From: Longimicrobium sp.
GTDB lineage: Bacteria; Gemmatimonadota; Gemmatimonadetes; Longimicrobiales; Longimicrobiaceae
Length of the DNA stretch: 47,812 bases
Assembly: GCF_035474595.1 (NCBI RefSeq)
Contig: NZ_DATIND010000024.1
Location: forward strand, 1 to 47,812
Reading direction: 5' to 3'
Shown: piece by piece, positions 1-47,812 of the stretch
Layout: each line of letters starts with the position of its first letter
Position numbering within the stretch: position 1 is the first letter of the stretch
Translations under genes and position numbers: made by a program
The notes under the pieces: generated by a model
The model's database searches: none
Told to the model about the DNA's origin: nothing
The model's input: the letters and a program-made list of their open reading frames with translations, nothing else

Positions 1-63
1 GCCGATCGCCAGCACCAGCGTGTCCCCGCCCGCCGCGGTTCCCGAGGCCGTCGTGGTTCCCAT
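1..63 (-). CDS. 5' end of an unidentified protein, cut by the window edge
   Basis: Only the first 21 codons are present, read leftward from an ATG at 63-61. A near-perfect Shine-Dalgarno (AGGAGGAG) sits five bases before the ATG, which makes this a believable start. The peptide begins MGTTTASGTAAGGDTLVLAI, a flexible Thr/Ala/Gly start followed by a hydrophobic strand. That is too little to name a family. The gene would be divergent from rnhB. Confidence 0.6.
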   Translation of the reverse strand, partial: MGTTTASGTAAGGDTLVLAIG

Positions 64-494
64 AAGCTCCTCCTGGTTGAGTGACTTCCTCCAGGTTCAG
101 CTTATCACCACGGCGGCCTCGCTCACATGGAATCTCACGCAGGTGCGCGTCCGCGGGCCTCGCGCCGCCCTCACCCCGCGCCTGAGAGCGCTCGCCCTCT
201 CCCGTCCCGGGCGAGGGGGGCTGTCCGGCATGCGTGGGGGCCTGCAACTTCTGGCGGCGGAAGAGTTTCCGTGTGGCGGCGATGCCGGATGGCTACCTCT
301 CCCGGTACGGGAGAGGTGGACGGCCTCGGCCGGCCGGAGAGGGCGCGGCGCCGCGGAGTCGCATCGAGCTCCGTCCCGCGGTGAGTTCCCCCTCCCTGCG
401 GCATCGTTGTCAACCCGTTGTGTCCGCGCGCGGAATTGGGTATCCATTCTCCGTCCATCTTCATCCCCCTGCTCTCCACCCGACCGCGCCTGAA
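64..494. repeat. Intergenic region with dispersed 'CTCTCCCG-CGGGAGAG' hairpin repeat
   Basis: No convincing gene lies here. Around 178-215 and 285-350 it holds copies of a dispersed repeat centred on the palindrome CCTCTCCCGGTACGGGAGAGG, flanked by GGCCGGCC-rich sequence. Related copies occur near 20727-20800, 24236-24296 and 24404-24475, all outside genes. Open frames across it are low-complexity Arg/Pro/Ala artefacts of high GC. Confidence 0.6.
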
Positions 495-1214
495 GTGCCC
501 GCCGCGAAGAAACCGCCTCGCAGGAAGACGCCGAAGCGCGCGCGGAAGCCGACCGCCGCGCGGCTGCGCAAGCTGCTCGCGACCGAGTTCGGGTTCTGGG
601 AGGGCGGTTGCCTGCACGTGGCCGGCGTCGACGAGGTGGGGCGCGGGCCGCTGGCCGGGCCGGTGGTGGCCGCGGCGGTGATCCTGCCGGAGGGGTGCTG
701 GATCGACGGGGTGGACGACAGCAAGAAGCTCACGCACGAGAAGCGCCTCGCGCTCTATGACCGCATCGTCGATTCCTGCATCTGCTGGGGGGTGGGCGCG
801 GCCAGCCCGGCGGAGATCGACCGCATCAACATCCGCCGCGCCACCGCGCTGGCCATGGAGCGCGCCATCCGCCGCCTGGCCTGCCCCCCCGGGCACCTGC
901 TGGTGGACGGCCTGGCCGTTCCCGAGCTGGGGCTGGAGGGGCAGACGGCGATCGTGGACGGCGACGCCAAGGTGCACTGCATCGCCGCCGCGTCGATCCT
1001 GGCCAAGGTGACGCGCGACCGGCTGATGGAGCGCCTGGCGGTGCGCCATCCCCACTACGGGTGGGAGCGCAACAAGGGCTACGGCACGCCGGAGCACCTG
1101 GACGCGCTGGACCGCCACGGCCCCACGCGCCACCACCGGCAGAGCTTCCAGCCGGTGCAGTACACCTTCGAGGAGATGCTGAACGTGGCCGAGCTCGCCG
1201 CCGATGCAAACTGA
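495..1214 (+). CDS. rnhB: Ribonuclease HII
   Basis: Cytoplasmic endonuclease that cuts the RNA strand of RNA-DNA hybrids and nicks at single ribonucleotides misincorporated in DNA. The 239-residue product has the hallmark VDEVGRG (D46, E47), then VDDSKK, LLVDG and GDAKVHCIAAASILAKVTRD, which carry the remaining acidic metal ligands of the DEDD site. The GTG at 495 gives a basic Lys/Arg/Pro-rich N-terminus of about 30 residues before the fold; the frame is open further upstream, but into repeat DNA, so 495 is preferred. The ribosome site there is weak. Its stop overlaps the next gene by 11 bases, suggesting translational coupling. Confidence 0.95.
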   Translation: MPAAKKPPRRKTPKRARKPTAARLRKLLATEFGFWEGGCLHVAGVDEVGRGPLAGPVVAAAVILPEGCWIDGVDDSKKLTHEKRLALYDRIVDSCICWGVGAASPAEIDRINIRRATALAMERAIRRLACPPGHLLVDGLAVPELGLEGQTAIVDGDAKVHCIAAASILAKVTRDRLMERLAVRHPHYGWERNKGYGTPEHLDALDRHGPTRHHRQSFQPVQYTFEEMLNVAELAADAN

Positions 1215-1626
1215 GCATCTGAGCAACGTCCGCCCCGGCACCCTGCTGCTGGGCTGGTTCATCAGTGCCGCGGTGGTCTCGCTCGCCGTGTTCGCCATGA
1301 TCGCCGTGGGCCTGCTGAACCGCGAGGGCACGGGCGGCACGGCGTGGGGGCTGCTGGCGACCGCGGTCGGCTTCATGGCGGGCGGATGGTACGTCGGCTG
1401 GCGCGCCGGCGCCGCGCCCATCCTCTACGCCGTGGGGATGGCGCTCGTCTCCCTCCTGGTCTGGCTGCTGGTGAACCTGATTCCCGGCGCGCTGCTGGAC
1501 GCCGAGAGCTGGAGCGTGGGCGGCGCCTACGCGGCCGGCCTCCTCCTGCTCCAGATCGTGGCCGCGGCCATCGGCGGCCGCATCGCCTCGCGCGAGGCCC
1601 GCGCCGCCGCCGCGCGCTCGAGCTGA
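1204..1626 (+). CDS. Small integral membrane protein
   Basis: A 140-residue protein with four hydrophobic segments (about residues 14-36, 47-66, 71-92 and 104-124) and a short basic tail ending in EARAAAARSS. It starts 11 bases inside rnhB, so the two are probably cotranscribed and coupled. I see no catalytic motif. Small four-helix proteins of this kind are common and uncharacterised. Function unknown; the gene itself is well supported by frame, length and membrane pattern. Confidence 0.75.
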   Translation: MQTEHLSNVRPGTLLLGWFISAAVVSLAVFAMIAVGLLNREGTGGTAWGLLATAVGFMAGGWYVGWRAGAAPILYAVGMALVSLLVWLLVNLIPGALLDAESWSVGGAYAAGLLLLQIVAAAIGGRIASREARAAAARSS

Positions 1627-1653
1627 TCTCCATCCCCCGATCCCGTTGTTTGT

Positions 1654-1717
1654 CTCACGCACAGCCGCGGAGACGCAGAGAGCCGCGGTTCCTCTGCGTC
1701 TCCGCGGCTCCGCGTGA
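1654..1717. repeat. Inverted repeat built from GCGGAGAC-like octamers
   Basis: Left arm begins CTCACGCACAGCCGCGGAGA and right arm ends TCTCCGCGGCTCCGCGTGAG, an imperfect long hairpin just after the membrane-protein gene. The same design recurs at 4381-4453, 29638-29715, 31756-31816 and 40379-40452. It could act as a terminator for the rnhB pair. Confidence 0.75.
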
Positions 1718-1795
1718 GGTCCAGGTGGTTCGTCCGCGCACGGCTCGTGCGGCATCCATCGGAAACACCAGCCGTTGAAGCTGGTATCAGGTGGG

Positions 1796-2644
1796 ATGCC
1801 CGCCGATGGTCGGCGGGCGGTGAAACGCGGAGCGGAGCCGGGCGTGTTCGAGGTCGTCGGCAGGACGAAGAAGGAAGGGCGCCCGTCTCCTGGCGGGATG
1901 GCGGTGGCCGTGCTGGTGCACGCGGCCATCGTCTTCGTGCTCTTTTTCGGCTTCCGCCAGACGATCCTGCTGGCGGGCGAGGGCTCGCGCCAGGACCGCG
2001 TGAGCGGCCCGGACGCGGGCGGCGGGGGTGGCGGCGGTGGGGGCGAGCAGGTAAGCTACTACGACGTTCCCCCGCCACCGCCGCCTCCACCCCCCGCACC
2101 GCCCGAGCCCGACGCGCTGGTGCCGCCGGTGGTCCTGCCGCCTCCACCGCCCGTGCCGGTTCCGCCCACGGTGACGCCGAAGCCGGCGCCCGCCCCGGCC
2201 GCGCCGGTTCCCGCACCCGCGGGCGCGGGAACGTCGCCGGGAGCGGGCCAGGGGCCCGGCGCCGGGCCGGGGCAGGGACCGGGGAGCGGAAGCGGCACCG
2301 GCGGCGGGAACGGCTCGGGGAACGGCCCCGGCAACGGCTCGGGCACGGGCCCGGGGAACGGCCCCGGCGGGGGCACCAACCTCATCACCCCGCCGCGCAC
2401 CGACCTGCTGCTGCTGCCGCCGCCCAACGCGCCGCGCTCGGCCAAGGGAAAGGACGTGGTGCTGCGGCTGACCGTGGACGAGCGCGGCAACGTCTCCAAC
2501 GTGGAGCTGCTCACGCCCACGGGGAGCCGCGGCTACGACGACCAGCTGAAGCGCACCGCGCGCGACTGGAAGTTCACCCCCGCGCGCGAGGTCGCCACGA
2601 ACCGCGCGGTCGTGGGCAACATCGACGTGACGGTAAGTCTGTAG
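1796..2644 (+). CDS. TonB-like energy transducer with Pro- and Gly-rich spacer
   Basis: Inner-membrane-anchored periplasmic protein of the TonB type, expected to pass proton-motive energy from ExbB/ExbD to outer-membrane receptors. After a cytoplasmic stretch, one hydrophobic segment lies near residues 36-58. A Gly run, a polyproline region (PPPPPPPPPAPP and VLPPPPPVPVPP) and a Gly/Asn/Ser-rich run (GNGSGNGPGNGSGTGPGNG) follow, then a TonB C-terminal domain of about 75 residues containing LRLTVDERGNVSNVELL and RDWKFTPA. Start ATG 1796 follows AGGTGG; a TTG at 1775 is also possible. No exbB/exbD is adjacent, so its partners must be elsewhere. A role as a secretin- or efflux-associated TonB paralogue cannot be excluded. 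Confidence 0.8.
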   Translation: MPADGRRAVKRGAEPGVFEVVGRTKKEGRPSPGGMAVAVLVHAAIVFVLFFGFRQTILLAGEGSRQDRVSGPDAGGGGGGGGGEQVSYYDVPPPPPPPPPAPPEPDALVPPVVLPPPPPVPVPPTVTPKPAPAPAAPVPAPAGAGTSPGAGQGPGAGPGQGPGSGSGTGGGNGSGNGPGNGSGTGPGNGPGGGTNLITPPRTDLLLLPPPNAPRSAKGKDVVLRLTVDERGNVSNVELLTPTGSRGYDDQLKRTARDWKFTPAREVATNRAVVGNIDVTVSL

Positions 2645-2652
2645 AAGAAAAG

Positions 2653-2784
2653 AAGTCCTGAGTCCCAAGTGCCAAGTCCTAAGTGAAACTGCAGAGATTC
2701 TGGCTGGTCCACTTAGGACTTGGGACTTAGGACTTAGGACTTAGGACTTGGGACTTAGGACTTGGGACTTAGGACTCAGGACTT
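2653..2784. repeat. Heptamer tandem repeats arranged as an inverted repeat
   Basis: The right part (2710-2784) is about ten 7-base units of ACTTAGG/ACTTGGG; the left part (2653-2685) carries the complementary units. A 24-base spacer (2686-2709) separates them, so the strand can fold into a large hairpin. It begins just after the TonB-like gene stop (2642-2644). Unit number is likely variable between strains because of slippage. Confidence 0.9.
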
Positions 2785-2842
2785 CGGTTCCGAAATCCCC
2801 CGACGGATCCGTTCCCCTATCCACATCCACCCGCCGACCCGA

Positions 2843-4351
2843 ATGCCCCCTCCCGCATCCGCCCCCGCCGCGCCGCGCCGGGCGCCCGGCACCAGCTCCG
2901 AGGGCGAGTTCAAGCGCGCCCTGTCGCTCGTCGACGCCACCATGCTGGTCGTGGGGTCCATGATCGGATCCGGCATCTTCATCGTCTCCGCCGACATCGC
3001 GCGGACCATGAACTCGCCGGGGGGGCTGATCGCGGTGTGGATCGCCACCATGCTCATCACCGTGTTCGGCGCGCTGAGCTACGGCGAGCTGGCGGCCGCC
3101 ATGCCGCACGCCGGGGGGCAGTACGTCTTCCTGCGGGAAGGATTGGGGAACCTCCCCGGCTTCCTGTACGGGTGGACGCTGTTCATGGTCATCCAGACGG
3201 GGACCATCGCCGCGGTCGCCGTGGCCTTCGCCAAGTTCCTGGGCGTCTTCATCCCCGCCGTCTCGCCGGACCTGTTCGTGAGCTTCGGCAAGATCCCCAT
3301 GCCCGGCGGCGAGATCGAGCTGGGGCTCAGCCCGCAGCGGGTGGTGGGGATCGTGATCATCGCGCTGCTCACGTACGTGAACATGCGCGGGCTGCGCGAG
3401 GCCAAGTGGATCCAGCGGATCTTCACCGCGGCCAAGACCGCGGCGCTGCTGGGGCTGGTGATCCTGGGGCTCACCGTGGGGCGCAACGCCGCGGCCATCA
3501 CCGGCAACTTCGGGCACTTCTGGGCCGACCTGCCGCATGGGACCACGCCCACGCCGTTCCTGGGGATGACGCTGGCCTTCCCCGCGCTGGCGCTGGCCTT
3601 CGGCGCGTCGATGGTGGGCTCGCTGTTCAGCGCCGACGCGTGGAACAACGTCACCTTCGCCGCCGCCGAGGTGGAGCGGCCGCAGCGCAACCTTCCCATC
3701 GCCCTGGCGCTGGGAACGGGCGGGGTCACGCTGATCTACGTCCTGGCCAACTTCGCCTACCTCTCCACGCTGAAGCTGTCGCAGATCCAGACGGCGCCGC
3801 AGGACCGCGTGGGCACGCTGGCGCTGCAGCACATCTTCGGGCCCGTGGGCGCGTACCTGATGGCGGGGGCCATCCTCATCTCCACCTTCGGCTGCATCAA
3901 CGGGCTGATCCTGGCGGGCGCGCGCGTCTACTACGCCATGGCGCGCGACGGCGTGTTCTTCGAGCGGGCGGGGCGCATCTCGCACAAGACGCACGTGCCG
4001 GTGTGGGCGCTGGGCGTTCAGGGGGTGTGGACGGCGTTCCTGACGCTCACCGGGAGCTACGGGCAGCTGCTGGACTACGTGATCTTCGCGGCGCTGGTGT
4101 TCTACGTGATGACCATGGTCGCGCTCTTCGCGCTGCGGGCCAAGCGCCCCGACATGGAGCGCCCGTACCGCGCCTTCGGCTACCCGGTCATCCCCGCGCT
4201 GTACATGCTGGCCGCGCTGTCGATCGCGGTGATCCTGCTCTTCGCCAAGCCGCAGTACACCTTCGCGGGGCTGGCCATCGTGCTCCTGGGCATCCCGGTC
4301 TACTACGTCTGGCGCGCCATCCGCAAGCCGGCCGTGGTGTCGGATTCGTAG
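2843..4351 (+). CDS. APC-superfamily amino-acid permease
   Basis: A 502-residue inner-membrane transporter with about twelve hydrophobic helices. The first helix region has the family signature VGSMIGSGIFIVSADIA, whose unwound GSGIF segment binds the amino-acid backbone in APC transporters. Further matches are GGLIAVWIATMLITVFGALSYGELAAAMP and a C-terminal RPYRAFGYPVIPALY, both typical of the LAT-type APC subfamily. The ATG at 2843 gives a short Pro/Ala cytoplasmic lead; the frame continues upstream into tandem repeats, so earlier starts are unlikely. The substrate is not evident. Stand-alone gene, followed by a long inverted repeat. Confidence 0.92.
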   Translation: MPPPASAPAAPRRAPGTSSEGEFKRALSLVDATMLVVGSMIGSGIFIVSADIARTMNSPGGLIAVWIATMLITVFGALSYGELAAAMPHAGGQYVFLREGLGNLPGFLYGWTLFMVIQTGTIAAVAVAFAKFLGVFIPAVSPDLFVSFGKIPMPGGEIELGLSPQRVVGIVIIALLTYVNMRGLREAKWIQRIFTAAKTAALLGLVILGLTVGRNAAAITGNFGHFWADLPHGTTPTPFLGMTLAFPALALAFGASMVGSLFSADAWNNVTFAAAEVERPQRNLPIALALGTGGVTLIYVLANFAYLSTLKLSQIQTAPQDRVGTLALQHIFGPVGAYLMAGAILISTFGCINGLILAGARVYYAMARDGVFFERAGRISHKTHVPVWALGVQGVWTAFLTLTGSYGQLLDYVIFAALVFYVMTMVALFALRAKRPDMERPYRAFGYPVIPALYMLAALSIAVILLFAKPQYTFAGLAIVLLGIPVYYVWRAIRKPAVVSDS

Positions 4352-4380
4352 ACGCTGCTCCGTTCCTCCAGGATCGCTGG

Positions 4381-4453
4381 ATCTCACGCGGAGACGCGGA
4401 GACGCGGAGGTGCATGCCCGCCACCTCCGCGTCTCCGCGTCTCCGCGTGAGAT
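4381..4453. repeat. Perfect 32-base-arm inverted repeat of GCGGAGAC octamers
   Basis: Left arm 4381-4412 and right arm 4422-4453 are exact reverse complements separated by nine bases. Each arm is built from repeated octamers GCGGAGAC. It lies 30 bases after the permease stop. There is no T-tract, but a stem of this strength could stop transcription or protect a 3' end. Confidence 0.9.
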
Positions 4454-4622
4454 CAACGGTCGCAGGGAGAAACGCGGAGATGCCCGGGCCGGCGTCAGGT
4501 CTTCCCCCTCGCGCGCGGGCGCGGCGGGGATTACTGTACGAATGCAGGTCAATGGAGACGAGGCTCCCCGCCGACCCACGAGGCGCGGGAGCGCGCAAGA
4601 CGCACAGCCCGCGGGAGGTACC

Positions 4623-4823
4623 ATGAGGAAGCCGGTCAGCAAGCACGCGCTGCGCAGGGCGCTGGAAGCCGTCCAGGCCGAAGGCCGCATCGGGTGGGAG
4701 CAGCCCACCGGGGCCGTGGTGGACAGGATCTGGCACCACATCGAGAAGCAGGCCCATGGCGGCCCGCGCAGGAAGCCGGTATCCCGTGACAGCGTTCGTG
4801 CCGGGGAGCCCGCCGCCGTCTGA
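4623..4823 (+). CDS. Small basic protein of unknown function, 66 residues
   Basis: ATG at 4623 is preceded by GGGAGGT with four bases of spacing, a strong ribosome site. The product begins MRKPVSKHALRRALEAVQAE, continues GRIGWEQPTGAVVDRIWHHI and ends in RAGEPAAV. It has no membrane segment, and a helical middle is likely. I do not recognise a family. A terminator-like hairpin follows at 4878-4907. The gene overlaps the longest possible reading of the downstream kinase, which supports a later kinase start. Confidence 0.55.
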   Translation: MRKPVSKHALRRALEAVQAEGRIGWEQPTGAVVDRIWHHIEKQAHGGPRRKPVSRDSVRAGEPAAV

Positions 4824-6101
4824 GGCGGGCGGGCTCCCGCGGCGCCGGGCCGGCGACTCCGCGGCCGCCGCCCCGGCAAAGAGCCCCGGCCGGCGCCGGG
4901 GCTCTTTGCGTGCGGAGCTCCTCTTCAACCTCTCCTTCCTGGCCGTTGCCGCCCTCCTGCTGGCGTGGTGGACGAACACCGTGCTGCGCATCGCCGGGCC
5001 GCGCCCCTCGTGGGTGCTCCTCCTCCTGGTGGCGGTCGACGTCGCCGTCTTCGTCCTCCTGGGCCGCATCCTCATCGACCGCCTGGTCGTCCATCCGCTC
5101 CGCGAGGCCGTGGCCACCGCCGAGGCCATCGCCGGCGGCGACTTCGGCCGCCGCGCGCCCCAGGGCGACACGCGCGAGATCGCCGCGCTGAACGGCGCGC
5201 TGAACCGGATGACCGAGCAGCTGCTGCACAACCAGGAAACACTGGCCGACAACGTCCGCTCGCTCGACGAGACCAACCGCCTCCTGCTGGCCACCCAGTA
5301 CGACCTCGTCCAGGCCGAGAAGATGGCCTCCATCGGCCGGCTGGCGGCGGGGATGGCGCACGAGGTGGGGAACCCGCTGGGCGCGCTGCTGGGCTACGCC
5401 GCCGTCCTCCGCCGCCGCGGCGTGGATCCCGAGCTGCTGGCGGGGGTCGAGCGCGAGACGCGCCGCATCGACGTCATCGTCCGCCGGCTGCTGGACTACT
5501 CGCGCCCGGCCCCCGCGCGCCGCGAGCCGGTGGACGTGAACGCCTCCATCGCCCGCGTCTTGGCGATGCTGGGCGAGCAGGGGACGCTCGGCGGGGTGGA
5601 GGTCGACACCTCGCTGGCCGAGGGGCTGCCGCCGGTGCTGGCCGACGCGCATTTCGCCGACCAGATCTTCGTGAACCTCTTCGACAACGCGCGGCTGGCC
5701 ATGAACGGCAGCGGCCGGCTGACCGTGCGTACCATGCTGGACCGCTGGCACCCCGGCCGCCCCATCCCCTTCCGCCGCGCCAGCGACCCGCCCGGTGTCA
5801 GCTACGCGCACCTGCGCCGGCCGCGCTACGGCACGCACCGCGACGCGCAGATCATCGCCGAGGGGGCCGAGATCGTGCGCGTGGTGGTGGCCGACACCGG
5901 GCCGGGGATCGCCCCCGAGCACATCGACGCCATCTTCGACCCCTTCTTCACCACCCGCGCGCCGGGCGAGGGCACGGGGCTGGGCCTTGCCATCGTCGCC
6001 AGCACCGTGGCAGACTTCGGCGGACGCATCGAGGCCACCTCCGCCCAGGGCGGGGGCGCCGTATTCACCCTCTCCTTCCCCACCCACCGCCCCGAGCCCA
6101 C

Positions 6102-6105
<4 letters not shown>
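4756..6105 (+). CDS. Sensor histidine kinase, NtrB/AtoS-like
   Basis: Membrane sensor that autophosphorylates and signals to the overlapping NtrC-type regulator. With the ATG at 4756 it has 449 residues: basic lead, two membrane helices (about 54-71 and 85-106), a HAMP-like segment (about 107-160), a HisKA domain with MAHEVGNPLGALLGY (His202) and a HATPase domain with NLFDNARLAM, VADTGPGIAP and GEGTGLGLAI. The start is uncertain: GTG 4798 and TTG 4906 are alternatives. A 30-base terminator-like hairpin at 4878-4907 makes TTG 4906 (MRAELLFNLSF) attractive. There is almost no periplasmic loop (about 13 residues), so the signal is probably sensed in the membrane or cytoplasm. Confidence 0.93.
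4878..4907 (+). terminator. Perfect 13-bp hairpin with A-tract/T-tract ends
   Basis: AAAGAGCCCCGGC and GCCGGGGCTCTTT pair perfectly around a four-base loop. This looks like a bidirectional intrinsic terminator for the 66-residue gene, although only three T residues follow. It lies inside the longer reading of the kinase gene, so it may instead be an attenuator or may mark where that gene really begins. Confidence 0.6.
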
Positions 6106-7461
<1,356 letters not shown>

Positions 7462-7463
<2 letters not shown>

Positions 7464-7545
7464 GTGCGGAAGTGCGTGAGTGCGCTCGGATTCGCGCGAA
7501 CGACCAACGCACTTCCGCACTTCCGCACTCACGCACTTCTTTTTA
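7462..7545 (+). terminator. Octamer-repeat hairpin with T-tract, terminator of the two-component operon
   Basis: Octamers AAGTGCGG/AAGTGCGT (7462-7484) are repeated in inverse orientation at 7508-7538. AAGTGCGTGAGTGCG at 7470-7484 pairs perfectly with 7524-7538, and CTTTTTA follows at once. The first repeat base overlaps the regulator stop codon, so a dispersed-type repeat appears to serve as the terminator. Confidence 0.75.
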
Positions 7546-8078
7546 CTTGGGCGTGTTGGGCGCTGAGGCGCCCAAACGGGCTGCGCGCGCCGTAGGGCAC
7601 GATACTACTGTGCCCAACGGCGCCGGGCCCCCACCGCGCTACATACATCCGGACATTTTCCTCTGCATCCGTCGCGCGCGGCGGGGTCCCGGCCCTCCGG
7701 GCGCGCATCCCTCACGCAGTCGCGTCTCCTCACCGTCCGTTTTCCCGATGTCCGACTGTTGTCCAGCCGTCGCGCCCTTGCGGACACGGGTGTGCTGGAA
7801 TTATCGGATTTTCTGGACAGCGGCGGATATTCCCATCTTTCCTCATCCTTCCGCTTCTTCCTTCTCCCTGCTCGTAATCCCAACCCCCATCTTCGGATAT
7901 CCGCAGTCCGGGTGAGCGGCGGGTCCTAAGAGCCTGCCGAAACCCAGCCGCTCGAAAGCGGCCGGGTCGGGAAACTTGCGGTCCGGACAGGTGAAGTGTA
8001 TCGTGTGCACACTCGCTTGGCGCCCTGCCGGATGGCGGGTGCGCGGGGGTTGGGGCGGACGCGGGAGGGGAGGCGGTC
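7546..8078. other. Gene-free leader region upstream of the minor pilins
   Basis: No credible gene lies here. The GC content drops around 7800-7920 (pyrimidine-rich, ATTATCGGATTTTC and similar), as expected for a promoter zone. It contains small palindromes at 7551-7570 (GGCGCTGAGGCGCC core), GTGTGCACAC at 8003-8012 and a compact foldable element at 7933-7991. The segment GGGAGGGGAGGCG before 8079 is the ribosome site of the first pilin gene. Confidence 0.5.
7933..7991 (+). ncRNA. Candidate structured 5' leader element
   Basis: CCTG/CAGG (7933-7936 with 7988-7991) and CCG/CGG (7937-7939 with 7984-7986) close an element. Inside is a hairpin, CCC-GCCGCT with AGCGGC-GGG (7943-7966), plus about 17 unpaired bases including GGGAAACTTGCGG. 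It lies about 90 bases before the first minor-pilin gene. It lacks the GACGCAAAGC core of GEMM c-di-GMP riboswitches, so I assign no class; it may be only GC-driven folding. Confidence 0.25.
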
Positions 8079-8543
8079 GTGCGGAAGAGTCCGGGGTTCA
8101 GCCTGCACGAGGTGCTGGTCACGCTGGTGATCGCGTCGGTGGCCGTGTCGATGGCCGTTCCGCGGCTGGAGGGCGTCATCCGCCGCGAGCGGGTGCGCGC
8201 CGCGCTGAACCGGCTGGCGGGCGACCTGGAGTACACGCGCATCACCGCGGTTCGCACCGCCCGGCCCACGGTGCTGCGCTTCGTGCGCGACGCGCGCTGC
8301 CCGGGAAAGGGCGGCGGGCGCGCCTGGGTGGTGGCGCGCCGCGGCAGCGCCGCCCCGCTTCGCCGCGGCGGCATGCCCGACGACTACCCGGCCTGCTACT
8401 CCAGCTCCAACTCCGACAGCGTGACCTTCGGCTCGCACGGGCTGCTGGCGCCCTACAACAACCGCACGGTCCGCGCGGTCGACGGAACGGTGCGCGACTC
8501 GCTCACCATCTCGGCCGTGGGGCGCATCTACCGGCGGTTCTGA
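8079..8543 (+). CDS. FimT/GspH-like minor pseudopilin
   Basis: A 154-residue type IV pilus or type II secretion minor pilin. The short leader MRKSPG precedes FSLHEVLVTLVIASVAVSMA, the class III signal with cleavage between Gly and Phe, conserved Glu at mature position 5 and a hydrophobic helix. A beta-rich domain follows, ending TISAVGRIYRRF, almost the same ending as the second FimT-like protein downstream. GTG start after GGGAGGGGAGGCG. Such proteins prime the pilus tip, and some bind DNA for uptake. It opens the pilin gene set. Confidence 0.88.
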   Translation: MRKSPGFSLHEVLVTLVIASVAVSMAVPRLEGVIRRERVRAALNRLAGDLEYTRITAVRTARPTVLRFVRDARCPGKGGGRAWVVARRGSAAPLRRGGMPDDYPACYSSSNSDSVTFGSHGLLAPYNNRTVRAVDGTVRDSLTISAVGRIYRRF

Positions 8544-8686
8544 AGCGGCGCCGCAACACGCAATGATCCGGAAATCTTTTCCACCCCCGGCAACGATGTG
8601 GCTGCTACGCACTTGCGTGTCAGCACGGAAACCTTTGTACCGCAACGATTTTTGCGGCGGCACAAAGCTTCCTTTGCCGCGGTGGC

Positions 8687-9154
8687 ATGCCGACACCTGC
8701 TCGCGCCCCCAGCGCCGGCCGGGAGGGTTTCTCCCTGGCCGAGATTCTGATCGTCCTGGTCATCATGTCCCTCCTGACCGCCATGGCCCTTCCCCGGATC
8801 CAGGGGATGGTCCAGGTGAGCTCCATCGAGGGCGGCCTGAACGGCGTGGCCACCGACCTGGCCGTGGCCCGCATGCGCGCCATCCGCACCGCGCGCCGCG
8901 TGACCACCACCATCTCGGCCGACGGAAAGTCGTACACCATCGTGGTGGACCCCGCGGGGACCCCCACCACGCTGAAGACGGTGGCGTTCTCCACCAACTA
9001 TCCGGGGCTGGAGCTGACCCCGCACTCGGCCGTCATCAGCTTCGACAGCCGCGGGATGACCTCGGGAACCACCAGCACGCTCACCGCCAGCCGCGGCGGC
9101 CACAGCGCCACCCTCACGATCTCCGGAGTGGGAAGGATCTACCGTGGATACTGA
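8687..9154 (+). CDS. FimT/GspH-like minor pseudopilin, second copy
   Basis: A 155-residue protein with prepilin signal GREG then FSLAEILIVLVIMSLLTAMALP. It has the GspH-type body of the preceding pilin, including the ending TISGVGRIYRGY, so the two are likely paralogues from a duplication. The ATG at 8687 has no obvious Shine-Dalgarno. The 143 bases before it hold a small hairpin (CGGCACAAAG...CTTTGCCG). Its stop overlaps the next gene by 11 bases, so it heads a tightly coupled run of minor-pilin genes. Confidence 0.88.
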   Translation: MPTPARAPSAGREGFSLAEILIVLVIMSLLTAMALPRIQGMVQVSSIEGGLNGVATDLAVARMRAIRTARRVTTTISADGKSYTIVVDPAGTPTTLKTVAFSTNYPGLELTPHSAVISFDSRGMTSGTTSTLTASRGGHSATLTISGVGRIYRGY

Positions 9155-9548
9155 GCGCGCCCCGCGCCGCGACGCGGGCTTCACGCTGATCGAGGTGCTC
9201 TTCGCCATGCTGATCCTGTCCATCGGCCTTCTGGCGCTGGAGTCGATGGGGATCGGCGCCGCCGCGGCCGTGCGCCGCGCCGACGTGCAGAGCACCTACG
9301 CCGCGCTGGCCACCGACGAGATGGAGCAGACGCTGAACGAGATCCAGCGCACCCCGCCCGTGGTGAACAGCCAGAACCGCACGACCGCGAGCGGGGTGCG
9401 CGTGTTCCGCACCATCACCACCAGCGCGGTGGCCGGCACCACCTACACCCTGTACACCATCAAGGTGCGCGTGCTGCCCCCCGTGAGCGGCGCCGGCGTG
9501 GTGAAATCGTCCGACAGCATCAACGTGACCTCCAATGTCGTCCGCTAG
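9144..9548 (+). CDS. pilV: PilV/GspI-like minor pilin
   Basis: A 134-residue minor pilin. The signal DAG then FTLIEVLFAMLILSIGLLAL, followed by ESMGIGAAAAVRRADVQS, is typical of PilV/GspI proteins (the IGLLALESM stretch is characteristic). GTG start inside the previous gene (11-base overlap); its own end overlaps the next gene by 14 bases. It is expected to sit in the priming complex at the pilus tip with the neighbouring PilW- and PilX-like proteins. Confidence 0.85.
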   Translation: MDTERAPRRDAGFTLIEVLFAMLILSIGLLALESMGIGAAAAVRRADVQSTYAALATDEMEQTLNEIQRTPPVVNSQNRTTASGVRVFRTITTSAVAGTTYTLYTIKVRVLPPVSGAGVVKSSDSINVTSNVVR

Positions 9549-10431
9549 CCGCCGGCTGGGCCGCGAGGGCTTCACCCTGGTCGAGGTGCTGGTGGCCATG
9601 GTGCTGGCCGTGCTCCTGGGGGGGGTGATCTTCGAGGTGGTGCGCGGCGAGGGCCGCTTCGCCGCCGTGCAGAGCGCCCGCCAGGAGGTGCAGCAGAACG
9701 CCCGCGGGGCGCTGGAGATCCTGTCGAGCGAGCTGCGCGCGGCCCAGGCGTCGGGGCTGGTGCGCGCCGACGCCGACGGCATCTCGTTCCTGGTCCCGCG
9801 CGCCTGGGGCGTGTCGTGCGGCGGCGGGAGCGCCGCACAGCGCTTCGCCGTGTTCCCCGACGTTCCCGACGCGGGGGCGCTGATGTTCGAGGTGAACACC
9901 GCCACCGGCGTGCTGGGGAACACCGGGACCGACGCGGCGCCGGTCTGGGCCCCCAACCCGAACCCCGACGCCGCCGCGCGCGCCACCGTGAACAGCATCG
10001 TCACGCTGGACCTGAACGCGGCCGGGAACGCCTGCATCGGCATCCGTCCCAACGGCGACGGAGCCACCGTGCGCGGGGTGACCATCAACGGCGCCAACCT
10101 TCCCGCGGTTCCCGCGGGGAACACGCTGTACCTGTACCAGTGGGTGCGTTACGACGTGAGGCAGGACGGCACCGAGTGGTGGATCTATCGCAGCCTGGGC
10201 GTGGGCGACGGAACCACCCAGCAGCCGCTGGCCGGGCCGCTCACCGGCGCCGACGGGCTGCAGCTGACCTACTTCACGGCCAACGGCGCCGCCCTGGCGG
10301 CGCCCGGCACCACCCTGGCCAACCTGCAGCAGGTGGCGCGCATCGGCATCAGGGTGAAGGCCGCCAGCCGCACGAAGGGCCGCACCAACCAGGTCGACGA
10401 GCTGTCGGCCTCCGTCCAGCTGAGGAACTGA
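9535..10431 (+). CDS. pilW: PilW/GspJ-like minor pilin
   Basis: A 298-residue minor pilin with signal GREG then FTLVEVLVAMVLAVLLGGVI, followed by an amphipathic helix (QSARQEVQQNARGALEILSSELRAA) typical of PilW/GspJ and a large variable beta domain. Its position between the PilV- and PilX-like genes matches the order in minor-pilin operons. The ATG at 9535 lies within pilV, and two bases separate its stop from the next ATG. Confidence 0.85.
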   Translation: MSSASRRLGREGFTLVEVLVAMVLAVLLGGVIFEVVRGEGRFAAVQSARQEVQQNARGALEILSSELRAAQASGLVRADADGISFLVPRAWGVSCGGGSAAQRFAVFPDVPDAGALMFEVNTATGVLGNTGTDAAPVWAPNPNPDAAARATVNSIVTLDLNAAGNACIGIRPNGDGATVRGVTINGANLPAVPAGNTLYLYQWVRYDVRQDGTEWWIYRSLGVGDGTTQQPLAGPLTGADGLQLTYFTANGAALAAPGTTLANLQQVARIGIRVKAASRTKGRTNQVDELSASVQLRN

Positions 10432-10433
10432 CC

Positions 10434-11708
10434 ATGATCCGCGCTCTCCGCAGCGCCCGCGCGCTCCTCCGCCCCAGCGTCCTGGGCAGCCGGGGGATCG
10501 CGCTCCCGCTGGCCCTGCTGGGGCTGGTGGCCGTGACCCTGCTGGTGACCACCGTGCTGCTGACCTCGGGAACCGAGTTCGCGGTGAGCTCGGGGCAGAA
10601 GGACGCCTCGAAGAGCCTGTTCAGCGCCGACGGCGCGCTGGAGAGCTACGTGGCCCAGCAGGCGGGGCTGGGCTCCGGCGTGGTCAACAAGTTCGCCGAC
10701 GGGACCGCCGCCTTCACCTTCGGCGGCAAGCCCTACACCATGACGCTGGCGCGGCTCAGCCGGCAGGTGGTGGACCTGAACGCCAACACCACCCAGTCCA
10801 CCGAGGTCTACTCCATCATCGCCAGCCCCGACACGGCGGGGCGCGGGGTGGGCGCGCTGGTGCGGGTGCAGCGCACGCTGAACAAGATCTTGCTGAACAT
10901 CGACGCCGGCGCCACCTCGGGCGGCGACCTGAAGATCGCCGGCAACGCCACCATCTCCAACGGCCGCACCAACCAGTCCGGCTGCGCCGAGGGCGACACC
11001 TCGAAGTACGCCATCCAGGTGACCGCGGGCGCCAGCGTGGACACGGTGGGCAACAGCGCCACCATCGAGGGGAAGTCGGTGACCACGGCCGTCAGCAAGG
11101 ACACGCTGCAGAGCTTCATCCTGGGGCACGGGATGACGCTGGACTCGCTGACCAAGTACGCGAACATCAAGTTCGGCCCGCGGTTCGGGCGCCCGGACTG
11201 GAGCCAGACGCGCGTGAACTCCACGCACGTCTCGCCCACCGACACCATCTACAACTGGGGGTGCCCGTACTACGAGCTGCTGGGCACCACGCAGTCGTGC
11301 GTGAACGGCAGCACGTTCACCGCCGACACCGCGCGGCGGGTGGTGGTGGCCATCGACGCCGAGGGGAGCAGCGTCACCATCAACGGCGACTACGGGCAGG
11401 GGATCATCATCGTCGTGAACGGCAGCCTGAAGATCCAGGGCAACTTCGTCTTCCGCGGCATCATCCTGGTGGAGAAGGACCTGACCGTGGGCGGCGGCGG
11501 CGGGCAGTTCGACGGCAAGATCGAGGGCACGGTGGTGGCGTTCGGCGCGGCCAGCACCGTGGAAGACAACGTGCAGGGGCGCGCGGTGATCCGCTACAAC
11601 AAGTGCTCCATCACGGCAGCGCAAAACGCCCTCAACAGCGGGCGTATCGACACCATGCCACAAGCGCTTGTGGCACCTACGTTTGCATGGTTCGAGCTGG
11701 TGCGGTGA
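10434..11708 (+). CDS. PilX-like pilus assembly protein with beta-helix-like body
   Basis: A 424-residue protein. The N-terminus SRGIALPLALLGLVAVTLLVTTVLL resembles PilX proteins, which have a hydrophobic stretch after Gly but a degenerate prepilin motif. The body contains runs such as GGDLKIAGNATISNGRTN, SVTINGDYGQGIIIVVNGSL and KIQGNFVFRGIILVEKDLTV, suggesting a repetitive beta-solenoid as in other PilX-like or polymer-forming proteins. It is the last gene of the minor-pilin operon. Its final codons overlap a perfect 20-base palindrome (11656-11675), so the C-terminal tail after NSGRIDT may be a recent repeat-derived extension. Confidence 0.8.
   Translation: MIRALRSARALLRPSVLGSRGIALPLALLGLVAVTLLVTTVLLTSGTEFAVSSGQKDASKSLFSADGALESYVAQQAGLGSGVVNKFADGTAAFTFGGKPYTMTLARLSRQVVDLNANTTQSTEVYSIIASPDTAGRGVGALVRVQRTLNKILLNIDAGATSGGDLKIAGNATISNGRTNQSGCAEGDTSKYAIQVTAGASVDTVGNSATIEGKSVTTAVSKDTLQSFILGHGMTLDSLTKYANIKFGPRFGRPDWSQTRVNSTHVSPTDTIYNWGCPYYELLGTTQSCVNGSTFTADTARRVVVAIDAEGSSVTINGDYGQGIIIVVNGSLKIQGNFVFRGIILVEKDLTVGGGGGQFDGKIEGTVVAFGAASTVEDNVQGRAVIRYNKCSITAAQNALNSGRIDTMPQALVAPTFAWFELVR
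11656..11675. repeat. Perfect 20-base palindrome at the 3' end of the PilX-like gene
   Basis: TGCCACAAGCGCTTGTGGCA is self-complementary over all 20 bases. It lies inside the last 55 bases of the coding region and about 75 bases before the pilM promoter. It could be an operator or a small repeat; there is no T-tract. Confidence 0.7.
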
Positions 11709-11731
11709 GAAAGCGGCATGTGCGGGCGTGC

Positions 11732-11760
11732 TTGACGCCCGCACGACCCCGCGCTATGTT
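11732..11760 (+). promoter_or_regulatory. Sigma-70-like promoter of the pilM operon
   Basis: TTGACG at 11732-11737 and TATGTT at 11755-11760 are separated by exactly 17 bases. They lie in the only gap (141 bases) between the minor-pilin and pilMNOPQ genes, about 90 bases before the pilM start. This is the best promoter match I found in the window. Confidence 0.6.
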
Positions 11761-11848
11761 CTCGCCATCCCCCCACACCGACCACGCCTAACCGCCCCCC
11801 GCCGCGGCACCATTGCGGCGCAGCCCGACGGACCCTTTCGCGCGTCCA

Positions 11849-12895
11849 ATGGTCTCGTTCCTACGCCGCAACCGTACCACGGTGGGGCTCGACATCGGCA
11901 GCGGCCTGATCAAGGTCGCCGTGGTGGACCACTCCGGCCCCGAGCCCGAGCTGGTGCACGTGTCGCACACGCCGCTCCTTCCCGACGCGATCGTGGAAGG
12001 CGAGGTGATGGACCCCCAGATCGTGGTGGAAACGCTCCGCCTTCTCTTCGACACCGCGCAGCTGAAGCCGCGCCGCCTGGTCAGCAGCGTGGGCGGCCGC
12101 GACGTCATGGTGAAGAAGATCGCCATGGACCGGATGAAGGAGGCCGACGCCCGCGAGGTCATCCGCTGGGAGGCCGAGCAGCACGTGCCGTACGACATGG
12201 AAAGCGTGCAGCTGGACTTCCACATCCTGGACCCGCTGGACGACGGGCTGCAGATGAACGTGCTGCTGGTGGCCGCCAAGCGCGAGCTGGTGGAGGGGCG
12301 CGTGGGGCTGCTGCGCGACGCGGGGCTTTCTCCCGCGGTGGTGGACGTGGACGCCTGCGCGCTGCAGAACGCCTTCGAGTACAACTACCCCGAGGCGCTC
12401 ACCGGCATCGTGGCGCTGGTGAACGTGGGCCACGAGGTCAGCACGGTGAACGTGCTGCAGGACGGCACGCTGATCCTGACCCGCGACATCCCCTTCGGCA
12501 GCCGCCGTCTGCGCGAGGAGCTGCGCCGCCTGCACGGCCTGAGTGCCGACGAGGCCGAGGCGGTGCTGCAGGGGCGCAGCGAGCGCACCCGCGAGTTCCG
12601 CGAGCTGCTGGCGCAGGGGTGCGAGGAGCTGGCCGTGGGGGTCGAGCGCGCGGTGGCCTTCCTGGCGGTGAGCGACGCCGGCGGCGGGCTGCAGCGCGCC
12701 TACGTGACCGGCGGCGGCGCCCGCATCCCGGGGCTGGTGGACGTGGTGGCGGCGCGGCTGCGCGCGCGCACCGAGGTGGCCACCCCGCTGCAGCGCCTGC
12801 GGGTGCGCCCCGGCGCCGCCGCGGGAATGCCGGTGGACGAGCTGGCGCCCATGCTGATGCTGTCGGTCGGGCTGGCGCTGCGGAGCGCGGCCTGA
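11849..12895 (+). CDS. pilM: Type IV pilus assembly ATPase-fold protein PilM
   Basis: A 348-residue actin-like cytoplasmic protein that binds the N-terminus of PilN and links the pilus alignment complex to the motor. The nucleotide-binding motif VGLDIGSGLIKVAVVD is near the start; RWEAEQHVPYD, VNVGHEVSTVNV and VTGGGARIPGL are typical of PilM. The start ATG 11849 (MVSFLRRNRTTVGLDIG) fits the family better than the upstream TTG. First gene of the pilMNOPQ series, preceded by a good promoter. Confidence 0.95.
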   Translation: MVSFLRRNRTTVGLDIGSGLIKVAVVDHSGPEPELVHVSHTPLLPDAIVEGEVMDPQIVVETLRLLFDTAQLKPRRLVSSVGGRDVMVKKIAMDRMKEADAREVIRWEAEQHVPYDMESVQLDFHILDPLDDGLQMNVLLVAAKRELVEGRVGLLRDAGLSPAVVDVDACALQNAFEYNYPEALTGIVALVNVGHEVSTVNVLQDGTLILTRDIPFGSRRLREELRRLHGLSADEAEAVLQGRSERTREFRELLAQGCEELAVGVERAVAFLAVSDAGGGLQRAYVTGGGARIPGLVDVVAARLRARTEVATPLQRLRVRPGAAAGMPVDELAPMLMLSVGLALRSAA

Positions 12896-12941
12896 GCGGC
12901 CGCCGCCCACGACCGGTCCCACACACCCGGGGATTCTTCCT

Positions 12942-13700
12942 TTGATCGAGATCAACCTTCTCCCCAGCGGCGGCGGCGCCCAGCGCCGCCCGGCCGCCCG
13001 GCGCGAACGCGCCCTGGGGCTTCCCGTGGCGGGCGCCGACCCGCGCGTGGCCGCGCTGGCGGGGGCCGCGGTGCTCATCCTGGCGCTGGGGGCCTTCGGC
13101 TTCTGGAAGCAGGGCACGCACCGCGACGAGCTGAACGCGCAGATCGACCGCGAGCGGCAGGACAGCGTGCGGCTGGCGCGCACCATCACGCTCATGCGCA
13201 GCCTGGAAAGCCGCCGCGACACCATCGAGCAGAAGATGGCGGTGATCCGCAGCGTGGACGGGCGCCGCTACGTGTGGCCGCACCTGATGGACGAGATCAG
13301 CCGCGCGGTGCCGCCGTACACCTGGCTCACCAAGGTGACCGCCGAGGCCCCGGCCGCCGGCCCCGCCGCGGCCCCGCGCCCGGCCGGCGCCGCCCCGGCG
13401 CCCGCGCCCGCCGCGGGCGACACCTCGCACAAGGCCGCGGGCGACACGGGGAAGGTGGCCATCGCCCCGCCGCCGCCCCCGCCGGCCTTCAACGTGGAGG
13501 GCGCGGCCGCGACCACGCAGGCGCTCACCCGCTTCATGAAGAACCTCGAGGCCAGCGCCTTCATCCGCGACGTGGCGCTGGTCACCAGTGAGCAGACGGT
13601 GACCGAGGGGCGCACCTACCTGAAGTTCACCCTCGAGGCCCGCTGGGAGCAGCCCGACTCCACCCTCGTCGAGACCGTTCCGGTCGTCCCGGTGCACTGA
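12942..13700 (+). CDS. pilN: Type IV pilus alignment protein PilN
   Basis: A 252-residue inner-membrane protein. It starts MIEINLLP, the conserved PilN peptide that docks in PilM. One membrane helix (about residues 36-54), a coiled-coil (about 60-95) and a periplasmic domain follow. A 50-residue Ala/Pro linker (about 130-185) splits the periplasmic part, longer than usual. The start is TTG 12942. The gap of 46 bases after pilM has no terminator, and the stop shares one base with the pilO ATG. Confidence 0.92.
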   Translation: MIEINLLPSGGGAQRRPAARRERALGLPVAGADPRVAALAGAAVLILALGAFGFWKQGTHRDELNAQIDRERQDSVRLARTITLMRSLESRRDTIEQKMAVIRSVDGRRYVWPHLMDEISRAVPPYTWLTKVTAEAPAAGPAAAPRPAGAAPAPAPAAGDTSHKAAGDTGKVAIAPPPPPPAFNVEGAAATTQALTRFMKNLEASAFIRDVALVTSEQTVTEGRTYLKFTLEARWEQPDSTLVETVPVVPVH

Positions 13701-14326
13701 TGGCGCTACCGCCGCTGGACCCCAAGACGCGCAAGAACCTGATCTACGGCGCCCTGCTGCTGGCCGTGGTCACGGGCTTCGCCTACATGCAGTTCTACTC
13801 GCCGCGCCAGGCCGAGAACGCCGAGCTGGAAACGCAGCTGGCGGCGATCCAGCAGGCGAACTCGCGGGCGCGCGGGCTCACCCGCGGGGCCACCAGCCCC
13901 GAGGAGGCGCTGGAGCTGTTCCGCCGGCAGCTGGCCGTGGTCGAGGGGCTGATCCCCAGCAGCGAGGAGCTTCCCGACCTGCTGGACGCCATCAGCGCCG
14001 AGGCGCAGCGCACCGGGGTGGAGATCTCGCTGATCCAGCCGGTGTCGGCCACCGAGGAGCGCTACTACACCAAGCGCATCTACGACATGGCCGTGCTGGG
14101 GCAGTACCACGACATCGGCGAGTTCCTGACGCGCGTGGCCTCGCTGCCGCGCATCGTGACGCCCGTGGACCTGCGGCTGGCCACTCCGGCCAACGCCCCC
14201 GCGGCGGCCGCCGCCGCGCAGCGCGGCACCCCCGGGGTGGAGGGGCCGCCCAAGCTCGAGGCCCGCTTCTCCATCGAAACCTACGTGATCCCCTCCGCGC
14301 CGCTCCGCGATGCGAAAGCCGAATAA
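13700..14326 (+). CDS. pilO: Type IV pilus alignment protein PilO
   Basis: A 208-residue bitopic membrane protein: cytoplasmic lead, one helix (about residues 13-31), coiled-coil, then a ferredoxin-like periplasmic domain with GQYHDIGEFLTRVASLPRIV, the signature region of PilO. It forms heterodimers with PilN and positions the secretin. TGATGG overlap with pilN and a 17-base overlap with the next gene imply strict coupling. An Ala-rich insert (about 155-165) is unusual but low complexity. Confidence 0.93.
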   Translation: MALPPLDPKTRKNLIYGALLLAVVTGFAYMQFYSPRQAENAELETQLAAIQQANSRARGLTRGATSPEEALELFRRQLAVVEGLIPSSEELPDLLDAISAEAQRTGVEISLIQPVSATEERYYTKRIYDMAVLGQYHDIGEFLTRVASLPRIVTPVDLRLATPANAPAAAAAAQRGTPGVEGPPKLEARFSIETYVIPSAPLRDAKAE

Positions 14327-14969
14327 TCCCGCCCTCGCCCTGATGGCCGTGCTGGCGCTGGCCGCGCCGCTGGCCGCGCAGGCGCCGGCCCCCGCGCCCG
14401 CCGCGTCGCCGCTCGCCGCGGGCGCGCCCGACGCGGCCTCGACGGCCACGCTTCCCGCGGGCGACGTGTACCGCCGCGAGGTGTTCCGCTACCAGCGCGG
14501 CGGCCGCCCCGACCCGTTCCAGCCGCTGCTGACCGCGGCCGAGCTGGGCTTCCGCGTGGAGGACCTGCGGCTCACCGCCATCATCTACTCGCCCGACGCG
14601 CGGCGCTCGGTGGCGGTGTTCGCCGAGGGCGACAGCGCGCGCCGCTACCGCCTGCACCAGGGGCAGCGGCTGGGGACCATGACGGTCACCCGCATCTGGC
14701 CGCAGCGCGTGGACGTGCGGGTGGACGAGTTCGGCGGCAGCCGCCTGCAGACCGTGCTGCTGCAGCGCACCGCGCGGCAGCAGCAGGCGGTGGCGGCCGA
14801 CCAGGCGCCGGCCGCGCAGCAGATCCCCGTGACCATCGCCCCGGCGGCGCAGCCGGCCGCGCCGCGCGTGCTGCGCCGCGGCGCGCAGGCTTCCCCGCCG
14901 GCGGCGCCGGCCCCGCAGCGCTCCGTGAACCCGCGGAGCCCCACGTACACCACGACCGGTCACCCGTGA
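14310..14969 (+). CDS. pilP: Probable PilP-like periplasmic protein
   Basis: A 219-residue exported protein with signal peptide LALMAVLALAAPLAAQA. It then has GRPDPFQPLL, a match to the PilP start motif RDPF.P, and a beta domain (about 75-150: DLRLTAIIYSPDARRSVAVF, GQRLGTMTVTRIWPQRVDVR) as in PilP, which links PilNO to PilQ. There is no lipobox cysteine, unlike many PilP proteins, and the Ala/Pro-rich tail (about 160-219) is extra. The assignment rests on this fold pattern plus position between pilO and pilQ. Confidence 0.75.
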   Translation: MRKPNNPALALMAVLALAAPLAAQAPAPAPAASPLAAGAPDAASTATLPAGDVYRREVFRYQRGGRPDPFQPLLTAAELGFRVEDLRLTAIIYSPDARRSVAVFAEGDSARRYRLHQGQRLGTMTVTRIWPQRVDVRVDEFGGSRLQTVLLQRTARQQQAVAADQAPAAQQIPVTIAPAAQPAAPRVLRRGAQASPPAAPAPQRSVNPRSPTYTTTGHP

Positions 14970-15001
14970 TGCGGCCGAACCCGAACGCAAGGAACCGAAC
15001 G

Positions 15002-16789
15002 ATGCTGCGCAATCTTGCGATCGCGCTCCTGGTGCCCGCGCTGGCGGCGGCGGCGAACGCCCCGCGCCCCGCAGAGGGCGACGTCTCGGCGCTCAGGCTG
15101 GAGGGGCGCGACGGGCGCACCGAGCTGACCGTGCAGATCGCCGGCGGCGACGTGCGCTGGACCGACTTCCCGCTGCAGGGCCCGCCCCGCGTGGTGGTCG
15201 ACATCCAGGGCGCCCGCAGCGGGCTGTCCGGCGGCCGCTACGACGGGATCGACCGCGGCGGGGTGAAGGGGGTGCGCACCAGCCAGCACGCGCCCGACGT
15301 GGTGCGCGTGGTCATCGACCTGGAGCGCGACTACCGCTACGCGGTGACCCGCTCGGCCGACGGGCTGAAGATCACCCTGGAGTCCGGCTCGCAGGCCTTC
15401 CAGCCGTGGAATTCAGGGACCAGCCAGTACGCGCGCGCCGCGGAGCGCCCGGCGGCGCCGAACCCCAACACCTCGCAGGTGTCGACCGGAACCAGCCGTC
15501 AAGCGCCCACGCAGGTGCAGCAGCGGAGCCGCGCGCGGCCCATCACGGTGACCTTCGAGAACACCGACATGCGCGACGTGCTGGCCACCTTCGCCGAGCT
15601 CACCGGGCGCTCCATCGTGCCCGGCTCGGAGGTGGGCGGCATCCGCGTCGAGTACGTGACCTTCACCAACCAGCCGTGGGACCTGGCGCTGCGCTCGCTG
15701 CTGCAGGCGTACGGGCTGGCGGCGCAGGAAGACCCCCAGAGCGGGATCATCCGCGTGGACCAGATCACCAAGCTGGCCGAGCGCGAGACGCTGGAGCCGC
15801 TGGTGACCCGCACCTTCCGCATCAACTACGTGCCGGTGGAGGAGATGCAGAGCACCCTCGAGGCGCTGAAGAGCGACCGCGGGTCGGTGAGCATCAACAA
15901 GAGCACGAACACGCTGATCGCCACCGACGTGCCCAGCGTGGTGGAGGACTTCGAGCGGCTGGTGGGGCAGCTGGACGTGCGCACGCCGCAGGTGGCCATC
16001 CAGGCCAAGATCGTGTTCATCAACCGCACCGACGCCGAAGACCTGGGGATCGTCTACGACATCAAGGACTCGCGCGGGAACTCGCTGAACAAGGTGGTGA
16101 GCGTTCCCGACCCCACCGACCCGACCACGACCACCAACGACAACGTGGTGTCGCTGGGCGGCAGCTCCATCGCCGCGCTGGGCAACGCCAACACCCGCGT
16201 GCAGGACCCGGCGCTGCAGGTGCTGACCTCGCTGGTGCTGGGCCGCTACACGCTGATCAACTTCATCGAGGCGCTGCAGCGCGCCGAGCTGTCGGACGTG
16301 CAGGCCGCGCCGGTGGTGACCACCACCAGCAACCACGAGGCGCAGATCTGGGTGGGCGAGCGCACCCCCATCCGCGTGGTGGACCTGGGCTCGACCAACG
16401 TGGGGACCACCTCGGCCAACGCGGCGCCGCGGGCCACCGCGCAGCTGGTGGAGACGGGTATCCGCCTGATCGTGACCCCGCAGGTGACCAACGACCGCCG
16501 CGTGCTGCTGCAGCTGCACGCCGAGCGCTCGAGCGCCGCCCCGGCGGCCGGCGAGATCGGCGTGCAGTTCCTGCAGCAGCAGGGCGACACGCGGGTGATG
16601 GTGAAGGACGGCGAGACCGCGGTGATCGGCGGGCTGACGGTGACCGAGGTCACGCAGTCGCGCACCGGCATCCCCTTCCTGATGGACATTCCCTTCCTGG
16701 GCTCGCTCTTCCGCACGAGCCACAGCCAGGAGGTCAAGCGTGACCTGCTGATCATGGTCACGCCCCACATCGTCGAGGAGACTCCTTGA
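15002..16789 (+). CDS. pilQ: Type IV pilus outer-membrane secretin PilQ
   Basis: Forms the gated outer-membrane channel through which the pilus passes. With ATG 15002 (preceded by AAGGAA) it has 595 residues: signal peptide LRNLAIALLVPALAAAANA, one AMIN domain (about 25-135), a Ser/Gln/Arg-rich linker, an STN/secretin N0 domain (ITVTFENTDMRDVLATFAEL), an N1 domain (RTFRINYVPVEEMQSTLEAL) and the secretin barrel. The barrel includes VTTTSNHEAQIWVGERTPI and ends GIPFLMDIPFLGSLFR and LLIMVTPHIV. GTG 14966 or ATG 14969 would add about 12 residues and overlap pilP. There is one AMIN domain rather than two or three. Confidence 0.95.
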   Translation: MLRNLAIALLVPALAAAANAPRPAEGDVSALRLEGRDGRTELTVQIAGGDVRWTDFPLQGPPRVVVDIQGARSGLSGGRYDGIDRGGVKGVRTSQHAPDVVRVVIDLERDYRYAVTRSADGLKITLESGSQAFQPWNSGTSQYARAAERPAAPNPNTSQVSTGTSRQAPTQVQQRSRARPITVTFENTDMRDVLATFAELTGRSIVPGSEVGGIRVEYVTFTNQPWDLALRSLLQAYGLAAQEDPQSGIIRVDQITKLAERETLEPLVTRTFRINYVPVEEMQSTLEALKSDRGSVSINKSTNTLIATDVPSVVEDFERLVGQLDVRTPQVAIQAKIVFINRTDAEDLGIVYDIKDSRGNSLNKVVSVPDPTDPTTTTNDNVVSLGGSSIAALGNANTRVQDPALQVLTSLVLGRYTLINFIEALQRAELSDVQAAPVVTTTSNHEAQIWVGERTPIRVVDLGSTNVGTTSANAAPRATAQLVETGIRLIVTPQVTNDRRVLLQLHAERSSAAPAAGEIGVQFLQQQGDTRVMVKDGETAVIGGLTVTEVTQSRTGIPFLMDIPFLGSLFRTSHSQEVKRDLLIMVTPHIVEETP

Positions 16790-16827
16790 TCTCCCGGCAC
16801 GGCAGTTCCCACCCACGGAGGTTTCTC

Positions 16828-19386
16828 TTGGCCCGTGCATTCCGGCGGCGCCTGGCCGCACCTTTCATTGCCCTTGTGGCCGCCGGCCTGGTGCTGGCGG
16901 CCTGCGAGGGGAGCAACGCATTCAGCACCCCGCCGGGCGGCGGAAACAACGGCGGCGGCAGCTCCGGCCAGACCGACGCCACCGCGCCCACGGTAACGCT
17001 CGAGAAGCCCGACAGCGCCTCGAACGTGGCGGTCGGCGAGCAGCTGTACGTGCAGGCGCACGTGACCGACAACGTGGCGCTGGACTCGGTGGTCATCCGC
17101 GCCTTCGAGCAGCGCGGGAGCGTGGAGCTGGGCACCGACACTTCGGTGGCGCGCTACGTGGCCAAGACGGTGCGGCTGGGCGGCACCTCGACCGCGGTGA
17201 AGGACACCGTGATCAAGCGCTTCCTGGACCCGGTGTCCGACTCGTCGCGCGCCAGCAACGTGCGCGTGGTGGTCATCGCCTTCGACACGGCGGGGAACCA
17301 GAAGGCCGACACCACGCTGGTGAACCTGGGCGGCCCGCGGGTGCAGATCCTGGGGCCGCTGGCGGGGGCCGAGTTCTTCGGCGGCACCACCATTCCCGTG
17401 AACGTGCTGGCGGTCGACTCGGCGCAGCTGATCCGCTCGGTGCGGGTGCGCGGCACCGGGGCCTTCACCTTCGACACCACAGTCACGATCTCGCCCGCGC
17501 TGCAGGCGGTGAACGACACCTTCGTGGTGCTGGTGCCCGCGTCCGTGGGCGGCACGGCGGTGCAGGGGACCGAGACGGTGGTGGCGGTGGCGACGACCGC
17601 GGGCGGGAAGGACGCCACCAGCACGCCGGTGGCGGTCACCATCCGCCCCTCGCAGCCCGACGTGGCGGCGCCGCAGGTGACCTTCAACGCCGACGTTCCC
17701 GGGCGGGTGGAGGCCGACGACACGCTGCACATCACCGCGCAGGCCACCGACCTGACCCGCGTGGACACGCTGGGGATCACGGTGTTCGCCATCCGGCCGC
17801 GCGCCGGGGGCGAGGACACGCTGGCCACGTTCACGCGCAAGGTGCGCGCGTCGGCCGACTCGATGGCGGTGCTGCTCACGGGGGTGCCGCTGACCGGGCT
17901 GGACACGGTGTCGCTGCGCTTCGCGGTGACCGCGTGGGCGGTGGACCCGGCGGGGAACTGCGGGGCCGCGGTGTCGCCCAACACGCCGCAGAGCCAGCCG
18001 TGCGTGGCGGCGGCCGCGGGCGGGCGGGTGGCCAACGTGGCGGGGTGGAACTACCTGACCTTCGTGGCGCGCGGGCTGACCGTGCCGCCGCCCAACCAGG
18101 GCGACGTGCTGGCCGACCTGCTGGCCGACAGCAACCGCGTGTACATGTCGAACTTCACCCGCAACCGGGTGGAGGTCATCCCGCTGGGCTCCACCACCTA
18201 CTCGGCGCCGGTGCGGGTGGGGTCGGAGCCCTGGGGGCTGGCGCTGGGGCGGTTCCGCGACTCGCTGTACGTGGCCAACAGCGGCGGCACCAACATCTCG
18301 GTGATCCCGCTGAACGGCGCGGTGCTGGCCGAGTCGCAGGAGAGGCGCATCTTCACCGAGAACGAGCGGCTGTTCTCGGTGGAGTTCTCGCCCGACCCCG
18401 GGCAGTCGGTGAACACGGTGGTGCTGTACGACTACTCCGACCGCCCGCAGTTCATCGCGCAGGCCAGCAACGGGCTGCTGGTGTACAGCACCAAGCCCAC
18501 GCTGGCCGACACCAACGGCACCGTGCGCATCTACGACGCGCGCAAGCTGCGCTCGGAGATCTTCACCGGCTACGTGGACCGCCACACGCCGGGGCGCGCC
18601 ATCGTGGTGAACGCCGACTCGGCCTTCTTCACCGCGGCCAAGACGCTGCTGGTGTGCCCGCGCAAGCGCTTCGGCGACACCACCAGCCCGCCCTGCATCG
18701 AGGGCCGCCCCAGCGACGTGGCCGACTCGCTGCTGGTGCTGCGCAACCTTCCGCCCAACGCGGCGGGCGGGAAGTACGACACGCGCGTGGACGTGGGGGC
18801 CAACATCACCGAGGTGGGCTTCAGCGACACCACCTTCGTGGCGGCCAGCGGCGACCGCAACTACATCGCGGTGGGCGAGGGCGCGCGCATCAACGCCCGC
18901 ATCCCCATGTTCTTCGCGCCCGCCGGCGGCGACTCGCTGATCCTGGTGGGCGACGTAAAGGACCTGATCAGCAACGCCGCCGAGCGGGTGATCGGGCTGG
19001 GGATCAACTTCGACGGCTCGCTGGGCGTGGCGCGCGGCAGCCAGGCCTACTACTTCGGGCCCAGCCTGCGCCTGCAGGGCGTGGTGGCGGCGGGCTCGCC
19101 CACGGGCGGCGTGGCCATGCACCCGGCCAACGCCGGCTATCCCGGCGGCAGCTTCCGCCTCTCGTTCGTGAGCGGGATCGACGAGAAGGCGCCGTACGTG
19201 GACGTGATCGACAACTTCAACTTCTTCCGGGTGAAGCGCGTGTACACGCGCGACCCCGTGGTGGGCGCGCTGGCCGTGGCGCCGCGCGCGCCGGGCGACC
19301 CGGGATCGGTGGCGCTGCGCATCTACGCGCTGACCACCCGGGGGGTGCTGGCGCTCAGCATCACCAACGCCGACCTGGTGCCGTAA
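16828..19386 (+). CDS. Large lipoprotein with Ig-like and beta-propeller-like regions
   Basis: An 852-residue exported lipoprotein. TTG 16828 follows CGGAGG and gives a signal peptide ending GLVLAAC (lipobox). Residues about 50-400 contain three or four Ig-like beta modules of about 100 residues (TAPTVTLEKPDSASNVAVGE and AAPQVTFNADVPGRVEADDT are module starts). Residues about 420-850 contain propeller-like stretches: RVYMSNFTRNRVEVIPL and DSLYVANSGGTNISVIPL, as in YVTN or surface-layer repeats. It starts 38 bases after pilQ and precedes a strong terminator, so it belongs to the pilus operon. It may assist secretin or pilus function at the outer membrane, or be a surface adhesin; function unproven. 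Confidence 0.85.
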   Translation: MARAFRRRLAAPFIALVAAGLVLAACEGSNAFSTPPGGGNNGGGSSGQTDATAPTVTLEKPDSASNVAVGEQLYVQAHVTDNVALDSVVIRAFEQRGSVELGTDTSVARYVAKTVRLGGTSTAVKDTVIKRFLDPVSDSSRASNVRVVVIAFDTAGNQKADTTLVNLGGPRVQILGPLAGAEFFGGTTIPVNVLAVDSAQLIRSVRVRGTGAFTFDTTVTISPALQAVNDTFVVLVPASVGGTAVQGTETVVAVATTAGGKDATSTPVAVTIRPSQPDVAAPQVTFNADVPGRVEADDTLHITAQATDLTRVDTLGITVFAIRPRAGGEDTLATFTRKVRASADSMAVLLTGVPLTGLDTVSLRFAVTAWAVDPAGNCGAAVSPNTPQSQPCVAAAAGGRVANVAGWNYLTFVARGLTVPPPNQGDVLADLLADSNRVYMSNFTRNRVEVIPLGSTTYSAPVRVGSEPWGLALGRFRDSLYVANSGGTNISVIPLNGAVLAESQERRIFTENERLFSVEFSPDPGQSVNTVVLYDYSDRPQFIAQASNGLLVYSTKPTLADTNGTVRIYDARKLRSEIFTGYVDRHTPGRAIVVNADSAFFTAAKTLLVCPRKRFGDTTSPPCIEGRPSDVADSLLVLRNLPPNAAGGKYDTRVDVGANITEVGFSDTTFVAASGDRNYIAVGEGARINARIPMFFAPAGGDSLILVGDVKDLISNAAERVIGLGINFDGSLGVARGSQAYYFGPSLRLQGVVAAGSPTGGVAMHPANAGYPGGSFRLSFVSGIDEKAPYVDVIDNFNFFRVKRVYTRDPVVGALAVAPRAPGDPGSVALRIYALTTRGVLALSITNADLVP

Positions 19387-19411
19387 GCTCCGGCGCAGGT
19401 GTCCTTGACGG

Positions 19412-19450
19412 GCGGGGGTCTGGCGTCGGCCGGGCCCCCGCTGTTTCTTT
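19412..19450 (+). terminator. Intrinsic terminator of the pil operon
   Basis: GCGGGGGTCTGGC pairs with GCCGGGCCCCCGC (two G-U pairs) around a GTCG loop and is followed by TGTTTCTTT. It lies 26 bases after the lipoprotein stop and 8 bases before aroC, so it separates the two units. Confidence 0.85.
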
Positions 19451-19457
19451 CACGCGT

Positions 19458-20669
19458 ATGATGACCCGCTTCCGCTTCACCACCGCCGGCGAGAGCCACG
19501 GGCCCGCGCTGGCCGCGATCGTAGAGGGGCTTCCCGCCGGGGTGCCGGTTTCGGCCGAGGAGATCGACCGCGAGCTGCGCCGCCGCCAGGGGGGCTACGG
19601 CCGCGGCGGACGGATGCGCATCGAGAGCGACCGCGCGGAGATCCTTTCCGGCGTGCGGCACGGCGAAACGCTGGGCTCGCCCGTCACCCTCCTCGTGCGC
19701 AACCGCGACTGGGCCAACTGGACCGCGGCGATGTCGGCCGCGCCGGTGGAGAACGAGGGCGACGACGAGGCCATGCGCCGCGTCTTCCTCCCGCGCCCGG
19801 GGCACGCGGACCTGGTGGGAAGCCTGAAGTACGACCGCACCGACGCGCGCGACATCCTGGAGCGCGCCAGCGCGCGCGAGACGGCGGCGCGCGTGGCGGC
19901 CGGCGCGCTGGCGAAGCGGCTGCTGGCGGAGGCGGGGATCACGGTCGGGAGCCACGTGGTCTCCATCGGCGGGATCGTGGCCGGGCGGCCGGACGAGATG
20001 CCGGAGGACCTGAACGCCGCGTCGGATCCCTCTCCCGTGCGCTGCCTGGACGCGGAAGCCGAGGGGCGGATGATCGACGCGATCGACGCCGCGAAGCGCG
20101 CGGGGGATACGCTGGGCGGCGTGGTGGAGGTGGTGGCGCGCGGGGTGCCCGCGGGGCTGGGCTCGCACGTGAGCTGGGACAGGAAGGTCGATGGGCGGCT
20201 GGCGGGCGCGCTGATGTCGGTCCAGGCGATCAAGGGGGTGGAGATCGGCCTGGGCTTCGAGGCGGCGATGCGGCCGGGGTCGCGCGTGCACGACGCCATC
20301 CGGCTGGACGACGCGCTGGAGCGGGGCGGGGGATACGGCCGCGCGGGGAACAACGCGGGCGGGCTGGAGGGCGGGATCACCACCGGGCAGCCGGTGATCG
20401 TCCGCGCGGCGATGAAGCCGATCTCCACGCTGATGCAGCCGCTGGAGACGGTGGACCTGCGCACCGGCGAGCGCGCGGAGGCCGTGCGCGAGCGCTCCGA
20501 CGTCTGCGCCGTGCCCGCGGCCGGCGTGGTGGCCGAGGCGATGGTGGCGATGGTGCTGGCCGACGCGCTGCTGGAGAAGGTCGGCGGCGACTCGCTGGCC
20601 GAGGTGCGCCGCAACCTGGACGGCTACCTGGAGCGGATCCGCGAGCGCGGGGTGTTCGCGGGGGCGTGA
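19458..20669 (+). CDS. aroC: Chorismate synthase
   Basis: Catalyses the last shikimate step, EPSP to chorismate, using reduced FMN. The 403-residue product has RFTTAGESHGPALAAIVEGLPAG at the N-terminus, RPGHADLVGSLKY, RASARETAARVAAGALA, GRAGNNAGGLEGGITTG and a C-terminal CAVPAAGVVAEAMVAMVLAD. These cover the family signatures, including the conserved His and Arg residues of the FMN site. The length matches the long actinobacterial-type enzymes. ATG 19458 or 19461 (MMTRFRF). Paired with aroK downstream, about 220 bases away. Confidence 0.97.
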   Translation: MMTRFRFTTAGESHGPALAAIVEGLPAGVPVSAEEIDRELRRRQGGYGRGGRMRIESDRAEILSGVRHGETLGSPVTLLVRNRDWANWTAAMSAAPVENEGDDEAMRRVFLPRPGHADLVGSLKYDRTDARDILERASARETAARVAAGALAKRLLAEAGITVGSHVVSIGGIVAGRPDEMPEDLNAASDPSPVRCLDAEAEGRMIDAIDAAKRAGDTLGGVVEVVARGVPAGLGSHVSWDRKVDGRLAGALMSVQAIKGVEIGLGFEAAMRPGSRVHDAIRLDDALERGGGYGRAGNNAGGLEGGITTGQPVIVRAAMKPISTLMQPLETVDLRTGERAEAVRERSDVCAVPAAGVVAEAMVAMVLADALLEKVGGDSLAEVRRNLDGYLERIRERGVFAGA

Positions 20670-20885
20670 GGAACTCCGCGCGGGAGTGGAGACGGTGCGT
20701 CTCCGCGGCATCGCGCCCTCTCCGGCCGGCCTAGGCCGTCCACCTCTCCCGTACCGGGAGAGGGTCGCGCCCTCCGGCGCGGGGTGAGGGCGGCGCGAGC
20801 GCTCGGACGCGCAGCCCGGGTCCGCGCCTCGGGCGCGGAACACGCCCGAGCCTTGTAGTTTCAAAGCAAACCCGCCTCGCGCCGC
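20670..20885. other. Intergenic repeat region between aroC and aroK with terminator-like hairpin
   Basis: Around 20727-20800 lies a copy of the CCTCTCCCGTACCGGGAGAGG dispersed repeat in GGCCGGCC-rich flanks. CTCGGGCG at 20828-20835 and CGCCCGAG at 20843-20850 form a perfect 8-bp hairpin followed by CCTTGTAGTTT, a possible weak terminator for aroC. No gene seen. aroK would then need its own promoter or readthrough. Confidence 0.5.
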
Positions 20886-21431
20886 ATGCCCGCCGATCCG
20901 CAGAACCCCATCGAACGCGTCGTGCTGCTGGGCTTCATGGCGGCGGGGAAGACGGAGACCGGGGCGGAGCTGGCGCGGCTCCTGGGGTGGGCGCACGTGG
21001 ACCTGGACCGCGAGATCGAGCGCCGCGCCGGGCGCCGCGTAGCCGAGATCTTCGCCGCGGACGGCGAGGCCCGCTTCCGGGAGATGGAGGCGGAGGCGAC
21101 GCGGGAGACTGCCCGCCGCTCCGGCATCGTGCTGTCGCCCGGCGGGGGGTGGATCACCCGCGCGGAGAACCTGGAGGCGCTGGGGGCGGGGACGCTTTCC
21201 GTGTGGCTCCAGGTCTCCGCGGAAGAGGCGGTGCGGCGGGCGGCGTCCAGGCCGGGGGAACGCCCCTTGCTGGCCGGGCCGGACCCGCTGGCCGCGGCCC
21301 GCCGGCTGCTGGACGAGCGCGCGCCGCTGTACGCCCGCGCCGCGCTGCACCTGACGACCGAAGCACGCTCGCCCGCCCAGGTGGCGGCGATCATCGAAGC
21401 TGAATTGCGGGCCCGTGGCGGCCCGGCCTGA
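20886..21431 (+). CDS. aroK: Shikimate kinase
   Basis: Phosphorylates shikimate with ATP, two steps before chorismate synthase. The 181-residue protein has the P-loop [13 protein letters not shown] (Lys22, Thr23), the shikimate-binding [23 protein letters not shown] with the conserved Arg and Glu, and SPGGGW, the Gly-rich shikimate site. The lid arginine lies in GERPLLAG. It has the usual length, and only 20 bases separate it from topA. Usual shikimate kinases have Gly-Cys/Met-Gly in the P-loop where this has MAAG, a tolerated change. Confidence 0.94.
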
Positions 21432-21451
21432 TCAAACCCGCACACCAATTC

Positions 21452-24199
21452 ATGGCGGACAAGAAGAAGACCCGGCTGGTGGTGGTGGAAAGCCCCACGA
21501 AAGCCAAGACCATCCGCTCGTTCCTCCCGGCCGGCTACCGCGTGGCCGCGTCGATGGGCCACGTGCGCGACCTTCCCGAGTCGGCCAGCGAGATCCCCGC
21601 CACGCTGAAGGGGCAGGAGTGGGCGCGCCTGGGCGTGAACGTGGACAACGACTTCGAGCCCGTCTATGTGATCCCCGGCGGGAAGCGCAAGGTGGTGAGC
21701 GAGCTGCGCGAGCTGCTGAAGGACGCCGACGAGCTGGTGGTCGCCACCGACGAAGACCGCGAGGGCGAGAGCATCGGCTGGCACCTGGTGGAGGTCCTGA
21801 AGCCCAAGGTGCCGTGCTCGCGGATCGTCTTCCACGAGATCACCCCCGAGGCTATCCGCGCCGCGCTGGAGCACCCGCGCCGCATCGACGACGACCTGGT
21901 GCGCGCGCAGGAGACGCGGCGCATCCTCGATCGTCTCGTCGGCTACACGGTCAGCCCGCTGCTGTGGAAGAAGATCGCCACCGGGCTATCCGCCGGCCGC
22001 GTGCAGTCCGTCGCCGTCCGCCTGCTGGTCGTCCGCGAGCGGGAGCGGCGCGCGTTCCGCTCGGCCGTGTACTGGGACCTGAAGGCGTCGCTGCTGCGGG
22101 GCGTTGCGCCCTTCTCCGCGATGCTGCAGTCGGTGGGCGGGAAGCGGGTGGCCACCGGGCGCGACTTCGACGAGAACACCGGGCGGCTGAAGACGCAGGG
22201 TGTCGTCCTCCTCGGATCGGAGGAGGCCACGGCGCTGCGCGAGCGGCTGCAGGACGCGGCGTGGAAGGTGGTGGAGACGGAGGAGAAGCCCTCCATCCGC
22301 CGCCCCTACCCGCCGTTCACCACCTCCACGCTGCAGCAGGAGGCCAACCGCAAGCTGCGCCTGTCCTCGCGCGACACCATGCGCATCGCGCAGCGGCTGT
22401 ACGAGGAGGGGTTCATCACCTATATGCGCACCGACTCGGTCCACCTTTCGGACCAGGCGATGAAGGCGGCGCGCACCCGCATCCGCGCACTGTACGGCGA
22501 GGAGTATCTCAGTCCGTCGCCCCGCCAGTTCACGACGACGAGCAAGGGCGCGCAGGAGGCCCACGAGGCCATCCGCCCCGCGGGGACGGAGATGCGCACG
22601 CCCGAGGAGACGGGGCTGCGCGGGCAGGAGGCGGCGCTGTACGAACTGATCTGGAAGCGCACGGTGGCCAGCCAGATGGCCGACGCGCGCCAGACGCACC
22701 TGACGGCGCTGATCGAGGCGGCGGACGCGGTATTCCGCGCAAGCGGCAAGCGGATCGACTTCCCCGGCTTCTTCCGCGCCTACGTGGAGGGATCGGACGA
22801 TCCGGACGCGGCGCTGGAGGACCGCGAGGAGCCGCTTCCGCCGCTGGCGCGCGGCGACAGCGTGGCGCTGCGCGGGCTGGAGGCGCTGAAGCACGAGACC
22901 CAGCCGCCGGCGCGCTACACCGAGGCCACGCTGGTGAAGATGCTGGAGGCGGAGGGGATCGGCCGCCCGAGCACGTATGCGTCCATCATCGGCACCATCA
23001 TCGACCGCGGCTACGTGGAGCGGGTGTCGAACCAGCTGGTGCCCACCTTCACCGCCTTCGCCGTCACCACGCTGCTGGAGAAGAACTTCCCGCACCTGGT
23101 GGACACGCGCTTCACGGCGCGGATGGAGGAGCAGCTGGACGAGATCGCGGAGGGCGAGGCGGAGTGGCTGCCGTACCTGCGCGACTTCTTCTCCGGCCCC
23201 GAGGGGCTGGGCGAGATGGTGAACCGGGGGCAGGCGGAGATCGACCCCCGCGAGGCGAGTACCGTCCACCTGGAAGGCCTCCCGGCGCGGGTGCGGATCG
23301 GGCGCTTCGGGCCGTTCGTGGAGCGCGAGGAGGGCGAGGGGACGGTGACCGCGTCGCTCCCCGACGGGATCGCGCCGGCGGACCTCTCCGAGGAGCAGGT
23401 GGAGCGCCTGGTCCGCGCGAAGACGGAGGGGCCGGAAAAGCTGGGGATCGATCCCGATACGGGGAAGCCGGTGCTGATGCTGGAGGGGCGCTTCGGCCCG
23501 TACGTGCAGCTGGGCGAGGCGACGGAGGACGAGAAGAAGCCCAAGCGCGCCTCGCTGCCCAAGGGGATGAACCCCGCGGAGGTGACGCTGGAGATGGCAC
23601 TGCGCTGGCTCTCGCTCCCGCGCACCCTTGGCAAGCACCCGGACGACGGCGAGGAGGTGAAGGCGGGGATCGGGCGCTTCGGCCCGTTCGTGGTGCACGG
23701 CAACGACTTCCGCTCGCTGGAGAAGACGGATGACGTGTACACCGTGGCCTTCGAGCGCGCGATCGAGCTGCTGTCGAAGCCCAAGGGCGGGCGCGGCCAG
23801 CGGAAGGCGATCGAGCCGCTGCGCACGCTGGGCGCGCACCCGGCGAACGGCGAGCCGGTGACGCTGTGGGAGGGCCGCTACGGCCCCTACGTGAAGCACG
23901 GCGACGTGAACGCGTCGCTGCCGAAGGGTGTATCCCCCGACGACTTCACGCTCGAGGCAGCGGTGCCGCTCCTGGCCGAGCGCGCGCTGACCGCCAAGCC
24001 CGCGAAGGGCCGGCGCGGGGCGGCGAAGCGCGGCGCGGCATCGTCGCCGCGCTCCACCACGCGCACGGCAAAGTCGGCGGCTACGAAGGCGTCCGCGGCG
24101 AAGAAGCCCTCAACCGCCAAGCCGAAGTCGAAGACGGCGGCGAGCGCAAAGAAGGCCGCCGCGAAGAAGGCGACGACGCGGCGGGCGGCTCCGAAGTAG
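21452..24199 (+). CDS. topA: DNA topoisomerase I (type IA)
   Basis: Relaxes negative supercoils through a covalent 5'-phosphotyrosine. It has 915 residues: TOPRIM domain at the N-terminus ([18 protein letters not shown] with the catalytic Glu, and [17 protein letters not shown], the DxDxE-like acids), core with active-site Tyr324 in [13 protein letters not shown], and [13 protein letters not shown]. The C-terminal part has several copies of a 'GRFGPFV' repeat ([40 protein letters not shown]) in place of Cys zinc ribbons. A Lys/Ala/Ser tail of about 60 residues, histone-like, probably binds DNA nonspecifically. First gene of the topA-trmFO-xer-hslVU series. Confidence 0.97.
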
Positions 24200-24709
24200 G
24201 AATTGCGGGACGAAATTCGGCGCGATTCCGCGGCGCCGCGCCCTCTCCGGCCGGCTTAGGCCGTCCACCTCTCCCGTACCGGGAGAGGTAGCTGGGCGAG
24301 ATCTGTGCTCGGGGCGATATCTTGCCCGCCCGGCTGGGCTCGGACAGCGTCACCGGCACGCAGAAGCTTGAGTGTCATGGTGGGTTGCAGGGCGCACCAA
24401 TGCCGGATAGCCCCCTCGCCCGGTACGGGAGAGGGCGAGCGCTCCAAGGCGCGGGGAGAGGGCGGCGCGAGGCCTCGGGCACGCACCGCAGCCGGGTAGC
24501 GCGGAACTGGCGGCCGCAGCGATGTGGGGTAGACGAGCGAGGCCGCCGCCGCAGTCCGCGAAGGCGGACTTTGTGCTTTTGTTGCAGCGAATTTATTCGC
24601 CTTTCCGGGGCTGAGTGGGGGCCTCCGGTGCCCGGTTCAGCCTCGGATCAGATTCCGAGCCTGAGTCTTCGGCTGGGGCGAATTCGATCCATACTGGGAG
24701 ATTGAAGGC
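24200..24709. repeat. Gene-free repeat-rich region before trmFO
   Basis: The region carries two copies of the dispersed CTCTCCCGxxCGGGAGAG palindrome (24236-24296 and 24404-24475) and one copy of the GTCCGC-GCGGAC repeat (24554-24600, then GCGAATTTATTCGC). GAAGGC just before 24710 is the trmFO ribosome site. Open frames here are repeat-driven and not credible genes. Confidence 0.65.
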
Positions 24710-26068
24710 ATGGCGGAAGTGACGGTCGTCGGGGGCGGGCTCTCGGGCTCGGAGGCGGCGTACCAGCTGGCGGAGCGCGGGCACGACGTGACCCTGCACG
24801 AGATGCGGCCGGTGCGCGGCACCCCCGCGCACCAGACCGACCGGCTGGGCGAGATCGTCTGCTCCAACACCTTCAAGAGCGAGGACCCGCACAACGCGCA
24901 CGGCCTGCTGAAGCTGGAGATGGACGAGCTGGGCGCCGGCGGCTCGCTCCTGCTGGCGTGCGCGCGCGAGAGCCGCATCCCCGGCGGCACGGCGCTCACC
25001 GTAGACCGCATCGAGTTCGCCGGGCGGATGACCGCGGCCATCGAGGCGCACCCGCGCATCCGCATCGCCCGCGGCGAGGTGGAGAATCTCCCGTCCGGCC
25101 CCGCCATCGTGGCCACCGGCCCGCTGACCTCCGACGCGCTCTCGCTCTCCATCCGCCGCGCGCTGGGGAGCGACCACGGGCTGGCCTTCTTCGACGCCAT
25201 TGCCCCCGTGGTCAGCGACGAGTCGCTGGACAAGGAGCAGCTCTTCGCCGCCAGCCGCTGGGGGAAGGGCGAGGGCGACGACTACCTGAACGCGCCGATG
25301 ACGAAGGAGCAGTACGACGCCTTCATCGAGGCGCTGCGGACGGGCGAGGAGTACGCCGGGCACGACTGGGAGAACGTTCCCTACTTCGAAGGGTGCCTGC
25401 CGATCGAGGTGATGGCGCACCGCGGGCCGGAGACGCTGCGCTTCGGGCCGATGAAGCCCGTCGGCCTCCCCGTCCCCCAGTGGGGTGGGAAACGGGCGTG
25501 GGCGGTCATCCAGCTGCGCCGCGAGGACCGCGCGGGGCAGATGTGGAACCTGGTGGGCTTCCAGACGCGGCTGAAGATCCCCGAGCAGAAGCGCATCTTC
25601 CGCACGATTCCGGGGCTGGAGAACGCCGAGTTCCTGCGCTGGGGCTCCATCCACCGCAACACGTACCTGAACTTCCCCGCGGCGCTCACCGCGCACGGCT
25701 CGCTGCCAGACCGGCCGGAGCTGATGTTCGCCGGGCAGATTACGGGCGTGGAGGGGTATACCGAGTCGACCGCCATCGGCATCCTGGCCGCGGCGAACCT
25801 GGACCGCGTGGTCCGCGGGCTCGACCCCGTCATCCCCCCGCCGACCACCATGATGGGCGGGCTGATGCGCTACCTGCGCGAGAGCGACCCGGCGCACTTC
25901 GCCCCCATGAACTCCAACTTCGGGCTGATCGACCCGCTGGAGACCGGCGGGAAGAAGATGAAGAAGGAGGAGAAGCGCGAGCGGCTGGTGGAGCGCGCCC
26001 GCGCCGACTTCGGCGCGTGGATGGACGCCCACGACCTGCGCGTGGCCGAGCCCGCCGCGCGGGGATGA
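24710..26068 (+). CDS. trmFO: Methylenetetrahydrofolate-tRNA-(uracil-5-)-methyltransferase TrmFO
   Basis: Folate- and FAD-dependent enzyme that makes m5U54 in the tRNA T-loop. The 452-residue protein has the FAD motif VTVVGGGLSGSEAAYQLAERG, then HEMRP, EIVCSNTFKSE (Cys51) and YFEGCLPIEVMAHRGPETLR (Cys229), matching the two cysteines known to matter in Bacillus TrmFO. GQITGVEGYTESTAIGILAA is the family signature. It overlaps the recombinase gene by ATGA. Confidence 0.97.
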   Translation: MAEVTVVGGGLSGSEAAYQLAERGHDVTLHEMRPVRGTPAHQTDRLGEIVCSNTFKSEDPHNAHGLLKLEMDELGAGGSLLLACARESRIPGGTALTVDRIEFAGRMTAAIEAHPRIRIARGEVENLPSGPAIVATGPLTSDALSLSIRRALGSDHGLAFFDAIAPVVSDESLDKEQLFAASRWGKGEGDDYLNAPMTKEQYDAFIEALRTGEEYAGHDWENVPYFEGCLPIEVMAHRGPETLRFGPMKPVGLPVPQWGGKRAWAVIQLRREDRAGQMWNLVGFQTRLKIPEQKRIFRTIPGLENAEFLRWGSIHRNTYLNFPAALTAHGSLPDRPELMFAGQITGVEGYTESTAIGILAAANLDRVVRGLDPVIPPPTTMMGGLMRYLRESDPAHFAPMNSNFGLIDPLETGGKKMKKEEKRERLVERARADFGAWMDAHDLRVAEPAARG

Positions 26069-27018
26069 CGGACGCCGCCCGCCCGCCCGTGCCGCTGCCG
26101 CCGCGCGACGAGGCCGGCGACTTCCTGCGCTGGATCGCGCACGAGCGCCAGCTCTCGCCGCAGACGGTGCGGGCGTACACGGACGACCTGGGCGAGTTCG
26201 AGGCCTTCCTGGACCGCTACTACGGCTCCGGCGAGTGGACCTGGGCGGGGGTCGACCGCCTCTCCATCCGCAGCTTCATGGGTGACTGCGCCACCCGCCG
26301 CGGGCTCGCGAAGAGCAGCATCGCCCGCAAGCTGTCGGCGATCCGCTCGTTCTACCGCTACCTGCACGTGGAGGAGCGGGTGGACGCGAACCCGGCGAAG
26401 GCCGTCCGCACGCCGAAGAAGGACCGCACGCTTCCCGGCTTCCTGACGCGCGAGCAGATGGACGCCATCTTCGCCGACGCCGAGGTGCGCGCGGGCGACG
26501 GCGGCTTCCACGGAATGCGCAACCTGGCCATCGTGGAGCTGTTCTACTCCACGGGGATGCGGCTGAGCGAGCTGCAGGGGCTGAACGTAGACGACCTGGA
26601 CGTCGTGAGCGAGCGGGTGAAGGTGCGGGGGAAAGGGCGCAAGGAGCGCATCGTGCCCGTGGGCCGGCTGGCGGTGCGCGCGCTGCGGCACTACTACGAG
26701 GGGCGCGCGCTGGTCCTCGCCGCATCCACTCGGGGAGACCGGCGGGCGATCTTCGTCGGCCAGACGGGAAAGCGGCTGACGGTGCGCGCGATCCAGAACA
26801 TCGTGAAGGCGTTCCTGAAGCAGGTGGGCGACGAGCACGGGCTGTCCACGCACTCGCTCCGCCACACCTTCGCCACGCACCTGCTGGACGGCGGCGCGGA
26901 CCTGATGGCGGTGAAGGAGCTGCTCGGCCACGCCAGCCTTTCGACCACGCAGATCTACACGCACACGTCCAAGGAGCGGCTGAAGCAGGTGTACCGGCAG
27001 GCGCACCCGAGGGCATGA
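26065..27018 (+). CDS. xerC: XerC/XerD-type tyrosine recombinase
   Basis: Site-specific recombinase expected to resolve chromosome dimers at dif. The 317-residue protein has an N-terminal core-binding SAM-like domain (about 15-105) and a catalytic domain with Arg166 (STGMRLSEL), Lys190 (GKGRKER), His263/Arg266 (HSLRHTFATHLL), His289 (LLGHASLSTTQ) and the nucleophile Tyr298 (IYTH), so all six catalytic residues are present. The length and the HTSKERLKQVYRQAHPRA ending fit chromosomal Xer proteins rather than phage integrases. ATGA overlap with trmFO. XerC versus XerD cannot be told from sequence alone; the operon order points to XerC. Confidence 0.92.
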   Translation: MTDAARPPVPLPPRDEAGDFLRWIAHERQLSPQTVRAYTDDLGEFEAFLDRYYGSGEWTWAGVDRLSIRSFMGDCATRRGLAKSSIARKLSAIRSFYRYLHVEERVDANPAKAVRTPKKDRTLPGFLTREQMDAIFADAEVRAGDGGFHGMRNLAIVELFYSTGMRLSELQGLNVDDLDVVSERVKVRGKGRKERIVPVGRLAVRALRHYYEGRALVLAASTRGDRRAIFVGQTGKRLTVRAIQNIVKAFLKQVGDEHGLSTHSLRHTFATHLLDGGADLMAVKELLGHASLSTTQIYTHTSKERLKQVYRQAHPRA

Positions 27019-27455
27019 ACAGAAGTACGAAAGTACGGAAGTACGGAAGTACGAAACTGATCGGCATCTCCCGATGTTTGTGGGGGGAAAATGCGGCTGA
27101 AGCCGCGGCTACAACGGCACACAGTCCGCCTTCGCGGACTCGCGCTGGCGTGGGGCGCGGCGGCGGTGCGCGCCCGAGGCAACGGGCGAAACCGCGAGGA
27201 ATCCGGCGCGTAAATCGGATGCGCGCTTGCGGTGTACAGAGCAGGGAGCGAGCTTGCCCCAGCCGGAGCGCTGGGGTAAATCGTTTCGGGACCGCGGCGT
27301 CGCGGCGGAATGCGCGGGAATGAAGTCCGCGAAGGCGGACTGCGTGCGGTTGTAGCCGCGAGTTTACTCGCATTTTGGGATATCCATCGCTCGCGTCTTC
27401 TTCGCCTGGGACGCGAGCGGGATTGGGATCGGACGAGACCGGTTACGGGAGATAG
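27017..27455. repeat. Gene-free region with AAGTACGG octamers and an inverted pair of GTCCGC repeats
   Basis: 27017-27054 holds octamers of the AAGTACGG type right at the recombinase stop. A GTCCGC-type repeat in reverse orientation (27091-27139) and another in forward orientation (27325-27376) face each other around about 185 bases, with ACTCGC/GGCTGAAGCC hairpins at the outer ends. GGGAGATAG before 27456 is the hslV ribosome site. No gene seen. Confidence 0.7.
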
Positions 27456-27998
27456 ATGAGCATTCAGACGTGGCACGCCACCACCATCCTGGCCGTCCGC
27501 CGCGACGGCAAGGTCGCGCTGGGCGGCGACGGGCAGGTGACCACCGGCGACATCGTGGCCAAGAGCACCGCGGTGAAGGTCCGCAAGCTGCGCGACGGGC
27601 GCATCCTGGCCGGGTTCGCCGGCTCGGTGGCCGACGCCTTCACCCTGTTCGAGAAGTTCGAGGAGAAGCTGGAGCGCTACCCCGGCAACCTTTCCAAGGC
27701 CGCCGTGGAGCTGGCCAAGGAGTGGCGCAACGACCGCTACCTGCGCCGCCTGGAGGCGCTGCTGGCGGTGGCCGACCGGCAGCACACCTACATGATCAGT
27801 GGCACCGGCGACGTGATCGAGCCGGACGACGACATCGTGGCCATCGGCTCGGGGGGCGCGTACGCGCTGGCGGCGGCGCGCGCGCTGAAGGAGCACTCCT
27901 CGCTCACCGCGCCCGAGATCGTGCGCCGCGGGCTGGAGATCGCCGGCGAGATCTGCATCTACACGAACACCAACATCACCGTGCTGGAGCTGGAGTGA
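27456..27998 (+). CDS. hslV: ATP-dependent protease subunit HslV (ClpQ)
   Basis: Proteasome-beta-like peptidase, two stacked hexamers in HslVU. The 180-residue sequence starts [14 protein letters not shown]; removal of eight residues would leave Thr9 as the N-terminal nucleophile, as in Thr-type HslV. It also has [47 protein letters not shown] and [14 protein letters not shown], all strongly conserved. Like the Bacillus protein it carries a longer propeptide than E. coli. It is followed by hslU with a 45-base gap. Confidence 0.97.
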
Positions 27999-28043
27999 GC
28001 GGGTTTCATCTCCATCCCCCCGCTCCCCTGAGACAGGAATAGA

Positions 28044-29567
<1,524 letters not shown>

Positions 29568-29594
29568 ATCTCCATCTGTCGAAGCACAGGAAAG

Positions 29595-29634
29595 CGGCGC
29601 ATCCACCGATCGCATGGATGCGCCGTCTTCCTTG
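29595..29634 (+). terminator. Terminator after hslVU
   Basis: CGGCGCATCCA (29595-29605) pairs perfectly with TGGATGCGCCG (29615-29625) around nine bases and is followed by TCTTCCTTGG. It lies 28 bases after the hslU stop. Confidence 0.7.
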
Positions 29635-29637
29635 GAC

Positions 29638-29715
29638 CTCACGCGGAGACGCGGAGACGCAGAGAACTCAACGCGAGCACGAAGTTCTCCGCGTCTCTCC
29701 GCGTCTCCGCGTGAG
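29638..29715. repeat. Octamer inverted repeat between convergent genes
   Basis: Another GCGGAGAC-octamer inverted repeat: the left arm starts CTCACGCGGAGACGCGGAGA and the right arm ends CTCCGCGTGAG, with imperfect pairing in the centre. It lies between the convergent hslU and the minus-strand small gene, where a two-way terminator would be useful. Confidence 0.8.
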
Positions 29716-29726
29716 ATCTGCCGTTT

Positions 29727-30065
29727 CTACCGGTCGCGCACCTCGTCCGGCGTGGTGCTCTCGACGCGGCGGCTCTGCGCCTCGAGGGCATCGCGGTTGC
29801 GCTCGGCGTTCTCCACGTGCGACTGCGCGGCGGAGGTGTCCTCGGAGGCGCCGCCGGTGCCCGAGCCGCTCATCTCGCCGCCCTGGCCCTGGCTCGGGTC
29901 GAGCCCGCGGATCGGCTGGTCCACGCTGTCCGGCGCCGTGGCCTCGGTGCGCCGGGCCTGCGCCTCCAGCGCGTCGCGGTTCTCCTCCGCGCTGCGCACG
30001 TGCTCGCGCGCCTGCGACGGATCTTCCGACCCCTGCCCGTTGCTGCCGCCAGAGAACTGGTCCAT
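29727..30065 (-). CDS. Small acidic protein with two internal repeats, 112 residues
   Basis: A polar, probably disordered or helical protein with no membrane segment. It contains two copies of a 35-39 residue unit: SEDPSQAREHVRSAEENRDA with LEAQARRTEATAPDSVD, and SEDTSAAQSHVENAERNRDA with LEAQSRRVESTTPDEVR, joined by a Gly/Ser/Gln linker. The start codon at 30065 follows GGGAGCG. The duplicated helix with regular Ala/Glu/Arg spacing suggests a stress- or desiccation-related hydrophilic protein or a binding scaffold, but I do not recognise a family. It lies 71 bases downstream of hutH on the same strand. Confidence 0.65.
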   Translation of the reverse strand: MDQFSGGSNGQGSEDPSQAREHVRSAEENRDALEAQARRTEATAPDSVDQPIRGLDPSQGQGGEMSGSGTGGASEDTSAAQSHVENAERNRDALEAQSRRVESTTPDEVRDR

Positions 30066-30136
30066 CGTTCGCTCCCGGTGATCGTTCCCGCCTGTGCATG
30101 GACCGGCCGGGAGGGGCAACTTCCATTCCGATCCGC

Positions 30137-31666
30137 CTACCCGCCCGTCCAGATCCCGGCGAAGACGCCGCTCCGCACCAGCTCGGCCGCAGCCTCGATG
30201 TCGGGCGCCAGCACGCGATCGCGGTCCAGCGGGGGGATGCGCTCGCGGACGAGGGCGTACGCGCGCTCCACGCCGCGCCCCGGGCGCAGCGGCTTGCGGT
30301 GCTCCAGCCCCTGCGCGGCGATCATCAGCTCCAGCCCCAGCACCGTCTGCACGTTCGCCAGCACGCGCCGCAGCTTCAGCGCGCTCGCCATCCCCATGCT
30401 CACGTGGTCTTCCTTCCCCGCGCCGGTGGGGATGGAGTCCACGCTCGCGGGCGTCGCCAGCACCTTGCACTCGTTCACCAGCGCCGCGGCGGTGATCTGG
30501 GCGATCATGAAGCCGCTGCTGACGCCCGCGTCGCCGGTCAGGAAGGGCGGCAGGTCGCCCGACAGGTCGGGGTTCACCAGCCGCTCGATCCGCCGCTCGG
30601 AGATGGACGCGAGGTCCGCCAGGGCGATGGCGAGGAGATCCAGCACCTGCGCGATCGGCTGGCCGTGGAAGTTGCCGCCGCTGATCACCAGCCCGCCGTC
30701 CTCGTCCGGGAAGATGAGCGGGTTGTCGGTGGCGCTGTTGGCCTCCGTCTCCAGCACCTGGCGCACGTAGGCGAAGGCGTTGCGCGCGGCGCCGTGCACC
30801 TGCGGCATGCACCGCAGGGAGTACGCGTCCTGCACGCGCGGGTCGCCGTAGCGATGGCTCTCGCGGATCTCGCTGTCGGCCAGCAGCGCGCGCAGGCGCT
30901 CGGCGCTGGCGGCCTGGCCGGGGTGCGGGCGGGCGCGCATGATGGCCGGATGGAAGGCGTCCGGCGTCCCCCGCAGCGCCTCGAGCGACATCGCCCCCGC
31001 GACGTCCGCCGTCTCCACCGCGCGCTCGGCGCCGAGGAGGGCGAGCGCGCCGATCCCCGTCATCACCTGCGTGCCGTTGTTCAGCGCGAGGCCCTCCTTC
31101 GCCTGCAGCCTGAGCGGCTCGACGCCCGCGCGGCGCAGCGCCTCGGCTCCGGAGACGACCTCGCCGCCGATCTCCGCCTCGCCCTCGCCGACCAGCACGA
31201 GGGCGAGATGGGAGAGCGGTGCCAGGTCGCCCGACGCGCCGACGGAGCCCTGCTCGGGGATGACGGGGTGGACGCCGCGGTTCAGCAGGTCCAGCAGCCG
31301 CTCGACGACCACCGGGCGGACGCCGGAGAAGCCCTTGGCGAGGACGTTGGCGCGCAGCAGGGTGATGGCACGCACCTCGGCGCGCGCAAGGCCGGGGCCG
31401 GTGCCGCAGGCGTGCGAGCGGATGAGGTTGATCTGCAGCTCCTCGATGCGGTCCAGCGGGATCACCGTCTCCGCCAGCCGCCCGAAGCCGGTGGTCACGC
31501 CGTACACCACCGCGCCGCGATGGATGGCGTCCTCCACGATGGCCCGCGAGCGGAGGATGCGCTCCTCCACCCCCGCCGCCAGCGCGACTTCCGCGTCGCC
31601 GCCGGCCGCCACGCGCTCCAGCTCCTCCAGCGTCAGCCCGTCTCCGTCGATCTCGACCCGCTGCAT
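30137..31666 (-). CDS. hutH: Histidine ammonia-lyase
   Basis: Converts L-histidine to trans-urocanate and ammonia, the first histidine-degradation step. The 509-residue protein has the autocatalytic MIO triad Ala144-Ser145-Gly146 in SVGASGDLAPLSH. It also has YGVTTGFGRLA, SHACGTG (His85, the residue that favours histidine over aromatic substrates), GISGGNFHGQP-like SGGNFHGQP, and KEDHVSMG. ATG 31666 follows GGAGG; an upstream in-frame start at 31747 would add a poorly conserved lead. The other hut genes (hutU, hutI) are not in this window, so an ammonia-lyase with another substrate is possible but less likely. Confidence 0.95.
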   Translation of the reverse strand: MQRVEIDGDGLTLEELERVAAGGDAEVALAAGVEERILRSRAIVEDAIHRGAVVYGVTTGFGRLAETVIPLDRIEELQINLIRSHACGTGPGLARAEVRAITLLRANVLAKGFSGVRPVVVERLLDLLNRGVHPVIPEQGSVGASGDLAPLSHLALVLVGEGEAEIGGEVVSGAEALRRAGVEPLRLQAKEGLALNNGTQVMTGIGALALLGAERAVETADVAGAMSLEALRGTPDAFHPAIMRARPHPGQAASAERLRALLADSEIRESHRYGDPRVQDAYSLRCMPQVHGAARNAFAYVRQVLETEANSATDNPLIFPDEDGGLVISGGNFHGQPIAQVLDLLAIALADLASISERRIERLVNPDLSGDLPPFLTGDAGVSSGFMIAQITAAALVNECKVLATPASVDSIPTGAGKEDHVSMGMASALKLRRVLANVQTVLGLELMIAAQGLEHRKPLRPGRGVERAYALVRERIPPLDRDRVLAPDIEAAAELVRSGVFAGIWTGG

Positions 31667-31755
31667 CACGCCTCCGCGTTCGGTGATTGTGGGCGCGAAG
31701 AATAGCCGCCCGATCGCACACGCGGCAACGGAGCGCGAGTCCGGCATCCCGGGAT

Positions 31756-31816
31756 CTCACGCGGAGACGCGGAGACGCGGAGGTGTGTTCCCGGCGTCTC
31801 CGCGTCCCCGCGGCAC
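31756..31816. repeat. Octamer inverted repeat upstream of hutH
   Basis: A copy of the GCGGAGAC inverted repeat with a degenerate right arm, between the divergent hutH and the small-peptide operon. Unlike most other copies it is not downstream of a gene. Confidence 0.7.
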
Positions 31817-31909
31817 ATCCCCGCGGACGGAGATTTCATGCGAAGCGGCAGAAGGAGCTGATCGGAAAGGGGATCGGAAGCCTCGCGCGCGCTGGGGAAC
31901 AAGAGAGGA

Positions 31910-31967
31910 GAGAATCAATTCTCCCATTCACGTGCCCCTTGACGGGAGATGGAGGAACGATGATTCA
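31910..31967 (+). promoter_or_regulatory. Possible promoter and operator of the peptide operon
   Basis: GAGAAT-CA-ATTCTC at 31910-31923 is a perfect inverted repeat of operator type. TTGACG at 31939-31944 is followed at 17 bases by GATTCA (31962-31967), a poor -10 match. The -35 hexamer is identical to the one before pilM. About 50 bases remain to the first peptide start. Confidence 0.3.
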
Positions 31968-32018
31968 TTGCGTGTAACGAGTGGCACGAGGGGCAATCCC
32001 CGTATCAAGGAGAGAACG

Positions 32019-32135
32019 ATGCCCACGAACACGACGCTCGCCTGCGGCGAGGAGCACCCGACCACCAGCTCCGTTGCGTGCGAGGAGGACTCGTACGCCG
32101 CGGTGTCAGTGGACAACCCGTTCGGCTCGTTCTGA
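32019..32135 (+). CDS. Putative RiPP (graspetide-like) precursor peptide 1
   Basis: A 38-residue peptide starting MPTNTTLACGEEHPTTSSVA and ending CEEDSYAAVSVDNPFGSF. AAGGAGAG lies four bases before the ATG, a strong ribosome site. It matches the second peptide in CGEE at residues 9-12, in CE-x-D, in the six-residue spacing from there to the end, and in the last eight residues VDNPFGSF. It has many Thr/Ser donors and Glu/Asp acceptors, as needed for ester or amide side-chain links made by ATP-grasp enzymes. No signal peptide. The leader/core boundary is not obvious, because the most constant part is the C-terminus. Confidence 0.75.
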   Translation: MPTNTTLACGEEHPTTSSVACEEDSYAAVSVDNPFGSF

Positions 32136-32150
32136 GCCGGCGGTCCACAC

Positions 32151-32173
32151 GGCCGGCCCTTTTCCGGCCGGCC
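32151..32173 (+). other. Hairpin between the two precursor genes
   Basis: GGCCGGCC at 32151-32158 and 32166-32173 pair around a CTTTTCC loop in the 57-base gap between peptides. It has no T-tract after the stem. It may stabilise the mRNA or pause transcription; the second gene's strong AGGAGG site follows at once. Confidence 0.5.
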
Positions 32174-32192
32174 CTCACGCACAGGAGGACGC

Positions 32193-32303
32193 ATGACATC
32201 CACCACCACCGCCGTGTGCGGCGAAGAGGCCGTTTCCATTCCCCGGTGCGAGCAGGACCGGGACGTCGGCGTCGCCGTCGACAACCCGTTCGGCTCGTTC
32301 TGA
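32193..32303 (+). CDS. Putative RiPP (graspetide-like) precursor peptide 2
   Basis: A 36-residue peptide, MTSTTTAVCGEEAVSIPRCE followed by QDRDVGVAVDNPFGSF. AGGAGG is five bases before the ATG. It aligns with peptide 1 with one two-residue gap between the cysteines. Cys9 and CGEE occupy identical positions, Cys19 begins CEQD, and the C-terminal VDNPFGSF is identical. A 27-base stretch covering the end of both genes and the base run after the stop is identical, pointing to a duplication. The middle and Thr/Ser positions have diverged, so two products from one enzyme are expected. Confidence 0.75.
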   Translation: MTSTTTAVCGEEAVSIPRCEQDRDVGVAVDNPFGSF

Positions 32304-32314
32304 GCCACGGCGCC

Positions 32315-32349
32315 GCGGGCGGCCTCCCAGGCCGCCCGCTCTCGTTTTC
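32315..32349 (+). terminator. Terminator-like hairpin between peptide genes and ATP-grasp gene
   Basis: GCGGGCGGCCT pairs perfectly with AGGCCGCCCGC around CCC, followed by TCTCGTTTT. This is a strong intrinsic-type terminator 12 bases after peptide 2 and 24 bases before the ligase start. Partial readthrough would give much precursor and little enzyme, a usual RiPP arrangement. Confidence 0.8.
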
Positions 32350-32372
32350 ACTTCTGGCTGGAGATTCGGAGC

Positions 32373-33266
32373 GTGCTGCTGATCGCGGGCGGTGAGGCGG
32401 ACTTCAACGTGGAATCCATCGTCACGCGCATGCGGGAGCGCGGGATGGATGGCGAGGTGCTGCGCGTCGGGAAGTCCATCAACCCCGCCGTGACCTGGGA
32501 CTTCCAGCGCGACCGGCTGAAGCTGGACGGCCGGGAGATCCATCCTTCCGGCGTCTTCCTGCGCTACGACGTGTTTTCCGTGCTGGCCGACAACCGGCCC
32601 GCCACGCAGCTCCGCTCGCAGGCGTGGCACATCACCCTGCACGGGTGGCTCCTGTCGCACCCCGGCATCCGCATGCTGAACCGGCGCTACCGCGGCGAGA
32701 CGAACAAGGCGTTCATCCTGGACCTGGCGCGGCGCGTGGGGCTCGCCATCCCCCGCACGCTCATCACCAACGAGCTGGACGAGCTGGAGCGGCGGGCGGG
32801 CGAGCTGGGGCCGATGATCGCCAAGCCGGTGCCCGGCGGCGGCTACGCGCAGATGGTGGAGGACCTGCTGGAGAAGACGGAGCGGCGCGAGGGGCGGTCC
32901 GCGGCGCCCGCGTTCGTGCAGCAGCGGCTGGTTCCGCCCGAGGTGCGCGTCTACGGCGTGGGCGCGGGCGAGCGGCGGCGCTTCGTCGCCTTCCGCGTGG
33001 AATCCACCGAGCTGGACTACCGCGTGGACAACGAAAGCCGCGTCGTGCACCTCCCCATCGGCGAGGTGGACGCGGCGGCGGTAGCGGGGCTGGGGCGGTT
33101 GATGGACGCGCTGGAGATGGACTACGGCGCCGCGGACTTCAAGGCGGACGCGGAGACGGGCGAGCTGCGCTTCCTGGAGGTGAACTCGGGCCCCATGTTC
33201 GCCGCCTTCGACGCGGCGAGCGGCCACGCGGTCAGCGACGCGATCCTGGACTGGCTGTCGGGCTGA
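32373..33266 (+). CDS. MvdD/RimK-like ATP-grasp peptide ligase (putative graspetide macrocyclase)
   Basis: A 297-residue enzyme expected to use ATP to join a precursor-peptide carboxylate to a hydroxyl or amine through an acyl-phosphate. Residues about 1-95 look like the pre-ATP-grasp domain of microviridin-type ligases (LLIAGGEADFNVESIVTRM, VFLRYDVFS). The ATP-grasp part has NKAFILDLA (Lys112), PMIAKPV (Lys151), PAFVQQRLVPPEVRVYGVG (hinge, Glu190, Arg192) and ADFKADAETGELRFLEVNSG, whose Asp255, Glu269 and Asn271 fit the Mg-ATP ligands. GTG start. It immediately follows two tiny genes, supporting a peptide rather than a metabolite substrate. No protease or transporter gene is adjacent. Confidence 0.85.
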   Translation: MLLIAGGEADFNVESIVTRMRERGMDGEVLRVGKSINPAVTWDFQRDRLKLDGREIHPSGVFLRYDVFSVLADNRPATQLRSQAWHITLHGWLLSHPGIRMLNRRYRGETNKAFILDLARRVGLAIPRTLITNELDELERRAGELGPMIAKPVPGGGYAQMVEDLLEKTERREGRSAAPAFVQQRLVPPEVRVYGVGAGERRRFVAFRVESTELDYRVDNESRVVHLPIGEVDAAAVAGLGRLMDALEMDYGAADFKADAETGELRFLEVNSGPMFAAFDAASGHAVSDAILDWLSG

Positions 33267-33332
33267 ACGATCGCGCCGGCCGAGCTTGCGGCGCCAGCGG
33301 AGGCGGAATCGAGCGGAGATGCCGAGGCTGGG

Positions 33333-33380
33333 AGTCCGCGAAGGCGGACTTCGGGCCGTTGTTGCCGCGATTTCAATCGC
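33333..33380 (+). repeat. GTCCGC-GCGGAC dispersed repeat
   Basis: GTCCGCGAAGGCGGAC followed by a GTTGTTGCCGCGA core and GATTTCAATCGC, a two-hairpin repeat. Other copies are near 24554, 27091 (reverse), 27325, 40501, 41935 (reverse) and 42078, with a partial one near 47632. It sits in the gap between the ATP-grasp gene and its convergent neighbour; nothing else is seen in that gap. Confidence 0.8.
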
Positions 33381-33426
33381 CCTTCGATCCACGCCCAGCC
33401 CTCCCACCGGCGGCTGAAGATCGGCC

Positions 33427-34080
33427 CTACGCCTCGCCGACGACGAAGTGGAGGGGGAAGGTCATCAGCGCGTCCACCGGCTGGCCGGCGGCCTGCGCGG
33501 GGTTGAAGCGCATCGTCCGCGCGATCTCCAGCGCCGCGGCGTCGACCGTGGCGTTGCCGCTGGAGCGGGCCACGCGCGCGAACGGCACGTCGCCCTCGCG
33601 CGCGACCACCAGCTGAAGATCGACCCGCATCCCGCGCCGCCCCTCGAAGAGCGCGGTGAAGTGGTCGCTCACGAAGCGCAGCACGCGCCGCCGCACCTCC
33701 ACCGGGTTCTGGATGGTGGGCCGGCTCTGTGCCGCGCCCGCATCCGCCGCCGCGTCCAGCCGGAAGTGCAGCACCACCGGCTGCGCGGCCGCCAGCGCGC
33801 CCATCCCCGCCTTCGCGCGCTGGAGCACCGGCGCCAGCGTGCTGTCCGCGACCGTGGCGTGCGCCAGCTTCAGCTCCGCGCGCCCCGCCGCCGGCTCCGC
33901 CGCGAACACCACCAGCCCCTTCGCTCCCGCACCCGCGGATGCACGCGCGTCCGCCGCCAGCCGCTGCAGGAATGCGCTCGCGGCGGTGTCGCGCGGCGCG
34001 GCCGCGGGCGCCTGTGCGTGAAGGCCGCGCGCGCCCAGCAGGGCGGCGAGGGCGAGGATCGGAGGGCTGAAGCGCGTCAT
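33427..34080 (-). CDS. Secreted protein with TonB-type C-terminal domain
   Basis: A 217-residue protein with signal peptide ILALAALLGARGLHAQA, so it is exported rather than anchored by a classical TonB N-terminal helix. The last 80 residues resemble a TonB C-terminal domain: RRVLRFVSDHFTALFEG, MRVDLQLVVAREGDVPFARV, and AAALEIARTMRFNPAQAAGQ. The middle is Ala-rich with VVLHFRLDAAADA. Free periplasmic TonB-C domains are common in this type of genome; the role is unclear. It is convergent to the ATP-grasp gene. Confidence 0.7.
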   Translation of the reverse strand: MTRFSPPILALAALLGARGLHAQAPAAAPRDTAASAFLQRLAADARASAGAGAKGLVVFAAEPAAGRAELKLAHATVADSTLAPVLQRAKAGMGALAAAQPVVLHFRLDAAADAGAAQSRPTIQNPVEVRRRVLRFVSDHFTALFEGRRGMRVDLQLVVAREGDVPFARVARSSGNATVDAAALEIARTMRFNPAQAAGQPVDALMTFPLHFVVGEA

Positions 34081-34221
34081 CAGCGGGCGCGGTGTGGGGC
34101 GCGGAAGATCGGCACCTGCGTCGCCGCAACGGCCGGCGGCCGCGCGGGGACGATGTCGTGCGTCGGTGCGTCGGGGAACGGATGGAGTTTCGGAAGATTC
34201 GTGGCCCGGCGCAAGCGCTCG

Positions 34222-34644
34222 TCACTCCAGCTCGCCGCGGCGGGCGATGAAGGCGAGGGAGCAGGAGAGGACCACGAGCTGCGCCAGGAAGGTCCACGCC
34301 AGCAGCACCAGCGAGATGATCAGCGCGCCGTTCCCCGGCTCGAACGCGACCGCGGCGATGCGCCCGAAGCGCGCGAGCCCGGTCAGCACCCACGCGGCGA
34401 GGACGATCCCCAGCACCAGCGCCCACCGCCTCCGCCGGCCCAGCCCGATGTACACCGCCACCGCCGCGAACGCCTCCGCGGCGATGATGAGGTACGACAG
34501 CACCTCGCCCCACCGGTCCAGCCGGGGGACGGGAAGGCCGAGCAGGAAGAAGCAGGCGATGGGGAAGAACAGCAGCTCGGCGACGCGCACGGCGCGGAGC
34601 AGCCCCGGCAGCCGCGCCACGGCGCCCGAACGGGTGAAACGCAT
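34222..34644 (-). CDS. Small four-helix membrane protein
   Basis: A 140-residue protein with hydrophobic segments at about 22-38, 45-66, 74-92 and 104-131, separated by short Arg-rich loops (GRRRRW). No cofactor or catalytic motif seen. The pattern resembles uncharacterised DoxX- or YrdB-like small membrane proteins, but I cannot assign it. It lies between a secreted TonB-C protein and an exported metallo-hydrolase on the same strand. Confidence 0.65.
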   Translation of the reverse strand: MRFTRSGAVARLPGLLRAVRVAELLFFPIACFFLLGLPVPRLDRWGEVLSYLIIAAEAFAAVAVYIGLGRRRRWALVLGIVLAAWVLTGLARFGRIAAVAFEPGNGALIISLVLLAWTFLAQLVVLSCSLAFIARRGELE

Positions 34645-34736
34645 TGAAATCGGCTGCGTCTGGAGATCAGGTGAGACGGGACGCCCGCAATCTCCGCCGC
34701 GCCGACGGGCGCCGCAACCGCGGGGCTCACGCAGAG

Positions 34737-34779
34737 CGGCCGAGGGAGCGGAGAACGCGCATCTCCGCTCCCTCGGCCG
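34737..34779 (-). terminator. 18-bp perfect hairpin downstream of the ComEC-like gene
   Basis: CGGCCGAGGGAGCGGAGA (34737-34754) and its exact reverse complement (34762-34779) flank seven bases. It lies 22 bases after the stop of the minus-strand gene ending at 34802. There is no T-tract, so termination is plausible but not certain. Confidence 0.55.
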
Positions 34780-34801
34780 TCCTGCCTTGAGGCAGCGTGA
34801 T

Positions 34802-35839
34802 CTACGGCTTCGCGCGCGAGGTCCGGACGGCGAGCACGGTTCCGGTGGAGTCGACGTCGATCACCAGGTCGCCGTCCCAGCAGGTGCAGTAGACGGCCTT
34901 CGCGACGGCGCGGCTGCGGCGGATCGCGCGGACGGAATCCATCGTGTAGGCCGTGGCCGGCGGGGTGCGCGCGTCGAGCGTGGCGCGCTCGATGGCGGCC
35001 ACCGCCTGCTCGCGCGGGTGCCCGTACGCCATCGCGTTGAACAGCGGCGGCGCGTCCACGCTGTCGCCCGCGGAGATCACGGAGATGCGCGGCGAGAGCG
35101 CGGCCAGGTACGCGTCCGTCTCGCCGTTGGGCGAGCCGTGGTGGTCGGCCACGTACGCGTCCACGTTCAGCAGCGAAGTGCCGAAACGCGTCATCATCCG
35201 GTCGATGGCCGAGGTGCACGTGGCGTCGTCGGTTTCCGCGTCGCCGGGGACGAGCATGGAGAAGGCCCGGTAGCGCACCAGCACGGCCAGCGAGTTGTTG
35301 TTCTCGTTCTCGCACCGCGTGGAGCCGTTCAGGAAGCGCACGTCCACCCCCGAGCCCGTCCTGATCGCCCGCAGCATCAGCGGCTGGTAGCCGCCCGCGC
35401 CGATCCGTGCGTCCGGCACCTTGTTGTAGATCACGTCGTGCGCCGCCGCCCACGTCCGCGCCTGCCGCACCTGCGGATACCCGCTCGCGCTGCGGCTGCG
35501 CCCGCCGTCCACCAGCTCGCGCACGGTGTAGCCGCGCATCACGTCCATCAGGAAGCGCGTGTGGTCGATGTGGGGATGGGTGACGATGACGGCGGACAGC
35601 GTGCGGTTCAGGTCCGGCCGGCGGACGAAGAAGGTGTCGAGATAGGCCACCAGGTGCCGCCGCACCACCGTCCCCGGATCGCCGCCGGCGTCGATCAGCA
35701 CGGCGTCGTGCGCCATCTCCAGCAGCACCGACTGGCCCTGCCCGACGTTCACGACGTGCGCGTGCATCTGCGCGCGGGCGGCGGACGCGCACGCGAGCGT
35801 CATCGCCGCCGCGAGGGTAAGGGCGGATCGCGGATTCAT
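34802..35839 (-). CDS. Exported ComEC-like metallo-beta-lactamase-fold hydrolase
   Basis: A 345-residue protein with signal peptide ALTLAAAMTLACASAARA. The metallo-beta-lactamase fold is shown by MHAHVVNVGQGQSVLLEM, LIDAGGDPG, THPHIDHTR (HxHxDH), LVPGDAETDD and VADHHGSPNGETDAYLAAL. The 'NVGQGQS' and 'HHGS' signatures are those of the C-terminal domain of competence protein ComEC. Here the domain stands alone, without the ComEC channel, and is sent out of the cytoplasm. A secreted nuclease or phosphodiesterase is a reasonable guess; the substrate is unknown. ATG 35839 sits nine bases after GGAG. Confidence 0.85.
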   Translation of the reverse strand: MNPRSALTLAAAMTLACASAARAQMHAHVVNVGQGQSVLLEMAHDAVLIDAGGDPGTVVRRHLVAYLDTFFVRRPDLNRTLSAVIVTHPHIDHTRFLMDVMRGYTVRELVDGGRSRSASGYPQVRQARTWAAAHDVIYNKVPDARIGAGGYQPLMLRAIRTGSGVDVRFLNGSTRCENENNNSLAVLVRYRAFSMLVPGDAETDDATCTSAIDRMMTRFGTSLLNVDAYVADHHGSPNGETDAYLAALSPRISVISAGDSVDAPPLFNAMAYGHPREQAVAAIERATLDARTPPATAYTMDSVRAIRRSRAVAKAVYCTCWDGDLVIDVDSTGTVLAVRTSRAKP

Positions 35840-36292
35840 GGGTGCGGCTCCATTCCGGGAGATGGGACGAATCACGTCCGCGCGATGGCGGGAAGATGCG
35901 GCGATGTGTGCGATCAGCGGGCAGGGAACCCGGCAACAACAGTAGTGCCGGGTGATGGAATTGGGGAGGAAACGTATGATACCGGATCTTGCAATCACCC
36001 GTGTATTACAAACGCACAGAAAGACGTCATCCTGAGGCCGCCCACACGGTCGTTGCCTCCACACGAGCGATCGCAGGCCGAAAGATCCATAAGCGAGGTC
36101 GCACGTGCGCTGCCGGATTGCACGATCGATCCCCGAATTCGGTATGAGGGGACAGGGGACGGCAGGACGGCCAGCGATTGGGGCGGCCTGCGCGGATCGG
36201 GACGATGCCGCTCTCCGCGATGTACCGGTGCTGGCCGGCTTCGTGCGTCGATCGGCGGCGTCTCCGCGAACCCGACGAACCGGCGATTTGCC
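35840..36292. other. Intergenic region with 'GACGTCATCCTGAGGCCG' repeat
   Basis: The region between a minus-strand and a plus-strand gene. 35930-36020 is comparatively AT-rich and probably promoter-bearing. 36023-36094 contains GACGTCATCCTGAGGCCG then GCAGGCCGAAAGATCCATAA; a second copy lies at 47720-47791. No small gene is supported here. Confidence 0.5.
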
Positions 36293-37267
36293 TTGTCCCG
36301 CGCCGAATCTTCTACCCGATCGATCCGTTCAGGATGGCACGCCGCGGCGCTCGCCGGCACCGCCGCGCTCGTGCCCGCGCCGCTGTGGGCGCACACGGGG
36401 GCGCCGCCCGCGCCGCACGACCTGTGGCGCAGCTGGGCGCTCGCGCCGGGCGTCGTCATCCCCCTGTTCCTGACGGCGTGGCTCTACACCCGCGGCCTGG
36501 AGGCGGTGTGGCGGCGGGCCGGGCGCGGGCGCGGCATCCGCCCCGCGCAGGCGGCCTCGTTCGCGGCGGGGATGCTGGTGCTCGCCGTGGCGATGGTGTC
36601 GCCGGTGGACCGCGTGGCGGAGTCGCTGTTCTGGGTGCACATGGTCCAGCACCTGTTGCTGATCGCCGTCGCGCCGCCGCTGCTGGTGCTGGGCGCGCCC
36701 CAGGCGGCCATGGCGTGGGGACTGCCGCGGCGTCGCGTCGTCGCGCGGTGGTGGCACGCGCGCACCGGGCTCCGGGCGGCAGTCGCGTGGTTGGCGCGGC
36801 CGTGGCCGGCGGTGGCGCTGCACTCGGTCGCGCTCTGGGCGTGGCACCTCCCCGGCGCGTACGACGCGGCCGTGGCGAACCCGTGGGTGCACGCGCTGGA
36901 GCACACCAGCTTCCTGGGCACGGCGCTGCTCTTCTGGTGGGCGGCGCTGCATCCGCGCGGCTCGCTCCGCCGCGTCCCCGGTCTGGCCATGCTCGCGCTC
37001 TTCGCGCTGACGATGGAGGGCGGCGCGCTGGGCGCCCTGCTCACCTTCAGCACCGCGCCGTGGTACGCTTCGCACCTGGCCACCACCGCCGCCTGGGGCC
37101 TGTCGCCGCTGGAGGACCAGGAGATGGCGGGGCTGGTGATGTGGATCCCCGGCACGCTGGCCTATCTCGCCGCCGCCGCGTGGGTGTTCGTGGGATGGAT
37201 GGCGCGCTCCGGGCGCCGCGACCGGGCGCCCGAGCTGATCGCGGGCGAATCGGCGGCCGGAGTGTAG
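36293..37267 (+). CDS. CtaG-like cytochrome c oxidase assembly membrane protein
   Basis: A 324-residue polytopic protein of the caa3 CtaG family: about seven helices and the conserved VSPVDRVAESLFWVHMVQHL, WAWHLPGAYDAAVANPWVHA and LEHTSFLGTALLFWW histidine-rich stretches. It ends ATTAAWGLSPLEDQEMAGLV then MWIPGTLAYL, a strong family signature. These proteins support copper insertion or assembly of caa3-type oxidases. The start is uncertain: TTG 36293 gives a plausible N-terminal hydrophobic segment (HAAALAGTAALVPAPLWAH) but has no clear ribosome site. No oxidase subunit genes are nearby. Confidence 0.85.
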   Translation: MSRAESSTRSIRSGWHAAALAGTAALVPAPLWAHTGAPPAPHDLWRSWALAPGVVIPLFLTAWLYTRGLEAVWRRAGRGRGIRPAQAASFAAGMLVLAVAMVSPVDRVAESLFWVHMVQHLLLIAVAPPLLVLGAPQAAMAWGLPRRRVVARWWHARTGLRAAVAWLARPWPAVALHSVALWAWHLPGAYDAAVANPWVHALEHTSFLGTALLFWWAALHPRGSLRRVPGLAMLALFALTMEGGALGALLTFSTAPWYASHLATTAAWGLSPLEDQEMAGLVMWIPGTLAYLAAAAWVFVGWMARSGRRDRAPELIAGESAAGV

Positions 37268-37595
37268 AGATCGAGAGCATCGTCCGTCGATTCTGTTCGA
37301 TTCTTTCGATGTACGCGCATGGCGACGCCCGTTGTCACCTGAAAATGCCATCTGCTCCACGATTTTCGCGAAACTGCGACATTCCGGAGTATCAGGCAGG
37401 TGCGCGAATCTGCCTAAGGTGTTATATTATCTGCACTTAAGAATACGGGCGCGGTGTGGCACCGACCGTGCTAGATAGTCTCGTGAGCAGACAAGGGCGT
37501 GGAGACGCGGCGGACCGGCAAAAGTCCGCACGACAGGCGGCAAAGCAGGCCGCGCGAACCGATCCGCCCCGGGATCCCACAGGAGGAGCAGACCG
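37268..37595 (+). promoter_or_regulatory. AT-richer promoter region and foldable 5' leader of the lipoprotein gene
   Basis: The GC content is clearly below the surroundings. TTATATTAT (37422-37430) is a -10-like element without a good -35. Downstream, two hairpins follow: GCGGAC/GTCCGC (37510-37529, loop CGGCAAAA) and GCGGC/GCCGC (37537-37553, loop AAAGCAG). AGGAGGAG precedes the ATG at 37596. If transcription begins near 37437 the leader is about 160 bases, long for this genome. No known riboswitch consensus recognised. Confidence 0.35.
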
Positions 37596-38123
37596 ATGCG
37601 TGTCCTTAAAGTTGCAGTGATGATGTCCACCCTGGTGGGCGCAGCGGCCTGCGGTCGTGACGCGAAGCCGGCCGAGACCCAGCAGCACCTGAGCTGGCTG
37701 GACAGCATGATGGTGCAGCCGGCGCAGCCCCAGGCGGCCACCGCGGTGGAGCTGAACCAGGCGCCCATCCCGCAGCCCGCGGCCGCGCCGCAGGCGCTGG
37801 CCAGCGTGGCCGAGAAGCCGGCCACCTCGAGCACCACGCACCGGTCGTCCTCGACCCCGCGCCACCGCTCCACGCGGCGCAGCAGCAGCTCGGGAAGCAG
37901 CAGCGGCTCGTACGCGGGGCCGGTCTACCGCCAGCCGCAGACGCGCACCGTGAAGCACACCCGTCGTGACGCCGCCATCGGCGCCGCCGGCGGCGCGGTG
38001 ATCGGCGCGGTCGCGGGCGGCGGGCGCCACCGGGTGCGCGGCGCCATCGTGGGCGGCGTGCTGGGCGGCGTGGCCGGCGCGGTGATCGGCAACAACGTCG
38101 ACAAGCACAAGATCCAGTACTGA
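37596..38123 (+). CDS. Lipoprotein with glycine-zipper domain
   Basis: A 175-residue envelope protein. The signal peptide VLKVAVMMSTLVGAAAC ends in a lipobox Cys19. A Gln/Ala/Pro-rich and then Ser/Arg/His-rich linker (about 50-115) precedes a C-terminal glycine zipper of GxxxG repeats (RRDAAIGAAGGAVIGAVAGG and GAIVGGVLGGVAGAVIGNNV) like 17-kDa/SlyB/YMGG-type outer-membrane proteins. The zipper is thought to insert in or associate with membranes. Strong AGGAGGAG ribosome site and its own terminator make it a single-gene, probably abundant unit. Confidence 0.85.
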   Translation: MRVLKVAVMMSTLVGAAACGRDAKPAETQQHLSWLDSMMVQPAQPQAATAVELNQAPIPQPAAAPQALASVAEKPATSSTTHRSSSTPRHRSTRRSSSSGSSSGSYAGPVYRQPQTRTVKHTRRDAAIGAAGGAVIGAVAGGGRHRVRGAIVGGVLGGVAGAVIGNNVDKHKIQY

Positions 38124-38148
38124 TTCGCCGGTCCGGCGAAAAGTCGAG

Positions 38149-38184
38149 GCGCCTCCCCCGTTCTCCGGGGGAGGCGCTTCGTCT
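38149..38184 (+). terminator. Terminator of the glycine-zipper lipoprotein gene
   Basis: GCGCCTCCCCCG and CGGGGGAGGCGC form a perfect 12-bp stem with loop TTCTC, followed by TTCGTCTT. It is 26 bases past the stop codon. Confidence 0.85.
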
Positions 38185-38359
38185 TCCGCCGTATCCCCCC
38201 GAAAGACCTGTTTCACGCAGATGGGCAGGGAAACGGAGAATCGCATCTCCGCATCTTTTTCCCGATGGTGAATCCCCCCGCTTTCCCAATCTCCTCCGCA
38301 AACCGATCTTTCCGCCGCAGAGAGTGCACGTCGGCCCGAAACTTCTCCATCTTTCCGGC

Positions 38360-39028
38360 ATGCGAATCCTGGTGGTCGAGGACGATCCCGCGCTCCTGGC
38401 GATCCTGGAGGCGGGGTTCCGCGAGAACCGCATCGACGTGGTGACGGCGCGCACCTTTCACGAGGGGCGCGAAAAGGCCGCGCTGGGCACCTACGCCGTC
38501 ATCATCCTGGACGTGGGCCTTCCCGGCGGCAGCGGCTTCGACCTGTGCAAGCGCATCCGCTCCAACGCCATCTCCACCCCGGTGCTGATGCTGACCGCCC
38601 GCGACGCCGTGGACGACCGGGTGTACGGACTGGAGTCCGGCGCCGACGACTATCTCACCAAGCCCTTCGCCTTCAAGGAATTGCTGGCGCGGGTGCAGGC
38701 GCTGGCCCGGCGTCCGCCGCAGCTGGCGCCCGAGCGGCGCAGCGTGGCCGACCTGGAGGTGGACCTGCGCACCCGCGACGTCCGCCGCGCGGGGCGCACG
38801 CTGCAGCTCACGGCCAAGGAGTTCGAGCTGCTGGAGTTCTTCCTCCGCCACGAGGGCGTGGTGGTGGACCGCGCCGCCATCACCGCGGCGGTGTGGGACG
38901 ACAACCACGACCCGTTCACCAACGTGCTCGAGGTGCTCGTGCGCCGGCTGCGCCGCAAGATCGACGACGAGTTCGAGCCCAAGCTGATCCACACCCTGCG
39001 CGGCGCGGGCTACCGCTTCGGCACGTGA
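38360..39028 (+). CDS. OmpR/PhoB-family response regulator
   Basis: A 222-residue two-domain regulator. The receiver (1-118) has Glu7-Asp8-Asp9, phosphoacceptor Asp51 in ILDVGLPGG, Thr in LMLTARDA and Lys in TKPF. The winged-helix domain (about 128-222) has LQLTAKEFELLEFFLRHEGV, the transactivation loop and RRLRRKIDDEFEPKLIHTLR then GAGYRFGT. ATG 38360 starts the protein exactly at MRILVVEDD. Its stop overlaps the kinase GTG as GTGA. Closest in style to QseB/PmrA- or CusR-like regulators; the stimulus is unknown. Confidence 0.95.
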   Translation: MRILVVEDDPALLAILEAGFRENRIDVVTARTFHEGREKAALGTYAVIILDVGLPGGSGFDLCKRIRSNAISTPVLMLTARDAVDDRVYGLESGADDYLTKPFAFKELLARVQALARRPPQLAPERRSVADLEVDLRTRDVRRAGRTLQLTAKEFELLEFFLRHEGVVVDRAAITAAVWDDNHDPFTNVLEVLVRRLRRKIDDEFEPKLIHTLRGAGYRFGT

Positions 39029-40296
39029 ACCACATGCGCGCGCCGCTCCGGCGCCTGCGCCACCGCCTGACGGCGTGGTACGCGCTCAGCTTCGCCGCCA
39101 TCCTGGTGGTGGTGGGCGGGGGGATGTACTGGGTCACGAGCCGCGAGGTCGAGGCGCAGCTCACCCGCACCCTGCACGCCGCCACCAACGAGGTCGTGCG
39201 CGCCGCGCAGATCGGCGAGAGCGACGGCATTCCCTCGGACGAGGCGGCGCTGGACGCGGTGGAGGAGATGGAGGTGCCCGGGAGCGAGCTGTACCTGCTG
39301 GACGCCGCCGGCCGCGTGGTGACGCCCGACACCGTGGACCGCGAGGTGCGCGACGCGGCCATGGAGGCGCTCCGGCGCGGCGCCGCGGACCGCGGCTACG
39401 AAAGCGAGGGCGGCCAGTGGCGGGTGCACGCGCTGCGCTTCGCGCTGGCCAACCGCCGGCCGTACGTGGCCGTGGCCGTGGCCGACCTGGGGCAGATCGA
39501 GGCGCAGTCGCTGCGCCTGATCGAGACCTTCGTCACCGGCGCCTTCGCGGCGCTGGTGCTGGTGGCGCTCATGGGGCACTACCTGGCCGAGCTCTCGGTG
39601 CGCCCTGTGGAGCAGACGTACGAGCACATGCGCCGCTTCATCGCCGACGCCGCGCACGAGCTGCGCACCCCCGTCTCCGTGCTGCGCGCGCGCGCCGAGG
39701 TGGCGGCGCAGCGCGAGCGCCCGCCCGGCGACTACCGCCGCGCGCTGGAGGAAGTGGGGCGCGAGGCCGAGGTGCTGGGGCGCATCGTGGAGGACCTGCT
39801 GATCCTGGCGCGCGTGGAGTCCGGCGTGCGGCCGGTGGCCGAGGAGCCGGTGTACCTGGACGACCTGGTGAGCGACGCCGCCTCGGCCGCCGGGGTGCTG
39901 GCAGAGACGCGCGGGGTGCGGCTGCGCGTGGGCGAGTTCGACGAGGCGCGGGTGACGGGCGACGCGCCGCTGCTGCGCCAGCTGCTGCTGATCCTGATGC
40001 AGAACGCGGTGAAGTACACGGCCGAGGGGGGCGAGGTGACGGTGGACGTGCACTCGCGCGGCGGGTCGCCCACGGTGGTGGTGGCCGACACCGGGATCGG
40101 CATCGCCCCGGCCGAGCTGCCGCACGTCTTCGAGCGCTTCTACCGCGGCGAGGGCGCGCGCGGCATCACCGAGGGCGCGGGGCTCGGCCTCTCCATCGCC
40201 CGCCGCATCGTGGACCAGCACAAGGCCCGCATCTCGGTCGAGTCGCACCCCGGGCAGGGGACGCGGGTGACGCTTGTGTTTCCGCCGGCCGGCTGA
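39025..40296 (+). CDS. Sensor histidine kinase partner of the OmpR-type regulator
   Basis: A 423-residue membrane kinase. It has helix 1 (about 18-37), a periplasmic sensor of about 125 residues (40-165), helix 2 (about 168-190), then almost immediately the H-box RRFIADAAHELRTPVSVLRA (His211) and a HATPase with LMQNAVKYTAEGG, VADTGIGIAP and GAGLGLSIARRIV. Only about 15 residues separate helix 2 from the dimerisation helix, so the HAMP domain is absent or vestigial. GTG 39025 (or ATG 39034) overlaps the regulator stop. A terminator follows at 40336. Confidence 0.94.
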   Translation: MNHMRAPLRRLRHRLTAWYALSFAAILVVVGGGMYWVTSREVEAQLTRTLHAATNEVVRAAQIGESDGIPSDEAALDAVEEMEVPGSELYLLDAAGRVVTPDTVDREVRDAAMEALRRGAADRGYESEGGQWRVHALRFALANRRPYVAVAVADLGQIEAQSLRLIETFVTGAFAALVLVALMGHYLAELSVRPVEQTYEHMRRFIADAAHELRTPVSVLRARAEVAAQRERPPGDYRRALEEVGREAEVLGRIVEDLLILARVESGVRPVAEEPVYLDDLVSDAASAAGVLAETRGVRLRVGEFDEARVTGDAPLLRQLLLILMQNAVKYTAEGGEVTVDVHSRGGSPTVVVADTGIGIAPAELPHVFERFYRGEGARGITEGAGLGLSIARRIVDQHKARISVESHPGQGTRVTLVFPPAG

Positions 40297-40335
40297 CGAA
40301 AGTTACGAGAAGTACGGAAGTACGATGGAGATTCG

Positions 40336-40378
40336 GAGCCGGCCTCGCATTCGCGCGCGGGCCGGCTCTCTCGTTTTC
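40336..40378 (+). terminator. Terminator of the two-component pair
   Basis: GAGCCGGCC (40336-40344) pairs with GGCCGGCTC (40360-40368), followed by TCTCGTTTTC, the same tail as the peptide-operon terminator at 32315. Just upstream (40303-40326) are degenerate AAGTACGG octamers. Confidence 0.75.
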
Positions 40379-40552
40379 GCGCGGAGACGCGGAGACGCAG
40401 AGAACTAAGCGCGTGCACGGAGTCCCCCGCGTCTCCGCGTCTCCGCGTGAGATCCCGCGATGCCCCGGGCGCGATCCGGCGCAGGTTTACCGCCGAAATG
40501 GAGTCCGCGAAGGCGGACTGCGTGCCGTTGTAGCCGCGAGTTCACTCGCATT
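40379..40552. repeat. Octamer inverted repeat followed by a GTCCGC dispersed repeat
   Basis: 40379-40452 is a GCGGAGAC-octamer inverted repeat (right arm ends CTCCGCGTGAG). 40501-40552 is a copy of the two-hairpin repeat GTCCGCGAAGGCGGAC ... CGCGAGTTCACTCGC. No gene lies between the kinase and the VirJ-like gene. Confidence 0.8.
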
Positions 40553-40720
40553 TTCACGGTTTCCGGATCGTCCGATCCGCGGTTAATCCTCCAATAATCT
40601 TTCTCCCCTTCGTGTAATCTCCCTGACAGCTTCCGTGGATAGCTTTGCATCCGTAAGCGGCGCGGGAGAAGCGCCGGAGCGGACCGGGACGAGCGGAGCG
40701 GCGAGAGCCGGGGGCGGACG

Positions 40721-41467
40721 ATGAGCCGGGCGACGGGGTGCCGGATGTGGATCGGAGCCGCGCTGGTCGCGGCGGGCGCGCTGAGCGCCGCTCCGGCCGC
40801 GGCGCAGGCCCCGGTGACCGGCCTCCCGCTGGTAGAGGTCCCCGCGGCGGGGCCACGCTCCGGCGACCTGATCGCGGTGATCCTGACGGCGGACGGAGGG
40901 TGGGCGGCGCTGGACCGCGGAGTCGCGGACGACCTGGCGCGCGGCGGGATCCCGGTGGTCGGGTGGAGCAGCCTGGACTACTACCGGAAGCCCCGCACCC
41001 CCGACGAGGCGGCGGGCGACCTGGCCCGGGTGCTCCGGCACTACCTCCCCGCGTGGGGCGGACGCCGGGCCCTGCTGATCGGCTACTCGTTCGGCGCCGA
41101 CGTGCTCCCGCTGCTGGTGAACCGCCTGCCGGTGGACCTGCGGGCGCGCATCGCCGGGATCACGCTGATCGGGTTCAGCCCCAGCGCGGTGTTCGAGTTC
41201 CACATGACGGAGTGGGTGGGGATGGTGCGCGGGCGGCAGTACGCCACCCTTCCCGAAGTCCGGCGGCTGCGCGACGTGCCGGTCCTGTGCGTCTACGGGG
41301 TGACGGACCACGCCGAGGCCTGCGGACGGCTGGGGATGGCGAACGCCACGCTGGTGGCCATTCCCTCGGGGCACAGCATGGGGTCGGTGTCGGGGCGGGT
41401 GGGCGCGGTGGTGCTGCGGCAGGCGCGCGAGCTCCTGCATCCGGCGGCCGCGCAGGCCGGAACCTGA
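40721..41467 (+). CDS. VirJ/AcvB-domain exported alpha/beta hydrolase
   Basis: A 248-residue protein with signal peptide IGAALVAAGALSAAPAAAQA. It matches the bacterial virulence protein VirJ domain: LTADGGWAALDRGVADDLAR, GIPVVGWSSLDYYRKPRTPD, then GYSFGADVLPLLVNRLP with nucleophile Ser123, VTDH (Asp196) and IPSGHSMG (His218) as a likely triad. In Agrobacterium, AcvB carries this domain and hydrolyses lysyl-phosphatidylglycerol. No type IV secretion or lpiA gene is nearby, so lipid homeostasis in the periplasm is likelier than virulence. Cys190 and Cys201 could form a disulfide. Confidence 0.85.
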   Translation: MSRATGCRMWIGAALVAAGALSAAPAAAQAPVTGLPLVEVPAAGPRSGDLIAVILTADGGWAALDRGVADDLARGGIPVVGWSSLDYYRKPRTPDEAAGDLARVLRHYLPAWGGRRALLIGYSFGADVLPLLVNRLPVDLRARIAGITLIGFSPSAVFEFHMTEWVGMVRGRQYATLPEVRRLRDVPVLCVYGVTDHAEACGRLGMANATLVAIPSGHSMGSVSGRVGAVVLRQARELLHPAAAQAGT

Positions 41468-41496
41468 CGGATTTGAAAGATTTCCAGACCGCGGAG

Positions 41497-41868
41497 GCGC
41501 AAGCCGAAGCGGTTCGGGTGAGGGGGCCGGGGGGTGGGCCCCGGTTCCCCTCACTACCCGAAAATAGATGCGCCGCGCCCGTGCAAGCGGGACGGTGCAG
41601 CGGGGGCCGGGGGGTGGGCCCCGGTTCCCCGCAACCAGGTCCGCGTCGGCGCAAGCCGCGCGGCGGGTGGGGGGCGCTGGGGGGTGGGCCCCGGTTCTCC
41701 TCACCCGTTTTCCCGAACCGCGTTGGCGCAAGCCGCGCGGCGGGTGCGAGGGCTGGGGGGTGGGCCCCGGTTCCTTGCACCCGGAACTACAGCCGCGACG
41801 GTTCGGCCGCGCGGCACCAGGCGAGAGGGCCGGTGGGTGGGCACCGGTCCTCTCGTCTTTTTTGCGCC
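41497..41868 (+). repeat. Array of five related hairpins with GGTGGG loops, the last a terminator
   Basis: Cores GGGGGGTGGGCCCCGGTTC occur at 41529, 41609, 41679 and 41755, and a diverged fifth near 41833, spaced 70-80 bases. Each has 14-20 paired bases closing on a GGTGGG loop; the outer arms differ between copies but remain complementary. Three copies carry CGCAAGCCG just before the stem. The fifth (CGAGAGGGCCGGTG with CACCGGTCCTCTCG) is followed by TCTTTTTTG, a good intrinsic terminator for the VirJ-like gene. No protein reading is credible. Confidence 0.75.
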
Positions 41869-41934
41869 GTCTCCTCGAAGGGAGACGGCGCTTCGGCGTT
41901 GTGTGGCGATCGGCCCGCGGAGCTCGCCCGGCGA

Positions 41935-42128
41935 ATGGAATTCGCCGGCAACAACCGCACAAAGTCCGCTCCGCGGACTGCTCGCCCGCATCCCGGCGCG
42001 CCCGGGCTTCGACGCTGGGAAGGTCTTGCCAGCCTGCGATTGCCCGGAAGCTGATCTTGGGGTTGACGGCATCCGGCAGTCCGCGAAGCGGACTTTGTGC
42101 CGTTGTTGCACCGGATTTCCAATCCGGG
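41935..42128. repeat. Inverted pair of GTCCGC dispersed repeats
   Basis: A reverse copy (41935-41980, GGCAACAACCGCACAAAGTC then CGCTCCGCGGAC) and a forward copy (42078-42128, GTCCGCGAAGCGGAC then GTTGTTGCACCGGATTTCCA) face each other around about 95 bases. Same geometry as the pair at 27091/27325. No gene seen from 41869 to 42233. Confidence 0.7.
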
Positions 42129-42233
42129 TGCCAGGAGATGCCTGCCCACCTTTTGCCGCCCGCTGGCGCGCCGCCCGCGCCCGCGCCAACATCACTCGCG
42201 ACGAACAGCGGACCACAAGGGGATGGGGAGAGG

Positions 42234-43577
42234 ATGATGGCCGACGGCGGCGTGCGGGACGTGGTGGTGATCGGCGGCGGGGTGGCGGGGCTGGCGGCGG
42301 CGCGCGACCTGGCCGACGGCGGGGCCGACGTGGTGCTGCTGGAGGCGCGGGGACGGCTGGGCGGGCGCATCCACACGCTGTACGACCCCGCGTACCCGCT
42401 CCCCATCGAGCTCGGCGCCGAGTTCGTGGACGTCCCCGGCCCCGCGTTCGACGCGATCCGCACGATGGGCGGCGCGGCGTACCGCAGCACCGGCGGCGCG
42501 TGGGACGTAGCGGATGGCATCGCCACCTGCCTGGACCTGGATGATTCCATCGCACGCATCCTCGGCCGGCTGGACCCGCCGCCCGAGCGCGACCAGCCGT
42601 TCGCCCAGTGGCTGGCGGAGTGCTGCGCGGACGAGGACGAGCAGGCGCGCTCGCTGGTGCAGCGCTACGTCGAGGGCTTCCACGCGGCCGAGCTGGACCG
42701 CGTGGGCGTGCAGTGGCTGGCCAGGACGATGCAGGGCTCCGGCGGCGGCGGCGGCCCGGTGCGCCACCACCCGCTGGGCGGCTTCGGCCTCGCCGTCCGT
42801 GGCCTTGCGGCGCGGCTGGGGGGGCGGTGCGACGTCCGCCTCGGCGCCATCGTCAGCGCCGTCGACTGGCGGCGCGGCCAGGCCGAGGTGCGCTGCCGCA
42901 CCCGCTTCGGCGCCGCGCTGGAGCCGGTGCGCGCGCGGCGCGTCCTCGTCACCCTCCCGCTCGGCGTGCTGCAGGCGCCCGAGGGGAGCGGCGGCGCGGT
43001 CCGCTTCTCCCCCGCGCTGGACGGGAAGCGGGAGATCGTGTCGAAGCTGGCGATGGGGATTGTGGTGAAGGTGACCTTCCGCTTCCGCGAGCCGGTCTGG
43101 GACGATGCGCTGGAGTGGCGGGGAGACGAGGCGGGGACGCGCGAGCACAAGTTCCTGATGGCGTCGGGAGATATTCCCGGATGGTGGACCCCGTCCCCCG
43201 TCGAGGCGCCGGTGCTGACGGCGTGGGCGGGCGGCGGCGCGGCGCGGCGGCTCCTGGCCCGCGGCGGCGATCCCGCGGCCCGCGCGCTGGACGACCTGGC
43301 GGCTCTCCTCCGCCTCCCCGTCGCCCGCGTGCAGGAGAGCGTGGCCGACTGGCGGCGGCACGACTGGCACGCGGACCCGTTCGCCCGCGGCGCGTACTCG
43401 TACGTTCCCGCCGGCGCGCTCCTGGCGCAGCAGGCGCTCGCCGAGCCGGTGGAGGACACCCTCTTCTTCGCGGGCGAGGCTACGGCGGAGGACGGCTGGA
43501 ACGGCACCGTCGACGGTGCCATCCACACCGGCGAGCGCGCCGCGAAGGAGATCCTGCGCTCGCTCGCATCTCCCTGA
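42234..43577 (+). CDS. FAD-dependent flavin amine oxidase family protein
   Basis: A 447-residue oxidoreductase. The N-terminal dinucleotide-binding fold VVVIGGGVAGLAAARDLADG then DVVLLEARGRLGGRIHTL is typical of amine oxidases, phytoene desaturases and relatives. ELGAEFVDV follows, then a substrate domain, and the C-terminal FAD motif FFAGEATAEDGWNGTVDGAI then HTGERAAKEIL is classic for monoamine/polyamine oxidases. GGGGAGAGG precedes ATG 42234 (42237 also possible). Substrate not predictable. No membrane anchor or signal peptide. Confidence 0.9.
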   Translation: MMADGGVRDVVVIGGGVAGLAAARDLADGGADVVLLEARGRLGGRIHTLYDPAYPLPIELGAEFVDVPGPAFDAIRTMGGAAYRSTGGAWDVADGIATCLDLDDSIARILGRLDPPPERDQPFAQWLAECCADEDEQARSLVQRYVEGFHAAELDRVGVQWLARTMQGSGGGGGPVRHHPLGGFGLAVRGLAARLGGRCDVRLGAIVSAVDWRRGQAEVRCRTRFGAALEPVRARRVLVTLPLGVLQAPEGSGGAVRFSPALDGKREIVSKLAMGIVVKVTFRFREPVWDDALEWRGDEAGTREHKFLMASGDIPGWWTPSPVEAPVLTAWAGGGAARRLLARGGDPAARALDDLAALLRLPVARVQESVADWRRHDWHADPFARGAYSYVPAGALLAQQALAEPVEDTLFFAGEATAEDGWNGTVDGAIHTGERAAKEILRSLASP

Positions 43578-43596
43578 ACCGCTTTTTTCCGTTCCC

Positions 43597-43648
43597 TCCG
43601 TTTCCTCCGTGTGATTCATCTCGCTTTCCGGCACACGGAGGAAACGGA
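43597..43648. terminator. 17-bp perfect inverted repeat after the amine oxidase gene
   Basis: TCCGTTTCCTCCGTGTG (43597-43613) and CACACGGAGGAAACGGA (43632-43648) are exact complements around 18 bases. It is 20 bases past the stop. The sequence is another short-unit tandem type (CCGTTTCCT) arranged as an inverted repeat. Confidence 0.65.
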
Positions 43649-43773
43649 GAACGGCACGGGAGGTCGACTCGTCCCAAACTCTTGTGCCGCATCCGGATCG
43701 CGGCTAGTTTACGCGCCAGTTGTTCCCGCCTCGGCAGTCCCCTATCCCAACTTTAATCCCATCCATCCCGCCC

Positions 43774-44358
43774 ATGGATACCCGTCCCTGCCGTGACTGC
43801 GGCCAGCAGACGAAGCTGGTCGCGCGCTCCTGCCCGCACTGCGGCATCATGAACCCCGTGCTGCAGTGGGTGGCGCTCCCCGACGGCGCGCACGAGAACT
43901 TCCGCGTGCCGATCACCGCGTACAGCGCCATGACGCAGGCGGCCCGCGGCGCCGCGGTGCTCAGCCGCCCGCCCAAGCGCGGGATGGAGCGCTTCTTCGG
44001 CTCCGTCGACGACGCCGAGGAGGCCAACGAGGCCATCGACACCTGCACCGGCATCTTCTTCCTCATCGCCGGCCTGAACGCGCTGCAGGGGCTCTTCTTC
44101 GACCCCGCCTTCTACTTCGACGCGGCGCTGATCTTCTGCGTCGCGCTCTGGCTGCGCATGTCGAAGAGCCCGGTCGCGGGCGGGGTGATGCTGGGCCTGG
44201 CGGTGCTGCTGATGGGCCTGCGCATCGCCGCGCTGGCGGGGATGGCGAGCGGCTTCGGCGGCGGCGGGAGCCCGCGCGCGCTGATCCTGGGCGTCCTCTC
44301 GCTCGGCCTGGCGTACCGCGCCTTCAACGCCACCGCTCTTCTCAAGCGGGGGTATTGA
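43774..44358 (+). CDS. Zinc-ribbon membrane protein
   Basis: A 194-residue protein. The N-terminal CRDCGQQTKLVARSCPHCG has two CxxC knuckles, a treble-clef or rubredoxin-like zinc ribbon. Three or four hydrophobic helices follow (about 90-108, 112-130, 133-160 and 167-185) with Gly-rich loops. The architecture (cytoplasmic zinc ribbon plus membrane bundle) occurs in many uncharacterised proteins. ATG 43774 places the ribbon at the very start; an upstream start at 43720 adds a Pro-rich stretch that looks noncoding. Function unknown. Confidence 0.75.
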   Translation: MDTRPCRDCGQQTKLVARSCPHCGIMNPVLQWVALPDGAHENFRVPITAYSAMTQAARGAAVLSRPPKRGMERFFGSVDDAEEANEAIDTCTGIFFLIAGLNALQGLFFDPAFYFDAALIFCVALWLRMSKSPVAGGVMLGLAVLLMGLRIAALAGMASGFGGGGSPRALILGVLSLGLAYRAFNATALLKRGY

Positions 44359-44471
44359 TCCCCATTGTCGTTTCCTCGTCGGCGGAGGAACCGCGGAAGA
44401 GACGCAGCCTCGTGTCTCTGGTCCTCCGTGCCTCCGTGTGAAAACAGGATCGCCAGGGCTGGACGGATGCC

Positions 44472-44507
44472 GAACGGCGCGCACCGGAATCTCCGGGCGC
44501 GCCGTTC
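44472..44507 (+). terminator. Hairpin downstream of the zinc-ribbon gene
   Basis: GAACGGCGCGC and GCGCGCCGTTC pair perfectly, continued inside by CCGGA/TCCGG around ATC with one bulged base. It lies about 115 bases beyond the stop and before dxs; a degenerate inverted repeat also lies near 44375-44440. No T-tract. Confidence 0.5.
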
Positions 44508-44673
44508 CGTATTGGGGGATGGAGTTCGCGCCGGAACCCCTTGAGCCGCGCTCACTTCCCCCGTGGCGCGCGAGATTTGATGAACGGGCGGTGTGAACGT
44601 AGATTCCACCCTGCCGGCGCGTCCAATGTTTGCGCGCCCGCCACACGCGACTTGGAAGGGAAGGGCTTCCCAC

Positions 44674-46611
44674 GTGTCGATCCTCGACAAGATCCACTCT
44701 CCCGCCGACGTCCGCGCGCTCGGCGACGCGGCGCTCCCCGAGCTCTGCGCCGAGGTGCGCGACCGGGTGATCGACGTGGTGTCCGCCCACAAGGGCGCGC
44801 ACTTCGGCTCCAACCTGGGCACCGTGGAGCTGGCGGTGGCGCTGCACCGCGTGTTCGACACCCCGCGCGACCAGCTGGTGTGGGACGTGGGCCACCAGGC
44901 ATATCCGCACAAGATCCTCACCGGGCGCAACGAGCGGATGCCGTCGATCCGCAAGCGCCACGGCCTGTCGGGCTTCCTGCGCCGCGACGAGAGCGAGTAC
45001 GACGTCTTCGGCGCCGGGCACGCCGCCACCTCCATCTCCGCCGCCACCGGCATCGCCGCCGCGCGCGACATCAAGGGCGAGGACTTCGAGGTCGTGGCCA
45101 TCATCGGCGACGGGAGCATGACCTGCGGGCTGGCGTACGAGGCGCTGAACAACGCCGGCCATACCGACCGCGACCTGATCGTCGTCCTGAACGACAACGG
45201 GATGTCGATCAGCCCCAACGTGGGCGCGCTGCACAAGTACCTGGGCGTGCACAACCGCCTGACCGACGTGCGCACCAACCCGCTGTACAACCGCATCCGC
45301 GAAGAGGTGAAGAAGGTCATCCACGCCGCGCCCCGGCTGGGCACCATCGGGGAGATGGTGGAGCACTTCGCGGTGCGCTGGGACGACGCGCTGAAGGGGA
45401 TGTTCGTGGCCGGGATGCTGTTCGAGGAGCTCGGCTTCCGCTACGTGGGCCCGGTGGACGGGCACGACGTGAAGCGCCTGACCGAGACCTTCGAGCAGGT
45501 GAAGAAGATGAAGGGGCCGCGGCTCGTCCACGTCCTCACCACCAAGGGAAAGGGCTTCGCCCCGGCCGAGGCCGACCAGGTGAAGTGGCACGCCGCGGCC
45601 ATGTTCGACCGCGAGACCGGCGCGCCGCTGAAGCCCGCCGCCGCCGGCCTCCCGCGCTGGCAGAACGTCTTCGGGCAGGCGCTCACCGAGCTGGCGGCCG
45701 AGCACTCCGACGTGGTCGCCATCACCGCCGCCATGGCCACGGGGACCAGCACCGACATCTTCGAGAAGGCGCACCCCGCGCGCTTCTTCGACGTCGGCAT
45801 CGCCGAGGCGCACGCGGTGACCTTCGCGGCGGGGCTGGCCACGCAGGGACTGAAGCCGGTGGTCGCCATCTACTCCACCTTCCTGCAGCGCGCGTACGAC
45901 TCCATCGTCCACGACGTGGCGCTCCAGGACCTTCCCGTCACCTTCGTCATGGACCGCGCGGGGATCGCGGGCGACGACGGGCAGACGCACCATGGCGGCC
46001 TCGACATCGCCTACATGCTGGCCGTGCCGGGGATGACCATCACCGCCCCCAAGGACGCCGACGAGCTGATCGCGCTCATGCGGCTGGCCATCGAGTGGAA
46101 GGCGGGCCCCTTCTGCATCCGCATCCCCCGCGACGCCGTGCCCGCGCTGCCGAAGCCGGTGCGCGAGATCGCGCCGGCGGAGCACGGCACGTGGGAAACG
46201 CTGCGGCAGGGGAAGGACGTCGCCATCCTGGCGGTGGGAACGATGGTGCTCCCCGCGCTGGCCGCCGCCGAGCAGCTGCAGCGCGAAGGCGTCTCCGCGA
46301 CCGTGGTCAACTGCCGCTTCGTGAAGCCGCTGGACGAGGCCACGCTGGAGCGCCTCTTCCCGCACCACCAGCACCTGCTGACGGTGGAGGAAGGCACGGT
46401 GGTGAACGGCTTCGGCACCTTCGTCCGCGCGTACGTGAACGGGCGCTGGCCGGGCGTCCACGGCGACAGCCTGGGCCTTCCCGACGGCTTCGTGGAGCAC
46501 GGCGAGCGGGCCGAGCTGCTGGCCGACCTGGGGCTGAACGCCGACGGGATCGCCGCCCGCGCGCGCGCCGTGCTGGGGCGCCCGCTGCGGACGCTGCTCG
46601 AGACCGCTTGA
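44674..46611 (+). CDS. dxs: 1-deoxy-D-xylulose-5-phosphate synthase
   Basis: First enzyme of the MEP isoprenoid pathway; condenses pyruvate and glyceraldehyde 3-phosphate with thiamine diphosphate. With GTG 44674 (after GGAAGGGAAGGG) it has 645 residues. Signatures: HKGAHFGSNLGTVELAVALH, DVGHQAYPHKILTGR, the ThDP motif IIGDGSMTCGLAYEALNNAG, YVGPVDGHD, FDVGIAEAHAVTFAAGLA with the catalytic Glu, and MDRAGIAGDDGQTHHGGLD. In the catalytic motif the usual GIAEQHAV has Ala in place of Gln. A start at 44593 would add 27 unlikely residues. TTGA overlap with nadK. Confidence 0.97.
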   Translation: MSILDKIHSPADVRALGDAALPELCAEVRDRVIDVVSAHKGAHFGSNLGTVELAVALHRVFDTPRDQLVWDVGHQAYPHKILTGRNERMPSIRKRHGLSGFLRRDESEYDVFGAGHAATSISAATGIAAARDIKGEDFEVVAIIGDGSMTCGLAYEALNNAGHTDRDLIVVLNDNGMSISPNVGALHKYLGVHNRLTDVRTNPLYNRIREEVKKVIHAAPRLGTIGEMVEHFAVRWDDALKGMFVAGMLFEELGFRYVGPVDGHDVKRLTETFEQVKKMKGPRLVHVLTTKGKGFAPAEADQVKWHAAAMFDRETGAPLKPAAAGLPRWQNVFGQALTELAAEHSDVVAITAAMATGTSTDIFEKAHPARFFDVGIAEAHAVTFAAGLATQGLKPVVAIYSTFLQRAYDSIVHDVALQDLPVTFVMDRAGIAGDDGQTHHGGLDIAYMLAVPGMTITAPKDADELIALMRLAIEWKAGPFCIRIPRDAVPALPKPVREIAPAEHGTWETLRQGKDVAILAVGTMVLPALAAAEQLQREGVSATVVNCRFVKPLDEATLERLFPHHQHLLTVEEGTVVNGFGTFVRAYVNGRWPGVHGDSLGLPDGFVEHGERAELLADLGLNADGIAARARAVLGRPLRTLLETA

Positions 46612-47501
46612 GCGCGCCGCGCCGCATCGGCGTGGTGGGGCATCCCCGCTACGCCCAGTTCGTCGAGGCCCTCGCCCGCCTGGTCGCGCTCGCCCGGCGG
46701 GAGGGGGCCGAGCTGTATTTCGAGGACCAGCTGCTCGAGGAGCAGGCCGGCGGCCGGTGCCTCACGCCCGACGTGGTTCCCTCGCTGGACCTGCTGCTGA
46801 CGCTGGGGGGCGATGGAACGCTCCTGCGCGGCGCCCGCATCGTGGCGCACGAGCGCATCCCCGTGCTGGGGATCAACCTGGGGCACCTGGGCTTCCTCAC
46901 CTCCGCCGCGCCCGAGGAGATGGAGCGCGCGCTGGGGATGTGGTTCGCGGGCGAGTTCTCGCTCGACGAGCGGATGGCGCTGTCGGTGACCTTCTCGCTC
47001 CCGGACGGCACCGACGGCGGGGGGTACCTGGCGCTGAACGACGCCGTGCTGCACAAGGGCGGCGCCGCGCGGGTGATCCGCCTGGCCGTGCGCGCCAGCG
47101 GCGAGGAGGTGGGCACCTACTCGGCCGACGGCATCATCCTCTCCACACCGACCGGATCGACCGCGTACTCGCTTTCCGCCGGCGGGCCCATCGTCTCCCC
47201 GTCGGTGCACTGCATCGTGGCCACGCCCATCTGCCCGCACACGCTCGGGGTGCGCCCGCTCGTCCTCCCCGCCGAGGCGCTGGTCACCGTCGAGGTGCTG
47301 TCGCCCACCGAAGAGCTGGTGCTGACCATCGACGGGCAGGAGCACGAGCGGCTGCAGCCCGGCGCCAGCATCTTCGTCTGCCGCGCGCCCGACCCGGTGC
47401 GGCTGGTGCGCTTCGCCGGCCAGACCTTCTTCTCCACCCTCCGCCGCAAGCTCAACTGGGGCGACCTGGAGGAGCGCGACCGCAACCCCGTCATCCCGTA
47501 G
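46608..47501 (+). CDS. nadK: NAD kinase
   Basis: Phosphorylates NAD to NADP. The 297-residue protein has LLLTLGGDGTLLRGAR (GGDGT motif with the catalytic Asp), INLGHLGFLTSA, LALNDAVLHKGG, and YSADGIILSTPTGSTAYSLS then AGGPIVSP, which bind the NAD ribose and adenine. The second motif has Asp where Glu is usual (NE to ND). TTG 46608 overlaps the dxs stop, so the two are cotranscribed; linkage of NadK to dxs is common in several phyla, often with recN or tlyA, which are absent here. Confidence 0.96.
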   Translation: MSAPRRIGVVGHPRYAQFVEALARLVALARREGAELYFEDQLLEEQAGGRCLTPDVVPSLDLLLTLGGDGTLLRGARIVAHERIPVLGINLGHLGFLTSAAPEEMERALGMWFAGEFSLDERMALSVTFSLPDGTDGGGYLALNDAVLHKGGAARVIRLAVRASGEEVGTYSADGIILSTPTGSTAYSLSAGGPIVSPSVHCIVATPICPHTLGVRPLVLPAEALVTVEVLSPTEELVLTIDGQEHERLQPGASIFVCRAPDPVRLVRFAGQTFFSTLRRKLNWGDLEERDRNPVIP

Positions 47502-47812
47502 GCGGGCGGGGGGATTCAGCGGAAAAACACGTCGCCCCGCCGACATCGTCCTGAGTGGATGAAAGAAGGTCGCCGTGAGCGCCGATGCCGCGGAATAAGC
47601 GGATCAGCCTCGCGCAGTTTGCGAGGCTTCCCGTCGTTGTTGCTGCGGCTTCAGCCGCCGGTGCGCGGCCTCATACCGTATCTGGAGATTACCTGTGCAT
47701 TTCCGCTCAAGACTAGGGAGACGTCATCCTGAGGCCGGCCACAGTGCAAGCTGAATCTGCACAGGTATTTGCAGGCCGAAGGATCTATAGCCGGTGCCGC
47801 ACGTTCGCTGAG
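47502..47812. other. Gene-free right end with hairpin and two repeat types
   Basis: AGCCTCGC and GCGAGGCT (47606-47628) form an 8-bp hairpin, a possible terminator for dxs-nadK. It is followed by a partial two-hairpin repeat (GTTGTTGCTGCGGCTTCAGC). 47720-47791 carries the second copy of the GACGTCATCCTGAGGCCG ... GCAGGCCGAAGGATCTATAG repeat. No gene is seen before the window ends. Confidence 0.55.

Follow-up and report, generated by a model that had tools for sequence, protein, structure and literature searches.

The window analysed here, a stretch of 47,812 nucleotides of Longimicrobium sp., carries on its forward strand, at 32019-33266, two small precursor genes (P1 and P2) followed by one ATP-grasp gene, and we have little doubt that they constitute a graspetide locus with plesiocin-like chemistry. 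The arrangement is likely to represent a minimal locus, two precursors plus one macrocyclase, in which the enzyme is guided by the C-terminal tail of its substrates, and we propose that it belongs to a natural family of plesiocin-like graspetides guided by a follower. The first-pass annotation had singled out two peptides of 38 and 36 residues with strong ribosome sites, a common VDNPFGSF ending and an ATP-grasp gene next to them, all of which was confirmed from the sequence. The features, with the basis for each in brackets, are:

32007..32012, forward strand: ribosome-binding site of P1, AAGGAG (sequence)
32019..32135, forward strand: precursor P1, 38 aa, ATG start, MPTNTTLACGEEHPTTSSVACEEDSYAAVSVDNPFGSF (sequence; homologous precursor at the same position in the related genome L050)
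32031..32054, forward strand: P1 core unit 1, TTLACGEE, matching TTxxxxEE (sequence; unit statistics)
32064..32087, forward strand: P1 core unit 2, TSSVACEE, matching [TS][TS]xxxxEE (sequence; unit statistics)
32109..32132, forward strand: P1 C-terminal tail, VDNPFGSF (sequence; tail counts)
32183..32189, forward strand: ribosome-binding site of P2, AGGAGGA (sequence)
32193..32303, forward strand: precursor P2, 36 aa, ATG start, MTSTTTAVCGEEAVSIPRCEQDRDVGVAVDNPFGSF (sequence)
32205..32228, forward strand: P2 core unit 1, TTAVCGEE (sequence; unit statistics)
32235..32258, forward strand: P2 unit 2, degenerate, SIPRCEQD, at most one link expected (sequence; inference)
32277..32300, forward strand: P2 C-terminal tail, VDNPFGSF (sequence; tail counts)
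32315..32339, forward strand: terminator-like GC hairpin with a T-rich tail in the gap between P2 and the enzyme gene (weak, fold z-score only -1.2)
32373..33266, forward strand: predicted ATP-grasp macrocyclase, PsnB-like, 297 aa, GTG start (homology, fold)

One flank of the locus contains an hslU-type AAA ATPase and hutH (histidine ammonia-lyase), and the other a TonB-domain protein; directly beside the locus, protease, transporter and second modifying enzyme are all absent. An inverted repeat resembling the hairpin at 32315-32339 also occurs in L050, and this hairpin is possibly a partial terminator that keeps the enzyme below the level of the precursors.

The same organization recurs among the relatives of the enzyme. 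The near group comprises ten enzymes, the one in the window and nine others of the same genus or family at 51-82% identity, one of which is an own-genome paralog, and at least one TTxxxxEE precursor lies directly upstream of each of the ten. Scanning the genome collection with the single ATP-grasp sequence as query gave no matches; the wider search of species genomes, with an alignment of ten sequences as query, returned 33 loci, two of them copies of loci already in the set, from Cyanobacteria (Crocosphaera, Moorena, Okeania, Symploca and Trichodesmium), Acidobacteriota, Verrucomicrobiota, Bacteroidota and Alpha- and Betaproteobacteria. In nearly all of these wider loci the TTxxxxEE precursor stops just ahead of the enzyme start or overlaps it, and precursor and enzyme genes abut or overlap at many. 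Homologous ATP-grasp genes consistently devoid of such peptides, named by the first-pass annotation as the finding that would speak against it, were looked for, and nearly all have peptides adjoining. Two enzyme genes, L073 and L083, lack a recognisable TTxxxxEE precursor nearby, and L080 lies at a contig edge. The clade is rare: wider searches in three groups yielded few new members, and of the genomes sampled it was present in 1 of 339 from Cyanobacteria, 4 of 395 from Bacteroidota and 1 of 337 from Alphaproteobacteria. Cyanobacterial, alphaproteobacterial and verrucomicrobial precursors (L065, L082, L066, L087) start with a conserved domain that they have in common, about 95 residues long; representatives found no match in Pfam or NCBIfam.

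Several loci deserve separate mention. In the Acidobacteriota locus L073:3472-4932 the ATP-grasp gene directly follows an unrelated-looking frame of 486 codons, and no TTxxxxEE precursor was found. In the Okeania locus L091:862-1840 the precursor ends abnormally and is tail-less, and the adjoining ATP-grasp was matched only over residues 130-297; this is probably a decayed locus. The window's own genome also harbours an orphan precursor (L122, C134:18202-18222, reverse strand) that combines several TTxxxxEE-type units with the tail NPFGAF and that no ATP-grasp of the clade adjoins, as well as a cysteine-rich 83-aa peptide (MRKLSLNPDELVVQSF...; L002:847-1098, reverse strand) that lies downstream of a paralogous ATP-grasp and resembles another RiPP precursor. 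Graspetide-like loci composed of a GG-leader precursor, an ATP-grasp and a third gene were seen in the own genome (L003) and in a family member (L014), the third gene being one that, recognised by eye only, we take to resemble the SPASM partner of grasp-with-spasm systems.

A distinctive trait of the precursors is their C-terminus. A PFG-type ending occurs in 40 of 45 precursors, whereas of the 1,609 other open frames at these loci four have a comparable ending by chance; the variants are NPFG[SAEG]F, SPFG[RW]Y, GPFGA[YF], NPFGRR and GPFG[DE]R and, in a few, [SG]AFG[ES]F, NPLGAF or SALGSF. At the DNA level, the pattern NPFGxF-stop matched ten times in 21 related genomes and its reversed control not once, and all ten matches, P1 and P2 among them, are precursors with TTxxxxEE-type units; three of the ten, among them one on contig C134 of the window's own genome, are unlinked to any enzyme gene and still keep the tail. 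The core pattern GEE[DEG]PTT behaves in the same way, and both are missing from members of the genus without a clade enzyme (G002, G003, G005 and G007). The window's genus and family include 16 tailed precursors, and in each of them the first core unit begins no more than ten residues from the initial Met, so that there is no N-terminal leader. The first-pass annotation was right that a PFFARFL-type leader is absent; a better description is that a motif resembling a recognition element stands at the C-terminus.

Three Rhizobiales relatives (L081, L084, L086) have nearly lost the core and have kept NPFGGR or GPFG[DE]R. Five distinct Bacteroidota precursors (L063, L072, L078, L143, L144) are tail-less and possess an N-terminal GG leader, and over the precursor set GG leader and PFG tail are mutually exclusive, near-perfectly; the one flagged exception, L064, is probably due to a listed start set too far upstream. 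Mapped on the tree, the tail state requires two changes, one in Bacteroidota and one in a branch with haloperoxidases. When enzyme positions tracking tail loss were scanned, only position 180 (Ala) differed in five of five tail-less enzymes, a signal too weak to interpret because so many columns were scanned.

In the haloperoxidase branch, a vanadium haloperoxidase gene stands directly before the ATP-grasp gene in L058 (8404-10347; own genome, G000:C152) and L057 (1596-3518). Both ATP-grasps belong to the clade, that of L058 being an own-genome paralog. The haloperoxidase is complete and matches 1QHB with E 6.6e-98 over residues 97-549; a C-terminal extension of about 90 residues follows, which contains five or six GEE-type repeats and lacks a PFG tail. 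Where the C-terminus of another haloperoxidase paralog from these genomes was read, it had no repeat extension, and the literature searched described no haloperoxidase with core repeats. On balance we favour a multi-phylum graspetide family in which the recruiting motif is naturally C-terminal and the N-terminus is free, so that repeats may be appended to whole domains, in one branch a vanadium haloperoxidase that would bear cross-linked hairpins.

It seems to us fairly likely that the enzyme recognises its substrates by the C-terminal tail. Makarova et al. give Phhx(1,2)h as the general graspetide leader motif and place it frequently in the first 30 residues (PMC8939145), and Johnson et al. 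narrowed recognition of the fuscimiditide leader to the tetrapeptide RPFG and moved this leader to the C-terminus, a position they termed unnatural, with the enzyme still active at about half the rate (PMC13003496). The PFG tail closely resembles both motifs but stands at the opposite end of the chain, and a natural C-terminal recognition motif is reported in neither paper. AlphaFold models were built with precursors and enzyme in one frame, the TGA codons being read as Gly to give natural read-through fusions. In model 1, with three fused alignment rows, pLDDT within precursor and linker reached at least 50 only around residues 28-36, which correspond to the tail; in the control, where the precursor part was covered by the first row only, the tail showed a slight rise and was not singled out, and the docking hint of model 1 may be an effect of alignment coverage.

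The PFG tail could instead serve in C-terminal processing, export, binding or turnover of a graspetide whose enzyme reads the core repeats directly, an explanation that we hold to be rather unlikely. It would accommodate the haloperoxidase-fused precursors, presumably modified without a tail, as well as the AlphaFold control without docking, and repetitive cores alone could bind the enzyme sufficiently. It accounts poorly, however, for the clade-wide mutual exclusion of GG leader and tail, for the similarity of the tail to known graspetide leader motifs and for its outliving the core in the Rhizobiales relatives, and the loci examined show no common protease or transporter gene alongside.

The core itself, which the first-pass annotation did not recognise among known graspetide groups, turned out to be the plesiocin TTxxxxEE hairpin motif in a short and partly degenerate form: both units of P1 and the first unit of P2 match it, and the pattern is found throughout the clade. 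A near-group precursor, MSDATTNYYGEEGETTLAEGEETQTTFAVGEE...NPFGAF, provides an example with TTxxxxEE units. The cysteine-acid motifs pointed out earlier do exist, as CGEE and CEED or CEQD, but they are part of a motif whose conserved elements lie elsewhere, for in multi-unit relatives TT..GEE is constant and Cys is absent. Among 313 GE[ED] sites in 44 precursors, counted with related sequences included and so not independent events, 293 have Thr, Ser or Lys at -6 and Thr or Ser at -5, compared with a mean of 16 and a maximum of 26 in shuffled controls. Lysine occupies the donor position in KTQACGED and KTLACGEE of near relatives, which, judged by these residues, would fit amide rather than ester chemistry. 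The first loop residue, a position that could set protease specificity in plesiocin-type peptides, is the most variable of the unit (L, Q, A, R, M, K or Y). Sequence search found no solved relative of core or tail. A Cys-based lanthipeptide or thioether peptide was also considered and rejected, Cys being kept in one sub-branch only and no such enzyme being encoded nearby.

As to the cross-links, the recognition of the tail and the role of the product, we infer the following scheme. The ATP-grasp enzyme would be recruited by a C-terminal follower (NPFGSF in the window, PFG family-wide) and not by an N-terminal leader; using ATP, it would activate two Glu side chains per TTxxxxEE unit and join them to two Thr or Ser, sometimes Lys, side chains, which would give each unit a nested pair of cross-links like those that PsnB makes in plesiocin. 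P1 would then acquire up to four links, and P2 two or three; the calculated monoisotopic masses before modification are 3963.676 (P1) and 3787.713 (P2), each lower by 131.04 if Met is removed. By analogy with plesiocin, the product is possibly a protease inhibitor, perhaps a multi-headed one.

The enzyme fits this scheme. Among enzymes of solved structure the closest is PsnB, which synthesises plesiocin, both by sequence (E 8.7e-19, identity only about 27%) and by profile (E 3.8e-30), and PsnB is also the top fold match (Foldseek E 3.5e-19; VIA-align Z 23.1, rmsd 3.7 over 282 residues). RimK-type folds (Z about 21-22) and MdnC follow so closely that the fold is insufficient to decide, and it is sequence that decides for PsnB. 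NCBIfam gave weak similarity, far under the cut-offs, to the graspetide maturases SAV_5884, MvdD and MvdC, and the Pfam search of the ATP-grasp found no domain. In a tree computed under LG+C20 from 293 columns, the enzyme falls within a clade of 37 sequences, whose internal order is poorly resolved, with PsnB and two other Gemmatimonadota ATP-grasps outside (support 99/97). The graspetide reading of the first-pass annotation is accordingly supported, with PsnB as best solved relative, a PsnB/MvdD-type ATP-grasp adjoining small precursor genes in the window, and precursors adjoining nearly all homologous ATP-grasp genes.

The proximity of RimK-type folds, together with the presence of tgmB among the plasmid hits, would be in keeping with an enzyme that extends the peptide end by amino acids or ligates the two ends, with no side-chain cross-links. 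Such a RimK-like activity is very unlikely, since PsnB is well ahead of other solved enzymes by sequence and end ligation gives no reason why donors and acceptors should keep a constant distance in about 300 units; ligation of the tgm/pheganomycin type was rejected on these grounds. That the small ORFs are chance frames in GC-rich DNA, the ATP-grasp having another substrate, finds some encouragement in the reading frame of P1, open far upstream across the hutH antisense strand, and is nevertheless hardly credible in view of the strong ribosome sites, the identical C-termini, the occurrence of homologous ORFs in every close relative and statistics that greatly exceed those of shuffles.

Published accounts present graspetide enzymes as guided by a leader, and the authors of a 2026 paper had to engineer their C-terminal leader. 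We claim the C-terminal architecture as new only relative to the literature texts searched. If the tail-guided reading is true, a natural C-terminal motif and a sister branch with GG leaders would make leader position directly testable, and a six-residue C-terminal tag directing side-chain stapling would be a handy tool for protein engineering. The repeat-bearing haloperoxidase, in turn, leads one to ask whether full-size enzymes, too, may carry graspetide cross-links.

Compared with known systems, corallotide and other large graspetide precursors share a protein-sized N-terminal part with the cyanobacterial and alphaproteobacterial relatives, but differ in core and partner enzymes (PMC13097080). 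Microviridins (group 1; MdnA/MdnB/MdnC) employ an ATP-grasp of similar fold, and their PFFARFL-type motif resembles the tail in its Pro-Phe start and later aromatic residue; unlike them, the window locus has another core and one enzyme instead of two, and its precursors show neither an N-terminal PFFARFL leader nor a TxKxPSD-type core. Fuscimiditide and ThfB (graspimiditides, group 13) come closer in the motif, RPFG there and (N/S/G)PFG here, and ThfB accepts a C-terminal leader (PMC13003496). There, however, the natural leader that holds RPFG is N-terminal, the core is a Thr-Asp stem-loop and a PIMT-like methyltransferase gene is usual, none of which is seen here, where PFG is C-terminal and the neighbours are hutH and a TonB-domain protein. 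Plesiocin and PsnB (group 2) are the most similar in chemistry, with repeated TTxxxxEE units, a single ATP-grasp of the same fold and of closest sequence, and two links expected per unit. The leader of PsnA2 is N-terminal. It is cut from the core (PMC9484694). The window enzyme, at about 27% identity, forms part of a separate clade, and its substrates, each with only two short units that contain Cys, carry a C-terminal PFG tail in place of a leader.
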